A stretch of 64,000 nt of DNA from Sphingomonas sp. GTDB lineage: Bacteria; Pseudomonadota; Alphaproteobacteria; Sphingomonadales; Sphingomonadaceae. Below are positions 1 to 64,000 of the stretch, one piece after another. The stretch is from contig NZ_JANINP010000004.1 of NCBI RefSeq assembly GCF_024508665.1, positions 186,001-250,000 on the forward strand, given 5' to 3'. Under the pieces are notes generated by a model. The model was not told where the DNA came from, ran no database searches, and saw nothing but the letters and a program-made list of their open reading frames with translations. The position numbers and the translations under genes are program-made. Position 1 is the first letter of the stretch; each line of letters opens with the position of its first letter.

Positions 1-1330
1 CCGCTTCGAACCCGTGGAGCGCCGCGTTGGCGACCGCAGCGTTGGTGGTGGGTAGGTACCAATTCGGCGCCGCCGACCCGTAAGCGACCGCGCCCTTTCC
101 CTTGACGATCTGCCAGAAGTAATAGGCGCCGATAACGTAATCGATGCGGTTGTCGCCTTTTGATGCCAGACGCAATTCCTGGCTGAACTGGCGCTGGCGA
201 TTGGCCTGTTGCGACTTGGTGACGACAGGCAGGCCCGTGGCGTCGCCATCGTTTTTCGGATCCCAATCCCACCAGCGATAGGCAGTGATCGAGGTCAAGG
301 CGGCGCGGCCGAGGTCCCAGTCGACCTGTCCCGAAGCGCCGTAGCTCTTCATGTTGGCCTGATAAGGACTGTCGGAATCGCCGAGCCGCGCGAACGGCGC
401 GAAGGGCAGCGGCGTGTAACCGGCCCGGCTGGTGCGGTTGAGGAAATTGTTGGCGATCGCCGTGCCGTCGTCATAGGTCCCGAAGAAGCCCGACAGGACC
501 TGAAGCACATGATGCTGCTTCTGATGCGAATAATCGCCGATCAGCTTGATCGACAGGCGGTCGCCCGGCTTGATCAGCAGCTGCCCGCGCAGGCTGAAAT
601 TGTAATAATTGGCCGAATCGCTGCCGTCATGGACGTTGGTCAGGAAACCGTCGCGTTTCGTATCGGCGATGCTCAGCCGGGCAGCGACGACGTCGCCGAT
701 CAGCGCGCCGGAGGCGGAGGCGCGAAACTGGCGATAGCCGTAGTCGCCAAGCGACGCCTCGGCCGACACTTCGGGGTCGAAACTCGGCGCGCGCGTGGTG
801 ATGTTGATCGCGCCCGCGGTGGTATTCTTGCCGAACAGCGTCCCCTGGGGGCCGCGCAGCACCTCGATCTGCTGCAGGTCGACGAGGTCGAATTGCGACT
901 GGCCTACGCGGCCGTAATAGACATTGTCGATATAGATGCCGACGCCGTTCTCCAGACCGTCGTTGGTCAGTGCCACGTTCGAGCCGAGGCCGCGGATGTT
1001 CACGTTGGTGTTGCGCGGGTTGAAGCTGAACACTTGCAGGCTGGGGACGAGCTGCTGGATCTGCGACAGCGAATAACTGCCGGTCGCGGCCAGCGCCTTG
1101 TCGTCAACCACGCTAAGCGCGATCGGCACGTCCTGCGCGCTTTCGGCGCGCCGCCGCGCGGTAACGACGATGTCGCCGCCTTCCGAATTAGCATCGGTAT
1201 CGGCGACCGCATTGGGCACGACGCTGGCCGCGCCTGTCGGCGCCGCCTTATCGTCGGCGTATGCAACCGCCGGAAGAGCGGACGCCATCGCCGTCAGGCT
1301 GAGGGTCGTCAGGAAAAGATACTTGGACAT
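1..1330 (-). CDS. TonB-dependent receptor, N-terminal part (cut by window edge)
   Basis: Outer-membrane active-transport receptor. The ATG at 1330 begins a Sec signal peptide ending near PAVAYA. A linker with the phrase DIVVTARRR follows, which is typical of sphingomonad receptors. Next comes a plug domain containing NVNIRGLG and EVLRGPQGTLFGKN, then the first barrel strands. About 443 residues are present; the rest of the barrel lies beyond base 1, so the gene is partial, not broken. The substrate cannot be read from this part. Sphingomonads carry many such receptors, often for plant-derived or aromatic compounds, but that is family knowledge only. The gene is transcribed away from the DUF805 gene, and the roughly 500-base gap upstream should hold its promoter. 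Confidence 0.93.
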   Translation of the reverse strand, partial: MSKYLFLTTLSLTAMASALPAVAYADDKAAPTGAASVVPNAVADTDANSEGGDIVVTARRRAESAQDVPIALSVVDDKALAATGSYSLSQIQQLVPSLQVFSFNPRNTNVNIRGLGSNVALTNDGLENGVGIYIDNVYYGRVGQSQFDLVDLQQIEVLRGPQGTLFGKNTTAGAINITTRAPSFDPEVSAEASLGDYGYRQFRASASGALIGDVVAARLSIADTKRDGFLTNVHDGSDSANYYNFSLRGQLLIKPGDRLSIKLIGDYSHQKQHHVLQVLSGFFGTYDDGTAIANNFLNRTSRAGYTPLPFAPFARLGDSDSPYQANMKSYGASGQVDWDLGRAALTSITAYRWWDWDPKNDGDATGLPVVTKSQQANRQRQFSQELRLASKGDNRIDYVIGAYYFWQIVKGKGAVAYGSAAPNWYLPTTNAAVANAALHGFEA

Positions 1331-1846
1331 CAGGCAAAAGGGTCCCCTTTGCCGCAGGCAGCCGCCTCCGGCCGCACCCTCTCAGGGCACGGATGTTCGA
1401 TGGAATTCGGGCGTGCGCCACCGGCGGTGCCGGTCGGCGTGATCGTCAGGCGATCAGTAGCAGTCGATCAGTCGATCGAGTGAACGGAGTCATGACATCG
1501 CATCGTTTCATTCCCTTCATTCGGGGACAACGAAGCCGGGCGTCACGCAGCCCTGCATCGCGCTTTAGCCGTTGGTTACGCGGAGCAAGCTGCATCCCAT
1601 CAAAAGCCGCAGGCCTGACGGTGGCGTTCGCCAGAGGGACGGCCATTTCCCTCTCGATCCGTTATTCCCATCATCCTGATAGGATATAAAACGGTCAATG
1701 TAGATGCGCTAATCGGTGCTAAAGCTGGGGTTTGGCGACGGATCGTCCGTAGCTCGACGAACCAAGGCTTTGCCCGCGGGCAAGTGAGGGCTTTCAATTC
1801 GGTGCGCTGGCGTTAGGCTCGGCCCGGATTGCGAGGGGCATTCGCC
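1331..1846. other. Intergenic region between divergent genes
   Basis: About 515 bases without a convincing gene; small open frames here lack ribosome sites and recognisable sequence. Around 1446-1482 the word CGATCAG and its relatives recur several times (possible operator, not identified). At 1673-1685 there is a short palindrome, ATCCT-GAT-AGGAT. Reading leftward, TTGACC (1693-1698) and GATGAT (1670-1675) are 17 bases apart and could be a sigma-70 promoter for the receptor, with a long untranslated leader. All of this is inference from short matches. Confidence 0.3.
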
Positions 1847-2473
1847 ATGAACCTGCTGACCCGGCACCTGACCGGCATCGTCGATTTCCAGGGCAGGGAA
1901 AATCGTCAGCCTTTCTGGCTCTGGATCCTCATCGTCTACATCGTCCAGTTTGTGCTTGTGGCGATCGCGATGATCCCGCTCATGACGTCGTGGTTCGACC
2001 AGATGATGCCGATACTGCAGAGCGATCCGCACCGGTTCGACAGTGATCCACAGGCCATGTTCCGGCTGATGATGCCGATGATGCAGAACATGATCATGAC
2101 GACCCTGGTGGCCGCCGTGCTGTTCTTTGTCCTGACGGCGGCGGCGGTCGTGCGCCGGCTGCACGACAGCGACCGCTCGGGTTGGTGGTCGGCGCCTTAT
2201 TACGCCATGCAGATCGTATCGCCGGTCGTCATGGCGTCGTTCTTTCCGCGCTACCTTACGATGATGGCGTCGATGTCGGCGGTAAAGCCTGGCGGTCCGC
2301 CCGACATGGCCAACCCCGCGTTCCAGCAGGCGATGCAATCGATGTCGATGGTTTCCTTGATCAACCTGCTCAGCTTCGCGATCCTGGTCATGATGATCGT
2401 CTTTCTCGTCTTGCCCGGTACGGTCGGGCCAAACCGGTTCGGCGACGACCCGCTGCAGCCGCCCTTTCACTAA
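1847..2473 (+). CDS. DUF805 family inner-membrane protein
   Basis: A 208-residue membrane protein of unknown function. DUF805 hallmarks are visible: an early [13 protein letters not shown] stretch, [12 protein letters not shown] in the middle and [13 protein letters not shown] near the end. Hydrophobic segments lie at about residues 25-45, 75-97, 115-140 and 170-195. The ATG at 1847 is preferred to the upstream in-frame TTG at 1829, because GAGGGG sits about 8 bases before the ATG and the family normally begins just before the FxGR motif. There is a Met-rich loop between the first two membrane segments ([10 protein letters not shown]). smpB follows 41 bases later on the same strand and may be co-transcribed. 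Confidence 0.85.
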
Positions 2474-2514
2474 AGCTTCCCTTCGGCCGCTGGCACGCCT
2501 ACATCGCCCGGCCC

Positions 2515-3000
2515 ATGGCCCGTCCCAAACCTGCCACGTTCGACAAGCAGAAGATCGTTGCCGAGAACCGGCGCGCGCGGTTCGACTATGCCATCGAGCA
2601 GACGTTCGAGGCGGGGATCGCGCTGACCGGGACCGAAGTGAAGAGCCTGCGCTCGGGTGAAGGATCGATCGCCGAGAGCTATGCCGAAGTGACCGCGGAC
2701 GGCGGTGTATGGCTGGTCAATTCGAACATCCCAGAATTCAGCCATGGCAACCGCTTCAACCACGAGCCGAAGCGGCCACGCAAATTGCTGCTCAATGCAC
2801 GCGAGATCAATAAGCTGCACGGCGCGGTGGCGCGCGAGGGCATGACGCTGGTGCCGCTCACGGTCTATTTCAACGGCCGTGGCCGCGCCAAGGTCGAGCT
2901 CGCCCTGGCCAAGGGCCGCAAGGCGCACGACAAGCGCGAGCATATCAAGGAGCGGGAGTGGAAGCGGGACGCCGGCCGCATCATGCGGGATCACGGCTGA
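2515..3000 (+). CDS. smpB: SsrA-binding protein SmpB
   Basis: Small RNA-binding protein that delivers tmRNA to stalled ribosomes for trans-translation. It has 161 residues, normal for the family. Recognisable parts are the start [10 protein letters not shown], the core motif [30 protein letters not shown], and the basic tail [20 protein letters not shown], which is unstructured until it binds the ribosomal decoding centre. The ATG at 2515 gives the usual N terminus; an open frame continues upstream but overlaps the DUF805 gene. The tmRNA gene itself is not in this window. Confidence 0.96.
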
Positions 3001-3127
3001 CGCCATCGACCCTCGATTGACTAGGCGTGTCAGCCGCTTAGAACACGCGCCATCAATAAGGGGGACATGACGGCTGCGGCTTGCCACGCGAGCGTCCACT
3101 CCTCCATTCGGAAAGGACCCTCCCAAC

Positions 3128-5143
3128 ATGAAACCCTTCGCGTTCGCACTTCTCGCGGCGACGGCGCTCGGTGCCGCGGCGTTCGCCCAGCAGACGGTGG
3201 CCGCGTCGTCGGCCAAGCCGACCTTCGGCACCTTCGGCATGGACGAAGCCGGCATGGACAAAACGGTGGCCCCGGGGGACAGCTTCTACAATTACGCCAA
3301 CGGCACTTGGGCGAAGACCACGCCGATCCCGGCCGACAAGTCGAATTACGGGGCGTTCAACCTGCTCGCGGATTTGTCCGAATCGCGGACCAAGGGCATC
3401 CTGGAAAAGGCGGCGGCGGACCCCAATTCGAAGATCGGCACCGCCTATGCGACCTATCTCGACACCGGAGCGATCGAGGCGAAGGGTCTGACGCCGATCA
3501 AACCGTGGCTCGACCGCATCAAGTCGACCGACAAAAACGGCTATGCGGCATTGCTGGCCGAAGCAGCGATGGGCGGGGTTGGTGGGCCGTTCGGGGCCGG
3601 GGTCGGCCAGGACGACAAGGCGCCCGAGACCTATATTCTCGGCCTGCGCCAGGCTGGACTGGGACTGCCGGACCGCGATTATTACAGCGATCCCAAATTC
3701 GCCGACGCCAAGGCAGGGTATCAGACGCACATCGCCAAGATGCTGACCCTGGCGGGCGAAGCCAATGCCGATGCCCGCGCCAAGGCGATCGTCGATCTGG
3801 AGACGCAGATCGCCGCGGTCAGCTGGTCGCGGATCGACAGCCGCGACGCCAACAAGCGCTACAACAAGATGTCGGTCGCCGACCTCCAGGCCAAGGCGCC
3901 GGGCTTCGACTTCCCGACCTATTTCAAGGGCATTGGGGCGCCGGTCGATACGTTGCTGGTGGCGCAGCCGTCGGCGATCACCGGCATCGTCAAGCTGGTC
4001 GCCGAGGCGCCGATGGCGGTGCTGCAAGACCAGTTGATCGTGCGCAGCCTCGACTCCTATGCCGACGTCCTGCCCAAGGCGTTCGACGAAGAGAATTTCA
4101 ACTTCTACGGCAAGACGCTGTCGGGCACGCCCGAACAGCAGGCGCGCTGGAAGCGCGGAGTTGAATTCACCACCAACGCTCTCGAGGACGACGTTTCGAA
4201 GTTATACGTCCAGCAATATTTCCCCCCGGCAACCAAGGCGGCCGCCGACCAGCTGGTCAAGAACATCATCGCGGCGATGAACGCGCGGATCGACAAGCTC
4301 GACTGGATGTCAGCCGAGACCAAGGTCAAGGCGCACGCCAAGCTGGCGGCGTTCCGGCCCAAGATCGGCTACCCGTCGCAATGGCATGATTATGCGACGC
4401 TCAAGATCGAAAAGGGCGATGCCTTCGGCAACGAGTGGCGAGCCAACGAATGGGGCCGCAAGGATAATATCGCCCATCTCGGCAAGCCGCTGCAGCGCTG
4501 GGAATGGGGCATGACCCCGATGGAAGTGAACGCCTATGCCAATTTCGGCATGGTCGAGATCGTCTTCCCGGCCGCGATTCTGCAGCCGCCCTTCTTCGAT
4601 CCCAATGCCGACGCGGCGGTCAATTATGGCGGGATCGGCGCGGTGATCGGCCATGAAATGAGCCATCATTTCGACGATCAAGGCGCCAAGTACGACAAGA
4701 GTGGCCAGCTCACCGACTGGTGGACGCCAGCCGACGTTGCGGCGTTCAAGACGCGCACCGACGCGCTGGTCGCGCAATATGACAAATACGAGCCGCTGCC
4801 GGGCCAGCATGTCCAAGGCAAATTGACCCTGGGCGAGAATGTCGCCGACCTCGCCGGACTGACCGTCGCGCACGACGCCTATATCAAGTCGCTCGGCGGC
4901 AAGGCCCCGCCGGTGGTCGCGGGATACACGGCCGATCAGCGTTTCTATCTCGGCTGGGCACAGGTATGGCGCCGCAGCTATCGCGAGCCCGAATTGCTCA
5001 AGCGGCTGCGCACCGATCCGCACGCACCGTCGGAAGCGCGCGCCAGCATCGTTCGCAACATGGACCCGTGGTACGCCGCGTTCAAAGTCCAGTCTGGGCA
5101 AAAACTGTATCTCGCACCGGCCGATCGCGTACGCATCTGGTAA
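3128..5143 (+). CDS. M13 family zinc metallopeptidase (neprilysin/PepO-like)
   Basis: A secreted oligopeptidase of 671 residues, the usual length for bacterial M13 enzymes. A signal peptide ends near residue 20 (LGAAAFAQ). The zinc site is HEMSH, with His509, Glu510 and His513; the third ligand is in ENVAD (Glu570), with Asp574 behind it. The substrate-binding NAYAN motif (VNAYANFGMVEIVFPAAIL) and the C-terminal W-end (DRVRIW) are present. It probably degrades peptides in the periplasm or outside the cell. AAAGGA lies upstream of the ATG at 3128. It stands alone, with about 130-150 bases on either side. Confidence 0.95.
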   Translation: MKPFAFALLAATALGAAAFAQQTVAASSAKPTFGTFGMDEAGMDKTVAPGDSFYNYANGTWAKTTPIPADKSNYGAFNLLADLSESRTKGILEKAAADPNSKIGTAYATYLDTGAIEAKGLTPIKPWLDRIKSTDKNGYAALLAEAAMGGVGGPFGAGVGQDDKAPETYILGLRQAGLGLPDRDYYSDPKFADAKAGYQTHIAKMLTLAGEANADARAKAIVDLETQIAAVSWSRIDSRDANKRYNKMSVADLQAKAPGFDFPTYFKGIGAPVDTLLVAQPSAITGIVKLVAEAPMAVLQDQLIVRSLDSYADVLPKAFDEENFNFYGKTLSGTPEQQARWKRGVEFTTNALEDDVSKLYVQQYFPPATKAAADQLVKNIIAAMNARIDKLDWMSAETKVKAHAKLAAFRPKIGYPSQWHDYATLKIEKGDAFGNEWRANEWGRKDNIAHLGKPLQRWEWGMTPMEVNAYANFGMVEIVFPAAILQPPFFDPNADAAVNYGGIGAVIGHEMSHHFDDQGAKYDKSGQLTDWWTPADVAAFKTRTDALVAQYDKYEPLPGQHVQGKLTLGENVADLAGLTVAHDAYIKSLGGKAPPVVAGYTADQRFYLGWAQVWRRSYREPELLKRLRTDPHAPSEARASIVRNMDPWYAAFKVQSGQKLYLAPADRVRIW

Positions 5144-5168
5144 GGTTTGAAGGTAGCCGACTGAAGGC

Positions 5169-5194
5169 GCCGTCGGTGGACATCCACCGGCGGC
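5169..5194 (+). terminator. Possible intrinsic terminator after the M13 peptidase
   Basis: An 11-pair stem (one G-T pair) with loop ACAT: GCCGTCGGTGG / CCACCGGCGGC. It lies 26 bases after the stop codon. Only a poor T-run follows (GTTCGTTC), so termination is uncertain. Confidence 0.4.
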
Positions 5195-5293
5195 GTTCGT
5201 TCATCAGCGGCGGTTCATCGTTAGGAGTACAACGATACTTTTTGGCGCGGTTCGGCGCTTTCAACCCGCGAAACCTTGTTGTAGGCAAAATTC

Positions 5294-5872
5294 ATGGCTC
5301 ATCGGCGTACCACCTTCATCCTCCTTGCTTGCGCAGCGACCTTGCTCGGCGCGCGCGTCTCGGCGTTTCAGTCGGGCGGGAACGAAACGCTGAGTGTCGA
5401 CGCCGACCATATCGAGATCCAGGACAAGACTCAGCGCGCCTTGTTCCAGGGCAAGGTCCGCGCGCGCCAAGGGACGATGACGGTGACGTCCGACCGCGCC
5501 GAAGTGCTCTATTCGTCGAGCATCGTCGATTCGGGCGGCGCTCCGCCCGAAATCTCGCAGATCCGGGCCTCGGGCAATGTCGTCGTGACGCGTCCCGATG
5601 AGAACGCTTCGGGCGCGTACGCCATCTACGACCTCAACAAGCGCACGATCACGATGATCGGCAATGTCGTGCTCCATCGCGGTGCCAATGTCGTGCGCGG
5701 AGGGCGGTTGCTCATCAACCTCAACAACAACGCCGCGTCGCTCGATTCCGGTGGCAAGGTCGGCACCAGCAAATCGGGCGGCCGTGTCACAGGCGTCTTC
5801 TCGGTTCCCAAGCGCAATACCGACGCGCCTGCGACGCCGGCGACCACCCCGACCACTCCCGATAAGAAATAA
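5294..5872 (+). CDS. LptA/OstA-like periplasmic protein
   Basis: Predicted periplasmic bridge protein of the LptA (OstA-N) fold, 192 residues. A signal peptide covers about residues 1-25. Beta-rich repeats follow: LSVDADHIEIQDK, ALFQGKVRARQGTMTVTSDRAEV, IRASGNVVVTRPDENASG, and a second round at ITMIGNVVLHRG. These match the alternating strands of LptA. The tail is low-complexity Thr/Pro/Ala. In most Gram-negatives lptA sits beside lptC and lptB; here the neighbours are an M13 peptidase and cckA, so it may be a paralogue. In an LPS-less sphingomonad the cargo could be another outer-leaflet lipid, but that is inference. Confidence 0.8.
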   Translation: MAHRRTTFILLACAATLLGARVSAFQSGGNETLSVDADHIEIQDKTQRALFQGKVRARQGTMTVTSDRAEVLYSSSIVDSGGAPPEISQIRASGNVVVTRPDENASGAYAIYDLNKRTITMIGNVVLHRGANVVRGGRLLINLNNNAASLDSGGKVGTSKSGGRVTGVFSVPKRNTDAPATPATTPTTPDKK

Positions 5873-5961
5873 TATCGGTTGATGCGGCGGAGAGGCGCCG
5901 GCGCAGGTCGGGTATTTCCGACGATGCTTGACCTGCCTCGCGACCGCGCCACAAGGGGCTG

Positions 5962-8364
5962 ATGGCTTCCCGACCCCTTCCGAACGATGCCCGCGCACCC
6001 GGCCAGCGCCAGGCGCTGATCGTCGCGACAGCGTGCGGCGTGGGGGCGGCGCTGATCGTGCTGATGGTCCTCCACAATTTCGCCATCGCCGGAGGATTCG
6101 CCGCCGCCATGCTATTGCTGGTCGGCGCGGTCGTCACTTGGTCGCGGTTCGCGCCGGCGGCATCAGAGGTGGCCGGCGAAACCGACTGGAGCGTGGCACG
6201 CGCGCTGGCCGCGGCAAGCGACGATGCGATCGCGGTGACCGACCGGGCGGGACGGCTGATCTGCGCCAATGAGCGCTATCGCGCCCGCTTTGGCGGCTAT
6301 CCCACGCCGCCCGGCCTGCCGCTCGATGACAATGGTGCGGGCGAATTGGCGGCGGCGGGACGCATCGCCTGGCGCGACGGGTCGGCCGAACTCGACCGCG
6401 TCACGACGCGCGGCGCGCCGCTCGCGGTCGCGATCGAGCGCGCCGGCGAGAGCGAGGACATGTTGGTCTGGCGCTTCCACGAAGCACAGGGGCTCGATCT
6501 CGCCACCAACGTTCAGTCGATCATTGCCGGGCCGACCGGCGACCGGCTGGCGGCAGCCGGTATCATGGCCGCGCTGATCGCACCCGACGGCCGCCTGCTC
6601 GCCGCCAATCGCGTGCTGCGCGAACGGTCGATGGGGCATGAGGAAAGCGTCGTTGTCGGCCGCGATTTCGCGCGTTTCCTGATCGCCGACGACAAGGGTC
6701 AGGTGCGGTTCGAGCGGGAGGGCCCGCGCGGCACGCCGCTCCGCATCCTGCAGATTCCTTTCCTGGACGGCGAGGACGCACCGATCCTGGTCGTCCTGCT
6801 CGATGAGGAAGAACATGGGCAACCCGCGATCGGCGGATCGGCCGCGGCGCATGTCAAAAGCCTGATCTCGCTGCTCCCGGTCGGGCTCGCCCTGGTCGAT
6901 CGCGATGGGCGCTTCGTTCAGATGAACGACCCGTTCGTCCGCGCAGCACAGGTCGATCAGGCGCAACCACCGCTTTATCCGGGCGATCTGGTGGTGCGCG
7001 AGGACAAGGCCGCGGTTGCCGACGCGATCCGCCGCTTCGCCAATGGCGCGACCCATTCGATGGACATGGCGATCCGGCTGAAGGACCATCCCGACGAACC
7101 GGTCGCTTTGACGATCGCCGGCGCGCGGGGATTGGGCGATGCCGCGGTGCTGCTGAGTCTCAAGGACAATGGCGAGGAGACTCGCCTCAAGCGCGAAGTC
7201 GCCCAAGCGACCAAGATGCAGGCGGTCGGCCAACTCGCCGGTGGCGTCGCCCACGATTTCAACAATATCCTGACCGCGATCATAGGCCATTGCGACCTGA
7301 TGCTGATGCGCCATTCGCCCGGCGACAGCGATTATGACGACATCCAGCAGATCAAGGCGAACTCGAACCGCGCAGCTAGCCTGACGCGGCAATTGCTCGC
7401 CTTTTCACGCCAGCAGACGTTGCGGCCGCAGATCCTGCAATTGCCCGATGTGATCTCGGAAGTATCGCAATTGCTCAAGCGCCTGATGGGCGAAACCGTG
7501 AAGCTCGAGGTACGGCACGGCCGCAACCTGGGAGCGGTGCGCGCCGACCCCGGCCAGCTCGAACAGGTCGTGGTCAATCTGGCGGTCAATGCCCGCGACG
7601 CGATGCTGGCCAAGGACCCCAATGGCGGCGGAACGCTGACGATCACGTCGCGCGCGGTCAGCGCGGCGGAAGTCCGCAAGATGGGATCGGACATCCTGCC
7701 CGTCGCCGATTATTCGGCGCTCGAAATCAGCGATACCGGCACCGGCATTCCGCCCGAGATCCTCGGCAAGATTTTCGAGCCGTTCTTTACCACCAAGGAA
7801 GTCGGCAAGGGAACGGGGCTCGGCCTGTCGACCGTTTACGGCATCGTCAAGCAATCGGGCGGCTATATCTTCGCCGATTCCAAACCGGGACAGGGCTCGA
7901 CCTTCTCGATCTATTTCCCCGTCCATACCGCGGAGGCGCCAAAGATGGCCAAAGTCTCCGCAAAGGAAAAGCCGGCCGATCTGTGGGGAACCGGCCTGAT
8001 CCTGCTGGTCGAGGATGAGGATATGGTCCGCGCGGTTGCCGAGCGCGCGCTGACGCGCCAGGGCTATAAGGTGCTGACCGCCGAGAATGGCGAAGCGGCG
8101 CTCGAATTGCTGGCGCAGGGCGAAAAGCCGGATCTGCTGATTTCGGACGTCGTGATGCCGTCGATGGATGGCCCGACCATGGTGCGCCACGCTCGTGAGC
8201 GTTATCCAGATCTGCCGATCCTGTTCATGTCGGGCTATGCCGAGGAGCAGCTCAGGAAGTCGATCGACCTCGACAATGTCGCTTTCCTGCCCAAGCCGTT
8301 TTCGGTGCAGCAACTGGCGGAAGCCGCGCGCGACTTGCTGACCTCCGCCGTGGTCGAACGATGA
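5962..8364 (+). CDS. cckA: Cell-cycle hybrid histidine kinase CckA
   Basis: 800-residue hybrid kinase. Two membrane helices (about 18-60) are followed by PAS-like sensor regions (about 75-200 and 290-390), a HisKA dimerisation helix with phospho-acceptor His431 ([20 protein letters not shown]), an HATPase domain ([35 protein letters not shown]) and a C-terminal receiver with Asp729 ([13 protein letters not shown]). The stretch around His431 through [18 protein letters not shown] is highly characteristic of alphaproteobacterial CckA. In that class CckA feeds phosphate through ChpT to CtrA and CpdR; neither partner gene is here. The downstream deacetylase gene overlaps its stop codon. Confidence 0.9.
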
Positions 8365-9098
8365 CCCGACGAGGCGTGACCGTCTCCACCGCAGTGGGGA
8401 TCGTCATTCTCGTCTTCGCCCTCGGGCTTTTCCGGATCAGCCGGGCCTTGTGCTTTCAACTGATCGGCACGCCGATTTGCCACGTCGACACGCGCGAGAA
8501 GCTGGTCGCGTTGACTTTCGACGACGGCCCCACGCCGGACGGGGTGAGCTATATTCTGAGCACGCTCAAACCCTATGATGCGCATGCCACTTTCTTTCTG
8601 ATCGGCCAGGAGATGGTGAGACATCCGGGCGAGGTCCGGCGGCTGCTGGCGGCCGGACAGGAAGTGGGCAACCACAGCTACAGTCACAAACGCATGTGGG
8701 GATTGTTCCCCGGAGACTATGTCGAAGAAATCCGCAGGACTGACGGGCTGTTGCGCGACGAAGGGGCTCGGCCGGACCTTTTTCGTCCGCCTTTCGGCAA
8801 GAAGCTTACCGGGCTGCCGATCGCTGTCGAGCAGACGGGATATCGCATGGTCACCTGGGACGTCACCGATCCCGAGGACGCGCACGACTCCCGCCGCTAC
8901 GCCGATCGCGTGCTCGATAAGGTCAAGCCCGGTTCGATCATCCTGATACACGCGATGTACCGATCGCGCGGGGTTGCGCGAGGTGCGCTGCCGCTGATCC
9001 TGGCCGGACTACGCGATCGCGGCTATCGCGCGGTTTCGGTGAGTGAATTGCTCCATCATCGCGCGCCGGGCATGGCGTCCGGCAGTGTCGGAGGCTAA
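8361..9098 (+). CDS. Polysaccharide deacetylase family protein (NodB homology)
   Basis: 245-residue carbohydrate esterase family 4 enzyme with an N-terminal membrane anchor or signal (residues about 8-30). NodB motifs in order: LTFDDGPTPDG (catalytic base and metal Asp), HSYSHKRMWG (metal His pair), FRPPFGKK, TWDVTDPEDA and LIHAM near the end. It probably removes N-acetyl groups from an envelope or secreted polysaccharide; the substrate is unknown. Its ATG at 8361 overlaps the cckA stop codon (ATGA), so translation is probably coupled to the kinase gene. Such a pairing does not prove a functional link. Confidence 0.88.
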   Translation: MTRRGVTVSTAVGIVILVFALGLFRISRALCFQLIGTPICHVDTREKLVALTFDDGPTPDGVSYILSTLKPYDAHATFFLIGQEMVRHPGEVRRLLAAGQEVGNHSYSHKRMWGLFPGDYVEEIRRTDGLLRDEGARPDLFRPPFGKKLTGLPIAVEQTGYRMVTWDVTDPEDAHDSRRYADRVLDKVKPGSIILIHAMYRSRGVARGALPLILAGLRDRGYRAVSVSELLHHRAPGMASGSVGG

Positions 9099-9106
9099 GG
9101 CAAGTC

Positions 9107-9451
9107 ATGGCATCGCTGCAACGCATCCTGATCGTCGAGGACGAACCCCTGATTGCCATGATGCTCGAGGATTTCCTCGAGGCGTTGAACAAGACCCACG
9201 TCGCGACGTGCGACAGCGTGATGGCCGCGCTTGCGGTGATCGACGCCGAACATCCCGATGCGGCCATTCTAGACGTCAATCTGTCGGGCGGCGAGAAGAG
9301 CTGGCCGGTTGCCGATGCATTGGCGGCGCGCAGCATTCCCTTCATTCTGTCGACCGGTGGTGGCGAAGACACGCCGGCCCATGCCGACCGCCCGCGGCTG
9401 GTGAAACCCTATACGATGGAAAACGTCGCCAAGGCGCTCGCCGAGCTCTAA
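9107..9451 (+). CDS. Single-domain response regulator
   Basis: 114-residue stand-alone receiver domain. The acidic pocket is Glu11-Asp12 (ILIVEDEP) and the phospho-acceptor is Asp56 in AAILDVNLSGGE. The switch Ser/Thr lies in FILSTGGG and the conserved Lys in LVKPYTM. The phrase DVNLSGGEKSWPVADAL resembles receivers that work with HWE/HisKA-2 kinases in alphaproteobacteria. No output domain is present, so it would act as a phosphate sink or allosteric partner. It lies 8 bases after the deacetylase gene and is probably in the same transcript as cckA; whether CckA phosphorylates it is unknown. Confidence 0.88.
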   Translation: MASLQRILIVEDEPLIAMMLEDFLEALNKTHVATCDSVMAALAVIDAEHPDAAILDVNLSGGEKSWPVADALAARSIPFILSTGGGEDTPAHADRPRLVKPYTMENVAKALAEL

Positions 9452-9479
9452 GCCTAGTCGCGCACTCGATTTTCGTCGA

Positions 9480-9995
9480 TCAAGCGATCCGGTCGGGCAC
9501 TTCCGCCGCATCGGCATCGAGCGAGGCTTGCGGGGCGACCGCTTCCCAGGGGAAGACGAACCAGTCCTTGCGCTCGTCGCGGTCGATCACTTCGGCGCGA
9601 TAGTCGACCTGTTCGCGCGACCGTTTGTTGTCGAGCAGGGTAGCGAACCGGACATGGTCGCGCGCCGCGCCCGCCGTGGCCAATGCGGCGCGCAGCTTGC
9701 CTATCGTCGCACCCGAATCGTTGATGTCGTCGACGAACAGCAGTCGTTCCCCGTCGCGCGTGCGTGCCGCCAATTTGATCAGCGGCGCGTCGGAGAAATC
9801 CTCGACGCGCGAAGAATGGTCGACCGACAGCATCGGCAGGCCGGTCGCGTGACTGAGATAGACCGCCGGGGCCAGCCCGCCGCGACCGATCCCGATGATG
9901 AAGCTGGGGAGCCATCCGCTCTCGGCGATTTCGGCGGCAAGCAATTTCACTTGCGCCTCGAACGTTTCGTGCGGGATCGGGGTGAAGATCGGCAT
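9480..9995 (-). CDS. Phosphoribosyltransferase family protein (purine salvage type)
   Basis: 171-residue type I phosphoribosyltransferase. The PRPP-binding loop is LLFVDDINDSGATIG; FIIGIGRGGLAPAVYLSH forms the pyrophosphate-binding loop. The size and the hood region resemble xanthine-guanine or hypoxanthine phosphoribosyltransferases more than pyrimidine enzymes. Its ATG overlaps the stop codon of the adenine deaminase gene (TGATG), so the two are probably translationally coupled. A pathway adenine to hypoxanthine to IMP would follow if hypoxanthine is accepted; that base preference is inferred from context. Confidence 0.85.
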   Translation of the reverse strand: MPIFTPIPHETFEAQVKLLAAEIAESGWLPSFIIGIGRGGLAPAVYLSHATGLPMLSVDHSSRVEDFSDAPLIKLAARTRDGERLLFVDDINDSGATIGKLRAALATAGAARDHVRFATLLDNKRSREQVDYRAEVIDRDERKDWFVFPWEAVAPQASLDADAAEVPDRIA

Positions 9996-11014
9996 CAGCG
10001 TGTCTCCGCGACATAGGCGTCGAGCGCGGCGGTGTGGCGGGCCACCTCATCGTCGGTCAGGAACGATCCCAGGAACGAGTTGCGCGCGAGCGTGACGAGC
10101 GCGTCTCTATCCAAGCCCCGCGCCGCCGCTGCCTGGCGGTAATTTTCCGCGATATAGCCGCCAAAATAGGCGGGATCGTCCGAATTGATCGTTGCCCGCA
10201 GCCCGAGATCGAGCATCCGATCGATCGGATGGTCCTGCATCGAGGAGACATTGCACAATTTGACGTTCGACAGCGGACATACGGTCAGCGTCATTCCGGT
10301 ACGCGCCAGGCGGGCGGTCAGCACGGGGTCTTCCAGGCTGCGATTGCCATGGTCGAGCCGGTCGATCGCGAGCAGGTCGAGCGCCTGACGGACATAATCG
10401 GGCGGTCCTTCCTCGCCGGCATGAGCGACCAGCCTCAGCCCCTGTTCGCGTGCCGCGGCGAACACTCTTGCGAACTTTTCCGGCGGGTGGCCGAGTTCGG
10501 ACGAATCGAGCCCGACCCCGGCGATGCGATCGAGCCACGGTTCGGCCTGGGCCAGCGTTGCGAACGCGGCTTCCTCGCTCAAATGGCGCAGGAAGCACAG
10601 GATCAGCTTTGAGGTCAGGCCATGTCTGGCCTCGGCTTCGGCCATCCCCGCGAGCAGCCCTTCGATCACGGTGCCGAAGGGGATACCGCGATCGGTATGC
10701 GTCTGGGGATCGAAGAAGATTTCGGCATGCACCACGCCGTCCGCCGCGGCGCGGTCGAAATAGGCGAGCGCGAGATCGCGGAAATCCGCCTCGGTGCGGA
10801 GCACGTTCGCGCCGGCATAATAGATGTCGAGGAAATCCTGCAGGTTGGAAAAGCTGTATGCCGCACGGACGTCCTCAACCGATGCGTATGGAATCTCGAC
10901 CCGGTTGCGCTCGGCCAACGCGAACATCAGCTCAGGTTCCAGGCTGCCCTCGATGTGAAGGTGGAGCTCGGCTTTGGGCAGGCCGGTGATAAAGACGTCG
11001 AGGTCGCTGTGCAT
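9995..11014 (-). CDS. add: Adenine deaminase of the adenosine deaminase-like family
   Basis: 339-residue zinc hydrolase of the ADD superfamily. Metal and catalytic motifs: AELHLHIEGS (two His ligands), VAHAGEEGPP (His and Glu), RLDHGNR, and NSDDPAYFGG. The phrases DPQTHTDRGIPF, LDSSELGHPPEKF and TVCPLSNVKLC match the group that includes yeast Aah1 and Pseudomonas PA0148, which deaminate adenine rather than adenosine. The product may therefore be hypoxanthine, although many pipelines name it adenosine deaminase. The ATG at 11014 is chosen because the open frame upstream (to 11140) encodes no family sequence and runs into the recA control region. Confidence 0.85.
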   Translation of the reverse strand: MHSDLDVFITGLPKAELHLHIEGSLEPELMFALAERNRVEIPYASVEDVRAAYSFSNLQDFLDIYYAGANVLRTEADFRDLALAYFDRAAADGVVHAEIFFDPQTHTDRGIPFGTVIEGLLAGMAEAEARHGLTSKLILCFLRHLSEEAAFATLAQAEPWLDRIAGVGLDSSELGHPPEKFARVFAAAREQGLRLVAHAGEEGPPDYVRQALDLLAIDRLDHGNRSLEDPVLTARLARTGMTLTVCPLSNVKLCNVSSMQDHPIDRMLDLGLRATINSDDPAYFGGYIAENYRQAAAARGLDRDALVTLARNSFLGSFLTDDEVARHTAALDAYVAETR

Positions 11015-11091
11015 GGCCAGAGCATGAAGCGGGGCGGGGGGCCGAGCAAGAAATATCGGGAAAGCGCCGTTTCGGTGCGAAAAAAGTTCAT

Positions 11092-11106
11092 GTTCCACTA
11101 TTGTTC
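11092..11106 (+). promoter_or_regulatory. SOS box (LexA site) upstream of recA
   Basis: GTTC-CACTATT-GTTC, an exact match to the alphaproteobacterial LexA consensus GTTC-N7-GTTC. It lies 78 bases before the recA ATG and overlaps the predicted -35 element. A further GTTC precedes it at 11086, and GTTC-N5-GAAC (11103-11115) forms a small palindrome with it. LexA binding here would repress recA until DNA damage. Confidence 0.85.
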
Positions 11107-11129
11107 CATGAGAACAAATGCGATACACG
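11101..11129 (+). promoter_or_regulatory. Putative recA promoter
   Basis: TTGTTC (11101-11106) and TACACG (11124-11129) are separated by 17 bases. The -35 hexamer shares bases with the right half of the SOS box, the arrangement expected for LexA repression. The start site would lie about 50 bases before the recA ATG. Confidence 0.5.
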
Positions 11130-11183
11130 TCCTCCAACACGATTGAACGCCGGGGCTAACCCGGCTAGCGCGGAGGCCTTTCA

Positions 11184-12263
11184 ATGGCAGCTTCTCTGAA
11201 AGTTATCGACGGCATGGCATCGCAAAATTCCGACCGGCAAAAGGCGCTCGACGCCGCTCTGGCCCAGATCGACCGTGCCTTCGGCAAAGGCTCGGCGATG
11301 CGGCTGGGCTCGAAAGAGGCAATGCAGGTCGAGGCGATTTCGACCGGCAGCCTCGGTCTCGACATCGCGCTCGGCGTCGGCGGCCTGCCGCGCGGCCGCG
11401 TGATCGAAGTGTACGGGCCGGAAAGCTCGGGCAAGACGACGCTCGCGCTGCACGTCATCGCCGAGGCGCAACGCAGCGGCGGCACCGCGGCGTTCGTCGA
11501 CGCGGAACACGCGCTCGACCCGGTCTATGCCAAGAAACTGGGCGTCAATATCGACGAGCTGATCGTGTCGCAGCCCGACACCGGCGAGCAAGCGCTCGAG
11601 ATCACCGATACCTTGGTGCGCTCGAACGCGATCGACGTGCTGGTGGTCGATTCGGTCGCGGCCCTGGTGCCGCGCGCCGAAATCGAGGGTGAGATGGGCG
11701 ACAGCCATGTCGGCCTGCAGGCCCGCTTGATGTCGCAATCGCTGCGCAAGCTGACCGGATCGATCAGTCGCTCGCGCTGCATGGTGATCTTCATCAACCA
11801 GCTGCGCATGAAGATCGGCGTGATGTACGGTAACCCGGAGACGACGACGGGCGGCAACGCGCTCAAATTCTACGCCTCGGTTCGCCTCGACATCCGCCGC
11901 ACCGGCCAGATCAAGGATCGCGACGATATCGTCGGCAACACCACCCGGGTGAAGGTCGTCAAGAACAAGGTCGCGCCGCCGTTCAAGCAGGTCGAATTCG
12001 ACATCATGTACGGTGAGGGCATTTCCAAGATTGGCGAAGTTCTCGATCTCGGCGTCAAGGCCGGCTTGGTCGAGAAATCGGGCGCCTGGTTCAGCTACGA
12101 CTCGATCCGCATCGGGCAGGGGCGAGAGAACGCCAAAAATTATCTCAAGGATAATCCCGACGTCGCCGAACGACTCGAACGCGCCATCCGCAATCGTACG
12201 GCCGAGGTCGCCGAAGAGATGATGGTCGGCGGTCTGGACGACGGCGGCGACGACGAACTCTGA
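11184..12263 (+). CDS. recA: Recombinase RecA
   Basis: 359-residue DNA-strand exchange ATPase and co-protease for LexA self-cleavage. Walker A is [10 protein letters not shown], Walker B is [14 protein letters not shown]; the DNA-binding loop regions [20 protein letters not shown] and [21 protein letters not shown] are intact. The acidic C-terminal tail ([11 protein letters not shown]) that limits filament loading is present. A SOS box and promoter lie upstream and a terminator directly downstream, so recA is probably its own transcription unit. The adenine deaminase gene diverges from it across the same control region. Confidence 0.99.
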
Positions 12264-12280
12264 GGCCTTCTTTCGAGGCT

Positions 12281-12315
12281 GCGCGGATATTTGCTGCAAT
12301 GCAACCAATCCGCGC
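12281..12315 (+). terminator. recA intrinsic terminator
   Basis: Outer stem GCGCGGAT / ATCCGCGC with an inner TTGC / GCAA stem, followed by TTGTTTCGTT. It begins 17 bases after the recA stop codon. Confidence 0.7.
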
Positions 12316-12370
12316 TTGTTTCGTTACCGACACAACCCCAGCGGCGATCCCCCTCCGCCGCAACTCCCGG

Positions 12371-12398
12371 AAAGGCCCGCCCGCGTCGGCGGGCCTTT
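12371..12398. terminator. Strong bidirectional terminator-like hairpin
   Basis: An 11-pair perfect stem AAAGGCCCGCC / GGCGGGCCTTT with a six-base loop. The A-run on the left and T-run on the right make it terminator-like on either strand. It lies 55 bases after the first recA terminator. It may be a fail-safe terminator or the end of a short RNA. Confidence 0.75.
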
Positions 12399-12511
12399 CA
12401 TATTTCGGGCATTCGCTTGGCCGATACTGTTGGGTTCTCGGTCGAGGAGGCGCATAGAACGGAGCGGATGATCCCTCGCGCAATATGCGGGATCGACAAG
12501 GGGAGAGCCGA

Positions 12512-13330
12512 ATGACCTTGGCATATGATTGGGCGGGGCGTGTTGGCGACACCTGGGCGGACGAATGGCGCCGCACCGATTTGAGCTTCGTCAATTTGTC
12601 TCCCCATCTCAATGCAGCGATTCTCGACGCTGCGCCGGACAGCGGCATCGCGGTCGATATCGGCTGCGGCGCGGGTGGTACCGCGATCGCGCTGGCGTCC
12701 GCTCGCCCCGATTTAACTGTGATCGGGATCGACCTTTCCAAAAATCTTGTCGAGGCCGCGCGAGCGAGAGGCGCCACTTATCCCAACCTCCGCTTCGAGG
12801 TTGGAGATGCAAGCGAGCTGGGCGGCATCACCGCCGATCTTCTATTCTCCCGGCATGGCGTCATGTTCTTCGACGATCCCGTCGCTGCCTTTACCAGGCT
12901 GCGGCACGCGGTGACGGATGATGCACGCCTGGTCTTCTCCTGCTTTCGCGACTTCACGCTCAATCCCTGGGCGATCGAGACCGGCGCCGCGGTGACCGGT
13001 GTGACGCCGCAAAAGCCCGGAACGTCTCCGGGCCCGTTTGCCTTCGCCGACGCCGATCATGTCCGCGCCATCTTGCAGGCGAGCGGCTGGACGGGCCAGG
13101 CACAGCCGGTTGATTATACCTATCGGGCAGGGGAGGGAGAGCATGCGGTCGATGAGGCACTCGCCTTGTTCAGCCGGATCGGGCCCGCAGCGGCACAGCT
13201 GCGCGAGCTCGATGAGGCGGCCCGAGAAGCGGGTCGCCAGCGGTTGCGCGGCGTCCTGGCGGCGCGCCTCAGCAACGATGTGGTGGATTTCCCTGCCTCG
13301 GCGTGGATATGGTCGTGCCGGCCCGCTTGA
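12512..13330 (+). CDS. Class I SAM-dependent methyltransferase
   Basis: 272-residue methyltransferase with a Rossmann core. Motif I is VDIGCGAGGTAIALA, the acidic residue that holds the SAM ribose is in VIGIDLSKNL, and post-I is FEVGDASEL. FSRHGVMFFDDP corresponds to motif IV. The C-terminal half (about 150-272) is the variable substrate-binding part, so the acceptor is unknown. The ATG at 12512 is chosen for its GGGGAGAG ribosome site. GST follows closely on the same strand. Confidence 0.85.
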   Translation: MTLAYDWAGRVGDTWADEWRRTDLSFVNLSPHLNAAILDAAPDSGIAVDIGCGAGGTAIALASARPDLTVIGIDLSKNLVEAARARGATYPNLRFEVGDASELGGITADLLFSRHGVMFFDDPVAAFTRLRHAVTDDARLVFSCFRDFTLNPWAIETGAAVTGVTPQKPGTSPGPFAFADADHVRAILQASGWTGQAQPVDYTYRAGEGEHAVDEALALFSRIGPAAAQLRELDEAAREAGRQRLRGVLAARLSNDVVDFPASAWIWSCRPA

Positions 13331-13360
13331 GATTTCATGACGGGGACGGGGAGGCATATC

Positions 13361-13987
13361 GTGACGCTGATCGTCCATCACCTCAACAACTCGAGGTCGC
13401 AGCGCATCCTGTGGATGCTCGAGGAACTCGGGCTGCCGTATGAGATAAAATATTATCAGCGCGATCCGAAGACGATGCTGGCGCCGCCGGCGCTGCGCAA
13501 GGTGCACCCGCTCGGCAAGTCGCCGGTGCTCGAGGATGACGGGCGGATGATCGTCGAAACCGGGGCGATCTGCGAATATCTGGTCGAGAAAGGCGACGGC
13601 AGGCTGGGGCCGCCCGCGCATCGCGACGACGTGCTGCGTTATCGCCAGTTCCTGCATTATGCCGAAGGGTCGGTCATGCCGCCCTTGCTGGTGATGCTCG
13701 TGGTCAATCGCATTCCGCTGATGGGCAGGGCCGCGGCCAAGCGCATCCAGCCGATGATCGACGTCCATCTCGATTATGTCGAAGGTGAGTTGGCGCAGCG
13801 CCCCTGGTTCACCGGCGGCGAGATGACTGCGGCCGACATCATGATGAGCTTTCCGCTCGAAGCGGCGCGAAGCCGCGCGGGACTCGGGCCATCACGCCCG
13901 GCGACGATCGCCTGGCTGGACAAGATCCATGCGCGGCCCGCCTATCGGAACGCGCTCGAAAAGGGCGGACCCTACGCCTACGCCTGA
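13361..13987 (+). CDS. Glutathione S-transferase family protein
   Basis: About 208-residue GST-fold protein. The N-terminal thioredoxin-like half has LNNSRSQRILWMLEELGLPYE and the cis-Pro / SNAIL-like segment GKSPVLEDDGRMIVETGAI, which binds glutathione. The helical C-terminal half includes WFTGGEMTAADIMMSFPLEA, with the conserved capping Asp. Ser in NNSRS is the likely catalytic or activating residue, as in beta- and theta-like classes. GTG at 13361 is chosen because GGGGAGG lies 6 bases upstream; an ATG at 13337 is the alternative. The stop is 4 bases from that of the convergent symporter gene. Confidence 0.88.
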   Translation: MTLIVHHLNNSRSQRILWMLEELGLPYEIKYYQRDPKTMLAPPALRKVHPLGKSPVLEDDGRMIVETGAICEYLVEKGDGRLGPPAHRDDVLRYRQFLHYAEGSVMPPLLVMLVVNRIPLMGRAAAKRIQPMIDVHLDYVEGELAQRPWFTGGEMTAADIMMSFPLEAARSRAGLGPSRPATIAWLDKIHARPAYRNALEKGGPYAYA

Positions 13988-13991
13988 GTTC

Positions 13992-15299
13992 TCAATGCTT
14001 CCCGCCCAGTCCGTGGCTGGGCGCATGCGGCGGCTCGATTTCAGCAGGTGCGGGGGTTTCAAGCCCACCCTCCCAGCGGGCAACCACGCTTGCCGCGACG
14101 GCATTGCCGATGACGTTGGTCGCCGACCGCCCCATGTCGAGGAAATGGTCGACCGCCAGCACCAATAGCAGGCCGGCCTCAGGCAGTTTGAACTGTCCAA
14201 GCGTTGCGGCGATCACGACCAGGCTGGCGCGGGGCACGCCGGCAATCCCCTTTGAAGTAATCATCAAGGTGAGCAACATCGCGACCTGCGTGCCGAGATC
14301 GAGATGGATGCCATAAGCTTGGGCGATGAACAGCGACGCGAAGGTCATGTACATCATCGAGCCGTCGAGATTGAACGAATAGCCTAGCGGCAGCACGAAG
14401 CTGGAAATGCGTGGCGGCACGCCGAACCGGTCGAGAGCTTCGAGTGTGCGCGGGAAGGCGGCCTCGGACGATGCCGCTGAAAACGCGACCAGGACCGGTT
14501 CGCGCACATAGCGGAACAAGGTGAGCGCCCGCCCGCCGATAAACAAATAAGCGAGCAAGCCGAGCAGCAGCCACAGCAGGGCTAGCCCGACATAGACGCA
14601 CAGCATGAAATAACCGAGCTTGCCGATCACTTCGGGCCCGCGCTCGACCAACGCATTGGCGACCGCAGCGAAAACCGCGACGGGCGCGAACCGCATCACA
14701 TAGTCGGTGACCTGCAGCATGACCTTGGTCAGCGCCTCGGCCGCCGTAACCAGCGGCGCCGCGCGCTCGCCCACGGCGGTGATCGCGACGCCGAAGAACA
14801 CCGAGAAAATCACGATCTGAAGGATGTCGTTCTGCGCCATCGAATCGACGATCGAACTGGGGAAAATGTGACCGATGATCTGGATCGCGTCGAACTTGCT
14901 CTTGTCGATATCGGCAGCAGCGTTGACCGCCGGCAGAGGCATGTTGAGCCCGACGCCCGGCTGCAGGATATGGACGAGGATCAGACCCAGCGTCAGCGAC
15001 AACAGACTGGCGCAAACGAACCAGCCGAGCGATTTCAACCCCACCCGGCCAAGCGCGCCAGTGTCGCCCATATGCGCGATCCCGACCACCAGGGTACCGA
15101 ACACCAAAGGTGCGATGATCATCTTGATCAGCTTGAGGAAGATCGTGGTGATCAGCCCGAGCCATTTGGCGATGGTCGCCAGCGTAGCGGCTTGATCGGG
15201 CGTCGGATGACTGCCCCCGAACGCGGCATTCGTGACCCAGCCAACGATCAGGCCCAGCACCAAGGCGATCAGAATGTAGGTCGTCAGGCGCTTGGCCAA
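13992..15299 (-). CDS. Dicarboxylate/amino acid:cation symporter (DAACS family)
   Basis: A sodium- or proton-coupled carrier for dicarboxylates or acidic amino acids (GltP/DctA fold). About 435 residues with eight membrane helices and two re-entrant loops. Family signatures: IKMIIAPLVFGTLVVGIA, AFSAASSEAAFPRTLE (first hairpin), LPLGYSFNLDGSMMY, ITSKGIAGVPRAS, and VDHFLDMGRSATNVIGN with its substrate-binding Asp/Asn. TTG at 15299 gives the usual N terminus (AKRLTTYILIAL) with GGGGAGA 6 bases upstream; GTG at 15305 and ATG at 15314 are alternatives. It diverges from the M24 peptidase gene. The substrate cannot be fixed from sequence. Confidence 0.9.
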   Translation of the reverse strand: MAKRLTTYILIALVLGLIVGWVTNAAFGGSHPTPDQAATLATIAKWLGLITTIFLKLIKMIIAPLVFGTLVVGIAHMGDTGALGRVGLKSLGWFVCASLLSLTLGLILVHILQPGVGLNMPLPAVNAAADIDKSKFDAIQIIGHIFPSSIVDSMAQNDILQIVIFSVFFGVAITAVGERAAPLVTAAEALTKVMLQVTDYVMRFAPVAVFAAVANALVERGPEVIGKLGYFMLCVYVGLALLWLLLGLLAYLFIGGRALTLFRYVREPVLVAFSAASSEAAFPRTLEALDRFGVPPRISSFVLPLGYSFNLDGSMMYMTFASLFIAQAYGIHLDLGTQVAMLLTLMITSKGIAGVPRASLVVIAATLGQFKLPEAGLLLVLAVDHFLDMGRSATNVIGNAVAASVVARWEGGLETPAPAEIEPPHAPSHGLGGKH

Positions 15300-15374
15300 A
15301 ATCACTCTCCCCATTTTGGTAATGCAGGGAAAGGGGATTGCGACGCCGCGGTCAAGGACCCTATCGTTACGGTC

Positions 15375-16640
15375 ATGCCCAATTCCCGCTTTTTGCCCGG
15401 CCGCCGCGCAATACTTGCCGCGGCTGCCGCCGCTCCCTTGCTCGTCTCCGGCGCGGCCCGTGCCGCCGAACCCGATCTGGCCGATTTGCACGACATGACC
15501 ACCGGCGCCGTGCCGATCGGCGCTGACGAGCGCCGCCGCCGGCTCGATCGCGCGCAGTTACTGATGAAGCAGCACGGCATTGGCGCCGTGCTGATCGAGC
15601 CAGGATCGTCCTTGCTCTATTTCACCGGCATTCGCTGGGGGCGCAGCGAGCGGGCCCTGCTCGCGGTACTGCCGGTCGAGGGCGAGCCCTGCATCGTCTC
15701 GCCCTATTTCGAAGAGCCCCGCATGCGCGAGACGCTCGCTATCCGGGCCGAGGTGCGGGTGTGGCAGGAGGACCAGGATCCGCTCAAGGTAGTCGCTGGT
15801 TTCCTCAAGGACCGCAAATTGACGACGCGGCCGGTGGGGATCGAGGAGACGGTACGCTTCTTCATCCCGGACATGCTCGCGCATGCCATGCCCGGCGCGA
15901 AGATCGTGTCGGCCAATCCGGTCGTGCGTGGCTGCCGCATGATCAAGACGCCGGCCGAGCTCGCCCTGATGCAACTCGCCACCGACGTGACGATTGCCGC
16001 CTATCGCTGGACCCACAAGCGCGTCGAAAAGGGCATGACGGGCCGCGACATCGGCGCAATCATGGACGCGGCGACGCGCAAATTGGGCGGCAGCCCCGAG
16101 TTCAGCTTGGTGCTGATCGGCGAAGCCGCAGCTTATCCCCATGGCACGCAAGCCGTGCACAAGGTCGACGACGGTCAGATCGTGCTGATGGATTGCGGGT
16201 GTACCGTGCAGGGCTATCAGTCCGACGTCTCCCGCACCTTCGTCTACGGCGCGGCCAGCAAAGAACAGCGCACGGTTTGGGATCAGGTCCATCAAGGCCA
16301 GCAGACCGCGTTTGCGGCGGCGCGGATCGGCATGTCGGCGGGCAGCGTCGATGAGGCGATCCGCAAACTCTACGAGAGTTTCGGCTACGGCCCCGGCTAC
16401 AAGCTCCCCGGCTGTTCGCATCGCACCGGACACGGCATCGGGCTCGACGGACACGAACCGGTCAATCTGGTGCGCGGCGAAACGACCAGATTGGCCCCCG
16501 GCATGTGCTTCTCCAACGAGCCCGGCATCTACATCCCGGGCAAATTCGGCGTGCGCCTGGAGGATTGCTTCCACATGACCGACACCGGGCCGAAATGGTT
16601 CAGCGAGCCGCCGTCCTCGATCGATATGCCGTTTCGTTAG
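15375..16640 (+). CDS. Exported M24 family (Xaa-Pro) peptidase
   Basis: 421-residue pita-bread metallopeptidase. The N terminus has GRRAILAAAAAAPLLVSGAARA, possibly a Tat signal, ending near residue 32. A creatinase-like N-terminal domain (about 45-190) precedes the catalytic domain. Metal ligands are visible in VLMDCGCTVQGYQSDVSRTF (two Asp), HRTGHGIGLDGHE (His), FSNEPGIYI (Glu) and GVRLEDCFHMT (Glu). It probably cleaves X-Pro bonds in periplasmic peptides. A tight gap of about 75 bases separates it from the divergent symporter gene. The ATG at 15375 is chosen because the signal peptide starts there, although an open frame extends far upstream. Confidence 0.9.
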   Translation: MPNSRFLPGRRAILAAAAAAPLLVSGAARAAEPDLADLHDMTTGAVPIGADERRRRLDRAQLLMKQHGIGAVLIEPGSSLLYFTGIRWGRSERALLAVLPVEGEPCIVSPYFEEPRMRETLAIRAEVRVWQEDQDPLKVVAGFLKDRKLTTRPVGIEETVRFFIPDMLAHAMPGAKIVSANPVVRGCRMIKTPAELALMQLATDVTIAAYRWTHKRVEKGMTGRDIGAIMDAATRKLGGSPEFSLVLIGEAAAYPHGTQAVHKVDDGQIVLMDCGCTVQGYQSDVSRTFVYGAASKEQRTVWDQVHQGQQTAFAAARIGMSAGSVDEAIRKLYESFGYGPGYKLPGCSHRTGHGIGLDGHEPVNLVRGETTRLAPGMCFSNEPGIYIPGKFGVRLEDCFHMTDTGPKWFSEPPSSIDMPFR

Positions 16641-16668
16641 TCAGGCGGCTGCTGATCTCATGAGCTAA

Positions 16669-16806
16669 ACCCCTCTCCCGCTTGCGGGAGGGGGAGGGGC
16701 CCGCCGCGTAGCGGTGGGAGGGTGAGGGTCTTCTTACTTCTCCTCTCGGCACACGCTTGGAAGAAGAAAGAAGACCCTCACCCGACCCTCTCCCGCAAGC
16801 GGGAGA
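16669..16806. repeat. Inverted doublet of REP-like palindromes (CTCCCGC type)
   Basis: Two palindromes, CTCCCGC-TT-GCGGGAG (16675-16690) and CTCCCGC-AA-GCGGGAG (16790-16805), lie in opposite orientation. Each carries an outward extension (GGTGAGGGTCTT on the left, AAGACCCTCACC on the right) that can pair with the other, leaving a spacer of about 35 bases. The whole could fold into one long cruciform. It sits between the convergent M24 peptidase and I78 lipoprotein genes and may also end their transcripts. No transposase is nearby. Confidence 0.8.
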
Positions 16807-16814
16807 TGGCTAAC

Positions 16815-17105
16815 TTACCCGCAGGTAAGGGTTTTCACGCGGTTCTTCCCGTCGACGTTCACGTTGAGACGGCCGTTCAAATATTCCATCGTCACGATCT
16901 GGCCCGGCCGCAACACCCGCGCGACCGATGCGCCCGATCGCCGCTTGGCACGGTCGATCAGCGACGGCGTGGCGATCCGACCGATCATGTTGTCCAGGCC
17001 CTTGGCAGAACATTCGCCAGTGGGCGCGCCCGGCAGCGGCGCGACCGGCGCACAGGCAGCAACGGCAAACATGAGACCAAGAGCGGCGATCAGTATCTTG
17101 TTCAT
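16815..17105 (-). CDS. Lipoprotein of the I78 peptidase-inhibitor family
   Basis: 96-residue small lipoprotein. The lipobox is VAAC with Cys18, so the mature protein is lipid-anchored. The C-terminal part, RVLRPGQIVTMEYLNGRLNV followed by VDGKNRVKTLTCG, matches the inhibitor I78 family, which blocks serine peptidases such as subtilisins by inserting a loop. Cys32 and the terminal Cys could form a disulfide. The start codon overlaps the rnd stop (ATGA), so the gene is probably translated after rnd from one transcript. Which peptidase it blocks, if any, is unknown. Confidence 0.82.
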   Translation of the reverse strand: MNKILIAALGLMFAVAACAPVAPLPGAPTGECSAKGLDNMIGRIATPSLIDRAKRRSGASVARVLRPGQIVTMEYLNGRLNVNVDGKNRVKTLTCG

Positions 17106-18277
17106 TGCGCATCCTCAGTCCGGGTCATGCGAAGCTTGCCGTTCTTGACCGCAAACGCCAACCGCCCCTCGACCAGGTCGAGGGCGTCGCGGCCGAACTG
17201 CTCGAAGCGCCAGCCCGTCAGGATCGATAGCCCGTCGCGTTGCCCCGCGGCCAGCGCCTCGAGATCCTCCGACCGCGCCAGCAGCCGCGACGCGACATCG
17301 ATATCGCGCGAGCGGATCTTGAGCAGCAATTTGAGCAGATCGGCGACCAGCGCGCCGTCCTTGCCCAGACCAGGCTTGCGGTCGTCGCGCGCCGGCATTT
17401 CGGCGTTGGTCATCGGCTTGGCGTCTTCGAGCGCGGCCATCAGCCGGGCGCCGATATCGTTTCCGGCCCAGGTGGCGGACAGGCCGCGCACGCGTGCCAG
17501 ATCGGCCTGTTTGCGCGGCGGATGACTGGCGATGTCGGCCAGCGTCTCATCCTTGACGATGCGGCCGCGCGGCAGGTTCTTGCCGCGCGCCTCCATCTCG
17601 CGCCAGCGCGCCAGGGCCTTCAACCGGCCGAGTACATCGGGCTTGCGGCCGGCGATGCGCACACGCTTCCAGGCGAGGTCGGGATCGTTGGCGTAATTGG
17701 CCGGATCGGCCAGCCGCTCCATTTCCTGGTCGAGCCACGCGCCGCGTCCGGTCTTGCGCAATTTATCGAGCATGCGCGGAAAAATCTCCGCCAGATGGGT
17801 CACGTCGGCGATCGCATAGACGATCTGGCGCTCTTCGAGCGGGCGGCGCGCCCAGTCGGTGAAGCGCGCGCCCTTGTCGACTTGAATCCCCAGCCAGCTG
17901 TCGACCAGGTTCGAATAGCCGATCTGTTCGCCCTGTCCGAGCGCCATCGCCGCGATCTGGGTGTCGAACAGCGGGTGCGGGGTCTTGGCGGTGAGATTGT
18001 AGATGATCTCGATATCCTGCCCGCCGGCATGAAAGACCTTGAGCACGTCCTCATTCTCGACCAGCAGGTCGAGCAGGGGCTTGAGGTCGAGCCCGGGTGT
18101 CATCGGATCGATCGCCGCCGCTTCGTTCGTATCGGCGATCTGGATCAGGCAAAGCTCCGGCCAGAACGTGCTTTCGCGCATGAATTCGGTGTCGACGCAG
18201 ACGAAGTCGGATTGCGAGAGCCGCGCGCAGAGATTGGCGAGGGCGGCGTTGTCCTCGATCAGGCCATGGATATGCAT
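17102..18277 (-). CDS. rnd: Ribonuclease D
   Basis: 391-residue 3'-5' exoribonuclease of the DEDDy type, involved in tRNA 3'-end maturation. Exo I is FVCVDTEFMRE, Exo II is VFHAGGQDIEI and Exo III is IVYAIADVTHL (Tyr and Asp). A first HRDC domain occupies roughly residues 205-285 and a second helical segment follows. The ATG at 18277 begins the family N terminus MHIHGLIEDN; the open frame upstream enters the repeat region and is not conserved in type. It diverges from aspS across an inverted repeat doublet. Confidence 0.95.
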   Translation of the reverse strand: MHIHGLIEDNAALANLCARLSQSDFVCVDTEFMRESTFWPELCLIQIADTNEAAAIDPMTPGLDLKPLLDLLVENEDVLKVFHAGGQDIEIIYNLTAKTPHPLFDTQIAAMALGQGEQIGYSNLVDSWLGIQVDKGARFTDWARRPLEERQIVYAIADVTHLAEIFPRMLDKLRKTGRGAWLDQEMERLADPANYANDPDLAWKRVRIAGRKPDVLGRLKALARWREMEARGKNLPRGRIVKDETLADIASHPPRKQADLARVRGLSATWAGNDIGARLMAALEDAKPMTNAEMPARDDRKPGLGKDGALVADLLKLLLKIRSRDIDVASRLLARSEDLEALAAGQRDGLSILTGWRFEQFGRDALDLVEGRLAFAVKNGKLRMTRTEDAQ

Positions 18278-18350
18278 CTTGACCCCATAGCGAGGCGCGC
18301 GCGCTTGACAAAGGCCTGTGTGAAGGGAATGCGCGCGGCTTTCCATCAAC

Positions 18351-18432
18351 CGTCATCCCAGCGAAAGCTGGGATCTCGTGCCGCGAGCTGTTCGCCAGTG
18401 GCCTGAGACCCCAGCTTTCGCTGGGGCGACGA
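18351..18432. repeat. Inverted doublet of REP-like palindromes (CCCAGCGAAAGCTGGG type)
   Basis: Left copy: CCCAGC-GAAA-GCTGGG (18357-18372) with flanks CGTCAT and ATCTC. Right copy: CCCCAGC-TTTC-GCTGGGG (18409-18426) with flanks GAGA and CGACG, the reverse complement of the left with few changes. The spacer is about 36 bases. The doublet fills the region between the rnd and aspS start codons and ends about 20 bases before the aspS ATG. Confidence 0.85.
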
Positions 18433-18448
18433 AGTCAGAGATTACGCC

Positions 18449-20284
18449 ATGCACGCCTATCGTACGCACACCTGCGCCGCACTGACCGCCGCCAATGTCG
18501 GCGAGGACGTCCGCCTGTCGGGCTGGGTGCACCGCAAGCGCGACCATGGCGGCGTGCTGTTCGTCGACCTGCGCGACCATTACGGCATTACGCAGGTGGT
18601 TGCCGACAGCGATTCTCCGGCACTGCCGATCCTGGAAGGGCTGCGAGCCGAGTCGGTCGTGACGATCGACGGCGTGGTCAAGGCGCGCGCCGAGGGCACC
18701 GCCAACCCGAACCTGGCGACCGGAGAGATCGAGGTGTTTGCGCGGTCCGTGACCGTCCAGTCGGCCGCTGCCGAACTGCCGATGCCGGTCGCCGGCGAGG
18801 CCGATTATCCCGAGGATATCCGCCTCCGCTATCGCTTCCTCGATTTGCGTCGCGAGCGGCTGCACAACAATATCGTGCTGCGCTCGAACGTGATTTCGAG
18901 CCTGCGCAAGCGGATGATCGACCAGGGCTTCACCGAGTTCCAGACCCCGATCCTGACCGCGTCGAGCCCCGAGGGCGCGCGCGACTATCTGGTCCCTAGC
19001 CGGGTCCATCCGGGCAAGTTCTACGCGCTTCCCCAGGCGCCGCAGATGTTCAAGCAGCTGCTGATGGTCGCCGGCTTCGACCGCTATTTCCAGATCGCGC
19101 CGTGTTTCCGCGACGAGGACGCGCGCGCCGACCGCAGCCCTGGCGAATTCTACCAGCTCGATTTCGAGATGAGCTACGTCACGCAGGACGATGTGTTCGC
19201 GGCGATCGAGCCGGTGCTGCATGGCGTGTTCGAGGAATTCGCCGACTGGCAGGGCAAGGGCCGCACCGTCAGCCCGCTGCCGTTCAAGCGCATTCCGTAC
19301 AAGGAATCGATGCTGAAATACGGCAACGACAAGCCGGATCTGCGCAACCCGCTGATCATTTCCGACGTGTCCGAGCATTTCGTCGGCTCGGGCTTCGGCC
19401 GCTTCGCCTCGATCGTCGAGGCGGGCGACATCGTCCGCGCGATCCCGGCGCCGGGGACGGCGGAAAAGAGCCGTAAGTTCTTCGACGACATGAACAGCTG
19501 GGCGCAGTCCGAAGGTTTCGCCGGTCTCGGTTATGCAACCCGCAAGCAGGGCGAATGGGGTGGCCCGATCGCCAAGAACCATGGTGAGGACAAGATGTCC
19601 GCGCTCGCCGACAGCATGGGCCTTGGCCCGGATGACGGCATCTTCTTCGCCGCTGGCAAGGAAGCGCAGGCGGCCAAGCTTGCCGGGCTGGCGCGCACCC
19701 GCGTCGCCGAGCAACTCGAACTGATCGACGACAAGCGCTTCGAATTCTGCTGGATCGTCGACTTCCCGATGTTCGAATATGACGAGGACGCGAAGAAGAT
19801 CGATTTCAGCCACAACCCCTTCTCGATGCCGCAGGGCGAGTTGGAAGCGCTGGAAACCAAGGATCCGCTCGATATCCTCGCCTTCCAGTACGACATCGTG
19901 TGCAACGGCGTGGAGCTGTCGTCGGGCGCGATCCGGAACCATCGGCCTGAGATCATGTACAAGGCATTCGAGATCGCCGGCTATTCGCGCGACGACGTCG
20001 ACAAGAATTTCGCGGGCATGATCAACGCGTTCAAGTTCGGCGCGCCGCCGCATGGCGGCTCGGCACCTGGCGTCGACCGTATCGTCATGCTGCTGGCCGA
20101 CGAGCCCAACATCCGCGAGGTCATCGTTTTCCCGATGACGCAAAAGGCCGAGGACCTGATGATGGGCGCGCCCAATTTCGCGACCGCAAAGCAGCTGCGC
20201 GAACTCAACATCCGCCTCGTTGACCAGCCGGGCCCGACCAAGGCCGCGCCGGTCACCGAAGCGGTCGACCCGGCCGCGGGTTGA
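18449..20284 (+). CDS. aspS: Aspartyl-tRNA synthetase, probably non-discriminating
   Basis: 611-residue class IIb aminoacyl-tRNA synthetase of the long bacterial type, with a GAD insertion domain (about 300-420). Class II motifs are visible: motif 1 near [17 protein letters not shown], motif 2 [21 protein letters not shown], motif 3 [14 protein letters not shown]. The N-terminal anticodon-binding OB fold has His33 in RKRDHGG and Gly83 in ARAEGTAN. These correspond to the residues that let Pseudomonas aeruginosa AspRS also charge tRNA-Asn; E. coli, which discriminates, has Leu and Lys there. A GatCAB amidotransferase would then be needed; it is not in this window. No good ribosome site is visible before the ATG. 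Confidence 0.97.
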
Positions 20285-20333
20285 ACCGCACGCAACTTAG
20301 CGTTTCCGATCCGGCTCTTCCGGTTCCCTCGAC

Positions 20334-20355
20334 CCTTGCCTAGCTCCGGGCAAGG
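20334..20355 (+). terminator. Hairpin after aspS
   Basis: A 7-pair stem CCTTGCC / GGCAAGG with an eight-base loop, then ACTTT. It lies 50 bases after aspS and just before the ribosome site of the next gene, so it may act as a weak terminator or leader structure. Confidence 0.4.
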
Positions 20356-20372
20356 ACTTTGGAGGCCGGACG

Positions 20373-20978
20373 ATGAAGATTGCGATGGTGGGCGCGACGG
20401 GCAGGGCGGGGTCGGAAATCGCTTCGGAACTTGCGCGGCGCGGGCATGACGTCCTCGCCATTGCGCGAAAGCCTGGGGATGCCAGCGATCACATCACGCC
20501 GCTCGCGCTCGACGCTGCCGACAGCGATGCCTTGATCAACGCTATCCGCGGACAGGATGCCGTGGTCAGTGCGATGCGGTTCGCCGATACCGATGCCGCG
20601 GCGCTGATCGCCGCGGTGAAGGCATCCGGCGTGCCGCGTTTCCTCGTCGTCGGCGGCGCGGCCAGCCTCAAGAATCCCGACGGCACCCGCCTGTTCGACT
20701 CGCCGCATTTTCCTGACGCCTATCGCGCCGAGGCCGGTGCCGGCATCGCCTTTCTCGATGCGCTCAAGGCAAGCGACGGGCTCGACTGGACGTTCCTGTC
20801 GCCAGCGATGATCTTCGATGTGGGCCCGCGCACCGGCAGCTATCATACCGGCAAGGACGACCTGCTGGTCGATGGCGAGGGCAAGAGCTTCATCAGCTTC
20901 GCCGATTATGCCATCGCCATGGCCGACGAGATCGAGACGCCGAAGCATCATATCGAGCGCTTCACTGTTGCTTCCTGA
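20373..20978 (+). CDS. NAD(P)-binding short-chain reductase, YwnB/NmrA-like
   Basis: 201-residue atypical short-chain dehydrogenase-like protein. The Rossmann motif is IAMVGATGRAGSEIASEL, followed by VLAIARKP, consistent with NADP binding. PRFLVVGGAASLKNPDG and WTFLSPAMIFDVG are typical of the YwnB/YesF-like group often called NADH-flavin or NAD(P)H-binding oxidoreductases. No catalytic Tyr-Lys pair of classical SDRs is evident. GGAGG lies 8 bases before the ATG. The substrate is unknown. Confidence 0.82.
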   Translation: MKIAMVGATGRAGSEIASELARRGHDVLAIARKPGDASDHITPLALDAADSDALINAIRGQDAVVSAMRFADTDAAALIAAVKASGVPRFLVVGGAASLKNPDGTRLFDSPHFPDAYRAEAGAGIAFLDALKASDGLDWTFLSPAMIFDVGPRTGSYHTGKDDLLVDGEGKSFISFADYAIAMADEIETPKHHIERFTVAS

Positions 20979-21021
20979 ACACGGCTCGACGGCAGTTGTC
21001 CGGCGCGTCTAGAACGGCCGC

Positions 21022-21795
21022 ATGACGATCGACCTAAAGGATTTCGAGAAAGGCGAGAAATATGGCGGCGACTATGCCGGCGACCTCGCCAAGGTGCAGA
21101 AGCGATTGGCGCATATCCAGGTCGCGCATATCCTGCACAAGCGGCGCGCGGTCGTGCTGTTCGAAGGCTGGGATGCAGCGGGAAAGGGCGGGATCATCCA
21201 GCGCCTGACCGCGGAATGGGACCCGCGCAATTTCCAGGTGTGGCCGATCAAGGCGCCAAGCCCGCAAGAACTGGCGCGGCATTTCCTGTGGCGGTTCTGG
21301 AACAAGCTTCCGGCCAACGGCAACATCGGGGTGTTCGACCGCAGTTGGTATGGGCGCGTTCTGGTTGAACGCGTCGAGAATTTCGCCAGCGAAGCCGAAT
21401 GGCGTCGCGGCTATGACGAGATCAACGAGTTCGAGGCGCAGCAGAGTGATTCGGGTACCACGATCGTCAAGCTGTTCATCCATGTCACCCAGGAGGAACA
21501 GGACGAACGCTTGAAAGGGCGGCTCGAACATCCCTGGAAACGCTGGAAGACAGGTTTCGAGGATTATCGCAACCGCGAGCGGAGAGGCGATTATCTCGAC
21601 GCGATGGCGGAGATGTTCCGGCGTACCGATACGCGGTGGGGGCCGTGGATCGTGATCGACGGCAACGATAAGGAATCGGCACGCATCGCCGCGCTCAACG
21701 CGATCGCCGATCGGTTGGAAGCGCATGTGCCGATGGACCCGCCGCCGCTCGACCCGAAACTGGAGAAGCTCGCACGCAAGGCGCTGGGGATCTGA
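21022..21795 (+). CDS. ppk2: Polyphosphate kinase 2 family protein
   Basis: 257-residue PPK2 enzyme, which transfers phosphate between polyphosphate and nucleotides. Walker A is FEGWDAAGKGG; the second signature is VFDRSWYGRVLVERVE, with the Asp-Arg pair and lid residues. KLFIHVTQEEQDERLKGR and WIVIDGNDKESARI are further family blocks. The single-domain length fits class I or III rather than the fused class II; the preferred nucleotide cannot be told. It may help regenerate NTPs under stress. It stands as an independent gene with close neighbours on the same strand. Confidence 0.92.
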   Translation: MTIDLKDFEKGEKYGGDYAGDLAKVQKRLAHIQVAHILHKRRAVVLFEGWDAAGKGGIIQRLTAEWDPRNFQVWPIKAPSPQELARHFLWRFWNKLPANGNIGVFDRSWYGRVLVERVENFASEAEWRRGYDEINEFEAQQSDSGTTIVKLFIHVTQEEQDERLKGRLEHPWKRWKTGFEDYRNRERRGDYLDAMAEMFRRTDTRWGPWIVIDGNDKESARIAALNAIADRLEAHVPMDPPPLDPKLEKLARKALGI

Positions 21796-21841
21796 GAATC
21801 ATCCGGTTCACGCGGCATCGCCCCGGCGCTACTATGGGATC

Positions 21842-22108
21842 ATGTTCGACCGCCTCTTTCTCAGCCACCCGCGCAGCATCGGCGAATCCTATCCCGAGCA
21901 CGCCGCGACCGCCTTCGGCTTCGGCCTGCGCATGATCGGGGGCGGCTGCGCCTGTCTCGTCCACGGCGTCGTGCCCGCGCTGTTCACCCGCACCGCGAGC
22001 AACACCGTCAAGGCGCTTTACGGCCGCATGAAGTCGCGCCAGCCCGCCTATCAGCAACGGCCGCCGGCCTTCACCGAGCCCGATTGGCAGCTCGAATACG
22101 AGATCTGA
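21842..22108 (+). CDS. DUF6356 family small protein
   Basis: 88-residue protein starting MFDRLFLSHPRSIGESYPEH, which resembles the DUF6356 family of sphingomonads. A hydrophobic Gly-rich segment (about 28-50) suggests one membrane pass. The C-terminal third is polar with aromatic residues. The function is unknown. The next gene starts 1 base after its stop codon, so the two are probably co-translated. Confidence 0.75.
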   Translation: MFDRLFLSHPRSIGESYPEHAATAFGFGLRMIGGGCACLVHGVVPALFTRTASNTVKALYGRMKSRQPAYQQRPPAFTEPDWQLEYEI

Positions 22109-22109
22109 C

Positions 22110-23465
22110 ATGATCCGCCACGTCGCCATTGTCGGCGCGGGCTTTTCGGGCACGTTGCAGGCGATCAACCTGCTGCGCCACGATGGCCCCAACGCAACGC
22201 TGATCGAACGCGCGCCGGTGCCGGGCGAGGGGCTTGCCTATGGCGCGGCCTATCCAGGCCATGTGCTCAACGTGCGCGCCGCCAATATGAGCGCGCTGCC
22301 CGACGATCCGGACCATTTCGTCCGCTGGCTTGCCGAGCATGGCGAGGGCGACGCGGGCGCAACCTTCGTCCAGCGCGTCACTTATGGCGCCTATCTGCGC
22401 GACCTGCTGGCAAAGGCGCTGGCGAGCTGCGGTGGCCGGCTGAAGGTCGTGCATGGCGACGTCACCGACGTGGCGCGATCGGGCGACGGCGCGCGCGTGT
22501 TGCTGGCCGATGGCGCGACGATCGAGGCCGATACCGCGGTGCTTGCCGTCGGCAACCTGCCGCCGCACGACCCGCCGGGCTTTGCCGACGCGGGCCTGTC
22601 GGACGAGCGCTACAAGAGCGATCCCTGGGACCGTAGTGTTCCGCTCGGACTTTGCGACGACGACACGGTGTTGTTGATCGGGACCGGGCTGACGATGGTC
22701 GACATCGCGCTGTTGCTCGACTCGAGGGGGTTCAAGGGGCGGATCGTTGCGCTCTCACGGCGCGGCCTCGTGCCGCATCGCCACGATTCGTCCGGGCCGA
22801 TGGTCCCCAAGCTCGCCGAGCGCCCGGTGGCGCCACCGTCCGAACTGGTCCGCATGGTTCGCAAGCGCGGCGAGGCGATCGGCTGGCGCAACGCGGTCGA
22901 CGAGTTGCGTCCCTATACCCAGGCGATGTGGGCGAATGGCAGCGATTCCGATCGTGCGCGGTTCCTTCGTCACCTTCGTCCCTGGTGGGATGTACACCGC
23001 CACCGCCTAGCGCCGAGCGTAGCCGATCGCCTAGCCGCGATGCAGGCGCGAGGACAGCTGGAGATAGTTGCGGGCAAGACGATCTCCGCGGTCGAGGATG
23101 CGAATGGCGTTGCCGTCACTTGGCGACGCCGGGGCAGCGACTTTCCCGAGACGCTGGCCGCGCAGCGCATCATCAACTGCACCGGTCCGCAAGGTGACCT
23201 GACGCGCACTACCGAACCGCTGCTCGCCACATTGTATCGGCGCGGCGTGATCCGCCCCGATCCGGCGCATCTCGGTCTCGACGTCGATTCGCGCGCGCAG
23301 ACGATCGCTGCCGACGGCATCAGCAACGACTGGCTCTACGCGCTCGGCCCGATGACTCGCGGTGCGTTCTGGGAGATCGTCGCGGTGCCCGACATCAGGC
23401 AGCAGACCTGGAATCTCGCGCGCCGGCTGTCCAACGCGCAATGGGTCGGTTGGGAAGGGTTGTAA
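22110..23465 (+). CDS. FAD/NAD(P)-binding oxidoreductase (NAD_binding_9 type)
   Basis: 451-residue flavoprotein. The N-terminal dinucleotide site is VAIVGAGFSGTLQAINLL. A second Rossmann motif, VLLIGTGLTMVDIALLL, follows at about residue 190. ADTAVLAVGNLPP and QRIINCTGPQGDLT are the conserved strand-turn elements of the superfamily. Such proteins resemble flavin monooxygenases and lysine hydroxylases, but no specific substrate motif is visible. It follows the DUF6356 gene by a single base. Confidence 0.85.
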   Translation: MIRHVAIVGAGFSGTLQAINLLRHDGPNATLIERAPVPGEGLAYGAAYPGHVLNVRAANMSALPDDPDHFVRWLAEHGEGDAGATFVQRVTYGAYLRDLLAKALASCGGRLKVVHGDVTDVARSGDGARVLLADGATIEADTAVLAVGNLPPHDPPGFADAGLSDERYKSDPWDRSVPLGLCDDDTVLLIGTGLTMVDIALLLDSRGFKGRIVALSRRGLVPHRHDSSGPMVPKLAERPVAPPSELVRMVRKRGEAIGWRNAVDELRPYTQAMWANGSDSDRARFLRHLRPWWDVHRHRLAPSVADRLAAMQARGQLEIVAGKTISAVEDANGVAVTWRRRGSDFPETLAAQRIINCTGPQGDLTRTTEPLLATLYRRGVIRPDPAHLGLDVDSRAQTIAADGISNDWLYALGPMTRGAFWEIVAVPDIRQQTWNLARRLSNAQWVGWEGL

Positions 23466-23497
23466 CTACTCACTCGATGTTAACCGCCTGAACTTAC

Positions 23498-23519
23498 GCC
23501 CTCCCGTGCAGGGGAGGGC
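23498..23519 (+). promoter_or_regulatory. Hairpin covering a ribosome-binding site
   Basis: An 8-pair stem GCCCTCCC / GGGAGGGC with loop GTGCAG. The right arm contains GGGAGG, the ribosome site for the GTG start at 23523. It resembles half of the CTCCCGC-type repeat at 16.7 kb. It could also end transcription of the FAD gene. Confidence 0.5.
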
Positions 23520-23522
23520 AGT

Positions 23523-23897
23523 GTGGGACGGATTCTTTTCGCGATCGGTTTCTGGGCTTTCGCCATTTGGCTTGCCTCGTCGCAATACGGTCTCGGCGTG
23601 GCAATTCCGTTGACGATCCTGCTCGGTGCGTTCGGACTGAAATTCTTCGCACTCGGTATGACTGTGGGCGTATTCCTCGTCATTGTCGGAGTGATCTGGG
23701 GACTCATGGTCCTCGGGACCCTGATCGAGGGCGCGCGATTGTTCCGCCGCGAGTTGCTCGATCAGGCAAGCCGGCAATGGACCATCAGCGTTTCGCTAAT
23801 CGGGCTCGCCATAACGTTTGTTGTCGCGATCCAATCGGCGGAACGCAATTGGGACCATTACAGGAAAGGCGTCGCGCCAATATCGGCCTATCGCTAG
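23523..23897 (+). CDS. Small hypothetical inner-membrane protein
   Basis: 124-residue protein with about four hydrophobic stretches (near 3-19, 22-45, 48-68 and 92-108) and a charged loop (EGARLFRRELLDQASRQW) between the last two. I do not recognise a family. GTG at 23523 is chosen for the GGGAGG four bases upstream. It is convergent with the carbonic anhydrase gene, whose stop lies 27 bases away. Confidence 0.6.
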   Translation: MGRILFAIGFWAFAIWLASSQYGLGVAIPLTILLGAFGLKFFALGMTVGVFLVIVGVIWGLMVLGTLIEGARLFRRELLDQASRQWTISVSLIGLAITFVVAIQSAERNWDHYRKGVAPISAYR

Positions 23898-23924
23898 TAA
23901 CTCGCCAGCGCCCCGGAATTTTCG

Positions 23925-24554
23925 TCAGGCGGGCGCGAAGTTGCCGTCGTCGTCCATGACGTGGAGCACACCGTCGGCGATCGCGAAATAGGCGCCGCGC
24001 AGCTTGAGCGTACCGGCCGCTTCGCGCTCGGGGATGCACGGGAACGTACGCAAGTTGCGGATCGACACGCGGACCGTCTCCAGCTCCATCGCGCGCACCG
24101 CCTCGGGGCCTGTGCCATGTTCGGCAATGATGCGATCGCGCGCTTCGTCGAGCATGTCGACCCAATGGGCGATGAACCCGCCTTCGCCTGGAGGGGCGCC
24201 CTCGAATCGCTTGGAGAGGGCAGCGGCGACACCGCCGCAAGAACCGTGTCCGAGCACCACGACCTCGGGCACTTCGAGCTGGGTGACGGCGAATTCGAGC
24301 GCGGCCGACACGCCGTGGCGCCCGCCGCCAAGTTCGAACGGCGGCACGAGATTGGCGATGTTGCGCACCGTGAAGATCTCGCCGGGCACGGTGTCGAATA
24401 TCTGTGCGGGATCGACCCGGCTGTCGGAACAGGCGATGACCATCACTCGCGGGCTCTGGCCTTCGCTCAGTTCCGCCCAGCGGTCGCGGTGGCGGCGATA
24501 TTCGCTGGTGCGAAAGCGATGATAGCCGTCGATCAGGTCGTTGAAGTCGGTCAT
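23925..24554 (-). CDS. Beta-class carbonic anhydrase
   Basis: 209-residue enzyme interconverting CO2 and bicarbonate. Zinc ligands are Cys42 (ACSDSR), His103 and Cys106 (GHGSCGG); Asp44 and Arg46 form the catalytic dyad. The ATG at 24554 gives the normal N terminus MTDFNDLIDGYHRFR; the open frame upstream overlaps the lipA promoter side. No signal peptide is seen, so it is probably cytoplasmic. It diverges from lipA. Confidence 0.95.
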   Translation of the reverse strand: MTDFNDLIDGYHRFRTSEYRRHRDRWAELSEGQSPRVMVIACSDSRVDPAQIFDTVPGEIFTVRNIANLVPPFELGGGRHGVSAALEFAVTQLEVPEVVVLGHGSCGGVAAALSKRFEGAPPGEGGFIAHWVDMLDEARDRIIAEHGTGPEAVRAMELETVRVSIRNLRTFPCIPEREAAGTLKLRGAYFAIADGVLHVMDDDGNFAPA

Positions 24555-24637
24555 GCGCGCGTCTCTGCCAATCCGAAGCGTGAATCGCAACTGCGCAGGG
24601 GGTGGCAAGCATGCGCTCGCATCGCTATCTGGCCCCC

Positions 24638-25561
24638 ATGAACGACATCACTTCCGTCGCGCGCGAACCGCGCCAGCGCAAGCCCGACTGGATCCGGGTC
24701 AAAGCGCCAACCTCGGCCGGCTTTGCAGAGACGCGCGCGTTGATGCGCTCAAAGAGCCTGACAACGGTATGCGAGGAAGCGGCCTGCCCGAATATCGGCG
24801 AATGCTGGTCGAAGAAGCACGCCACGGTGATGATCCTGGGCGACACCTGCACCCGGGCCTGCTCCTTCTGCAACGTCAAGACCGGCATGCCGCGCGCGGT
24901 CGATCCGATGGAGCCGCAGAATGTCGCCGACGCCGCGGCGCAAATGGGGCTTCAGCATATCGTGGTGACTTCGGTCGACCGCGACGACCTTTCGGATGGC
25001 GGCGCCAGGCAATTCGTCCGGGTGATCGAGGCGATCCGCAAGGCCAATCCGACCACCACGATCGAGATCCTGACGCCCGACTTCCGCAACAAGCATGAAG
25101 CAGCCGTAGAGGCGATCGTCGCGGCCCGGCCCGACGTCTACAACCACAATCTCGAAACCGTGCCGAGGCTCTATCCGACCATCCGTCCCGGCGCACGTTA
25201 TTATGCGTCGCTGCGCCTGTTGGAATCGGTCAAGAAGCTCGATCCGTCGATCTTCACCAAGTCGGGCGTGATGCTCGGTCTGGGCGAGGAGCGGCTGGAA
25301 GTGCACCAGGTGATGGACGACATGCGCTCGGCCGATGTCGATTTCCTGACCATGGGCCAGTATCTTCAGCCGACGCCGCGCCACGCCAAGGTACAGGATT
25401 TCGTGACGCCCCAGGCCTTCGATGCTTATGCCGCGATCGCCCGCGCCAAGGGTTTCCTATTGGTCGCCTCGTCGCCGCTGACGCGCTCGAGCTATCACGC
25501 CGGCGACGATTTCGCGAAGATGAAAGCTGCCCGCGACGAGAGACTTGCGAAGACGGCCTGA
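24638..25561 (+). CDS. lipA: Lipoyl synthase
   Basis: 307-residue radical-SAM enzyme that inserts two sulfurs into octanoyl groups on lipoate-dependent enzymes. The radical cluster motif is Cys71-TRA-Cys75-SF-Cys78, and the auxiliary cluster is held by Cys45, Cys50 and Cys56 ([12 protein letters not shown]). The C-terminal RSSYHAG contains the Ser ligand of the auxiliary cluster. ATG at 24638 is chosen; in-frame ATG 24611 and GTG 24602 are alternatives. The stop overlaps the next start (TGATG). Confidence 0.97.
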
Positions 25562-26043
25562 TGCCCCGTCATACGGAAACCCGCTTCCTGCCCTACACCG
25601 TCGAGCAGATGTTCGATCTGGTGGCCGACGTCGGCCGCTACGCGGAATTTCTCCCTTGGGTCAGCGCGGTCAGGTTGCGTAGCGATACGCCGACCGAAAT
25701 GGTCGCGGACCTGATCGTCGGATTCAAGGGGCTACGCGAGACTTTCACGTCGAAGGTGAAGAAGGATCGCCCGACCAATATCCATGTCGATTATATCGAC
25801 GGGCCGCTTAAATATCTCAGCAACGACTGGCATTTCCGCGCCGCGCCAGGCGGGTGCGAGGTCGATTTCGCGGTCGACTTCGCGTTTCGGAACAGGGTGT
25901 TCGAGATGCTCGCGGGTCAAGTCTTCTCGTCGGCGCTGACGCGAATGACCAGCGCGTTCGAGATGCGCGCGGCCCAGCTTTATGGCGCGGGGACGTCCGA
26001 TCCGCGCGGCATCAGCAATTCGAGCGCTACCAGCGCCGCCTGA
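25561..26043 (+). CDS. RatA/COQ10-like START-domain protein
   Basis: 160-residue polyketide cyclase/START-fold protein. The start [20 protein letters not shown] and the core FLPWVSAVRL match the COQ10/RatA group. In alphaproteobacteria and mitochondria this group binds ubiquinone or its precursors; the E. coli member was named RatA as a ribosome-association toxin. Here it follows lipA with a TGATG overlap and has no antitoxin, so a respiratory lipid role is more likely. Its 3' end overlaps the convergent CinA-like gene by 64 bases. Confidence 0.85.
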   Translation: MPRHTETRFLPYTVEQMFDLVADVGRYAEFLPWVSAVRLRSDTPTEMVADLIVGFKGLRETFTSKVKKDRPTNIHVDYIDGPLKYLSNDWHFRAAPGGCEVDFAVDFAFRNRVFEMLAGQVFSSALTRMTSAFEMRAAQLYGAGTSDPRGISNSSATSAA

Positions 26044-26510
26044 AGCCTGACCCCGCCGCGACCCAGGTCGCCGAAATCCTTACGGTCGGCGACCACGTCC
26101 GACGGATCGGCGTCGCGCTCGGCGCGCGCGAACACTACAGTTCCGACGGGCTTCTTTTCGCTTCCGCCGCCTGGCCCGGCAATTCCGGTGATCGCGACCG
26201 CAAGGTCGGCATTTGTCGCTTCCAACGCACCCTGCGCCATCGACCAAGCGGTTGCGATCGACACCGCGCCGAACGTGTCGAGCACATCGTGGCTGACGCG
26301 CAGCAGGTCGACCTTCGACTCGTTCGAATAGGTCACGAACCCGCCGAGCAGGACCTCCGACGACCCGGGAATCTCGGTGATTGCCGCCGCGACGAGGCCG
26401 CCGGTGCAGCTTTCCGCCAACGCAAACTTGCGGCCGATCGCCTTGTTGGCCTCGACAACCTCGCGCGCCAGGGCAACGAGCTCGGCGGGCAGGACGGTAT
26501 CGATGCTCAC
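25980..26510 (-). CDS. CinA C-terminal family protein (NMN deamidase-like)
   Basis: 176-residue single-domain CinA/PncC protein. Signatures are FALAESCTGGLVAAAITEIPGS split over the active Ser-Lys region (AESCTGG), GGFVTYSNESKVDLL, and ITGIAGPGGGSEKKPVGTV. Family members hydrolyse nicotinamide mononucleotide for NAD recycling. GTG at 26510 overlaps the stop of the upstream gene (GTGA). The N-terminal molybdopterin-like domain of full CinA is absent, as is usual for PncC. The TAA stop at 25980 lies inside the RatA-like gene. Confidence 0.88.
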   Translation of the reverse strand: MSIDTVLPAELVALAREVVEANKAIGRKFALAESCTGGLVAAAITEIPGSSEVLLGGFVTYSNESKVDLLRVSHDVLDTFGAVSIATAWSMAQGALEATNADLAVAITGIAGPGGGSEKKPVGTVVFARAERDADPSDVVADRKDFGDLGRGGVRLQAALVALELLMPRGSDVPAP

Positions 26511-27061
26511 GGGCGTCCCGTTGCCGATACCGACCCTGTAGCTGCCGCGGTCGGACAGATCGAGAACGGACTGTCTTTCTTGTCCTTGCCTCCGGCGGCC
26601 GACGCCAGCAGCACGATCAAGCCGGCGGTATTTGAGGGCGGCAGCGGCGACATCAGGCTGACCGCGCGGTCGATCGTGGCGCAATCCCGCGGCTTGATGT
26701 CCTGGGCGATCGCGCCCGCGATCATCGGCCCCATCATCGGACGCAGTAATCTGGGGTCGATCCCCGCCACGTCCTTGCCGCCGATCTTGCCGAACGCGGC
26801 CATTGCTTGCGGCCACGCGAGATCGGCCGGCGCCTGGTAGCGCGCGACCAATGGCGGCAAACCGCCACGCAGCGTCGCATTCTCGGGCAGCGCGTTGCTG
26901 CAGGTCCGGCCGACCTGTTGGAACACATCGGGCAGCACCGCGGTGATCAACGATTGCGCCTCGGCCTCGGTCAGGCACGGCTGCGCCTCGGCCGCCGCCT
27001 GCGCGGTCGTTGCCGCCATACCCATCCACAGCGCGATAGCAGCGCCCGCCAACGTCTTCAT
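26507..27061 (-). CDS. Hypothetical secreted protein
   Basis: 184-residue protein with a signal peptide (residues 1-22, ending ATTAQA). It has four Cys in the mature part ([29 protein letters not shown]), so two disulfides are possible. The middle is Pro/Gly/Met-rich and mostly helical in character. I do not recognise a family. Its stop overlaps the CinA-like start and it lies 10 bases after ispDF, so ispDF, this gene and the CinA-like gene form a probable operon. Confidence 0.7.
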
Positions 27062-27071
27062 TGCCTGTCCC

Positions 27072-28202
27072 TTAAATCCTGATGGTCACCACCGCCTGCG
27101 CGGCAATCCCCTCACCGCGACCGGTAAACCCGAGCCGCTCTGTCGTCGTCGCCTTGACGCTAATCTGCTCGCGCGACACCCGCAACAGCGCCGCGACGCG
27201 GTCGCGGATCGCGTCTCGATATGGGCCGATCTTGGGCGCCTCGCAAATGATCGTCAGATCGACGAAATCGATCATTCCACCCTTGGCCACGACCAGCGAG
27301 GCGGCGTGTTCGAGAAATTGCCCCGACTCGGCGCCTTTCCATCGCGAATCGCTCGGCGGGAAATGCTGGCCGATATCGCCGGCAGCGATCGTGCCCAGAA
27401 CGGCATCGGTGATCGCATGGAGCGCGACATCGGCGTCGCTATGCCCCGACAATCCCTTGTCGTGCGGGATCAGCACGCCGCCCAGCCACAATTGTTCGCC
27501 GGCGACGAGGCGGTGGACATCGTATCCGGTTGCGGTCCTGACGCGCATATTCGCTCCCAGCCGGGCTTCGGCGAGCGCGATGTCGCCGGGATAGGTAATC
27601 TTGTCGAGCAGCTGGTCGCCGTCGACCATCGCGACGTCATGGCCCGCACGGCGCAAAATCTGCGCGTCATCGGTCGCTTCCTCGCCGATCGGCCAAGCGT
27701 GATGCGCGGCCAGGATGGCGGCGTAATCGAACGCTTGCGGCGTCTGCACGCGCACCAGCGTCGAGCGATCGACCGTGTCGCCGAGACTATCGCTCTTGCC
27801 GGCGCCCTTGCCGGCGAGCGTATCGGCGACGGGGAGGGTAGGGACCGCGCCCCTGGCGCTATCCAGTGCCGTCAGCAACCGGTCGATCACCGTGGCCGGC
27901 ACGATCGGACGCGCGGCATCATGGATCAAGACGCGCCCCGCAGCGCCGATCGCCTCGAGTCCGTTCAGCACCGACTCGCGCCGCGTCGCCCCCCCGATCG
28001 CCGTTTGTCCCTCGACCAATGCCTCGTTGCCGGCCGCGACCACAGTCACGACACGATCGATCCCCGGATGCGCGGCCAGCGCACGCCGGCTATGTTCGAC
28101 CAGCGACAGACCGGCGAGGGGCAGGAATTGCTTGGGCGTATCGCCGCCGACCCGCTCGCCTTTTCCGGCGGCAACGATCAGGGCAATGGTTTCGGCAGAC
28201 AT
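27072..28202 (-). CDS. ispDF: Bifunctional MEP-pathway enzyme IspDF
   Basis: 376-residue fusion catalysing steps 3 and 5 of the non-mevalonate isoprenoid pathway. Residues about 1-220 are Isp[15 protein letters not shown] (CTP site), [15 protein letters not shown]. Residues about 221-376 are Isp[21 protein letters not shown] (metal His and Asp), and the tail [17 protein letters not shown]. The fusion is common in alphaproteobacteria. It works in the same pathway as dxr and supplies uppS, both at 56-58 kb. It diverges from dusB with 78 bases between. Confidence 0.96.
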
Positions 28203-28280
28203 GGCCGCGCGCCTAGCGCAGCGCGCCCGGCCTTGCCAGCATCATCGCGTCCGGCTATGCGCTGCCTGATTTTTAAGCAC

Positions 28281-29279
28281 ATGACCAAGCTCGCGCCCAT
28301 CCAGGTCGGTCCGGTCCGGATCGAGACCCCGGTGATCCTCGCGCCCATGACGGGTGTGAGCGACCTGCCGTTCCGTCGCCTCGTGCGGCGCTTCGGATCG
28401 GGCCTCAACGTGACCGAGATGATCGCCAGCCAGGCGGCGATCCGCGAGACGCGCCAGTCGATCCAGAAGGCGATGTGGGACCCGAGCGAGGACCCGGTGT
28501 CGATGCAGCTGGTCGGCTGTACCCCCTATGAGATGGGAGAGGCCGCCAAGCTCGCCGAAGACAAGGGTGCGGCGATCATCGACATCAATATGGGCTGCCC
28601 GGTCCGCAAGGTGACCAATGGCGACGCCGGATCGGCGCTGATGCGCGACCTCAAGCTTGCCAGCGCGATCGTCGATACCTGCGTCAAGGCGGTAAAGGCA
28701 CCGGTCACGCTCAAGATGCGAATGGGCTGGGATCATGCCAGCCTCAACGCCCCCGAACTCGCGCGGATCGCCGAGGATCTTGGGGTGCGGATGGTCACCG
28801 TCCACGGGCGGACGCGGAACCAGATGTACAAAGGAGAGGCCGACTGGGCATTCGTCCGTTCGGTCAAAGACGCCGTGAAGGTGCCGGTCATCGTCAATGG
28901 CGACATCTGCTCGGCCGAGGACGCGGTGACGGCGCTCGACCAATCGGGCGCTGACGGCGTGATGATCGGGCGCGGTTCCTACGGCAAGCCCTGGCTGCTC
29001 GCCCAGGTGATGGCGTATCTGCAGCAAGGCCGGACCGTCGCCGAACCTTCGATCGACGAACAATATGACGTGATCGCAGGGCATTATGAAGAAATGCTCA
29101 GCCATTATGGAGCCGAGACCGGCGTCAACATGATGCGCAAGCATATCGGCTGGTACACCAAGGGGCTGCCTGGCTCCGCCGAGTTCCGCAACAAGGTGAA
29201 CCAGGAGCCTGACGCCAATCGCGTCAAGGCGATGCTGGCCGATTTCTATGCGCCCTGGCGAGCCCGCGCCGCTGCCTGA
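28281..29279 (+). CDS. dusB: tRNA-dihydrouridine synthase B
   Basis: 332-residue FMN-dependent TIM-barrel enzyme that reduces uridine to dihydrouridine in tRNA. Markers are [33 protein letters not shown] (catalytic Cys), [14 protein letters not shown] and [22 protein letters not shown]. In alphaproteobacteria it was called nifR3 and leads the ntr operon, as here. The ATG at 28281 is chosen since the long open frame upstream is antisense to ispDF. The end overlaps the ntrB start by 32 bases. Confidence 0.96.
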
Positions 29280-30312
29280 GGCACCCAATTTCGCCGAGCT
29301 TTTCGCCGGACTGCCGATCGCCATCCTGGTGGTCGATCCGGAGGGGCTGGTGCGCAACGCCAATGGCGAATGCGAATTGCTGCTCAATCTGTCGGAGCGC
29401 GCGATGCGCGGCTTGCCGCTCGCCGACGTTCTGACGCCGCCGCCAGGGGCTGGAGATGGGCGCGCGGTGTCGGCGTTCGACTACGATATCGGCACCGAAC
29501 GCACCGGCCGGCTCCGCGTCGATTATTACGAGACGCCGGTCGCCGACCATGACGGATGGCGAGCGATCGCGCTCCACGCCATCAGCGGTACGCGCAAGGT
29601 CGGCCAGTCCGCCGAACGCGGCGGCGCACGCGCGGTCGTCGGTGCGGCGGCGATGCTCGGTCACGAAATCAAGAATCCGCTTTCGGGCATCCGCGGCGCG
29701 GCGCAATTGCTCGCCGCCGAAGGGGCCGGCGCCGAACTCACCACGCTGATCACGACGGAAGTCGACCGCATCGCCGCGCTGATCGACAAGATGCAGGATT
29801 TCACCGGTCGCCAGGTCAATCCTCAGCCGACCAACATTTACCCGCTGCTCGATCATGCCCGCCGCGTCGCCCAGACCGGCTTCGCGCGCGACATCACGAT
29901 CGAGGAGAGTTTCGATCCCTCGCTGCCCCCGGTTCTCGCCGACAATGATGCGCTGCTGCAGATCATCATCAACTTGTTGAAAAACGCCGCCGAAGCGCTG
30001 GATGACGTCAAGAAGCCGCGCATCCTGATCTCGACCGCTTACCGCCATGGCCTGGCGGTGGATGCCGGGCCGGGCCAGCCACGGCGAGGCCTGCCGATCG
30101 AATTGTGCGTGATCGACAACGGCCCCGGCGCGCCCGCCGACATCGCCGACCATCTGTTCAGCCCTTTCGTGTCGAGCAAACCCGAAGGGCAGGGGCTCGG
30201 CTTGGCCTTGGTCGACAAACTAGTGCGCGATATGGGCGGCCTCGTGCAATATTCGCGCGAAGGGGCGCCCGAAATGACCATCTTCCGTATCTTGCTGGCG
30301 CGCGCGCAATGA
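29248..30312 (+). CDS. ntrB: Nitrogen sensor kinase NtrB
   Basis: 354-residue soluble histidine kinase/phosphatase that controls NtrC according to nitrogen status through PII protein. An N-terminal PAS domain (about 12-120; [18 protein letters not shown]) is followed by the HisKA motif [20 protein letters not shown] with His139 and by an HATPase domain ([33 protein letters not shown]). No membrane segment is present. The start lies inside dusB and the stop overlaps ntrC (ATGA), so all three are likely one transcript. Confidence 0.95.
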
Positions 30313-31745
30313 GCCGATCGGGCAATATCCTGGTCCTCGACGACGATGCGGCGATCCGGACGGTGGTCGCGCACGCTTTGCGCCGTGCCGGGCATCGCGT
30401 CACGACCACCGCCAGCCTGGCCGAGTTCAACCGCGAATTGCGCGCCGCGATGCCGGATGTGGTGGTGAGCGACGTCGTCCTGCCCGACGGCAACGGCCTG
30501 GATATGGTGGCGGGCCTGGTCCAGACCTATCCGCAGCTGCCCGTGATCGTGCTCTCGGCCCAAAATACGCTTACGACCGCCGTGCGGGCGACCGAAGTCG
30601 GCGCCTATGATTATTTGCCCAAGCCGTTCGACCTCGATGACCTGACCCGTGCAGTGGACGGCGCGCTTGCGCGCCAGGGCGACGGTACCGATGAAAAACT
30701 CGAAGACGCCGACCGCGCCTTGCCCTTGATAGGACGATCGCCGGCGATGCAGGACGTCTATCGCGTCATCGCGCGAGTGATCTCGAACGACCTCACCGTG
30801 CTGATCTCGGGTGAGTCCGGGACCGGCAAGGAACTGGTCGCGCGCGCCATCCACGACCTGGGTCGGCGCGCGCATGCGCCGTTCCTGGCGATCAACATGG
30901 CGGCGATTCCGCGCGAGTTGATCGAGGCGGAATTGTTCGGTCATGAACGCGGTGCCTTCACCGGCGCGCAGGCGCGATCGGCCGGGCGGTTCGAGCAGGC
31001 CGCCGGGGGCACGTTGTTCCTCGACGAAATCGGCGACATGCCGCTCGAGGCGCAGACGCGGCTGTTGCGGGTGCTGCAATCAGGCGAGTTCACCACAGTG
31101 GGTGGTGCCCGCACGATCAAGGCCGATGTGCGCATCGTCGCGGCAACCAACCGCGATCTCAACGCCCTCGTTCAGTCGGGGCAGTTTCGCGAAGATTTAT
31201 TCTATCGTCTCAACGTCGTACCGGTCACTCTTCCAGCCTTGCGAGAACGGCGCCAGGACATCGCTCTGCTCGCGCGCCACTTCCTCGACCGTGCCGCCGA
31301 GAACGGCCTGCCACGCAAGCGCCTCGATGAGGCGGCCGTCGTCGCGCTCGAGGCCCATGACTGGCCGGGCAATGTCCGCGAACTGGAAAACATTATGCGT
31401 CGACTCGCAGTGCTGAGTCGCGATGAAGTCATCGGGGCGGGGGAGTTGGGCAGCGTCCTCGGCATGCCGTCGGCCACCGCACCGGCCGGGGCTCCGGACC
31501 TCGATACGGCGGTGCGAGCGCGGCTCGACCGCATTGCGCGCGAAGATCCCCGTGCGCTCGACGACGGCACGATCTACGAACGTATCATCGCCGAGATCGA
31601 ACGACCGCTGATCGAGGCGATGCTGGCGCGCCATGGGGGCAACCAATTGCGGGCTGCGCGGGCGATGGGGATCAACCGCAATACACTGCGCAAACGGCTC
31701 GATACGCTGGGCATCGACCCGGGCGGTACGGCGGACGGGGGCTGA
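30309..31745 (+). CDS. ntrC: Nitrogen regulator NtrC (sigma-54 activator)
   Basis: 478-residue response regulator. Receiver domain residues 1-120 with Asp55 as phospho-acceptor ([13 protein letters not shown]). The AAA+ domain has Walker [10 protein letters not shown], the sigma-54 contact motif GAFTGA, and Walker [13 protein letters not shown]. The C-terminal Fis-type helix-turn-helix includes [20 protein letters not shown]. It activates nitrogen-assimilation promoters with RpoN when NtrB phosphorylates it. ntrY follows after a 64-base gap with two inverted repeats. Confidence 0.96.
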
Positions 31746-31755
31746 TCCACGACGG

Positions 31756-31810
31756 TTTGACGTCAAATATGTGTTTTCCTTGCCACGCAGTCGTTGTATT
31801 CCTGCAACGA
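31756..31810 (+). promoter_or_regulatory. Two inverted repeats between ntrC and ntrY
   Basis: TTTGAC-GTCAAA (31756-31767) is a perfect 12-base palindrome. TCGTTG-N8-CAACGA (31791-31810) ends on the first base of the ntrY ATG. No Shine-Dalgarno sequence is visible between them. The first could be an operator; the second could fold over the translation start. The regulator is unknown. Confidence 0.45.
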
Positions 31811-34080
31811 TGAGTGGCGAGAGCACGATCGCCGCGCCCCGGCGTTTCTGGGGCGGGCGCCCCAGGATAACTCCGGCCGTGGAGCTGGCCGTGCTCGTCG
31901 TGGCGATCGCGGTAGGGGTTGCTACCTATTTCGTCGTCCGAGCCGGAGCCGCGCCGCAGCGCCTGCTGACGCCGCCGCTCGTCGCATTGCTGCTGGTGGT
32001 CAATCTCGGACCGTGTGTCGCGCTGATCATGCTGCTCGGTCGGCGCTTGGCGAAGAGCCGCGTGGCGAAATCCGGGGCGGGCGGGGAAGGGCGGCTCCAC
32101 GTGCGGCTCGTCGCTCTGTTTTCGACCATCGCCACGGTGCCGACCGTGCTCGCGGTTATCTTCGCCTCGGTCATGTTCCAATATGGCGTCGAGTTCTGGC
32201 TGTCCGACCGTGTCAGCAATGTTCTCAAGAACGCCACCACGCTGGCGCAGGAATCCTACGAGCAATCGCTCGCCAATTGGAACGCGAATACATTGCAGGC
32301 GGCCGATGATATCGCTGCGCACTGGACCCCCGACTGGTTGCGCACCGCGACACCCCAGACGATCCTGACCAAGCGCGACGCTTATGGCTATACGCTGACC
32401 AACTATCTGACGCTGCAGCTTTACAACCGCCAATTGTCCGAAGGCGCGCTCTTCCGGGTGGAGGCGAATAACCAGATCCAGTTCCTGACCAGGGTCGACG
32501 AATATGGCAGCGTCGAAAAACAGATCGACCCCGTCGCCGTGGCATCGGTCCAGCGCGACAAGCGCAGTGTCGTCACCGTGCAGGGCGATCGCATTCGCGT
32601 AGTGGCGCCGGTGCCGGGCGTAGACGGCCTTCTGCTCTACGCTGGTCGGGTGACCGAAGGCGGCGGCGCCAACCGGCAGCTGCAGCGTTTTGGCGATGTC
32701 GTCGCCGATTTCCGGGCATTGCAGGCGCGGGCCCGCGCGCTTCAGCTGCAATTCAACGCCGCCTTGTTCATCGTCGCATTATTGATCGTCGGGATCGCGG
32801 TGTGGATCGCGCTGGTCGTCGCCGATCGGCTGGTTCGTCCGGTTGGCGAAATGGTGTCAGCCGCGCGGCGCATTGCCGATGGCGATCTCACCGTCCGCGT
32901 GCCCGACCCGCGGACGGATGACGAAGTCGGCACGCTGGCCAATGCGTTCAACCGCATGACCTTCAGGCTGCAGGAGCAGACCGGGGCCCTCGAAAGCCGC
33001 CGCGCGTTGATCGAGGCGGTGATGTCGGGCGTTTCCGCCGGCGTGATCTCGGTCGATGGCAGGGGGGCGATCCGGTTGCTCAACGCTTCGGCGGTCGCTC
33101 AGCTCAAGCTCGACGAAACGCAAGCGGTCGGCGCGCAGCTTGCCGATGTCGCGCCCGAACTGGCCGAGTTGCTCGAGGGCGATACCCGCGAATCGATCGT
33201 GCAACTGACGACGGGCGGTGAGCCCCGGACGCTGGCGGTGCGCATCACGGCCGATGAGGACGGCCGCGTCCTGACGTTCGATGACATCACCCAGCAATTG
33301 CTCGATCAGCGCCGCGCCGCGTGGTCCGACGTCGCCCGGCGTATCGCGCATGAGATCAAGAACCCACTGACCCCGATCCAACTCGCCGCCGAGCGGCTGC
33401 AACGCCGCTACGGCAAGACGATCGACGAGAAGGACGGCGTCTTTGCCCAGCTGACCGATACGATCGTGCGCCAGGTCGGCGATCTGCGCCGGATGGTCGA
33501 CGAATTCTCGTCCTTCGCGCGCATGCCCAAGCCGGTTTTCCACCCCGAATCGCTGATCGATCTGACGCGACAGGCGGTATTCCTGCACGAAGTGGCGCAT
33601 TCCGACATCACCTTCCGGCTCGATATGCCGGAGGCCGCGCCTCTGGTCTGCGACCGCCGCCAGATCGGCCAGGCGCTGACCAACATCATCAAGAACGCGG
33701 TCGAGGCGATCGAGGCGCGCGGAGAAGGTGCGCCGCCTGGCGAGATCAATGTCACGCTCGATCATGGCGAGCGCCTGATGACCGCGACGATCGCCGATAA
33801 CGGCATCGGACTGCCGCTCGAGCGCGACCGGATCGTCGAACCCTATATGACGACGCGCGCGCGCGGCACCGGCCTGGGCCTGGCGATCGTCAAGAAGATC
33901 ATCGAGGAACATTGCGGCACGATCGCCTTTTCCGACCGCCCGGGCGGCGGCACGGTCGTGACCATCGTCTTCGACACCCTGCAACTCGACGCCCTGCTCG
34001 ACGATAATCGTGACCCCGCGGAAACCAGCAAGGGCGAAGGCGCGCTGGCGATGCTCACCCGTACCGGACAAAAATCATGA
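31810..34080 (+). CDS. ntrY: Membrane sensor kinase NtrY
   Basis: 756-residue membrane histidine kinase. Membrane helices lie at about 20-45, 55-75 and 95-120, then a periplasmic sensor region (about 125-310), another helix (about 316-340) and a HAMP domain (RLVRPVGEMVSAARRIADG). A PAS domain precedes HisKA His514 (RRIAHEIKNPLTPIQLAAERL), and the ATPase domain has NIIKNAVEAIE, DNGIGLP and GTGLGLAIVKKII. NtrY homologues sense redox or nitrogen cues and phosphorylate NtrX. The stop overlaps the ntrX start. Confidence 0.95.
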   Translation: MSGESTIAAPRRFWGGRPRITPAVELAVLVVAIAVGVATYFVVRAGAAPQRLLTPPLVALLLVVNLGPCVALIMLLGRRLAKSRVAKSGAGGEGRLHVRLVALFSTIATVPTVLAVIFASVMFQYGVEFWLSDRVSNVLKNATTLAQESYEQSLANWNANTLQAADDIAAHWTPDWLRTATPQTILTKRDAYGYTLTNYLTLQLYNRQLSEGALFRVEANNQIQFLTRVDEYGSVEKQIDPVAVASVQRDKRSVVTVQGDRIRVVAPVPGVDGLLLYAGRVTEGGGANRQLQRFGDVVADFRALQARARALQLQFNAALFIVALLIVGIAVWIALVVADRLVRPVGEMVSAARRIADGDLTVRVPDPRTDDEVGTLANAFNRMTFRLQEQTGALESRRALIEAVMSGVSAGVISVDGRGAIRLLNASAVAQLKLDETQAVGAQLADVAPELAELLEGDTRESIVQLTTGGEPRTLAVRITADEDGRVLTFDDITQQLLDQRRAAWSDVARRIAHEIKNPLTPIQLAAERLQRRYGKTIDEKDGVFAQLTDTIVRQVGDLRRMVDEFSSFARMPKPVFHPESLIDLTRQAVFLHEVAHSDITFRLDMPEAAPLVCDRRQIGQALTNIIKNAVEAIEARGEGAPPGEINVTLDHGERLMTATIADNGIGLPLERDRIVEPYMTTRARGTGLGLAIVKKIIEEHCGTIAFSDRPGGGTVVTIVFDTLQLDALLDDNRDPAETSKGEGALAMLTRTGQKS

Positions 34081-35447
34081 GCCTGGACATCCTCGTCGTA
34101 GACGACGAGCAAGACATTCGCGAACTGGTCGCCGGCGTCCTGCAGGACGAAGGCTATGAGACGCGCGCCGCCGCCGACAGCGATTCCGCGCTGGAAGCGA
34201 TCGCGACGCGCCGGCCGAGCTTGGTCCTTCTCGACGTCTGGCTGCAGGGATCGCGGCTCGACGGACTGGAATTGCTCGAGGAGATCAAGCGGCGTGACGC
34301 CTCGATCCCGGTGCTGGTCATTTCCGGCCATGGCAATATCGACACCGCGGTAGCTGCGATCCGGCGCGGCGCGGTCGATTTCATCGAAAAGCCGTTCAAC
34401 GCCGACCGCCTGTTGCTGATGGTCGGCCGCGCGACCGAAACCGAGCAATTGCGTCAGGAGGTCGCGTCCCTGCGCGCCGCGACCGGGCGCGACACCGACC
34501 TCACCGGCACCTCGACCGCGATCAACGCGGTCCGCGCGACGCTCAAGCGCGTTGCCGGCACCGGCAGCCGGGTGCTGATCATGGGCGCCGCCGGAGTTGG
34601 CAAGGAAGTCGCCGCGCGCCTGCTCCATAGCTGGAGCCAGCGGACCCAGGGACCGTTCATCGTGGTCAGCGCGGCGCGGATGACTCCCGAACGCGTCGAA
34701 GAGGAATTGTTCGGCGTCGAGGAAGCTGGCGACCTGGTGCGCACCGGCCTGCTCGAACAGGCGCATGGCGGGACCTTGTTCCTCGACGAGATCGCTGACA
34801 TGCCGATGGCGACGCAGGGCCGGATCCTGCGCGTCCTGACCGACCAGAGCTTCACCCGGGTCGGCGGCACCCGCACCGTAAAGGTCGACGTCCGCGTCGT
34901 TTCGGCGACCGCGCGAGACCTTCAGGCCGAGATCGCCGAAGGCCGGTTCCGCGAGGATCTCTATTACCGGCTCAACGTGGTCCCCGTTACGATTCCGCCG
35001 TTGGCCGACCGCCGGGAGGACATTCCCGCCCTCGTCGACCATTTCGTCGCGCATTATGCCGCCGAACGCCGCGTACCCACGCCCGAAGTCGCGGAAGACG
35101 CCATGGTGGCGCTGCAAAGCTACGAATGGCCAGGTAACGTCCGACAACTCAGGAACGTGGTCGAACGCACGATCATCCTGGCGCCGGGCGATCGTATCGG
35201 GCGGATCGACGTCGACCTTTTGCCGGCGGAAGTACTGGGCGGAGCGGGCGAGGGGGCAGGCGCTTCGGCGATGATGGGAGCGCCGTTGCGTGAAGCGCGA
35301 GAGACGTTCGAACGCGAATATCTGAAGGTCCAGATCCGGCGCTTTTCGGGCAATATCTCGCGGACCGCGACGTTCATCGGGATGGAGCGGTCGGCGCTGC
35401 ACCGCAAGCTCAAGCTGCTGGGGATTACCGACAGCCGCGACGAATAG
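34077..35447 (+). CDS. ntrX: Response regulator NtrX
   Basis: 456-residue NtrC-family regulator. The receiver has Asp53 (LVLLDVWLQGSRLDG); its loop is longer than in NtrC. The AAA+ domain keeps Walker [13 protein letters not shown], but Walker A reads GAAGVGKE (Gly170-Lys176), and the place of GAFTGA is taken by VEEAGDLVRTG. Without that loop it should not remodel sigma-54 polymerase directly. The C-terminal Fis-type helix-turn-helix (FSGNISRTATFIGMERSALH) is intact, so it probably binds DNA as an ordinary activator or repressor. It is partnered with NtrY. Confidence 0.94.
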   Translation: MSLDILVVDDEQDIRELVAGVLQDEGYETRAAADSDSALEAIATRRPSLVLLDVWLQGSRLDGLELLEEIKRRDASIPVLVISGHGNIDTAVAAIRRGAVDFIEKPFNADRLLLMVGRATETEQLRQEVASLRAATGRDTDLTGTSTAINAVRATLKRVAGTGSRVLIMGAAGVGKEVAARLLHSWSQRTQGPFIVVSAARMTPERVEEELFGVEEAGDLVRTGLLEQAHGGTLFLDEIADMPMATQGRILRVLTDQSFTRVGGTRTVKVDVRVVSATARDLQAEIAEGRFREDLYYRLNVVPVTIPPLADRREDIPALVDHFVAHYAAERRVPTPEVAEDAMVALQSYEWPGNVRQLRNVVERTIILAPGDRIGRIDVDLLPAEVLGGAGEGAGASAMMGAPLREARETFEREYLKVQIRRFSGNISRTATFIGMERSALHRKLKLLGITDSRDE

Positions 35448-35490
35448 ATTCGCCCACGTGATGTGTCCCATGCGCGGATCGCGAGCGCGC

Positions 35491-35522
35491 TGGACGCAGG
35501 GGCAGGGCGTCACCTATATAGT
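35491..35522 (+). promoter_or_regulatory. Weak promoter-like element before hfq
   Basis: TATAGT at 35517-35522, in a locally AT-rich spot (CCTATATAGTGTAG), could be a -10 element. TGGACG at 35491 is a poor -35 with a 20-base spacer. It lies about 90 bases before the hfq ATG. Support is slight. Confidence 0.25.
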
Positions 35523-35610
35523 GTAGCGCGCGCGCCGCGTGGGCATGCGCTTCAGACGCCAGAGAACGGCGCCATGCGGGTCAAGGCCCGCCAAGACCAA
35601 GGATCGCCAT

Positions 35611-36102
35611 ATGGCCGACAAACAAACCTCGCTCCAGGACCTGTTCCTGAACGCTCTCCGCAAATCGAAGACGCCGGTGACCATGTTCCTGGTCAAGGGC
35701 GTGAAGCTCCAGGGCATCGTGACCTGGTTCGATAATTTCTCGGTCCTGTTGCGCCGCGACGGCCAGTCGCAGCTGATCTACAAGCACGCGATCTCGACGA
35801 TCATGCCGTCGAACCCGATCGACATTGCGGCGATCACCGCCGCGATCAACCCGGACCCGAAGAAGTCGCCGCTGCTGCAGGAGATTTTCCTCAACGCGGT
35901 ACGCAAGTCCGAAGACAGCGTGACGATGTTCCTGGTCAATGGCGTCATGCTCCAGGGGCATATCGCGGCTTTCGACCTGTTCTGCATGCTGCTTGAGCGC
36001 GAAGGCATGGCGCAATTGGTCTATAAGCACGCGGTATCAACGATTCAGCCGGCCCATCCGCTGAATCTTGCCGAAGAATCAAACGGTTCTGACGAGGATT
36101 GA
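35611..36102 (+). CDS. hfq: Tandem-domain RNA chaperone Hfq
   Basis: 163-residue protein made of two complete Hfq/Sm domains joined head to tail. Domain 1 (about 7-66) has [17 protein letters not shown] and YKHAISTI; domain 2 (about 88-147) has [17 protein letters not shown] and YKHAVSTI. The proximal-face residues Gln9/Gln90, Phe43/Phe124 and the YKHA motif are kept in both. A linker of about 20 residues ([20 protein letters not shown]) joins them. Ordinary Hfq is one domain forming a hexamer, so three of these chains would make a ring. AAGGA lies 7 bases before the ATG at 35611. I recall a similar duplication noted in Novosphingobium, so this may be a sphingomonad trait. hflX overlaps the stop. 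Confidence 0.95.
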
Positions 36103-37385
36103 CCACAGGATTCGAACGTGATCGCGACGAGTTCGCCCGGGGTGCTCGGGCGATCGTCGTGTTGCCGGACCAAGGCAATGCCAGCCGCGACGCCGATGCC
36201 CGGCTCGCGGAAACGGCGGGGCTTGCCTCCGCGATCGGTGTCGAGGTGGCGGAAAAGATCGCCTATCGCGTCCGCCAGCCCAAACCCGCCACGCTGATCG
36301 GGTCGGGTCAGGTAGAGCAGCTCGCCGCCCAGGTGCGCATGGAAGACGCGCAGCTCGTCGTATTCGACGCGAGCCTGACGCCGGTCCAGCAGCGCAATCT
36401 GGAAACAGCGCTCGAGTGCAAGGTGATCGATCGTACCGGCCTGATTCTCGAAATCTTCGGCGAGCGCGCGGCGACGGCGGAAGGGCGGTTGCAAGTCGAG
36501 CTCGCGCACCTCGATTACCAGGCCGGCCGGCTGGTGCGTAGCTGGACTCACCTCGAACGCCAACGCGGCGGCTTCGGCTTTCTCGGTGGTCCGGGCGAAA
36601 CCCAGATCGAGGCCGACCGCCGCCTGATCCGCGACCGCATGGCGCGGTTGCGTAAGGAACTCGACCAGGTCAGCCGCACGCGCGGACTGCACCGCGAACG
36701 CCGCCAGCGCGCGCCTTGGCCGGTAATTGCCCTGGTCGGCTATACCAACGCCGGTAAATCTACACTTTTCAATCGGTTGACCGGCGCTGACGTCATGGCA
36801 GAAAATCTGCTGTTCGCGACGCTCGACCCGACGCTACGCCAGATCCAATTGCCGGGCATCGACAAGGCGATCCTCTCGGACACGGTGGGCTTCGTCTCGG
36901 AGCTACCGACCCAACTCGTCGCAGCGTTCAAGGCAACCCTCGAAGAAGTGGTCTCGGCCGACCTGTTGATCCATGTCCGCGACATCGCCCATCCCGATAC
37001 CGAAGCCCAGCGGGCCGATGTCGAACAAGTGCTCCGCGAACTCGGTGTCGCCGACACCACACCGCGCTTCGAGGCGTGGAACAAGATCGACCTGCTCGAC
37101 GACGACGATCGCCAAGATGCGCTGGCCGAGGCTGCGCGGCGGGACGATGTGGTGGCGATCTCTGCGATGAGCGGGGAAGGGGTGGACGAACTCAAGCGCG
37201 AGGTCGCTGCCAAGCTGACTGCAGGACATCGCCGCTATTCGATCACCCTAGATGCCTCCGACGGCGCGGGAGCCGCGTGGCTTCACCAGCATGGCGAAGT
37301 GCTGGGGCAGGAGGTTGAGGGGGATCGTGCGACCTATGACGTGCGGATGGCGCCGCGCGATTATGAGCGCTTCCAGCAGCGTTGA
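36099..37385 (+). CDS. hflX: Ribosome-associated GTPase HflX
   Basis: 428-residue GTPase that splits stalled or hibernating ribosomes. The N-terminal HflX domain has the Gly-rich [19 protein letters not shown], followed by a coiled coil. The G domain has G1 [10 protein letters not shown]3 [11 protein letters not shown]4 NKIDLL and G5 SAMSGEG. TTG at 36099 overlaps the hfq stop (TTGA) and is the only plausible start before the conserved region. The ribosome site GAGGA is unusually close, which suggests coupled translation with hfq. The order hfq-hflX is widely conserved. Confidence 0.94.
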
Positions 37386-37433
37386 CCTCCGCAGTACGGA
37401 GGATCCTGGAGAGGCACGGAAATTGACCGTCCT

Positions 37434-38189
37434 TCAGGCGCGCTCGCCGGCCTTTGCAGCCAGCCAAAGCGCTTCCTGCGCGTCAAGGCTGCGTTCGGAG
37501 AACTTGTCGTCCGCGGCTTCCATCGCTTTGAAGCGCCGCTCGAATTTCGCGTTAGCGCTGCGCAATGCCGCTTCCGGATCGACCCCGAGCTTGCGCGCCC
37601 AATTGACGACGGCGAAAAGTAGGTCGCCGACCTCTTCCTCACGCTCGGCGTCGCTGGCCGCGGTTTCGACCTCGGCCAGTTCCTCGTCGATCTTGGCACG
37701 TGGCCCGCTGGCATCGGGCCAGTCGAAGCCGGTGCGCGCGGCGCGCTTTTGCAGCTTCTCGGCCCGAAGCAGGGCGGGTAGACCAACGGCGACGCCGTCC
37801 AGCGCGCTCTGGTGCCCCTTGGCCCCCCGCTCCGCGGCCTTGATTTGTTCCCAGAGGTAATGGCCGCCTTCGGCCGCATCGCCAAAGATATGCGGGTGTC
37901 GGCGTTCCATCTTGTCGCAGATCGCCGTGACGACGTCGTTCAGCGCGAAATCGCCGGCTTCCTCGGCCATGCGCGCATGGAACACGACCTGGAGCAACAG
38001 ATCGCCGAGTTCGTCCTTGAGGTCGGCCATGTCGGCGCGCTCGATGGCGTCGGCGACTTCATAGGCTTCCTCGATCGTGTACGGCGCGATCGTCGCGAAG
38101 GTCTGGACGGTGTCCCATTCGCAGCCGCTCACCGGATCGCGCAGGCGGGCCATGATCGCCACCAGACGCTCGATATCGACGCTGCTCAT
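37434..38189 (-). CDS. mazG: Nucleoside triphosphate pyrophosphohydrolase MazG
   Basis: 251-residue all-alpha NTP pyrophosphohydrolase with two tandem MazG domains, which removes aberrant NTPs and lowers ppGpp in some bacteria. Domain 1 has the metal motif EEAYEVADAI ... DELGDLLLQVVFHA; domain 2 has KIDEELAEVE ... EEEVGDLLFAVVNWARKL. FDWPDASGP is the linker typical of the family. In alphaproteobacteria it normally follows hflX on the same strand; here it is convergent with hflX, with 48 bases between the stops. Confidence 0.94.
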   Translation of the reverse strand: MSSVDIERLVAIMARLRDPVSGCEWDTVQTFATIAPYTIEEAYEVADAIERADMADLKDELGDLLLQVVFHARMAEEAGDFALNDVVTAICDKMERRHPHIFGDAAEGGHYLWEQIKAAERGAKGHQSALDGVAVGLPALLRAEKLQKRAARTGFDWPDASGPRAKIDEELAEVETAASDAEREEEVGDLLFAVVNWARKLGVDPEAALRSANAKFERRFKAMEAADDKFSERSLDAQEALWLAAKAGERA

Positions 38190-38227
38190 GCGAGAGGAGA
38201 GCCCCCCGCTCGGTCATCTTCGAGATT

Positions 38228-38245
38228 GATAATATACATTATGTA
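38228..38245 (-). promoter_or_regulatory. AT-rich palindrome upstream of mazG
   Basis: TAAT-ATAC-ATTA sits in an AT-rich patch that stands out in this GC-rich sequence, about 40 bases before mazG. Read leftward it contains TATATT/TATTAT, which may be a -10 element. No clear -35 is seen. Confidence 0.3.
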
Positions 38246-38249
38246 AAAC

Positions 38250-38852
38250 TCACTTGGGATTGGGGGAGAGGATCAGGGTCTTCCCCTCGACCCGCCAGGA
38301 TTTGAGCCGTGACAGGAAATTCATCCCCAACACGTCCTGATCGCCGAATTCGGGCGCGACGATCGTCGGCAAATCGGTTGCGGTGATTCCGCCGACCTTG
38401 AGCGTTCCGATGGTCGCCGACTTGCCGGTGACTGTTCCATTGGCGGTCGACACGACCGCCGGCGGCGCCATGCCGTCGAGATCGATCTTGGCGCTCGCCG
38501 CGGTCGCCGTAGACAATGCGGTCACGGTCGCGCCGCTGTCGACCAGCATAGTGCGTTCGACACCGTTGATTGTCGCCCGCGCCCAGAAATGGCCGTCATC
38601 GGCCATCGGGATGCGAACCTCGCTGCCGACCACCGACTGGTCGGGCCCATAGAACAAGGCGCGCGTGCCGGAGACCAGCCATTGGTTCTGGTTGACGATT
38701 CCGACCACGAGCAGACCGGTGGCGAAGATGCCGATCCAGGCCAGCGCCATGACGGCAGCGCGGCCCAGCGGCAGCCGGCGCGCGAACAGCGCCGACAGCG
38801 GCAGCACGAGCAGCAACACGTAGAAAATCACGTTTCCGGTCGTATTGCTCAT
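38250..38852 (-). CDS. Membrane-anchored retropepsin-like aspartic peptidase
   Basis: 200-residue protein with two N-terminal hydrophobic segments (about 8-25 and 32-52) and a clan AA aspartic-peptidase domain. The active-site motif is MLVDSGATVTALS; LGMNFLSRLKSWRVEGKTL is the C-terminal flap region found in TIGR02281-type proteins. As in retropepsins a dimer would supply two Asp residues. The substrate is unknown. Its start overlaps the MBL hydrolase stop (ATGA), so it belongs to the metG-tatD-MBL operon. Confidence 0.88.
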   Translation of the reverse strand: MSNTTGNVIFYVLLLVLPLSALFARRLPLGRAAVMALAWIGIFATGLLVVGIVNQNQWLVSGTRALFYGPDQSVVGSEVRIPMADDGHFWARATINGVERTMLVDSGATVTALSTATAASAKIDLDGMAPPAVVSTANGTVTGKSATIGTLKVGGITATDLPTIVAPEFGDQDVLGMNFLSRLKSWRVEGKTLILSPNPK

Positions 38853-39619
38853 CGCGTCACCTCGAATTCGAACCCGTCATAGGCCGGTTCGACTCTTTTC
38901 GGGAGTTCGGCAAGCAAGGTGGCATAATCCATCGACTGGTCGAGATGCGTCAGCGCGCTGCGTCGCGGGCGAAGCTCATCGATCCAGGCCAGCGCCTCGT
39001 CGAGATGCGGATGGCTGGGGTGCGGATTGCGCCGCAGGACGTCCACGATCCACAGGTCCAGGCCTTGATACTGGCTCCGCATATCATCGGTCATGATATT
39101 GAAATCTGTTGCATATCCGATCGCACCGCCATCAGCCTCGAAGCGCATCCCGGCCGAATGGATCGTGCCATGCGGTTGATCGGTGACGGTGATCGCAATA
39201 TCGCCGATCATCAGCTGATCGGGCAATGGCTCGAGCGATACGGTTGACGGATAGCCATCACGCCCAGCGAAGACATAGCCGAAACGCTCGATCAGCACCG
39301 CCCCCGTCGATGGCCGCGCGAGACCTCGTACCGGCCGCCCGGCAGCATGGAACAACTGACGCAGATCGTCGATGCCATGCGTGTGGTCGGCATGATCGTG
39401 AGTCCAGATGACCGCATCCACACGATCGACGTCCGCCGAGAGCAATTGCTCGCGCAGATCAGGCCCGGTATCGACCAGGATGCGCGTGGTCGCGGTTTCC
39501 ACCAGAATCGACACGCGACGGCGGCGGTTTTTGGGCTCCGTGGGATCGCAGGCGCCCCAGTCATTGCCGATCCGCGGCACCCCCGACGACGTTCCCGAGC
39601 CGAGGATGCGGACTTTCAT
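38849..39619 (-). CDS. MBL-fold metallohydrolase (PhnP-like)
   Basis: 256-residue metallo-beta-lactamase-fold hydrolase. Zinc ligands lie in WTHDHADHTHGIDDL; further ligand residues are in DQPHGTIHSAG and IGYATDFN, and LTHLDQSMDY near the end. MKVRILGSGTSSGVPRIGNDWGACDP matches the PhnP/RNase Z-like group, which may hydrolyse cyclic phosphodiesters. There is no phn operon nearby, so the PhnP role itself is not indicated. Starts overlap on both sides: tatD before it and the retropepsin gene after it. Confidence 0.88.
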   Translation of the reverse strand: MKVRILGSGTSSGVPRIGNDWGACDPTEPKNRRRRVSILVETATTRILVDTGPDLREQLLSADVDRVDAVIWTHDHADHTHGIDDLRQLFHAAGRPVRGLARPSTGAVLIERFGYVFAGRDGYPSTVSLEPLPDQLMIGDIAITVTDQPHGTIHSAGMRFEADGGAIGYATDFNIMTDDMRSQYQGLDLWIVDVLRRNPHPSHPHLDEALAWIDELRPRRSALTHLDQSMDYATLLAELPKRVEPAYDGFEFEVTR

Positions 39620-40395
39620 GCCTTAGTCTTGGCGAACAAACGGTGGAAATTGGCGCGCGTTGCCTCGGCCAGCTCGTCGGCGTCCTCGCCGCGCAATTGT
39701 GCCAGGAACCGGCAAGTATCGGCGACGAAAGCGGGCTCGCCGGTCTTGCCGCGATGCGGGACAGGAGCAAGGAACGGCGCGTCGGTTTCGATCAGCAAGC
39801 GCTCGCGCGGCAGGCGCGCCGCGGTTTCCTGCAGATCCTTGGCGTTCTTGAACGTCACGATCCCCGAAATGGAGATATAAAAGCCGAGTTCCAAGGCCTT
39901 GTCGGCAAAATCGCCACTCGCCGTAAAGCAATGGATGACACCGGGATAGGCCCCCTGCTCCATTTCCTCGCGCAGGATCAGGGCGGTATCCTCCTCCGCG
40001 TCACGAGTGTGGACGACCAGCGGCAATTGCGTTTCGCGGCACGCGGCGATGTGCGAGCGAAAGCTGGCGCGCTGCCGCTCGCGATCCGAATGGTCGTAAT
40101 AATAATCGAGCCCGCTTTCGCCGATCCCGACCACGCGCGGATGCGCGGCGCGTTCGATCAGCTTGGCGGTATCGACGTCGGGATGCTGGTCGGCCTCGTG
40201 CGGATGGACGCCGATCGTCGCCCAGACGTCCGGTTCGCGTTCGGCGACGGCGATGACGTCATCCCATTCGCGCTCGCGGGTCGAGATGTTGAGCATGGCG
40301 ACGACGCCACTGTCGCGTGCGCGCTGCAGGACGTCGGCCTGGTGTTCGGCCAGGCCTTTATAGTTCAAATGGCAATGGCTGTCGGCAAGCTTCAT
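39616..40395 (-). CDS. tatD: TatD family deoxyribonuclease
   Basis: 259-residue metal-dependent 3'-5' DNase with a TIM barrel. Metal ligands are in DSHCHLNYKG, IGESGLDYYYDHSD (Glu), LPLVVHTRDAEED, VIHCFTAS and IETDAPFLAP (Asp). TatD proteins act in DNA repair or nucleic-acid turnover. The start overlaps the metG stop, and the stop overlaps the MBL gene start. The metG-tatD pairing is very common in bacteria. Confidence 0.94.
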   Translation of the reverse strand: MKLADSHCHLNYKGLAEHQADVLQRARDSGVVAMLNISTREREWDDVIAVAEREPDVWATIGVHPHEADQHPDVDTAKLIERAAHPRVVGIGESGLDYYYDHSDRERQRASFRSHIAACRETQLPLVVHTRDAEEDTALILREEMEQGAYPGVIHCFTASGDFADKALELGFYISISGIVTFKNAKDLQETAARLPRERLLIETDAPFLAPVPHRGKTGEPAFVADTCRFLAQLRGEDADELAEATRANFHRLFAKTKA

Positions 40396-41930
40396 GTCGC
40401 GTCGGCCGCCATTTCGAGCCGCGGGAACACGCCGCTCGGCGCCGGCAGGGCGGTGCCCGCCTCGATCGGCCGATTGAGCGCGTCGAAATTGCGCACATCC
40501 GCCCCCTGCCCAAGCAGATCGAGCAATTTGTCGGCGCTTTCCGGGATTGCCCAGCGCGCCATGATCGCGATCCGGCGCACAGCCTCGGCGGCGTAATAGA
40601 GGATCGTGTCGGCGCGCGCGGGATCGGTCTTGCGCACGCTCCACGGCGCCTGGTCGGCGAAATATTGGTTGGCGTCACGCGCGGCCGCCCAGATCGCCTC
40701 GAGCGCGGTATGGATCGCCAATTCGCTCATTGCGGCGTGCATACCGGCCTCGGCCGTTTTCACGCTCTCGACCAGCGCTTCCTCGGCCGCGGTCGCCGTT
40801 CCGGCCTCGGGCACGCGTCCGGCGCAATTCTTGGCGATGATCGATAGGCAGCGCTGGGCGAGATTACCGAGATTGTTGGCGAGGTCGGCATTGCAGCGCG
40901 TGACGATCGCCTCTTCCGAATAGCTGCCATCCTGCCCGAAACTCACTTCGCGCAGCAGGAAGTAGCGCAGCGGATCGACGCCGAAGCGATCGGCCAGTTC
41001 CATCGGATCGGTGACGTTGCCCAGGCTCTTCGACATCTTCTCCCCGCGGTTAAGGAGGAAACCGTGGCCGAATACCTGTTTCGGCAGCGCGATGTTCGCG
41101 CTCATCAGAAAGGCCGGCCAGTAAACCGTATGAAAACGAACGATATCCTTGCCTATGAGGTGAAGGTCGACGGGCCAGTATTTGCCCAGCGGATTATCGA
41201 GGTCCGGATAACCGATTCCGGTCAGGTAATTGGTCAGCGCGTCGACCCAGACGTACATGACATGCCCGTCGCTGCCCGGCACCTTGACACCCCAATCGAA
41301 GCTGGTGCGCGAGACCGACAGGTCGCTGAGGCCACCCTCGACGAAGCGCAAGATCTCGTTGCGCCGCGCCTCGGGCCGGATGAAGTCCGGATTGGCCGCG
41401 TAGAAGTCGAGCAACGGCTGCTGGTATTTACTCAGCCGGAAGAACCAGGTCTCTTCCGCGGTCCATTCTACCGGGGTACCTTGGGGCGAGAGCTTGCCCC
41501 CTTCCCCATCGACCAGCTCCTTCTCGTCGTAGAACGCTTCGTCGCGGACTGAATACCAGCCTTCATAGCGATCGAGATACAGGTCGCCAGCTGCCGCCAT
41601 GGCTTCCCAGATCGCCCGGCTGGCGGCGTGGTGGTCGGCTTCGACGGTGCGGATGAAGCGATCATAGGAGACATTAAGACGGTCATCCATCGCCTTGAAA
41701 TATCCGGACATCTCATCGGCTAGAACGCGCGTCTCGACGCCACGGTCGCGCGCGGTCTGGACCATCTTGAGCCCGTGTTCGTCCGTGCCGGTCTGGAAAC
41801 GGACGTCGCGCCCGGCCTGACGATGATAGCGCGCGATCGCATCGGCGGCGATCGCCTCATAGGCATGTCCGATGTGCGGACGGCCATTGGGATAGCTGAT
41901 TGCGGTCGTGATATAATAGGGTTCGGCCAT
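40392..41930 (-). CDS. metG: Methionyl-tRNA synthetase
   Basis: 512-residue class I synthetase charging tRNA-Met. The HIGH motif is PHIGHAYEA and KMSKS is in GEKMSKSLGN. VWVDALTNYL and the anticodon-binding helices (about 380-510) are present. The four-Cys zinc knuckle of the E. coli type is missing, and the C-terminal dimerisation domain is also absent, so this is the compact MetG2 type. The ATG at 41930 is chosen; upstream sequence belongs to the gap before the divergent gene at 42015. Confidence 0.96.
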   Translation of the reverse strand: MAEPYYITTAISYPNGRPHIGHAYEAIAADAIARYHRQAGRDVRFQTGTDEHGLKMVQTARDRGVETRVLADEMSGYFKAMDDRLNVSYDRFIRTVEADHHAASRAIWEAMAAAGDLYLDRYEGWYSVRDEAFYDEKELVDGEGGKLSPQGTPVEWTAEETWFFRLSKYQQPLLDFYAANPDFIRPEARRNEILRFVEGGLSDLSVSRTSFDWGVKVPGSDGHVMYVWVDALTNYLTGIGYPDLDNPLGKYWPVDLHLIGKDIVRFHTVYWPAFLMSANIALPKQVFGHGFLLNRGEKMSKSLGNVTDPMELADRFGVDPLRYFLLREVSFGQDGSYSEEAIVTRCNADLANNLGNLAQRCLSIIAKNCAGRVPEAGTATAAEEALVESVKTAEAGMHAAMSELAIHTALEAIWAAARDANQYFADQAPWSVRKTDPARADTILYYAAEAVRRIAIMARWAIPESADKLLDLLGQGADVRNFDALNRPIEAGTALPAPSGVFPRLEMAADAT

Positions 41931-42014
41931 GTCCTGCCCTCTAGTGCAGGTGCCGCGCCGATGGAACCTCCCGCGGAGCCGTGATACCGTGGGCGAAACG
42001 ATCGGAGGTTCGCC

Positions 42015-42668
42015 ATGACCATGCGTGTCGCAGCCCTGGCCTTGTTGATGACCGCCGCGCCGGTCAGCGCCCAGCATGTTCCCGTCGCGAGCCCCGCCGA
42101 ACTTCAGAACGCGATTGCCCAGGATGCTACGGTCGAAGTGCGCGTCGATGGCGATCTCAATGGGGATGGCGAAGCCGACACGGCGTTCATCGAGAATGGC
42201 AATGACAGCCGTCGGCTTCACGTCCTGCTCGCTTATCGTACCGAAACTGACCTGGGCCACGATCCCGCGGGCATTCACGACCTCGAATCCTCCGCGCTCG
42301 GCCCGGCGCAATTATCGGTCGTCAGGGGCGTGTTGGTGGTGAAGGACCTGACTGGCGGGACAAGCGCGATCGAGGCGACCTATCGCTATCGCTGGGACGC
42401 CGCAGCGAAGAAGATGCGGCTGATCGGGCTCGACGCTTCATCCTATAGCCGGACCTTCCAGCATGATACGCACGAGATCAGCTGGAATTTGCTCACCGGA
42501 GATTTCGTCACGCGCTACGCGAAGTTGAAGCCAAAAAGTGCGAAAGGCGATGAAGCCTATCTCGATCCGGTCGAGAAGAAACGCAAACGGCCGTCGCGAC
42601 CGCTCTATCTCGACACGACGCCCGACCCGGATGCGCTGATCAGCGCTGAGACCTGGCCCGCGGGCTGA
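42015..42668 (+). CDS. Hypothetical secreted protein with a calcium-loop-like motif
   Basis: 217-residue protein with a signal peptide ending APVSAQ (residue 20). Residues 45-55 read DGDLNGDGEAD, which matches the DxDxNxDG...D loop of dockerin, EF-hand or FG-GAP proteins; a beta-rich region follows (LHVLLAYRTETDLG). The C-terminal third is Lys/Arg-rich. I do not recognise a named family. It is the only rightward gene between metG and holB, and its 3' end overlaps holB by 29 bases on the opposite strand. Confidence 0.72.
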   Translation: MTMRVAALALLMTAAPVSAQHVPVASPAELQNAIAQDATVEVRVDGDLNGDGEADTAFIENGNDSRRLHVLLAYRTETDLGHDPAGIHDLESSALGPAQLSVVRGVLVVKDLTGGTSAIEATYRYRWDAAAKKMRLIGLDASSYSRTFQHDTHEISWNLLTGDFVTRYAKLKPKSAKGDEAYLDPVEKKRKRPSRPLYLDTTPDPDALISAETWPAG

Positions 42669-43626
42669 CCGGCGCCAGCCTCGCCACGATACCAGCCATT
42701 TCGAACACTGTCCCCTGCGCATCCAACGACAGCCCCAATGCGCCGGCGGCAAGGTTGCGCGCCGCGTCATGCGCATCGAGTGCGATCCGCAACGCCTCGC
42801 CGGAACGAGTCCGGGCGGCCGTCGCAATGAAGCTCGGCGCACGCTCGAGAAAGGCCTCGTAACGCTGCTGCGCCGCCTTCAACGACAAGGATCGGGCGAG
42901 TTCCGCGCGCACTGCGTTGCTCGAATCGCCCTGCGCCAATTCAGCCAGAGCCTTGTCCAGGCCAGCGATGTCGAGCCCCGCCATTGCCAATGCGCGGGCT
43001 GGCGACCCCTCCCCCACCCGAACCAGTTCGTCGAGTTCGCCAGCAGCCACGCCCGAGTCGATCAGGGCTGCGCGCATTTCCGTGTCATTGAGCGGCTCGA
43101 ACCGTAGCATCCGGCAGCGCGAACGGATCGTCGGGAGCAAGCGGCCGGGCGCGTGGCTGACCAGCAGAAACACCGTGCCCGCCGGCGGTTCCTCGAGATT
43201 CTTGAGCAGCGCGTTCGACGCGCCGGGGCGTTCGAGATCGTCGGCGGTGTCGATCACCACCACGCGGCGATCCGAATAGGTCGCCTTGACGCCAAGGAAA
43301 TGGTCGAGCTCCCGGACTTGGTCGACGCGAATGGACCGTGCCAGGCCCTGTTCCGGCTTCTTCTCGTCGCGCGGCAGGCGTTGCAGCACCTTAAGATCGG
43401 GATGCGATCCCGCCTCAATCAATTGCTGCGTACGATCGCCTGGCGGGATCGCGAAATCTTCGGGCTGCCCCGGCCCGGCCAGCAGGCGCCGCGCCGCGAG
43501 CATGGCAAATTGCGCCTTGCCCACTCCTTCGGGGCCGGCGAAAATCCAGGCATGATGGAGCGATCCGCTATCGATCGCGGCGGAAAAAGCCTGCCGCGCC
43601 ACAAGGTTACCGTAGAGTGACGTCAT
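42640..43626 (-). CDS. holB: DNA polymerase III subunit delta'
   Basis: 328-residue clamp-loader subunit. HHAWIFAGPEGVGKAQFAML is the modified Walker A, IDTADDLERPGASNALLKNLEEPP is the hallmark segment, and the sensor SRC motif is in TIRSRCRMLRF. It works with DnaX and HolA in loading the beta clamp. Its start overlaps the tmk stop (ATGA), the common tmk-holB arrangement. Confidence 0.93.
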   Translation of the reverse strand: MTSLYGNLVARQAFSAAIDSGSLHHAWIFAGPEGVGKAQFAMLAARRLLAGPGQPEDFAIPPGDRTQQLIEAGSHPDLKVLQRLPRDEKKPEQGLARSIRVDQVRELDHFLGVKATYSDRRVVVIDTADDLERPGASNALLKNLEEPPAGTVFLLVSHAPGRLLPTIRSRCRMLRFEPLNDTEMRAALIDSGVAAGELDELVRVGEGSPARALAMAGLDIAGLDKALAELAQGDSSNAVRAELARSLSLKAAQQRYEAFLERAPSFIATAARTRSGEALRIALDAHDAARNLAAGALGLSLDAQGTVFEMAGIVARLAPVSPRARSQR

Positions 43627-44252
43627 GGCAGCAGGTCGGCGACCGCCTCGATCATGCCTGCAGCCACCGTTTCGACGTCGCCCGCGGCATCGATCAAGCG
43701 AACGCGGTCGGGTTCGGCCGCCGCGAATCGACGGAACGCCGCGACTACGTCATCGTGGAAAGCCCGCTCGCGCGCGGCGAAGCGATCCGCCGCCGCGCCG
43801 TCGCGCGCAGCGGCGCGTTCAGCGCCGATCTCCGGTGGAACCTCCAGCACCAAGGTGCGATCGGGCAATAATCCGCGCGACCCAAAGGCATGGAGCGCAA
43901 GCACCGCCGCATCGTCGATGCCGCCCGCCACGCCCTGGTAGGCGCGCGACGAATCGATGAAGCGGTCGCTGATCACCCAGGTGCCGATGCCGAGCGCGGG
44001 CTGGATAACTTTTTCGACATGGTCGGCGCGTGCGGCGGCAAACAGCAATGCCTCGGTATGCGAGCTCCAGCGCTTGACGTCGCCCTGCATCAACAGGTTG
44101 CGGATCGCCTCCCCGCCTTCGCTGCCGCCGGGCTCGCGCGTGACGATGACGTCCAGGCCGCGCGCGCGCAGTTCGTCGGCGAGACGGCGGACCTGGGTCG
44201 ACTTGCCCGCGCCCTCGCCGCCCTCGATCGAGAGGAACTTGCCGCGCGCCAC
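43623..44252 (-). CDS. tmk: Thymidylate kinase
   Basis: 209-residue dTMP kinase supplying dTTP precursors. The P-loop is IEGGEGAGKSTQ, the DR(Y/F/H) motif is DRFIDSSRAYQG, and TREPGGSEGGEAIRNLL binds the substrate. The lid region is near RDGAAADRFAARE. It is translated just before holB with a 4-base overlap and lies 6 bases after dacC. Confidence 0.96.
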   Translation of the reverse strand: MARGKFLSIEGGEGAGKSTQVRRLADELRARGLDVIVTREPGGSEGGEAIRNLLMQGDVKRWSSHTEALLFAAARADHVEKVIQPALGIGTWVISDRFIDSSRAYQGVAGGIDDAAVLALHAFGSRGLLPDRTLVLEVPPEIGAERAAARDGAAADRFAARERAFHDDVVAAFRRFAAAEPDRVRLIDAAGDVETVAAGMIEAVADLLP

Positions 44253-44258
44253 CTGTCG

Positions 44259-45434
44259 TCAGCCGCCGAACAATTGCATCAGCCCGGTCCAGGCGCGACC
44301 GAAGAACCCTGCCTGGCCGACGTCCTTGTCGGCGACCAGCGGGAAGCGCTGGTCGGGCATGCCGGGTGATGTCACGATCAGATCGGCGACATGGTCGCCC
44401 GCCTTGATCGGCGCCTTGAGCGGACCGTCATAGACGACCTTGGCGTTGGTGTTGGGCGTGGTCCCCGACGGCACGGTCATCGCCAGATTGTCCGCTGCGA
44501 CCAGCCCCACGCTGCTCGACGATCCCAGCTGGACCTCGGCGGTGGCGACCTGCTTACCCTTGGCGACGATCGGATGCGTCTGCCAGGCGCGGAAGCCCCA
44601 GTTCATGAACTTGATCGATTCGTCCTTGCGTTGGTTGTAGCTGGTGAACCCCGCCACCACCATCACCAGCCGCCGGCCGTTCTGGATCGCCGAGCCGACG
44701 AAGCTGTAGCCTGCCTCTTCGGTATGGCCCGTCTTGAGGCCGTCCGCGCCGGCAACGACACCGAGCAGAGGATCGCGATTGGCCTGGTCGATCGCGCTAC
44801 CGTTCATCTGGGTACCCCAGGTGAAATTGGGCAACGAATAATAGCGTTTGTAGAGATCCGGGAAGTCACGGATCGTCGCCTCTGCCAGCTTGGCGAGGTC
44901 GCGCGCGGTGACATAGGTCACGCCGTTATCGGGCCAGCCATTCGACGTGCCGAAATGGCTGTTGGTCAGGCCCAGTTTCTTGGCCGCTTCGTTCATCCGG
45001 TCGGTGAACGCCTGCTCGGTGCCCGAAATGCCTTCCGCCAGCACGACGCAGGCGTCGTTGCCCGACAGGGTGACAATACCCTTGAGCAAATTGTCGACGC
45101 TGACGCTTTCGTTGGCCTTGAGGAACATGGTCGACCCCTGGCTGTGCCATTTGCGCCAGGTTTCGGGGCTCATCGTGAATTGCTGGTCGGGCTTGAGCTG
45201 GCCCTTCTTGATCATATCGAACACGACATAGACCGTCATCATCTTCGCCGTGGAGGCCGGCGGCATGCGATGATCCGGGTCCTTCGAATAGAGGACCGCG
45301 TTCGACGACATGTCGACCATATAGGCGACCGGCGCCGGCGTATCGAAGGTCGGCGCGGCGGCAGTGGCCGGCATGGCGGCCAGGACCAGAGCGGACGCCG
45401 CGCTCAGGTGGATCATCTTGGGCATATAGTTCAT
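44259..45434 (-). CDS. dacC: D-alanyl-D-alanine carboxypeptidase (PBP5/6 type)
   Basis: 391-residue low-mass penicillin-binding protein that trims the terminal D-Ala of peptidoglycan stem peptides. A signal peptide precedes about residue 27. The active site is Ser61-TA-Lys64; the second motif is SGN in TLSGNDACVVL, and the third is KTG in GLKTGHTEEAGYSF. A PBP5 C-terminal domain follows, with a probable amphipathic anchor at the end (FFGRAWTGLMQLF). It is next to rlpA and mltB, so three peptidoglycan genes lie in a row. Confidence 0.95.
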   Translation of the reverse strand: MNYMPKMIHLSAASALVLAAMPATAAAPTFDTPAPVAYMVDMSSNAVLYSKDPDHRMPPASTAKMMTVYVVFDMIKKGQLKPDQQFTMSPETWRKWHSQGSTMFLKANESVSVDNLLKGIVTLSGNDACVVLAEGISGTEQAFTDRMNEAAKKLGLTNSHFGTSNGWPDNGVTYVTARDLAKLAEATIRDFPDLYKRYYSLPNFTWGTQMNGSAIDQANRDPLLGVVAGADGLKTGHTEEAGYSFVGSAIQNGRRLVMVVAGFTSYNQRKDESIKFMNWGFRAWQTHPIVAKGKQVATAEVQLGSSSSVGLVAADNLAMTVPSGTTPNTNAKVVYDGPLKAPIKAGDHVADLIVTSPGMPDQRFPLVADKDVGQAGFFGRAWTGLMQLFGG

Positions 45435-45467
45435 GGTGACAACAGTCCGTACGCTAAGGCGGGTGGA

Positions 45468-46466
45468 TCAGTCCTCGCGGACCACACGAGCATCGCCATA
45501 GCCGCGTGCCGCTGCCGCGTCACGTGCCTGGCTGGCTTGATTTTTCGTCGAATAGGGGCCCATCCGCACACGCCATACCGAGCCTGCCGGCACGGTATGG
45601 CCGCCCAGACTCCTGGAGAGGGCTGTGGCCCGCGCTTGGCTCGAAAATGCGGCGACCTGGACGTAGAAACCTCCCGTCCCTGGCGCACCGGACAGTGTTG
45701 GCTTTTTCCCGGGCATTTTGGCGGTCTGCGGCTCGGGCGGAATGCGGACGAGTGGCGGGCGCAATTGCGTCCTCGGCGGTTCTTCGCCCCAGGCGCGCCC
45801 GACAGTCAACCGCTGGCGAAGGCCGGCGAGTAAGGATGGCGGCGTGTCCAGCCGCGGCACACCGGGCTGGCCGGCGCGCAGTGCCGCAAGATCGGACGGG
45901 CTGGCAGTGACCGCGCGGATGCGAACGGCCTCGCGTCCGGCTATACCAAGCGTCCGCGCCGCACCCTGCGAGAGGTCGATCAGCAGATTGCTCTGGTGCG
46001 GCCCGCGGTCGTTGATCTGGACCAGGATCGTACGTCCGGTGTCGAGCGCGGTCACTTCGGCATAGGAGCCGAGCGGGAGCGTGCGATGGGCCGCGGTGAA
46101 GCCCTTGGGGTCGAACGGAACGCCCGATGCCGTCCGCGCGCCCGCCAGCTCATCGCCATACCAACTGGCAAAGCCGACCTCATCGTAGCGCGACTCCCCG
46201 CGCCCCGACGTGGCGCTCGGGCCATCCGATGACGGCGGTCCGGCATCCGCTTCATCGGCGGAGAGCGGCGCTGGCCGGCCCTTGGGTTGCGGCGCGTCTT
46301 GTGGAACAATTCGTGGATAGGTCTGTGGATAACCGCCTTGCAGCGCGCCTCCAGCGACCAGCGAGGGCGAACGCGGCCCACCGTCTGATTCCCAGCTTCC
46401 AGCGCACCCCAACAGGACCATGCACGGTCCCAGCGCGAATGCGAGTCCCCCCTTATTCCACCGCAT
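45468..46466 (-). CDS. rlpA: RlpA-type septal lytic transglycosylase with SPOR domain
   Basis: 332-residue lipoprotein with lipobox LLGC (Cys21). A Pro/Ser-rich linker leads to the double-psi beta-barrel: GFASWYGDELAGARTASG, FTAAHRTLPLGS and INDRGPH (catalytic Glu/Asp region). A SPOR domain (GGFYVQVAAFSSQARATAL) binds denuded septal glycan strands. It cleaves glycan strands during cell separation. Its start overlaps the mltB end by 14 bases. Confidence 0.94.
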   Translation of the reverse strand: MRWNKGGLAFALGPCMVLLGCAGSWESDGGPRSPSLVAGGALQGGYPQTYPRIVPQDAPQPKGRPAPLSADEADAGPPSSDGPSATSGRGESRYDEVGFASWYGDELAGARTASGVPFDPKGFTAAHRTLPLGSYAEVTALDTGRTILVQINDRGPHQSNLLIDLSQGAARTLGIAGREAVRIRAVTASPSDLAALRAGQPGVPRLDTPPSLLAGLRQRLTVGRAWGEEPPRTQLRPPLVRIPPEPQTAKMPGKKPTLSGAPGTGGFYVQVAAFSSQARATALSRSLGGHTVPAGSVWRVRMGPYSTKNQASQARDAAAARGYGDARVVRED

Positions 46467-47505
46467 CCGCCAGCAGCCCCACGCTTAACGCATAAAAATT
46501 CGAACAATTGTAGTCGAGGATGACCCGGTAATTGCCGGTCAGCAAATAAGCCGTCTTGCCCGGCCCGTCGGGCTCGATGAGCGTAGCCTGCACATTGCCC
46601 GCAGGCCATGGTTTGGATTGCGGCACGATCCCCAGTGCACGCCACTCGGCCATCGTTCGCCAACCGCTTTGCCGGGCGAACACCTTGGGGCAGCGCGGCG
46701 AGATCAGCTTGTTGGTGACGCCGGAGCGATCGAACGTCGCCGGCACCGACACGGCGAGGCCCCAGGGTTGCCCGCGCCGCCATCCGGCATTGTAGAAATA
46801 ATTGGCGATCGAGGCGAGCGTATCGGCATCGCTGTTCCAGATGTCGGCACGACCATCGCCATCGCCGTCGCGGGCCATGCGCAGATAGACCGATGGCAGG
46901 AATTGCGGCCCGCCCATCGCACCCGCCCAACTGCCGACGAGTTGGCTGCGCATGACGCCGCGATCGACCATCTTCATCGAGGCGATCAGCTCGCCTTCGA
47001 ACAGCGCGCGGCGACGGCCATCATAGGCCAAGGTCGCCAGGGCGCGCGGCAGGTCGAAATTGCCCATGATCCGGCCGTAATTGGTCTCATGCCCCCATAT
47101 CGCGACCATGATCGATTCGGGCACGCCCGTTTCGGCCTCGATCCGGCTGAGATGCGCGCGTTCTGCCAGATACTTCGCCCTACCCTGTCCGATTCGGGCT
47201 GCATCGACATGGCTGCGCAGATAGGGCGCGAAGGGCGGTGACGCGCTGTTGGTCGGGTTGGCCGGGTTGCCGCCCGGCTGGGCATGGTCGAGATCGATCA
47301 CGCGCTGATTGAAGGTAAGCCCGGCCAGGACCGAATCGGCGCTGGACGGCTTCACGCCCTGAGCGATCGCACGGCTGCGCACGCCTTGGAGATAGGCCTG
47401 AAACGCCGAATCGTCCTGTGCGTTGGCCGACCCAGACGTCAGCCACACCCCGGCGGCCAGCGTGACCGCCGCCGCCATTCGTCCCATCATACCCCGTCCG
47501 CGCAT
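46453..47505 (-). CDS. mltB: MltB-family lytic murein transglycosylase
   Basis: 350-residue periplasmic transglycosylase. A signal peptide ends near SANAQ. The catalytic Glu is in IWGHETNYGRIMG, and SWAGAMGGPQFLPSVYL is the second family block. DGDGDGRADIWNSDADTLASIANYF carries the calcium-type loop known from MltB. The C-terminal peptidoglycan-binding region is degenerate. ATG at 47505 is chosen, with a second Met at 47490; an ATG at 47547 would extend too far. It cleaves peptidoglycan to 1,6-anhydro products. Confidence 0.92.
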   Translation of the reverse strand: MRGRGMMGRMAAAVTLAAGVWLTSGSANAQDDSAFQAYLQGVRSRAIAQGVKPSSADSVLAGLTFNQRVIDLDHAQPGGNPANPTNSASPPFAPYLRSHVDAARIGQGRAKYLAERAHLSRIEAETGVPESIMVAIWGHETNYGRIMGNFDLPRALATLAYDGRRRALFEGELIASMKMVDRGVMRSQLVGSWAGAMGGPQFLPSVYLRMARDGDGDGRADIWNSDADTLASIANYFYNAGWRRGQPWGLAVSVPATFDRSGVTNKLISPRCPKVFARQSGWRTMAEWRALGIVPQSKPWPAGNVQATLIEPDGPGKTAYLLTGNYRVILDYNCSNFYALSVGLLADAVE

Positions 47506-47600
47506 CGGCAGACCGTGCCACAGCGGGCGGCAAAGGTGAAATCCCATCGTCGCGCGACTTGCACAAATCGCCGTCCTTGACCAAAGCGCTGCTCGCGCGC

Positions 47601-47690
<90 letters not shown>

Positions 47691-47708
47691 AGGCGCATCT
47701 TCGATCGC

Positions 47709-47739
47709 AAAGGGGCCGCTCCCGGAGAGTAGCCCCTTT
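47709..47739 (+). terminator. Terminator after tRNA-Ser
   Basis: Stem AAAGGGGC / GCCCCTTT with an internal CTCC / GGAG pairing. The T-run is on the tRNA strand, and the A-run lets it work leftward also, after the NmrA-like gene's neighbours. Confidence 0.75.
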
Positions 47740-47759
47740 CGATCATCGTCATCGGCGCT

Positions 47760-48641
47760 TCAGGCCACTGTCTTTTCCGACGCGGCGAGTGCCGCGGCGA
47801 AGGCGCGATAGGAATGAAGCGGGCGGCCCAGCAAGCGGGTGAGGCGCTCGACGTCTCCTGCCTCGGGGATCATGCCGTCGCTGACATAGCGCTCCGCCAT
47901 CAAGCGCATTTCGTAAGCGGTCCATCTCGGCATGAAACCCGCCACTGTCTGCTCGAACGCGCTCGGATCATCGCCGCCATAGACGACCGGGCGGCCGAGG
48001 ACGTCCGACCAGATCGCGGCGACATCCGAACCGCTCAGCGTGTCGGGGCCGACCAGATTGATGATCTCGACCGGCAGCGCGCTCGGCGCCTGCGCGCGGC
48101 GGACGAGTTCGATCGCCGCGACCTCCGCGATATCGCGCGTATCGACCATCGCGATACCCTTACCGCCGATCGGCATAGGATAGACGCCGTAGTCGAAGAC
48201 GGCATCCTTGATCATATGCTCATTGTCGATGAAGTAGGAAGCACGCAGGATGGTGGCGCTGAATCCCATCTGCTCGATCATCCGCTCGGCACCGGACTTC
48301 ACCGCAAAGTGCGGCACGTTCACGAACCGATCGGCATGGATCACCGACAGATAGACAAGGCGATCGACCGACATTTCGCGCGCGATGTTGAGGGTGATCA
48401 GCGCCTGGGTGAATTCGTCGCCGGTTACCGCGTTAAGCAGGAAAAAGGCGTCGACGCCGGTGAACGCGGCGCGCAGCGCATCGATATCGAGCAGATCGCC
48501 TTGCGCGATCTCCACCGCGGCAGGAAAATCGACTTTCGACGGGTCGCGGGTGAGCACGCGCACGGCGACCCCGCGGTTGACGAGCTGATCGACGACATGG
48601 CGCCCGACGCGTCCGGTCGCGCCGATAACGAGAATGGTCAT
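47760..48641 (-). CDS. NmrA-like NAD(P)-binding protein
   Basis: 293-residue atypical short-chain reductase. The nucleotide-binding motif is ILVIGATGRVGRHVVDQL, followed by VRVLTRDPSKV. VDTRDIAEVAAIEL and the C-terminal FEQTVAGFMPRW are typical of NmrA/quinone-reductase-like proteins. CAGGAG lies 8 bases before the ATG at 48641. It diverges from a LysR regulator gene across 103 bases, the usual layout for a regulator controlling its neighbour. The substrate is unknown. Confidence 0.86.
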   Translation of the reverse strand: MTILVIGATGRVGRHVVDQLVNRGVAVRVLTRDPSKVDFPAAVEIAQGDLLDIDALRAAFTGVDAFFLLNAVTGDEFTQALITLNIAREMSVDRLVYLSVIHADRFVNVPHFAVKSGAERMIEQMGFSATILRASYFIDNEHMIKDAVFDYGVYPMPIGGKGIAMVDTRDIAEVAAIELVRRAQAPSALPVEIINLVGPDTLSGSDVAAIWSDVLGRPVVYGGDDPSAFEQTVAGFMPRWTAYEMRLMAERYVSDGMIPEAGDVERLTRLLGRPLHSYRAFAAALAASEKTVA

Positions 48642-48744
48642 GATGTGTCTCCTGAGGGGTCATGATTGACGCCTCCGAAACTAGTGATCCACAATTGAGC
48701 CAATAGACCTTATATCTGGACAGTCCGTCTACTGAGTGGAACAC

Positions 48745-49635
48745 ATGGATCTTCTCGCGCTGGCCGATTTCAACCTCGTCGCCAAACATGGCGGATTCGG
48801 ACGCGCCGCGCGGGCGGCCACGCGCCCCAAGGCAACCCTTTCCCGGCGGGTGTCGGAATTGGAGGCCGGGCTGGGAGTGCGGCTGTTCGAACGCGGCGGC
48901 CGCGATCTAAAGCTCACCGAAGAAGGACGATCGCTCCATGAACGGACCGCGCGACTGATGGCCGAGCTCAACGAAACCGCGGCGGCGATAGCAGCGGGGG
49001 GTGACGCGCCGCGCGGCCGCTTGCGGATCAGTGCCCCTTCGCTCTTTTCGCAGGTCGCGATGGGCAGCCTCGCTGCGGGTTTCGCGCTGGACTATCCCGA
49101 GGTGCGGCTTGAAGTCACGACCGACGATCGCGCTGTCGACATGATCGAGGAGGGCTATGATCTGGTCATACGGGTCAATCCACGACCCGATGAAAGCCTG
49201 ATCGGGCGAGTTTTCCTGCGGGACAGGCAGGTGGTTGTGGCAGCACCCACCTTTGTTCGGCCCATCGCCGGTGCGGCGGTACAGGCTGTCGTGCGTGGGC
49301 CGGCCGATCTGGCGCGAAACTGGAACGTGACTACGACAAACGAACGGTCGACGATCGCGATCGACCCGATCCTGTCGCTGTCCTCGATGGCAATGGTCCG
49401 CAACGCGGTTCGGCAGGGAGTCGGTGCCGCTTGCTTGCCGCTTTCGCTGGTGAGCCATGACCTGGCGGCTGGTCGGCTTGTGGCATGGGCCGATGTCGAC
49501 GAGCCCGACACCAGTTTGTGGGCACTCTATCCGTCTGCCCGGCTTCTGAGCGGGCGCGTGTCGGCGTTCCTGACCTATCTGAAAAAGGCATTTCCTACCG
49601 GCTCGCCCGACGAATTGGCGGCGTTTATCGATTAG
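48745..49635 (+). CDS. LysR-family transcriptional regulator
   Basis: 296-residue regulator. The winged helix-turn-helix covers about 1-60 (ADFNLVAKHGGFGRAARA, LSRRVSELEAGLGVRLFER). The effector-binding domain follows at about 90-290 (GRLRISAPSLFSQVAMG, GYDLVIRV). It belongs to the group with short first helices that often controls a divergent oxidoreductase gene. ATG at 48745 is chosen; GTG at 48736 is an alternative. It probably regulates the NmrA-like gene; the intergenic AT-rich stretch (48676-48725) is the likely operator. Confidence 0.92.
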   Translation: MDLLALADFNLVAKHGGFGRAARAATRPKATLSRRVSELEAGLGVRLFERGGRDLKLTEEGRSLHERTARLMAELNETAAAIAAGGDAPRGRLRISAPSLFSQVAMGSLAAGFALDYPEVRLEVTTDDRAVDMIEEGYDLVIRVNPRPDESLIGRVFLRDRQVVVAAPTFVRPIAGAAVQAVVRGPADLARNWNVTTTNERSTIAIDPILSLSSMAMVRNAVRQGVGAACLPLSLVSHDLAAGRLVAWADVDEPDTSLWALYPSARLLSGRVSAFLTYLKKAFPTGSPDELAAFID

Positions 49636-49931
49636 CGACGCGTCGAACGCGGCTCGCCAGCACCGCGATCGCAATGCGGCGTCGGCGCACAACGATCGGG
49701 TGGCTGCCGCCTATCACAGCGCTTTGCGGCATCGGCGCGGCGCGGCTGGACACAGCCTTTCTCTGTGGTCGATGTGACGGCGGCGACCTGGCCGACCGGC
49801 ATCTGAGTGAGGCCCAGCCCCACCACAGAACCAACCAGCAGTCCGATCCCGGCGAATGCACCATAGCGCCGCATCACCGTCGGTTTCCGGGCGGGAGGAT
49901 GATAAAGCGAGATGCCTGGCGTGCGACGCAT
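49632..49931 (-). CDS. Possible small membrane protein
   Basis: 99-residue open frame. Residues 1-55 look real, with one membrane helix (YGAFAGIGLLVGSVVGLGL). Residues 60-99 are Arg/Cys/Pro-rich and look like out-of-frame high-GC sequence, so a frameshift or wrong call is possible. No good ribosome site is seen, though a TATAAT-like GATAAT lies just before the ATG. It overlaps the LysR stop by 4 bases on the opposite strand. I do not recognise a family. Confidence 0.4.
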   Translation of the reverse strand: MRRTPGISLYHPPARKPTVMRRYGAFAGIGLLVGSVVGLGLTQMPVGQVAAVTSTTEKGCVQPRRADAAKRCDRRQPPDRCAPTPHCDRGAGEPRSTRR

Positions 49932-50021
49932 GGGATTATCCGAGCGACTTGTTACCAGATTCCGGCCGTTTTCGATACGTAATAGAGCGTATTGCGCCTC
50001 CCGGACGCAACGCCAGCCGGT
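49636..50021. other. Gap with only a weak gene candidate
   Basis: 386 bases between the LysR and PilZ genes. Apart from the possible small membrane protein above, I see no gene, RNA or repeat. An AT-rich patch at 49929-49992 could hold a promoter. Confidence 0.3.
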
Positions 50022-50357
50022 TCAGACCGTGCCAACCTCGACCAGTGCTTCGTACAAATGGTCGGGCAGTGGCCGGTGGAACAGGCAACCAGCCTGGAAA
50101 TCATCGGCCCAACGCACCGTTGCCGCCACCTGACCGGCGCCGGGCAACGTCAGCCAGATCACGCTGTCCTTCTTGAGCGAGGAATAGGTCGAGATGCGTG
50201 CGCCTTGGGGCGACAGATCGGTCACCCGACACAAAGTGCGGTCGAGCCCGCCCCTGCCCAGCTTGGCGTCGAGCGAAACCGGAGCGCGGGGCGCGCGCCG
50301 GCGGTTCATCACTGCGGGTTCGAATTCCGCCGATATGTTGATCTGCCTGGCTTCCAT
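50022..50357 (-). CDS. PilZ domain protein
   Basis: 111-residue PilZ protein. The cyclic-di-GMP motif is present in two parts: NRRRAPRAPV (RxxxR) at about residues 18-27 and DLSPQGARIST (DxSxxG) at about 47-57. The beta-barrel ends WADDFQAGCLFHRPL. It probably binds c-di-GMP and passes the signal to an unknown partner. It stands alone and is read leftward. Confidence 0.88.
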   Translation of the reverse strand: MEARQINISAEFEPAVMNRRRAPRAPVSLDAKLGRGGLDRTLCRVTDLSPQGARISTYSSLKKDSVIWLTLPGAGQVAATVRWADDFQAGCLFHRPLPDHLYEALVEVGTV

Positions 50358-50420
50358 GACGGAAATGCTATGCGCGCGATGCCTAAGACGGCGTTAAGCA
50401 CCGCGCTCGCCCGATACGCA

Positions 50421-50450
50421 AACGCCGCGCTCCCAGCAGGAACGCGGCGT
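50421..50450 (-). terminator. rpmE terminator
   Basis: Read leftward: stem ACGCCGCG / CGCGGCGT with an internal TCC / GGA pairing, followed by TTTGCG. It lies about 30 bases after the rpmE stop. The T-run is short. Confidence 0.6.
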
Positions 50451-50482
50451 CGAACGCTACGCAGCCGCCGAAGCGGCGCGGC

Positions 50483-50713
50483 TTACTTCTTGGTGAGCGA
50501 CAGCCCGCCGAAACGCTTGTTGAAGCGCGCCACCTGACCGCCCGCATCGAGCATCTGGCCGCGGCCACCGGTCCAGGCCGGATGCGACAAGGGGTCGATT
50601 TCGAGCGTCATCGTGTCGCCTTCCTTGCCCCAGGTGGAGCGGGTCTCGTACACGGTGCCGTCGGTCATCTGGACCTTGATCATGTGGTAATCGGGGTGAG
50701 TGTCTTTCTTCAC
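50483..50713 (-). CDS. rpmE: 50S ribosomal protein L31
   Basis: 76-residue ribosomal protein L31. The start [19 protein letters not shown] and the segment HPAWTGG are typical. It has no Cys, so it lacks the zinc-binding CxxC pairs of the E. coli form and is the zinc-independent variant common in alphaproteobacteria. It lies 132 bases after fabZ on the same strand, with a separate terminator. Confidence 0.96.
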
Positions 50714-50845
50714 GTCGCGAAATCCTTTTGAAAGCTCCCGGTTTCCGACCGGCAGCGAAGCCGCGGCGCCTAGCAGAGGGTGTCCGCCGGCGCAACTCTC
50801 TCGAAAAATGTCCCCAACGATGCGCGGCGCGTGGGCGCCGCCGCG

Positions 50846-51325
50846 TCAAGCCGCCGGCGGATCGGCGATCATCGCCGTAAAGTTCGCCTGGGCGGCCAAT
50901 TGCCCGTCGATCAGCGCCCGGCCGGCGAATTTGCACACAGACGAGCGCTTCTGGACGAACTCGACTTCCAGGCGGAGCAGCACGCCGGGTTCGACCGGCT
51001 TCCTGAACTTCGCCTCGTCGATCGCCATGAAATAAACGAGCTTGCCCGAACCGGCCAGGCCCAGGCTCTCCACCGCCAGGACACCGGCGGCCTGTGCCAG
51101 CGCCTCGACGATCAGCACGCCGGGCATGATCGGCCGTCCGGGGAAATGTCCCTGGAAGAAGCTCTCGTTGATCGTCACCGCCTTGATCGCCGCGATCGAC
51201 CGGTCGAGGATCAATTCCTCGACACGATCGACCAGCAGCATCGGGTAGCGGTGCGGCAGCGCCGCCATCACCCGCCCGATATCGAGCGGACCGATGGATG
51301 CGGCTGCCGTCGCGTCTTCGCTCAC
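50846..51325 (-). CDS. fabZ: 3-hydroxyacyl-ACP dehydratase FabZ
   Basis: 159-residue hot-dog-fold dehydratase of type II fatty acid synthesis. The catalytic His is in [13 protein letters not shown]... [23 protein letters not shown] (His and, in the helix, Glu). GTG at 51325 overlaps the ompH stop (GTGA). In most Gram-negatives lpxD precedes fabZ and lpxA follows it; neither is present here. Confidence 0.95.
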
Positions 51326-52002
51326 CGTCCGGACGGCTTCTTGCCGGTCGAAGGCGCCGGGGTCGCGGGCAGCGCGGCGCCCGGGACGCCCGCCGGCGGG
51401 TTGCCGCGCGGCGCCGCCGGAGCACCGGCAGCGTTGCCACCCGGCTGCCAATTGGCCGGCGGCGTGATGCTGACGGTCGTCACCAGCTTGTTGAGTTCGG
51501 CGGTGATGTCGTCGGTGATGTCGGCATTGGCGTCGAAGTCGAGCGCCGCTTCCGGACGGATCACCAGGCTGACGCGCTTGGTCGTCTTGACCGTGGCATA
51601 GGCCTGCTGGAACTTGGCCGAGATCTGCTCGATCGCATAAGCGCGGGCGCGCAAGGCCGGCATTTCCGCCTGCGACGCCTGCTGCTCCTTCTGCTGGATC
51701 GAGGCGAAATTGGGTGACGCGCGCAGCTTGGCGAGCTCGGAATCGTCGAGCTGGCCATCCTTGTTGGCGTCGAACGCCTGCTCCAGCGGAGCGAGTTCCT
51801 TGCGGATCGCTTCGGCCTGGTCGAGCCCGGTCTTGTAGGTGGTCTTGATCTGGTTGATCGCGTTGGTGAACGCGGTCGTCTTCAGGATCGCGGTCTGCGG
51901 GTCGGCCACGGCGACGGACTGCGCCGAGGCGGTGGGCGCCAGCGCCAGGCCGGTCGTCAGCGCGACGGCGCTGATCCCGAGATATTTGATCATGCTCTTC
52001 AT
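51322..52002 (-). CDS. ompH: OmpH/Skp periplasmic chaperone with EF-hand loop
   Basis: 226-residue Skp-like chaperone that carries unfolded outer-membrane proteins. A signal peptide ends ASAQ (residue 28). Long helices with [17 protein letters not shown] form the tentacles of the Skp trimer. Unusually, residues 78-89 read [12 protein letters not shown], a canonical 12-residue calcium loop (D1, N3, D5, G6, L8, D9, E12). The C-terminal tail is Ala/Pro/Gly-rich. Its ATG overlaps the bamA stop (TGATG), and fabZ overlaps its own stop. Confidence 0.9.
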
Positions 52003-54800
52003 CAGAATTGGGTCCCTACGTTGAATGTTACGAGTTTGGTATCGTCGCCGGGCGAGTGCAGCAGTGCCTTGGCGATGTCGATGCGGAGCGGCCCGAAGGG
52101 CGAATTCCAGTTGACCCCGAAGCCGATCGACACGCGCGGCCGCGGCGTGTCACCGAGGAACTGCTCGAGGAACGGTCCGGCCGAGGTGGTCAGCGCATTG
52201 TTGGCAGTGCTGCCGACGCAATTGCCGCTTGCGTCCGGAATACCGGTTGCACAGGTCGTCGACACAACCGAGCCGCTGGAATCGGTGTAGCTATAGAGTA
52301 ATTGGCCCGAGCCGTTGCGGACCGGAGTGACGATCGGGTCGTAGATCGTTTTTCCATTGGCATCGACGTGAGACGGGAACGTCGTCAGCTGTGGTCTGGT
52401 TACACCCCAGACGGCACCGACATCGAGGAAGATCGACGGACGAAGCCCCAGCTCGCGCGCACCGCCCGAAAGCGGCGGCTGCAGCTCGAACCGCACGAGA
52501 TAATAGGCCCGGCCGCCCAAGGCGTCATCGATATAGTTCTTCTTGTCGGGATCGAGCGTCTGCGCAGTCACGACACCATTCGAGTCGGTCGTGTTGAGGT
52601 AATTGATACGCCGGACGCGCGGGCCGACGCCGCGAATGTCGAAGCCACGAATCTGCGGCTCGCCGAGATAGAAGCGATCGGTAATGCGCACCTTGTCGAT
52701 GCCGGCGCCACGGCTCTTCTCCAGGCTGGCGATGTAACCGGCCTCGCCATTGACCGAGAAAATCCAGTTGTGGCCGAGGTTGATGTATTTCGACGCTTCG
52801 ATCCGCGACCGGACGTAGCGTACGTCGCCGCCGAGCCCGGCAAAGTCCTGGCTCAGCACCAAGCGCTTGCCCGCGGTCGGCCTCAGACGGCTGTTGAGGC
52901 TGTCATAGACCAACGAATAGCCGAGTACGGACGACAAACGATTGCCGATCGCGTCGCACAGATAACGCCCCGCCTTGAGGGGATCGCACGTATCGGGAAT
53001 ACCGTCTGCGTTCGTGTCCGAATAATAGGTCGCCTTGTCCAGTCCGACTTCGTCATAGGTCAACCCGTATCGGGCGGACAGCGACCAATATTCGGTGATC
53101 GGCACGCCGGTGCGGACCTGGAAGCCGGTCGAGACCTGCGAATAAGTCGTCTGACGCTGGTCGCCGAGATAATTGAACGAGTTGTAGTCGCGGCGGAAGA
53201 TGTCGACGCCGACCGCGACGTTCTTATTGAACAGATACGGTTCGGTGAAGCCGAGCGAGACCGACTTCGAATAGACCGAATAGTCGACATTGGCGCGGAG
53301 CTCCTGCCCCTTGCCCCTGAAATTGCGCTGCGTGATGCCGGCCTGGATGATGAACCGCTCGAGGCTCGAATAGCCGGCCGATAGCGACAATTCGCCTGTG
53401 GCCTTTTCCTCGACATTCGCATTGAGCACGACGCGATCGGGCGCCGAGCCCTGCTCCTGCTTGATCTCGAACTTGTCCTGGAAGAAGCCCAGCGAGTTGA
53501 TGCGGTCCTGCGAGCGCTTGACCTGGAAACTGTTGAACGCATCGCCTTCCGCCAGGCGGATTTCGCGGCGAACGACCTTATCCTGGGTGTTGCGATTGCC
53601 GGTGATGTCGATCTTCTCGATGTACGAGCGCTTGGCTTCCGCGATGTGGAAATTGATCGACATGGTCAGCTTGTCGGGGTCGCGATTGAACTCAGGGTTC
53701 ACATCGGTGAACGCGTAACCGAACAAACCGGCGGTCTCGTTCAGACGGTCGACCGAATCCTCGACGCGCTTGGCATTATACCAGTCGCCCTTGTTGATCC
53801 CGAGGCCCGCCGCAAGCTTGTTGTTGTCGAAATCACGGATGTCGCTGTCGACAGTGACATTGCCGAATTTGTAGCGCGGGCCTTCTTCCACCACATAGGT
53901 GATGATGAAGTTCTTCTTGTCCGGAGTCAGCTCCGCGACCGCCGAGGTCACGCGGAAATCCGCATACCCTTGCGTCAGGTAGAATTGGCGCAGCTTCTGC
54001 TGGTCGTACGCCAGCCGATCCTGGTCGTAGGACGTGTTGGACGACATGAAGCGCGTCAGCCGCGCCTGCTTGGTGACCATCTGCTCGCGGAGCTTGCCAT
54101 CGGAAAAGACGTTGTTGCCGATTATGTTGATCGCGCGGACCTTGCTCTTTGGCCCCTCATCGATCTCGAACACGACGTCGACGCGATTCTGGTCCAGGCT
54201 GACCATCTTCGGCTCGATCCGCGCAGCAAAGCGGCCCTGGCGACGATAAAGCTCGACGATCCGCGCGACGTCCTGGCGCACCGCGGTACGCGTGAAGATC
54301 TGGCGCGGTGCAAGCTTGATTTCCTTGGTGATCTTGTCGGACTTGAGGGTCTTGTTCCCCTCCAGGATCACGCGGTTGATGATCGGATTCTCGCGGATGC
54401 GGATCGCGATCTCTCCGGTCTCGACGCCGGCGATCGACACGTCGGCGAAAAGGTCGCTGGCGAGCAGGTCGCGCAGCGCCTGGTCGAGCGTTTCATTGGT
54501 ATAGGCCTGGCCCACGCGCAGCTTGGTGTAGGACAGCACTGTTTCCGGCTCGATACGCTGCGACCCTTCGACGCGGAGCGAACGGATCACCCGCTGCGGC
54601 GCCACCGCCGGCGATGTCGGCGCGGCTGGCGCGGTCTGGGGCGCGCCAGGAGGGGTCTGCGGTGCCGCGGCGGCGGGCGCCGGAGCGGGCTGGGCCGCGG
54701 TCTGGGCGGCAGCAGCGACCGGGACCCCCGAGAGCATTGTCCCCGCGAGCAGCACCGTTACGGCGCGCGTTCCGAACTTCGACGTATTGATAACTTTCAC
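52002..54800 (-). CDS. bamA: Outer-membrane assembly protein BamA
   Basis: 932-residue Omp85 protein that inserts beta-barrels in the outer membrane. A signal peptide (ending AAAAQ) is followed by a Pro/Ala/Gln linker, five POTRA domains (about 85-510; [19 protein letters not shown] starts the first), and a 16-strand barrel ending in NVGTQF with the terminal Phe signal. Extracellular loops carry a DTNADGIPD calcium-type motif and Cys pairs. GTG at 54800 starts the signal peptide and has GGGGTGG upstream. rseP lies 68 bases before it. Confidence 0.95.
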
Positions 54801-54868
54801 TATTCCACCCCAGCCGGAGACATTGCCGTCGCGTGATTTACGGGCGCGCCCGCCCTGCCCTAACCGCT

Positions 54869-55999
54869 TCAGCCGATCAACCCGGCGAGATGCTGCCACA
54901 AGCCCACCTTGCCCAGGTCGTTGAACGTCACGATCAGGAACAAGCACAGGATCGCCGCCAGCCCACCGCGAAAAGCCCATTCCTGGATCGCCGGCGTCAC
55001 CGGACGCCGCCGCACAGCCTCTATCGCGTAGAACAGCAAATGCCCTCCGTCGAGCATGGGGACTGGCAAGAGATTGATGAACCCCAAATTAATGGAGATG
55101 ATAGCGACCAGCCAGATGAAGTCCGGCCATCCCATGCTGAGCTGCTCGCCGGAGAATTTCACCATGCCTACGACACCGGACATGTCCTTTATCGGCCGCC
55201 GCCCGCTGATCAGCTGGCCAAGCCCCTGCCCGGTCTGCCGGACCAGCGCCCAAAGCTCTCTGGACGCGACACCCGGTGCCTGCAGCACGCCGACTCGCAC
55301 GAAAACCGGCTGGGCAGCGTGCACCCCCAGCATCCCGATATCGCCTTCGTTGCCGAACTTGTCCTTGACGTGCCGCTTGCCGATGACCGTGTCGCTCGCC
55401 ATCGCGACACCGCCGCGGTCGAAATCGATCCTGACCCGCTCGCCCGCGCGCAGCTGGACGTAATAGGCCAAATCCTCGAACGTCTCGACCGGGCGTCCAC
55501 CCAGCGCGGTGATCCTGTCCCCGGCTTTAAGGCCGGCCGCCGCAGCGGCGCTCCCCGCCTCGACCCCGGCTACCGTCGAGGGTGTGCGATTGTCGCCATA
55601 GGCCAGCGCAAACCCCGTCAGGATTAGCAAAGCCAGGAAGAAATTGGTTACCGGCCCGGCCAGTACGACGATCGCGCGCTGCCACAATGGCTTGGCCTGG
55701 AAGGTGCGAGCGCGCTCAGCCGGGGGTAGCGCCAGCCAGGCGGGATCCGGCTGGCTGGCAGGATTCATGTCGCCGGCGAAGCGGACATAGCCGCCAAGCG
55801 GGATCCAGCTCAGCTTCCAGCGGGTGCCGCGTTTGTCGGTCCAGCCAGTGATTTCCCGGCCGAACCCGATCGAAAATACTTCCGACTTGATGCCGAACAG
55901 CCGCGCGGCGAGATAATGGCCAAGCTCGTGGAAGAACACGAGCGGCCCCAGCAACAGCGCGAAGCCGACAATGTACAGGATCAGGCTGGGACTCTGCAT
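54869..55999 (-). CDS. rseP: Site-2 protease RseP
   Basis: 376-residue intramembrane zinc protease that cuts anti-sigma factors in the envelope stress response. The zinc motif is FFHELGHYLAA in the first helix; the third ligand Asp is in NLLPVPMLDGGHLL. One PDZ domain lies at about 125-200 (AGLKAGDRITALGGRPVETF), where E. coli has two. ATG at 55999 overlaps the dxr stop (TGATG). Confidence 0.94.
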   Translation of the reverse strand: MQSPSLILYIVGFALLLGPLVFFHELGHYLAARLFGIKSEVFSIGFGREITGWTDKRGTRWKLSWIPLGGYVRFAGDMNPASQPDPAWLALPPAERARTFQAKPLWQRAIVVLAGPVTNFFLALLILTGFALAYGDNRTPSTVAGVEAGSAAAAAGLKAGDRITALGGRPVETFEDLAYYVQLRAGERVRIDFDRGGVAMASDTVIGKRHVKDKFGNEGDIGMLGVHAAQPVFVRVGVLQAPGVASRELWALVRQTGQGLGQLISGRRPIKDMSGVVGMVKFSGEQLSMGWPDFIWLVAIISINLGFINLLPVPMLDGGHLLFYAIEAVRRRPVTPAIQEWAFRGGLAAILCLFLIVTFNDLGKVGLWQHLAGLIG

Positions 56000-57156
56000 C
56001 AGGTAACGCAATCCTCTACACGCTCGCCCGCGATGGTACGCGCTTCATCGTCTATAGCCAGTACGTCGTCCAGTGTCTCGGGCGCGGGCGGGTCGTAGCG
56101 GTCGAGCGTATCGCCGACGATTGCGGCAATTTCGAGGAACCCGATACGGCCCGCCAGAAACGCCGCCACCGCAACCTCGTTCGCAGCGTTGAGGATCGCG
56201 GGACGAGCCCCGCCTGTCTCCAGCGAGTGCCGGGCCAGCGTCAGGGCCGGGAAGCGCGCCTCGTCCGGCGCTTCGAAATCCAACCTGCCGATCGCGACCA
56301 GATCGAGTGGCGCCATTGGCGTCGCCATCCGTTCGGGCCAGGCAAGGCAATAGGCGATCGGCGTGCGCATATCGGCGGGTCCCAGCTGCGCAAGGACCGA
56401 TCCGTCAGCATATTCGACCAGAGAATGAATCAGCGACTGCCGATGCACGATGATCTCGATACGGTCGGCATCGACCGGGAACAGCCGCGCGGCCTCGATC
56501 AGTTCGAGCCCCTTGTTCATCAGCGTCGCCGAATCGACCGAGATCTTGGCGCCCATCGTCCAATTGGGATGCGCGACCGCCTGTTGTGGCGTGACGTTGC
56601 GCATGCGATCCAGGCTCCAGTCGCGGAATGGACCTCCGCTCGCGGTCAGGATGATGCGGCGAACATGCTTCGCCTGGGCGGGATCGAAACATTGAAAGAT
56701 CGCATTATGCTCGGAATCGGCGGGCAGCAGCGTCGCACCGAAACGCCGCGCGGCGTCGAGCACCAATTCTCCCGCCGACACCAAGGGTTCCTTGTTGGCG
56801 ATCACGACAGTGCCGCCCTGTTCCACCGCTGCCATCACCGGACGCAGCCCGGCGCATCCGACGATCGCCCCGACGGTAAGATCGGCCCCCAACCGCGCCG
56901 TATCGCATATTGCTTGCGCACCGCCCGCTACCTCGGTGTCGGTATGGCGTAACGCGTCGCGTAGCGCCGGCAGGCAAGTTTCGTCGGCGACCACCGCCAA
57001 TTCGGCCCCAGTCCGCCGCGCCGCCGCGGCGAGCTTCTCGACGTCGCAATTGGCGGTCAGCGCGCGAACCTTGAAGCGATCCGGTTCACGCTCGATCAGG
57101 TCGAGCGTCGATGTACCGACCGAACCGGTCGCGCCCAGAATAGTGACTGTCTTCAT
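55999..57156 (-). CDS. dxr: 1-deoxy-D-xylulose-5-phosphate reductoisomerase
   Basis: 385-residue NADPH enzyme that makes MEP, the committed step of the isoprenoid pathway. The NADPH site is ILGATGSVGTSTLDL; NKEPLVSAGEL and LPADSEHNAIFQ hold the metal and substrate (Asp, Glu), and GPFRDWSLDRM is the flexible loop. ATG at 57156 overlaps the cdsA stop (TGATG). IspDF at 27-28 kb acts later in the same pathway. Confidence 0.96.
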   Translation of the reverse strand: MKTVTILGATGSVGTSTLDLIEREPDRFKVRALTANCDVEKLAAAARRTGAELAVVADETCLPALRDALRHTDTEVAGGAQAICDTARLGADLTVGAIVGCAGLRPVMAAVEQGGTVVIANKEPLVSAGELVLDAARRFGATLLPADSEHNAIFQCFDPAQAKHVRRIILTASGGPFRDWSLDRMRNVTPQQAVAHPNWTMGAKISVDSATLMNKGLELIEAARLFPVDADRIEIIVHRQSLIHSLVEYADGSVLAQLGPADMRTPIAYCLAWPERMATPMAPLDLVAIGRLDFEAPDEARFPALTLARHSLETGGARPAILNAANEVAVAAFLAGRIGFLEIAAIVGDTLDRYDPPAPETLDDVLAIDDEARTIAGERVEDCVT

Positions 57157-57968
57157 CAATGCCAGACGTAAAGGAGGGGAACGATGACGACCAGAAAGGC
57201 TGCTACCGGCGCCACCGGCACTAGCCCGTCGAGCCGGTCTAGCACGCCGCCATGGCCAGGGAACAAGGTTCCGCTGTCCTTCGCGCCGGCGCGGCGTTTA
57301 AGCCAGCTTTCGAACAGATCGCCACCCTGAGCCAGCAATGCCAGGAACGGAGTCGCGAGCGTCAGGCGAACCGCCAGGCCGAATTGCCAATGGAGAAACC
57401 AGCCGAATACCGTCGCCAGGGCAATGCCACCGATCAGTCCGGCCCAGGTCTTGTTGGGACTGACCGTCGGGGCGAGTTTCGGGCCACCGATATATTTGCC
57501 GGCGAAATAGGCGCCGATGTCGCACATCCAGACCAGTGCCAACGTCCAAAGTGTATAGATCAGCCCGAATTCGCGATTTTCCCGGATCACCAACAGCGCC
57601 AGGACCGGCACGCCGACATAGATCATGCCTAGCCCCAGCGCCCGGGGCTTGAACACCGCGGCGACGAACACCGCCGCCGCGCCGACAATCCCCAAGGCGA
57701 ACCAGCCGGGCCCCCACGCTGCGGGCGACATCACCGTCAGCGGGACGACCAGGGTCAGCATCGCGCCGCGTTTGTCTTTGGCCGTAGCGCCGACCAAGTC
57801 GGCCCATTCGGCGATCATGACCATCGTCATCGCAGACACTACCAGCCAGAATATCCAATGGCCGAGCACGATCGCGGCGAGCGCGAGCGCCATCAGGCCC
57901 AAGCCCACCGCCGTACGGGTCAGCAATTCGGGCGGGCGCTTCGACGAGCGCGCGGGACGGTCGCTCAC
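57156..57968 (-). CDS. cdsA: Phosphatidate cytidylyltransferase
   Basis: 270-residue membrane enzyme making CDP-diacylglycerol for all phospholipids. About seven membrane helices. The signature is DSGTLFPGHGGVLDRLDGLV with the metal-binding Asp residues; SPNKTWAGLIGG is the CTP-binding part. GTG at 57968 overlaps the uppS stop (GTGA). Confidence 0.94.
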   Translation of the reverse strand: MSDRPARSSKRPPELLTRTAVGLGLMALALAAIVLGHWIFWLVVSAMTMVMIAEWADLVGATAKDKRGAMLTLVVPLTVMSPAAWGPGWFALGIVGAAAVFVAAVFKPRALGLGMIYVGVPVLALLVIRENREFGLIYTLWTLALVWMCDIGAYFAGKYIGGPKLAPTVSPNKTWAGLIGGIALATVFGWFLHWQFGLAVRLTLATPFLALLAQGGDLFESWLKRRAGAKDSGTLFPGHGGVLDRLDGLVPVAPVAAFLVVIVPLLYVWH

Positions 57969-58708
57969 AGGCCTCCGAAACGACGTTGGCGCCGCCCGAA
58001 GGCGGCGATCGCCTGGCTCAACGTTTCGGCATCAAAATCGGGCCATAACGTGTCGACGAAGAGCAACTCGGCATAGGCAGCCTGCCACAACAGGAAGTTC
58101 GACAGCCGCTGCTCGCCCGAGGTGCGGATCAACAAATCGAGCGGCGGCAGATCGTGCGTATCGAGCAGGTTTTCGATCGCCTGAGTATCGATATCCTCGA
58201 TCGCCATGGCGCCGTCGCGGACGCGACGCGCCAGTTCCTGGGCTACACCCGCGAGCTCGGCTTGCGATCCGTAGTTCAGCGCGATTGCCAGCAATGGACC
58301 GGTATTGGCCGAGGTGCGCCCGGTCGCATCGTCGATCATCGCAACCAGATCGGGGGAGAAGCGGCGGTAATCGCCGATCACCCGCAGCCGCACATTCTCG
58401 CGGACCAGTTCGTCGAGATCGCTGCGGATGAAATGCCGCAGCAAACCCATCAGGTCGCCGACTTCCTCTTCGGGACGCCGCCAATTCTCCGACGAGAACG
58501 CATAGAGCGTCATCGCCTCGATCCCCATCGCGCGGCCGGCGCGGGTGACCTTGCGGACTGCCTCCACGCCCATCTTGTGCCCGGCGAGGCGCGGCAAATG
58601 GCGCTTCTTCGCCCAGCGGCCATTGCCGTCCATGATGATCGCGACGTGACGCGGCAACGCCACGGTCGCCGCGGCCGGCGCCAGATCGGTGGCGGCAGCA
58701 GGCTTCAC
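57965..58708 (-). CDS. uppS: Isoprenyl (undecaprenyl) diphosphate synthase
   Basis: 247-residue cis-prenyltransferase that makes the C55 lipid carrier for peptidoglycan and polysaccharide. Motifs: [15 protein letters not shown] (catalytic Asp), [12 protein letters not shown], and [20 protein letters not shown] at 58708 overlaps the frr stop (GTGA). Confidence 0.95.
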
Positions 58709-59262
58709 TGGCCCAGGATTTCCTTTTCCTTGGCCGTCGCCGCAGCATCGATATCGGCGATCGTGCTGTCGGTCAGCTTCTGCACCTCGGTCTCGTGGCG
58801 CTTGCGCTCATCCTCCGAGAACACGCCCTTCTTCTCGTCCGTCTTGAGCGAATCCATCCCGTCACGCCGGACGTTGCGGGCGGCGATGCGCGCCTTTTCG
58901 GCATATTGTCCGGCCAGCTTGGCGAGCTCCTTGCGGCGCTCTTCGGTCAGATCCGGGATCGGCAGGCGCAACGTATTGCCGTCATTGATGGGATTGAGGC
59001 CAAGACCAGCCGAGCGGATGGCCTTTTCGACCGGACCGATATTCGACTTGTCCCACACCTGCACCGACAGCATGCGCGGCTCGGGCGCCGACACGGTCGC
59101 GACCTGGTTGAGCGGCATGTGCGATCCGTACACTTCGACCGTCACGGGATCGAGCAAAGCGGTCGACGCGCGGCCGGTCCGCAACCCGCCGAGATCGTGC
59201 TTCAGCGCTTCGACCGCGCCGGCCATGCGGCGCTCGAGATCGGCCTTGTCATAGGCGGCCAT
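58705..59262 (-). CDS. frr: Ribosome recycling factor
   Basis: 185-residue factor that splits post-termination ribosomes with EF-G. The family core is [36 protein letters not shown], and the helical bundle tail [20 protein letters not shown]. It lies 3 bases after pyrH. Confidence 0.97.
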
Positions 59263-59265
59263 GTG

Positions 59266-59988
59266 TCATCCTTCCTTCTGCACCACCGTCGAGACGCCCT
59301 CTCCACGCAACACCGAGGCGAGATTGCCCGGCTCGCGGATGTTGAACACCACGATCGGAATATTGTTGTCGCGGCACAAGGCTATCGCGCTTGCGTCCAT
59401 GACTTTCAGATTGTCTGCGAGCACCGTGTCGTAACTGACGGTCTCATAACGCTTTGCAGCCGGGTCCTTCTTGGGATCGGCATTGTAAACGCCATCGACC
59501 GAGGTGCCCTTGAACAATGCGTCGCAATTCATCTCGGCTGCGCGCAGGGCTGCGCCACTGTCGGTCGTGAAGAAAGGCGAGCCGACGCCGGCGGCGAAGA
59601 TCACCACGCGGCCTTTTTCGAGATGGCGCACCGCGCGGCGACGAATGAACGGTTCGCATACCGATTGCATCGGGATCGCGGATTGCACTCGCGTATCGAC
59701 GCCGATTTGCTCGAGCGCGTTCTGCACCGCCAGCGCGTTCATCACCGTCGCCAGCATGCCCATATAATCGGCGGTCGCCCGCTCGATGCCTTTTGCTGCC
59801 GCCGATAGTCCGCGGAAGATGTTGCCGCCGCCGACCACGACGCAGAGCTCATGCCCCGCTTGCCTGGCGTCCTTGATCTCGCCGGCAACACGCGCGGTGA
59901 CCTCGGGATCTATCGCCAATCCCCCCTCCCCCATCAGGACCTCGCCCGAGAGTTTCAGGAGGATGCGTTTATAGGCGGGGCTGGACAT
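59266..59988 (-). CDS. pyrH: UMP kinase
   Basis: 240-residue amino-acid-kinase-fold enzyme making UDP. Motifs: [27 protein letters not shown], and [15 protein letters not shown], with [17 protein letters not shown] near the ATP site. A promoter-like pair lies about 30-60 bases upstream, after the tsf terminator. Confidence 0.97.
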
Positions 59989-60017
59989 CTACACCTTCGG
60001 GTCGTGAAGTGGCGCGG

Positions 60018-60046
60018 ACCTTAGGGGCGTCATGCCCCGAAGCCAA
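60018..60046 (-). promoter_or_regulatory. Putative promoter of the pyrH-to-fabZ operon
   Basis: Read leftward: TTGGCT (60041-60046), 17 bases, TAAGGT (60018-60023). The spacer contains GGGGC-N5-GCCCC, an inverted repeat that could be an operator. It lies between the tsf terminator and pyrH. Confidence 0.45.
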
Positions 60047-60062
60047 GCGGATAGCGGATACG

Positions 60063-60094
60063 AAAAAGGGCCGCGCCTCGCGACGCGGCCCCTT
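60063..60094 (-). terminator. Terminator of rpsB-tsf
   Basis: Read leftward: GGGCCGCG / CGCGGCCC stem with an eight-base loop, followed by TTTTT. It lies about 20 bases after the tsf stop. Confidence 0.85.
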
Positions 60095-60113
60095 GTTCAT
60101 TCGAGTCGTCGGA

Positions 60114-61046
60114 TCAGGCCGGCTGCGGGACGCCGGAGGCCGCCGCGACTTCCGCCGCGAAGTCCGATTCCTCCTTCTCGATGCCTTCGCCGAGCTGGAA
60201 GCGGACATAGTCCTTCAGCGTGATTGGCGAGCCGGCTTCCTTGGCCGCCGCGGCGACCACGTCGGAGATCTTGGTCTTGCCGTCCATCACGAACAGCTGG
60301 CTGACCAGGGCATTCTCCTTGCGGTACTTGGCGATCGCGCCGTCGACCATCTTGGCGACGATGTCGGCGGGCTTGCCGCTCTCGGACGCCTTTTCCTGGG
60401 CGATCGCGCGCTCGCGCTCGATCACTGCCGGGTCGAGGTCTTCCTCGTTGAGCGCGAGCGGGAAGGCCGCCGCGATATGCATCGCCAGCTGCTTGCCGAG
60501 CGCCTCGAGCTTGTCGGCCGGAGCCTCGCTCTCGAGCGCGACGAGCACGCCGATCTTGCCGAGGCCCGGCGCCTGCGCGTTGTGGACGTAGGACACGACC
60601 GCGCCCTTCGACACTTCGAGCTTCTTCGCGCGGCGCAGCGTCTGGTTCTCGCCGATCGTCGCAATGTTGTTGGTCAGCACTTCCTCGACGGTCTTGCCAC
60701 CAAGCGGTGCCGCCTTGATCGTCGCGATATCATCGCCCAGCTCGAGCGCGACCGAGGTAACATCGCGAACGAAGGTCTGGAACTGATCGTTCTTGGCGAC
60801 GAAGTCGGTTTCGGAATTAACTTCGACCGCGGCGCCCTTGGTGCCCTGAACCTCGACGCCGACCAGACCCTCGGCCGCGGTACGGCTCGACTTCTTGGCG
60901 GCGGCGGCGAGGCCCTTTGTGCGCAGCCAATCCATTGCGGCGTCCATGTCACCGCCGGCTTCGCCCAGCGCCTTCTTGCAGTCCATCATGCCTGCGCCGC
61001 TCTTCTCGCGCAGGTCCTTGACCATTGCTGCCGTGATCTCGGCCAT
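60114..61046 (-). CDS. tsf: Elongation factor Ts
   Basis: 310-residue nucleotide exchange factor for EF-Tu. The N-terminal domain has [19 protein letters not shown] and the TDFVAKN motif ([10 protein letters not shown]), which contacts EF-Tu. The C-terminal module is [17 protein letters not shown]. It follows rpsB by 87 bases. Confidence 0.97.
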
Positions 61047-61133
61047 GTTCTCAGTCCTTCTAGTCAGAATGTGGTTGCGGGCGAGGCGGGGCGTCGTCGC
61101 CCTACCCCGCCCGCATGACGGTTCGGCGACGGA

Positions 61134-61958
61134 TTACGCGTCGATCTGGCGCTCGGCCTCGGCGGCCATATCGGCCTGCTGGGCTTCGTCACCGACGATC
61201 GGCTCCGCGTTCAGCGCTTCCTCGACCGGGGCTTCGACCTGGGCACCCAGATCGACGCCGGCGTTGGCCTGACGCTGCTGGCCGCCACGGGTCGCGGCGA
61301 TGGCGACCGCCTCGCAATAGAGGCGGATCGCGCGCGCGGCGTCGTCATTGGCCGGAACCGGGAAAGCGATGCCGTCGGGCGAGACGTTCGAATCGAGGAT
61401 CGCGACGACGGGGATACCCAGCGTATTGGCTTCCTTGATCGCCAGCTCTTCCTTGTTGGCGTCGATCACGAACATCACGTCGGGAACGCCGCCCATGTCG
61501 CGGATGCCGCCGAGCGAGAGCTCGAGCTTGTCCTTCTCGCGGGTGAGCTGCAGCACTTCCTTCTTGGTCAGGCCGTGCGTGTCGCCCGAAAGCTGCTCTT
61601 CCAGGCTCTTGAGGCGCTTGATCGAGTTGGAGATCGTCTTCCAGTTGGTGAGCATGCCGCCCAGCCAGCGATGGTTGACGAAATGCTGGCCGGCGCGACG
61701 CGCGGCGTCGGCGATCGGCTCCTGCGCCTGACGCTTGGTGCCGACGAACAGGACCTTGCCGCCCGACGCGACCGACGAGCTGACGAATTCGAGCGCGCGC
61801 GCGAACAGCGGCACGGTCTGCGACAGGTCGATGATATGGACGCCGTTGCGGTCGCCGAACAGATACGGCTTCATCTTCGGGTTCCAGCGGTGCGTCTGGT
61901 GGCCGAAATGCGCGCCCGTTTCGAGCAATTGCTGCATGGTGACGACAGGTGCCGCCAT
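61134..61958 (-). CDS. rpsB: 30S ribosomal protein S2
   Basis: 274-residue ribosomal protein S2. The N-terminal [43 protein letters not shown] and [17 protein letters not shown] are conserved. A Gln/Ala/Glu-rich tail of about 40 residues follows. ATG at 61958 has GGAG 9 bases upstream; the open frame continues upstream into the leader. Confidence 0.97.
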
Positions 61959-61985
61959 AGGGATAACTCCTTCCGGTTGAGCCTC

Positions 61986-62034
61986 TGGGAAGCGGGAACC
62001 GAGAAGTCTCGGCACCGGGTTATGATGCTTCCCA
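61986..62034 (-). promoter_or_regulatory. Candidate structured leader of rpsB
   Basis: Outer stem TGGGAAGC (61986-61993) / GCTTCCCA (62027-62034) encloses the inner hairpin CCGAGA-AG-TCTCGG (61999-62012). It lies in the untranslated leader, 28 bases before the rpsB ATG. Ribosomal protein leaders often bind the protein to repress it; whether this one does is unknown. Confidence 0.45.
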
Positions 62035-62052
62035 TGCGGGTTTGAGGGGCGC

Positions 62053-62081
62053 GCCCTAGTCCAAAGTTCGAGCAAAGGCAA
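62053..62081 (-). promoter_or_regulatory. Putative rpsB promoter
   Basis: Read leftward: TTGCCT (62076-62081), 17 bases, TAGGGC (62053-62058). GGGCGCGCCC overlaps the -10 end, a GC-rich discriminator of the kind seen at stringently controlled promoters. Confidence 0.4.
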
Positions 62082-62216
62082 GTGGCGCGGACAGGTGCGG
62101 TAGCCACCTCCGCGGAGCCGCTACTCAACGGCAACCTTTACGCAGCGTTAATCATGCCATGTCAACGCGTCCTGCGGCCAGCGTGCACGCTGTTCCGATA
62201 AGGGTTGATAGCGATC

Positions 62217-63782
62217 ATGCAGCCGACATCCTCGCACCGCCAGGCGGCAACGCCCCTCCTGCTTCGAGGCATCTTCTGGTGCGTGTGGCTCACCCTCGCC
62301 GCCTTCGCGGCTACCCATCACGTAATGTGGCGCGATGAAATCCGGGCACTGAGCTTTGCCGAACGCGGACACAGCCTTGCCGACATGATCGTCCAGATTC
62401 GCGGTTTCGGCCATCCGGCGCTTTGGCACATCACTCTTCGTGGCGCGCTTTCGATCTATCCGCACCCTATCGTACTTCCCATTGTCGCTTTTGCGATCGG
62501 CGCAGCGGCATCGGCCTTGCTCGCGTTCAAGGCGCCGTTTCGTCCACTCTTGCTGGCGTTGGCGCTTTTCGGGGCGTTTTCGACATATGAATATGTAGCG
62601 GTCGCACGCAATTACGGGATCAGCATGCTCATCCTGTTCGCGGTGGCTTGGGCGTGGCCGCGCTATCGCGACCGGCCCGGGGCGATTGGGGCGCTGTTGT
62701 TCCTGCTGTGCAACACGAACGTGCATTCGGTCGTCCTCGCCGGCGCCTTCCTGGTTTTCTGGTTCGTGGAGCTCGTCCAGCAACGGCCCGAAAACAATCG
62801 CCTGTCGTGGCCGAGCTTCTTTGCGGCAGTGGCACTCGTCCTCATCGGCACGGCAATCTGCGCCTGGCAGGTCTACCCGCCGGTGGACACCGCCGCCATG
62901 CTGCCCCCGGGGCGATCCGGCACCGCAGGATTCCTGATCTCGCTCGTAGAGAATGTCGGACCCTATTTCGACGAACTGATGCCCGCGGACATGCGCAGTC
63001 TGGTCCCGGTGGTCGTCCTGCTGCCGATTCTGCTGATCCTCAGCATCGCAAGCTTGCGGTCGTCGCCCGGCGCGATGATCGCGTCGGCGGCGGCCTTGGT
63101 CGGGCTAGAGCTCGTCTTCCAGACGATCTATCCGGGCTATTACCGGCACCAGTCGCTGTTCATTGCATTCCTGCTAGCGATGGTCTGGATCGCGGAAGAC
63201 AAGCGGCCGACGGAGACGCCGGACAGACCGACGATAGGCGGGATAGCGTTCATGGCGATGCTGGCACTCCAGGTGTACAATAGCGTTCTCATATTCAGCG
63301 GAATTGCCAGCGGCATTCCCGAAAGCCGCAGCCGTGACCTGGCAGCCCTGCTGGCGCGTCCTGGCCTTCGCAGCGCAATCGTCATGGGCGATCCGGACAC
63401 CATGGTCGAAGCCCTCCCATATTATGTCAGCAACCCTATCTATTTCGTCCGCGAACATCGTTTTGGTAACACGATAATATTTTCGCACAGCGCGATATCG
63501 ACCATGTCGATCAAGACGATCCTATCGACCGCGCAGGATCTGCACGCACGGACCCATCGGCCGATCGTTATCGTACTCGCGGAACGTCTAGGCCCCAATA
63601 TCATCGCGGGTGAGCGCGATCGCGGATATTACGGGCCGCTACGGATCGATCCGAAGGAAGTTCGAGAGTTCCTCGCCGCGACGGTGCGGATCGCGCGTTT
63701 TGCGCCGGCGGTCACGGACGAAAGCTACGACGTCTACGTTCTCGATGACGCGAAGCGGAAAGGCGCTGGAGGCCTGCCTTAG
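62217..63782 (+). CDS. Polytopic membrane protein, GT-C-like
   Basis: 521-residue protein with roughly ten membrane helices, from about residue 18 to 375, and a C-terminal soluble domain (about 380-521). An early WRDEIRALSFAERG loop with acidic residues resembles the first external loop of GT-C glycosyltransferases (Asp-Glu), and HPALWH follows. It may transfer a sugar from a polyprenyl carrier, but I do not recognise a specific family. ATG at 62217 is chosen; TTG at 62205 is closer to AAGGG. It diverges from rpsB. Confidence 0.65.
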   Translation: MQPTSSHRQAATPLLLRGIFWCVWLTLAAFAATHHVMWRDEIRALSFAERGHSLADMIVQIRGFGHPALWHITLRGALSIYPHPIVLPIVAFAIGAAASALLAFKAPFRPLLLALALFGAFSTYEYVAVARNYGISMLILFAVAWAWPRYRDRPGAIGALLFLLCNTNVHSVVLAGAFLVFWFVELVQQRPENNRLSWPSFFAAVALVLIGTAICAWQVYPPVDTAAMLPPGRSGTAGFLISLVENVGPYFDELMPADMRSLVPVVVLLPILLILSIASLRSSPGAMIASAAALVGLELVFQTIYPGYYRHQSLFIAFLLAMVWIAEDKRPTETPDRPTIGGIAFMAMLALQVYNSVLIFSGIASGIPESRSRDLAALLARPGLRSAIVMGDPDTMVEALPYYVSNPIYFVREHRFGNTIIFSHSAISTMSIKTILSTAQDLHARTHRPIVIVLAERLGPNIIAGERDRGYYGPLRIDPKEVREFLAATVRIARFAPAVTDESYDVYVLDDAKRKGAGGLP

Positions 63783-64000
63783 GAAGGATACGGCGCCAGA
63801 TGTTTCTGAATACAGCAGCGCGATCGGCGCCTGGATTTCATGGAACGGGCGCCAACGCCCGCGCGATCGCAACCAATTGGTAATCACGAAGCCGTAATTG
63901 CGGCTACCACACCCGAGAGCCCGCATATGTTCGTTTCAAAGCCGCAAGCCGGAACCGCATATGCCTGCGCGACTGTCGACGCTGCCAGCCGATGCCCACG
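63783..64000. other. Window end, no clear gene
   Basis: 218 bases with no supported gene. An ATG at 63927 opens a frame that runs off the end, with no ribosome site or recognisable residues. Confidence 0.3.

What the first reader, a model, noticed from the sequence alone, without database searches (positions are those of the whole stretch)
35611..36102. Hfq with two fused Sm domains
One chain carries two full Hfq domains (about residues 7-66 and 88-147), each with its own Gln, Phe and YKHA RNA-site residues. The two rims differ: LRKSKTPV in domain 1, VRKSEDSV in domain 2. A ring of three chains would have alternating sites, so its RNA preference may differ from a normal homohexamer. I recall one earlier note of such a duplication in Novosphingobium, so it may mark the order Sphingomonadales rather than this genome alone.
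Basis: partly seen in the sequence, partly recalled or inferred. Interest (0 to 1): 0.75.

Follow-up and report, generated by a model that had tools for sequence, protein, structure and literature searches.

The report
Two-domain Hfq RNA chaperone of sphingomonads
This bacterium's Hfq, the ring-shaped protein that helps small RNAs meet their targets, has two ring domains fused in one chain; the fusion is already in print and shared by its relatives, but the two halves carry consistently different RNA-contact residues.

Summary
In detail: window 35611-36102 (+) encodes 163 aa with two complete Hfq domains in one frame, the only Hfq gene found in the genome, between ntrX and hflX. It is no artefact: both domains share one open frame in all 111 two-hit own-family genomes that I fetched and in all 80 named contigs. 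It is not new: Yang et al. 2010 (PMC2877685) reported two Sm-like domains in Zymomonas Hfq and six other Sphingomonadales and raised the three-chain ring; NCBIfam model NF010691 spans the tandem. It marks a clade within the family, not the order: 300 of 313 own-family genomes have two hits, other families one. Trees fit one duplication. What I did not find in print is the asymmetry: in 98 of 98 non-redundant main-clade tandems found without a sequence pattern, domain 1 has K28+K31, domain 2 N28+M31 and Q63; domain 2 loses the basic rim (mean charge about 0 against +4.8) but keeps nearly all uridine and A-R-N residues. Most likely three chains make one alternating ring with six base-binding sites and three annealing rims; the ring is inferred.

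The parts
35611..36102 (+). hfq coding sequence, 163 aa, two Hfq domains in one frame
35599..35603 (+). AAGGA, likely ribosome-binding site of hfq
   Evidence: read; not tested
35632..35820 (+). Hfq domain 1 (residues 8-70)
   Evidence: PF17209 108.2 bits
35656..35679 (+). rim of domain 1, LRKSKTPV
   Evidence: positions 16, 17, 19 and 47 all basic in 171 of 171 main-clade tandems
35695..35697 (+). Lys codon, E. coli position 28, domain 1 (Asn in single-domain Hfq and in domain 2)
35821..35874 (+). linker between the domains (residues 71-88)
   Evidence: between the Pfam matches; 15-20 aa in 171 main-clade tandems by another domain boundary
35875..36063 (+). Hfq domain 2 (residues 89-151)
   Evidence: PF17209 90.6 bits
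35899..35922 (+). rim of domain 2, VRKSEDSV, charge reduced
35947..35949 (+). Met codon, E. coli position 31, domain 2 (Lys in single-domain Hfq and in domain 1)
36064..36099 (+). acidic C-terminal tail (residues 152-163)
   Evidence: mean 4.96 and minimum 0 D/E in the last 10 residues of 171 main-clade tandems
34077..35447 (+). ntrX, upstream neighbour
   Evidence: NF051870 749.9 bits against 600
36099..37385 (+). hflX, downstream neighbour (the listed TTG start may not be the true one)
   Evidence: TIGR03156 469.1 bits against 216.75

Best explanation
This is the ordinary chromosomal Hfq of a Sphingomonas-like bacterium in its clade's tandem form. One internal duplication in an ancestor inside the family gave a chain with two Sm-type domains (supported by distribution and trees). 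Three chains most likely close one six-domain ring in which domains 1 and 2 alternate (inferred). Domain 1 stayed close to the ancestor and carries the full basic rim, so annealing would occur at three rim patches instead of six (inferred from residues). Domain 2 kept nearly all uridine-pocket and A-R-N residues, so the proximal and distal faces would still hold six nucleotide sites (inferred), but lost most rim charge, and carries the chain's acidic tail. Each chain thus has one basic rim patch and one acidic tip, which may preserve the tail-rim autoinhibition described for Caulobacter Hfq. The reciprocal change N28 to K in domain 1 and K31 to M in domain 2 keeps six lysines per ring at these two positions but places them on alternate subunits.
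For: Only Hfq gene found in the genome, conserved place with ntrX and hflX. Both domains in one frame in 111 of 111 fetched two-hit own-family genomes and 80 of 80 named contigs. HflX tree: 65 tandem rows are one side of one branch (support 86), the 12 own-family single-domain rows lie outside. Domain tree: domain 1 one group (90/96) among own-family single-domain Hfqs, domain 2 one group (100/97). In 98 of 98 main-clade tandems not found by pattern: D1 K28 K31, D2 N28 M31 Q63; Q8, F25, V30, Q33, Q52, Y55, K56, H57, T61 in both domains. Charge over positions 16-20, 47, 48: 42 singles +4.7, D1 +4.8, D2 -0.04 (98 set). Both domains under purifying selection: median dN/dS 0.027 and 0.111. AlphaFold2 single-chain models of the window protein and of a relative about 41% identical to it have pTM 0.86 and 0.88, too high for two independently placed domains (my estimate for that case: about 0.5). 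Caulobacter Hfq: a tail residue bonds to the neighbouring protomer of the ring, and the acidic tip packs on basic rim residues (PMC6561178, section 5), so a link of 15-20 aa from one domain's end to the next domain's start within a ring seems reachable (inference).
Against: No oligomer was modelled or measured; coordinates of the models were not available, so it is not shown that the two domains pack edge to edge. Covariation on 183 tandems (effective number 46) does not separate domain 1-domain 2 strand contacts from contacts within like domains. AlphaFold2 may place two Hfq domains side by side from training on Hfq rings. In genus g12, Q33 of domain 2 is kept in only 2 of 12 and M31 in 5 of 12, so not all of the division of labour is universal. 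Seven of 171 main-clade tandems lack L41 in domain 2, R16 of domain 2 is kept in 133 of 171 and 4 of 171 keep all four basic rim positions there; in the 73 pattern-found tandems the domain-2 rim is still mildly positive, +1.6.
Confidence: 0.78

Rival explanations
1. Six chains form two stacked rings, one of six domain 1 and one of six domain 2, joined by the linkers.
For: A linker of 15-20 aa might also allow stacking (inference); covariation does not exclude it.
Against: A domain-2 ring would have little basic rim, and the lysines at 28/31 would be twelve in one ring and none in the other, whereas an alternating ring keeps six (from the residues). High pTM of the single chain in two diverged members suggests a fixed mutual place of the two domains, though a stacked arrangement is not excluded by that number.
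Confidence: 0.08
2. Domain 2 is a passive or inhibitory part: it completes the ring but binds no RNA, and domain 1 does all the work.
For: Domain 2 lost most rim charge, W38 and usually N41, and its dN/dS is about four times that of domain 1; in g12 it decays further.
Against: Q8, F42 (97 of 98), Y55, K56, H57, Q33, Q52 and T61 of domain 2 are kept in the 98 main-clade tandems, which a non-binding domain need not keep.
Confidence: 0.13
3. Sequencing or assembly duplication, or a recent tandem repeat.
For: None found.
Against: One frame in 111 of 111 fetched two-hit own-family genomes and 80 of 80 named contigs; the two domains differ at many fixed positions.
Confidence: 0.005

Closest known systems
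Zymomonas mobilis Hfq (ZMO0347), Yang et al. 2010, PMC2877685
   Same: Two Sm-like domains in one Hfq chain; same order; the paper notes six other Sphingomonadales species and raises the three-chain ring (passages seen). It reports a role of hfq in tolerance to acetate, vanillin, furfural and HMF.
   Different: The passages seen give no residue asymmetry, no clade boundary and no structure. I did not compare the Zymomonas sequence itself.
NCBIfam NF010691.0 (PRK14091.1), equivalog, 176 positions
   Same: Covers residues 1-161 of this protein as one stretch, 294.6 bits against a cut-off of 270.
   Different: The model is named only 'RNA chaperone Hfq'.
Caulobacter crescentus Hfq (PDB 6gwk; PMC6561178)
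   Same: Closest solved structure by sequence: phmmer E 1.8e-32 over residues 2-73; VIA-align Z 10.2, rmsd 1.1, 71 residues of 6gwk_R. Same kind of basic rim in domain 1 and an acidic tail.
   Different: One domain per chain, homohexamer, six tails and six identical rims.
Eukaryotic Sm/LSm heteroheptamers (recalled; mentioned in a passage of PMC2877685)
   Same: Rings made of non-identical Sm domains.
   Different: Seven separate proteins; here one fused chain in a bacterium, most likely six domains.

Membership tests
Hfq (Pfam PF17209) | Profile match over the curated cut-off | tested here: met
   195.5 bits against 27, two stretches; each domain over the cut-off
Hfq (Pfam PF17209) | Proximal uridine pocket: Gln8, Phe42, Lys56, His57 (list as in PMC5379935) | tested here: met
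   Present in both domains of the window protein; in the 98 set, D1 98 of 98 for each, D2 98, 97, 98 and 98 of 98
Hfq (Pfam PF17209) | Distal A-R-N residues: aromatic 25, Leu26, Ile/Val30, Leu32, Gln33, Gln52, Thr61 (PMC6422490) | tested here: met
   Present in both domains of all 171 main-clade tandems; Q33 of D2 in only 2 of 12 of genus g12
Hfq (Pfam PF17209) | Basic rim patch in every subunit | tested here: not met
   Domain 1 has all four basic positions in 171 of 171, domain 2 in 4 of 171. I still file the protein as Hfq: a passage of PMC6561178 speaks of Hfqs that lack the rim arginines, and the other features tested are met.
Hfq (Pfam PF17209) | Hexameric ring | not testable with these tools
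   Only single-chain models could be made
Tandem Hfq (NCBIfam NF010691) | Full-length match over the curated cut-off | tested here: met
   294.6 bits against 270, residues 1-161
Heteromeric Sm/LSm ring | Ring of non-identical Sm domains at fixed places | not testable with these tools
   Inferred from fixed domain-specific residues only

The most novel reading that the evidence does not exclude
Tandem Hfq is a fixed pseudo-heterohexamer with divided labour: a reciprocal exchange at the distal side (D1 N28K, D2 K31M, with D2 M63Q), seen in all 171 main-clade members examined, and loss of the rim in domain 2 make three annealing rims beside six base-binding sites, matched by three acidic tips. 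It would be a bacterial case of the step from a homomeric to a heteromeric Sm ring, with surviving single-domain relatives in the same family to compare with.
Probability: 0.55. Interest if true: 0.6.

Novelty: already known. Interest (0 to 1): 0.4.

Why it matters
The architecture itself has been in print since 2010. It matters as a natural experiment: single-domain Hfqs of the same family, tandem Hfqs with fixed division of residues, and a genus where both domains drift allow a direct test of how many rim patches, tails and distal sites an Hfq ring needs, and of how rings of identical Sm domains become rings of different ones. It also warns that RNA-binding rules learned from E. coli Hfq need not hold unchanged in this group of bacteria.

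Tried and rejected
Assembly artefact or split gene: rejected. Order-wide marker: rejected. Second hits in G001 (f2) and G454 (another family) looked like tandem Hfq outside the clade; they are a fragment on another contig and a separate second hfq gene on another contig. Tandem Hfq elsewhere in the phylum: 159 of 249 genomes have a match; in the rows listed (the list was cut at its weak end) only the 10 own-family genomes match over 150 or more query residues, the others over at most 96. In the class sample (289 genomes, 237 with Hfq) only G454 outside the family had two hits. Covariation between strands of the two domains: inconclusive. Fold searches: the 50 rows shown by each are single Hfq chains, aligned to one domain in the VIA rows, so they do not show how the domains are arranged. 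Solved tandem Hfq: none of the 35 PDB sequences matched is longer than 114 residues. Papers: in the listings and the passages seen I met no report of the domain asymmetry or of a tandem structure; the library holds open papers only, listings were cut, and Sun et al. 2002 (recalled) was not seen. PMC9797736, PMC5770649 and PMC7546472 were only searched for words such as Sm-like, hexamer and trimer, without a remark on two domains.

The 80 named loci were found with the peptide patterns FLVNGVML and [VI]TWFD[NA]FS, so they are biased towards N28/M31; I therefore recounted without them (98 left of 171). Loci were also chosen from the listed, stronger matches and by genus, not at random.

Full report
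What is there. The ATG at 35611 opens a 163-residue frame that ends at 36102. Pfam's Hfq model matches it twice, at residues 8-70 and 89-151. These are the only Hfq matches found in the 4.6-Mb genome. The gene lies between ntrX (34077-35447) and hflX (36099-37385), both named by NCBIfam models over their cut-offs; the kinase-like frame upstream (31633-34080) reached none of the cut-offs shown and its name NtrY is recalled. Of 204 tandem loci, 196 hold matches to both neighbours, 4 only to ntrX and 4 only to hflX.

Already known. Yang et al. 2010 (PMC2877685; passages seen) wrote that the Z. [quoted passage not shown] NCBIfam's equivalog NF010691 spans the tandem protein. No solved tandem Hfq was found; the best PDB sequence is the single-domain Caulobacter Hfq.

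Distribution. In 396 genomes of the order, 390 have Hfq. Counted by hand from that table, 313 belong to the window's family: 300 with two matches, 13 with one. Of 83 genomes of seven other families, 77 have a match, one each except G001, whose second match is a fragment on another contig; 6 have none. One-frame fusion was verified in 111 of the 300 two-match genomes, 111 of 111 fetched, and in all 80 named contigs; these make 204 loci because some genomes were fetched twice. For the other 189 genomes only the two matches were seen. In the class sample (289 genomes, 237 with Hfq) the only two-match genome outside the family has two separate genes. In the phylum sample (249 genomes, 159 with a match, weakest rows not listed) only 10 genomes, all of the own family, match over both domains. 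The nearest named relative is Sphingomonas asaccharolytica NBRC 15499 at 98%. The unnamed family is presumably Sphingomonadaceae, inferred from the named loci.

One origin. On an HflX tree of 107 rows, the 65 tandem genomes sit on one side of one branch (support 86), with 12 own-family single-domain genomes outside it (quick method; several long branches, one of which, a row of another family, falls near an own-family single-domain row; the thirteenth own-family single-domain locus gave no hflX match). On a tree of 108 domains, domain 1 sequences group together (90/96) among the own-family single-domain Hfqs, and domain 2 sequences group together (100/97) on a long stem of unsure place (few columns, bootstrap not settled). 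The simplest reading is one duplication, with no reversal and no exchange between the domains seen.

Asymmetry. In E. coli numbering (recalled, aligned by me), the non-redundant sets hold 171 main-clade tandems, 12 of the divergent genus g12, 12 own-family singles and 30 other singles. Positions 28 and 31 read N,K in all 42 singles; K,K in domain 1 and N,M in domain 2 of all 171, among them the 98 that were not found with a sequence pattern. Position 63 is Q in domain 2 of all 171 but M in domain 1 of 168 and in 41 of 42 singles. In g12, K28 of domain 1 holds in 12 of 12 and N28 of domain 2 in 11 of 12, while M31 holds in 5 of 12. Over positions 16-20, 47 and 48 the mean charge is +4.7 in 42 singles, +4.9 in domain 1 and +0.7 in domain 2 of the 171; in the 98 set +4.8 and -0.04, in the 73 pattern-found ones +5.0 and +1.6. 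Position 41 is N in domain 1 of all 171 and L in domain 2 of 164; W38 becomes A (136) or G (24) in domain 2. The residues that hold uridine and A-R-N bases are otherwise kept in both. In 71 own-genus and similar loci, median dN/dS is 0.027 for domain 1 and 0.111 for domain 2 (pairs whose synonymous difference fell outside 0.1-0.6 were dropped, 2188 and 2174 of 2485 pairs kept).

What this suggests. In E. coli, K31 is a distal-face residue and R16 a rim residue; R16A nearly abolishes captured RNA pairs and K31A lowers them, although both mutants keep part of their regulatory activity (PMC12262471, a preprint, passages). In Caulobacter Hfq the acidic tail tip packs on rim residues R18 and K19 (16 and 17 in E. 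coli numbering), K21 (19) bonds to R49 (47) in the same protomer, and a tail residue bonds to the neighbouring protomer (PMC6561178, section 5; the offset of two is mine). In the tandem chain the tail belongs to domain 2 and the complete basic rim to domain 1, and domain 2 has lost the charge of both 19 and 47 in most members. A three-chain alternating ring would thus have three tails for three rims and the ancestral number of six lysines at 28/31. A ring of domain 2 alone would have little rim charge and none of these lysines. This favours mixed rings, but is an inference from composition.

Structure. AlphaFold2 on 127 tandem sequences gave pLDDT 90.4 and pTM 0.86 for the window protein; on 37 sequences it gave 92.8 and 0.88 for a g12 member 41% identical to the window protein. 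Such pTM values suggest that the two domains have a well-defined mutual position. Covariation (183 rows, effective 46) was uninformative.

Verdict. A correct observation of a known protein architecture, with a clade boundary, a single origin and a fixed division of residues added here. The oligomer and the functional division remain to be tested.

Noticed in passing
L045, L047, L049, L051, L053, L054 and others: N-terminal extensions before domain 1: 37 of 171 main-clade tandem Hfqs have a T-L/I-S/T-A-R-P motif in the open frame before domain 1; the window protein lacks it. Function unknown.
   Followed up: partly
L075-L086 (genus g12, genomes of 2.1-2.6 Mb): Tandem Hfq is very divergent here; both domains lose residues that are invariant elsewhere (domain 2 Q33 kept in 2 of 12), but K28 of domain 1 (12 of 12) and N28 of domain 2 (11 of 12) stay.
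   Followed up: partly
L174 and L191: Contigs titled 'Microvirga sp. SRT01' and 'Bacillus sp. 2B10' encode Sphingomonas-type tandem Hfq at 81% and 80% identity; probably misnamed or contaminated records.
   Followed up: no
L043 (G338): Own-family single-domain hfq with no hflX match in the roughly 2.5 kb fetched on either side.
   Followed up: no
L090 (G454:C3): A second, diverged, separate hfq gene in a genome of another family of the class, with no hflX or ntrX match beside it.
   Followed up: no
window 47601-47690: tRNA-Ser (anticodon TGA), the only tRNA found in the window.
   Followed up: no
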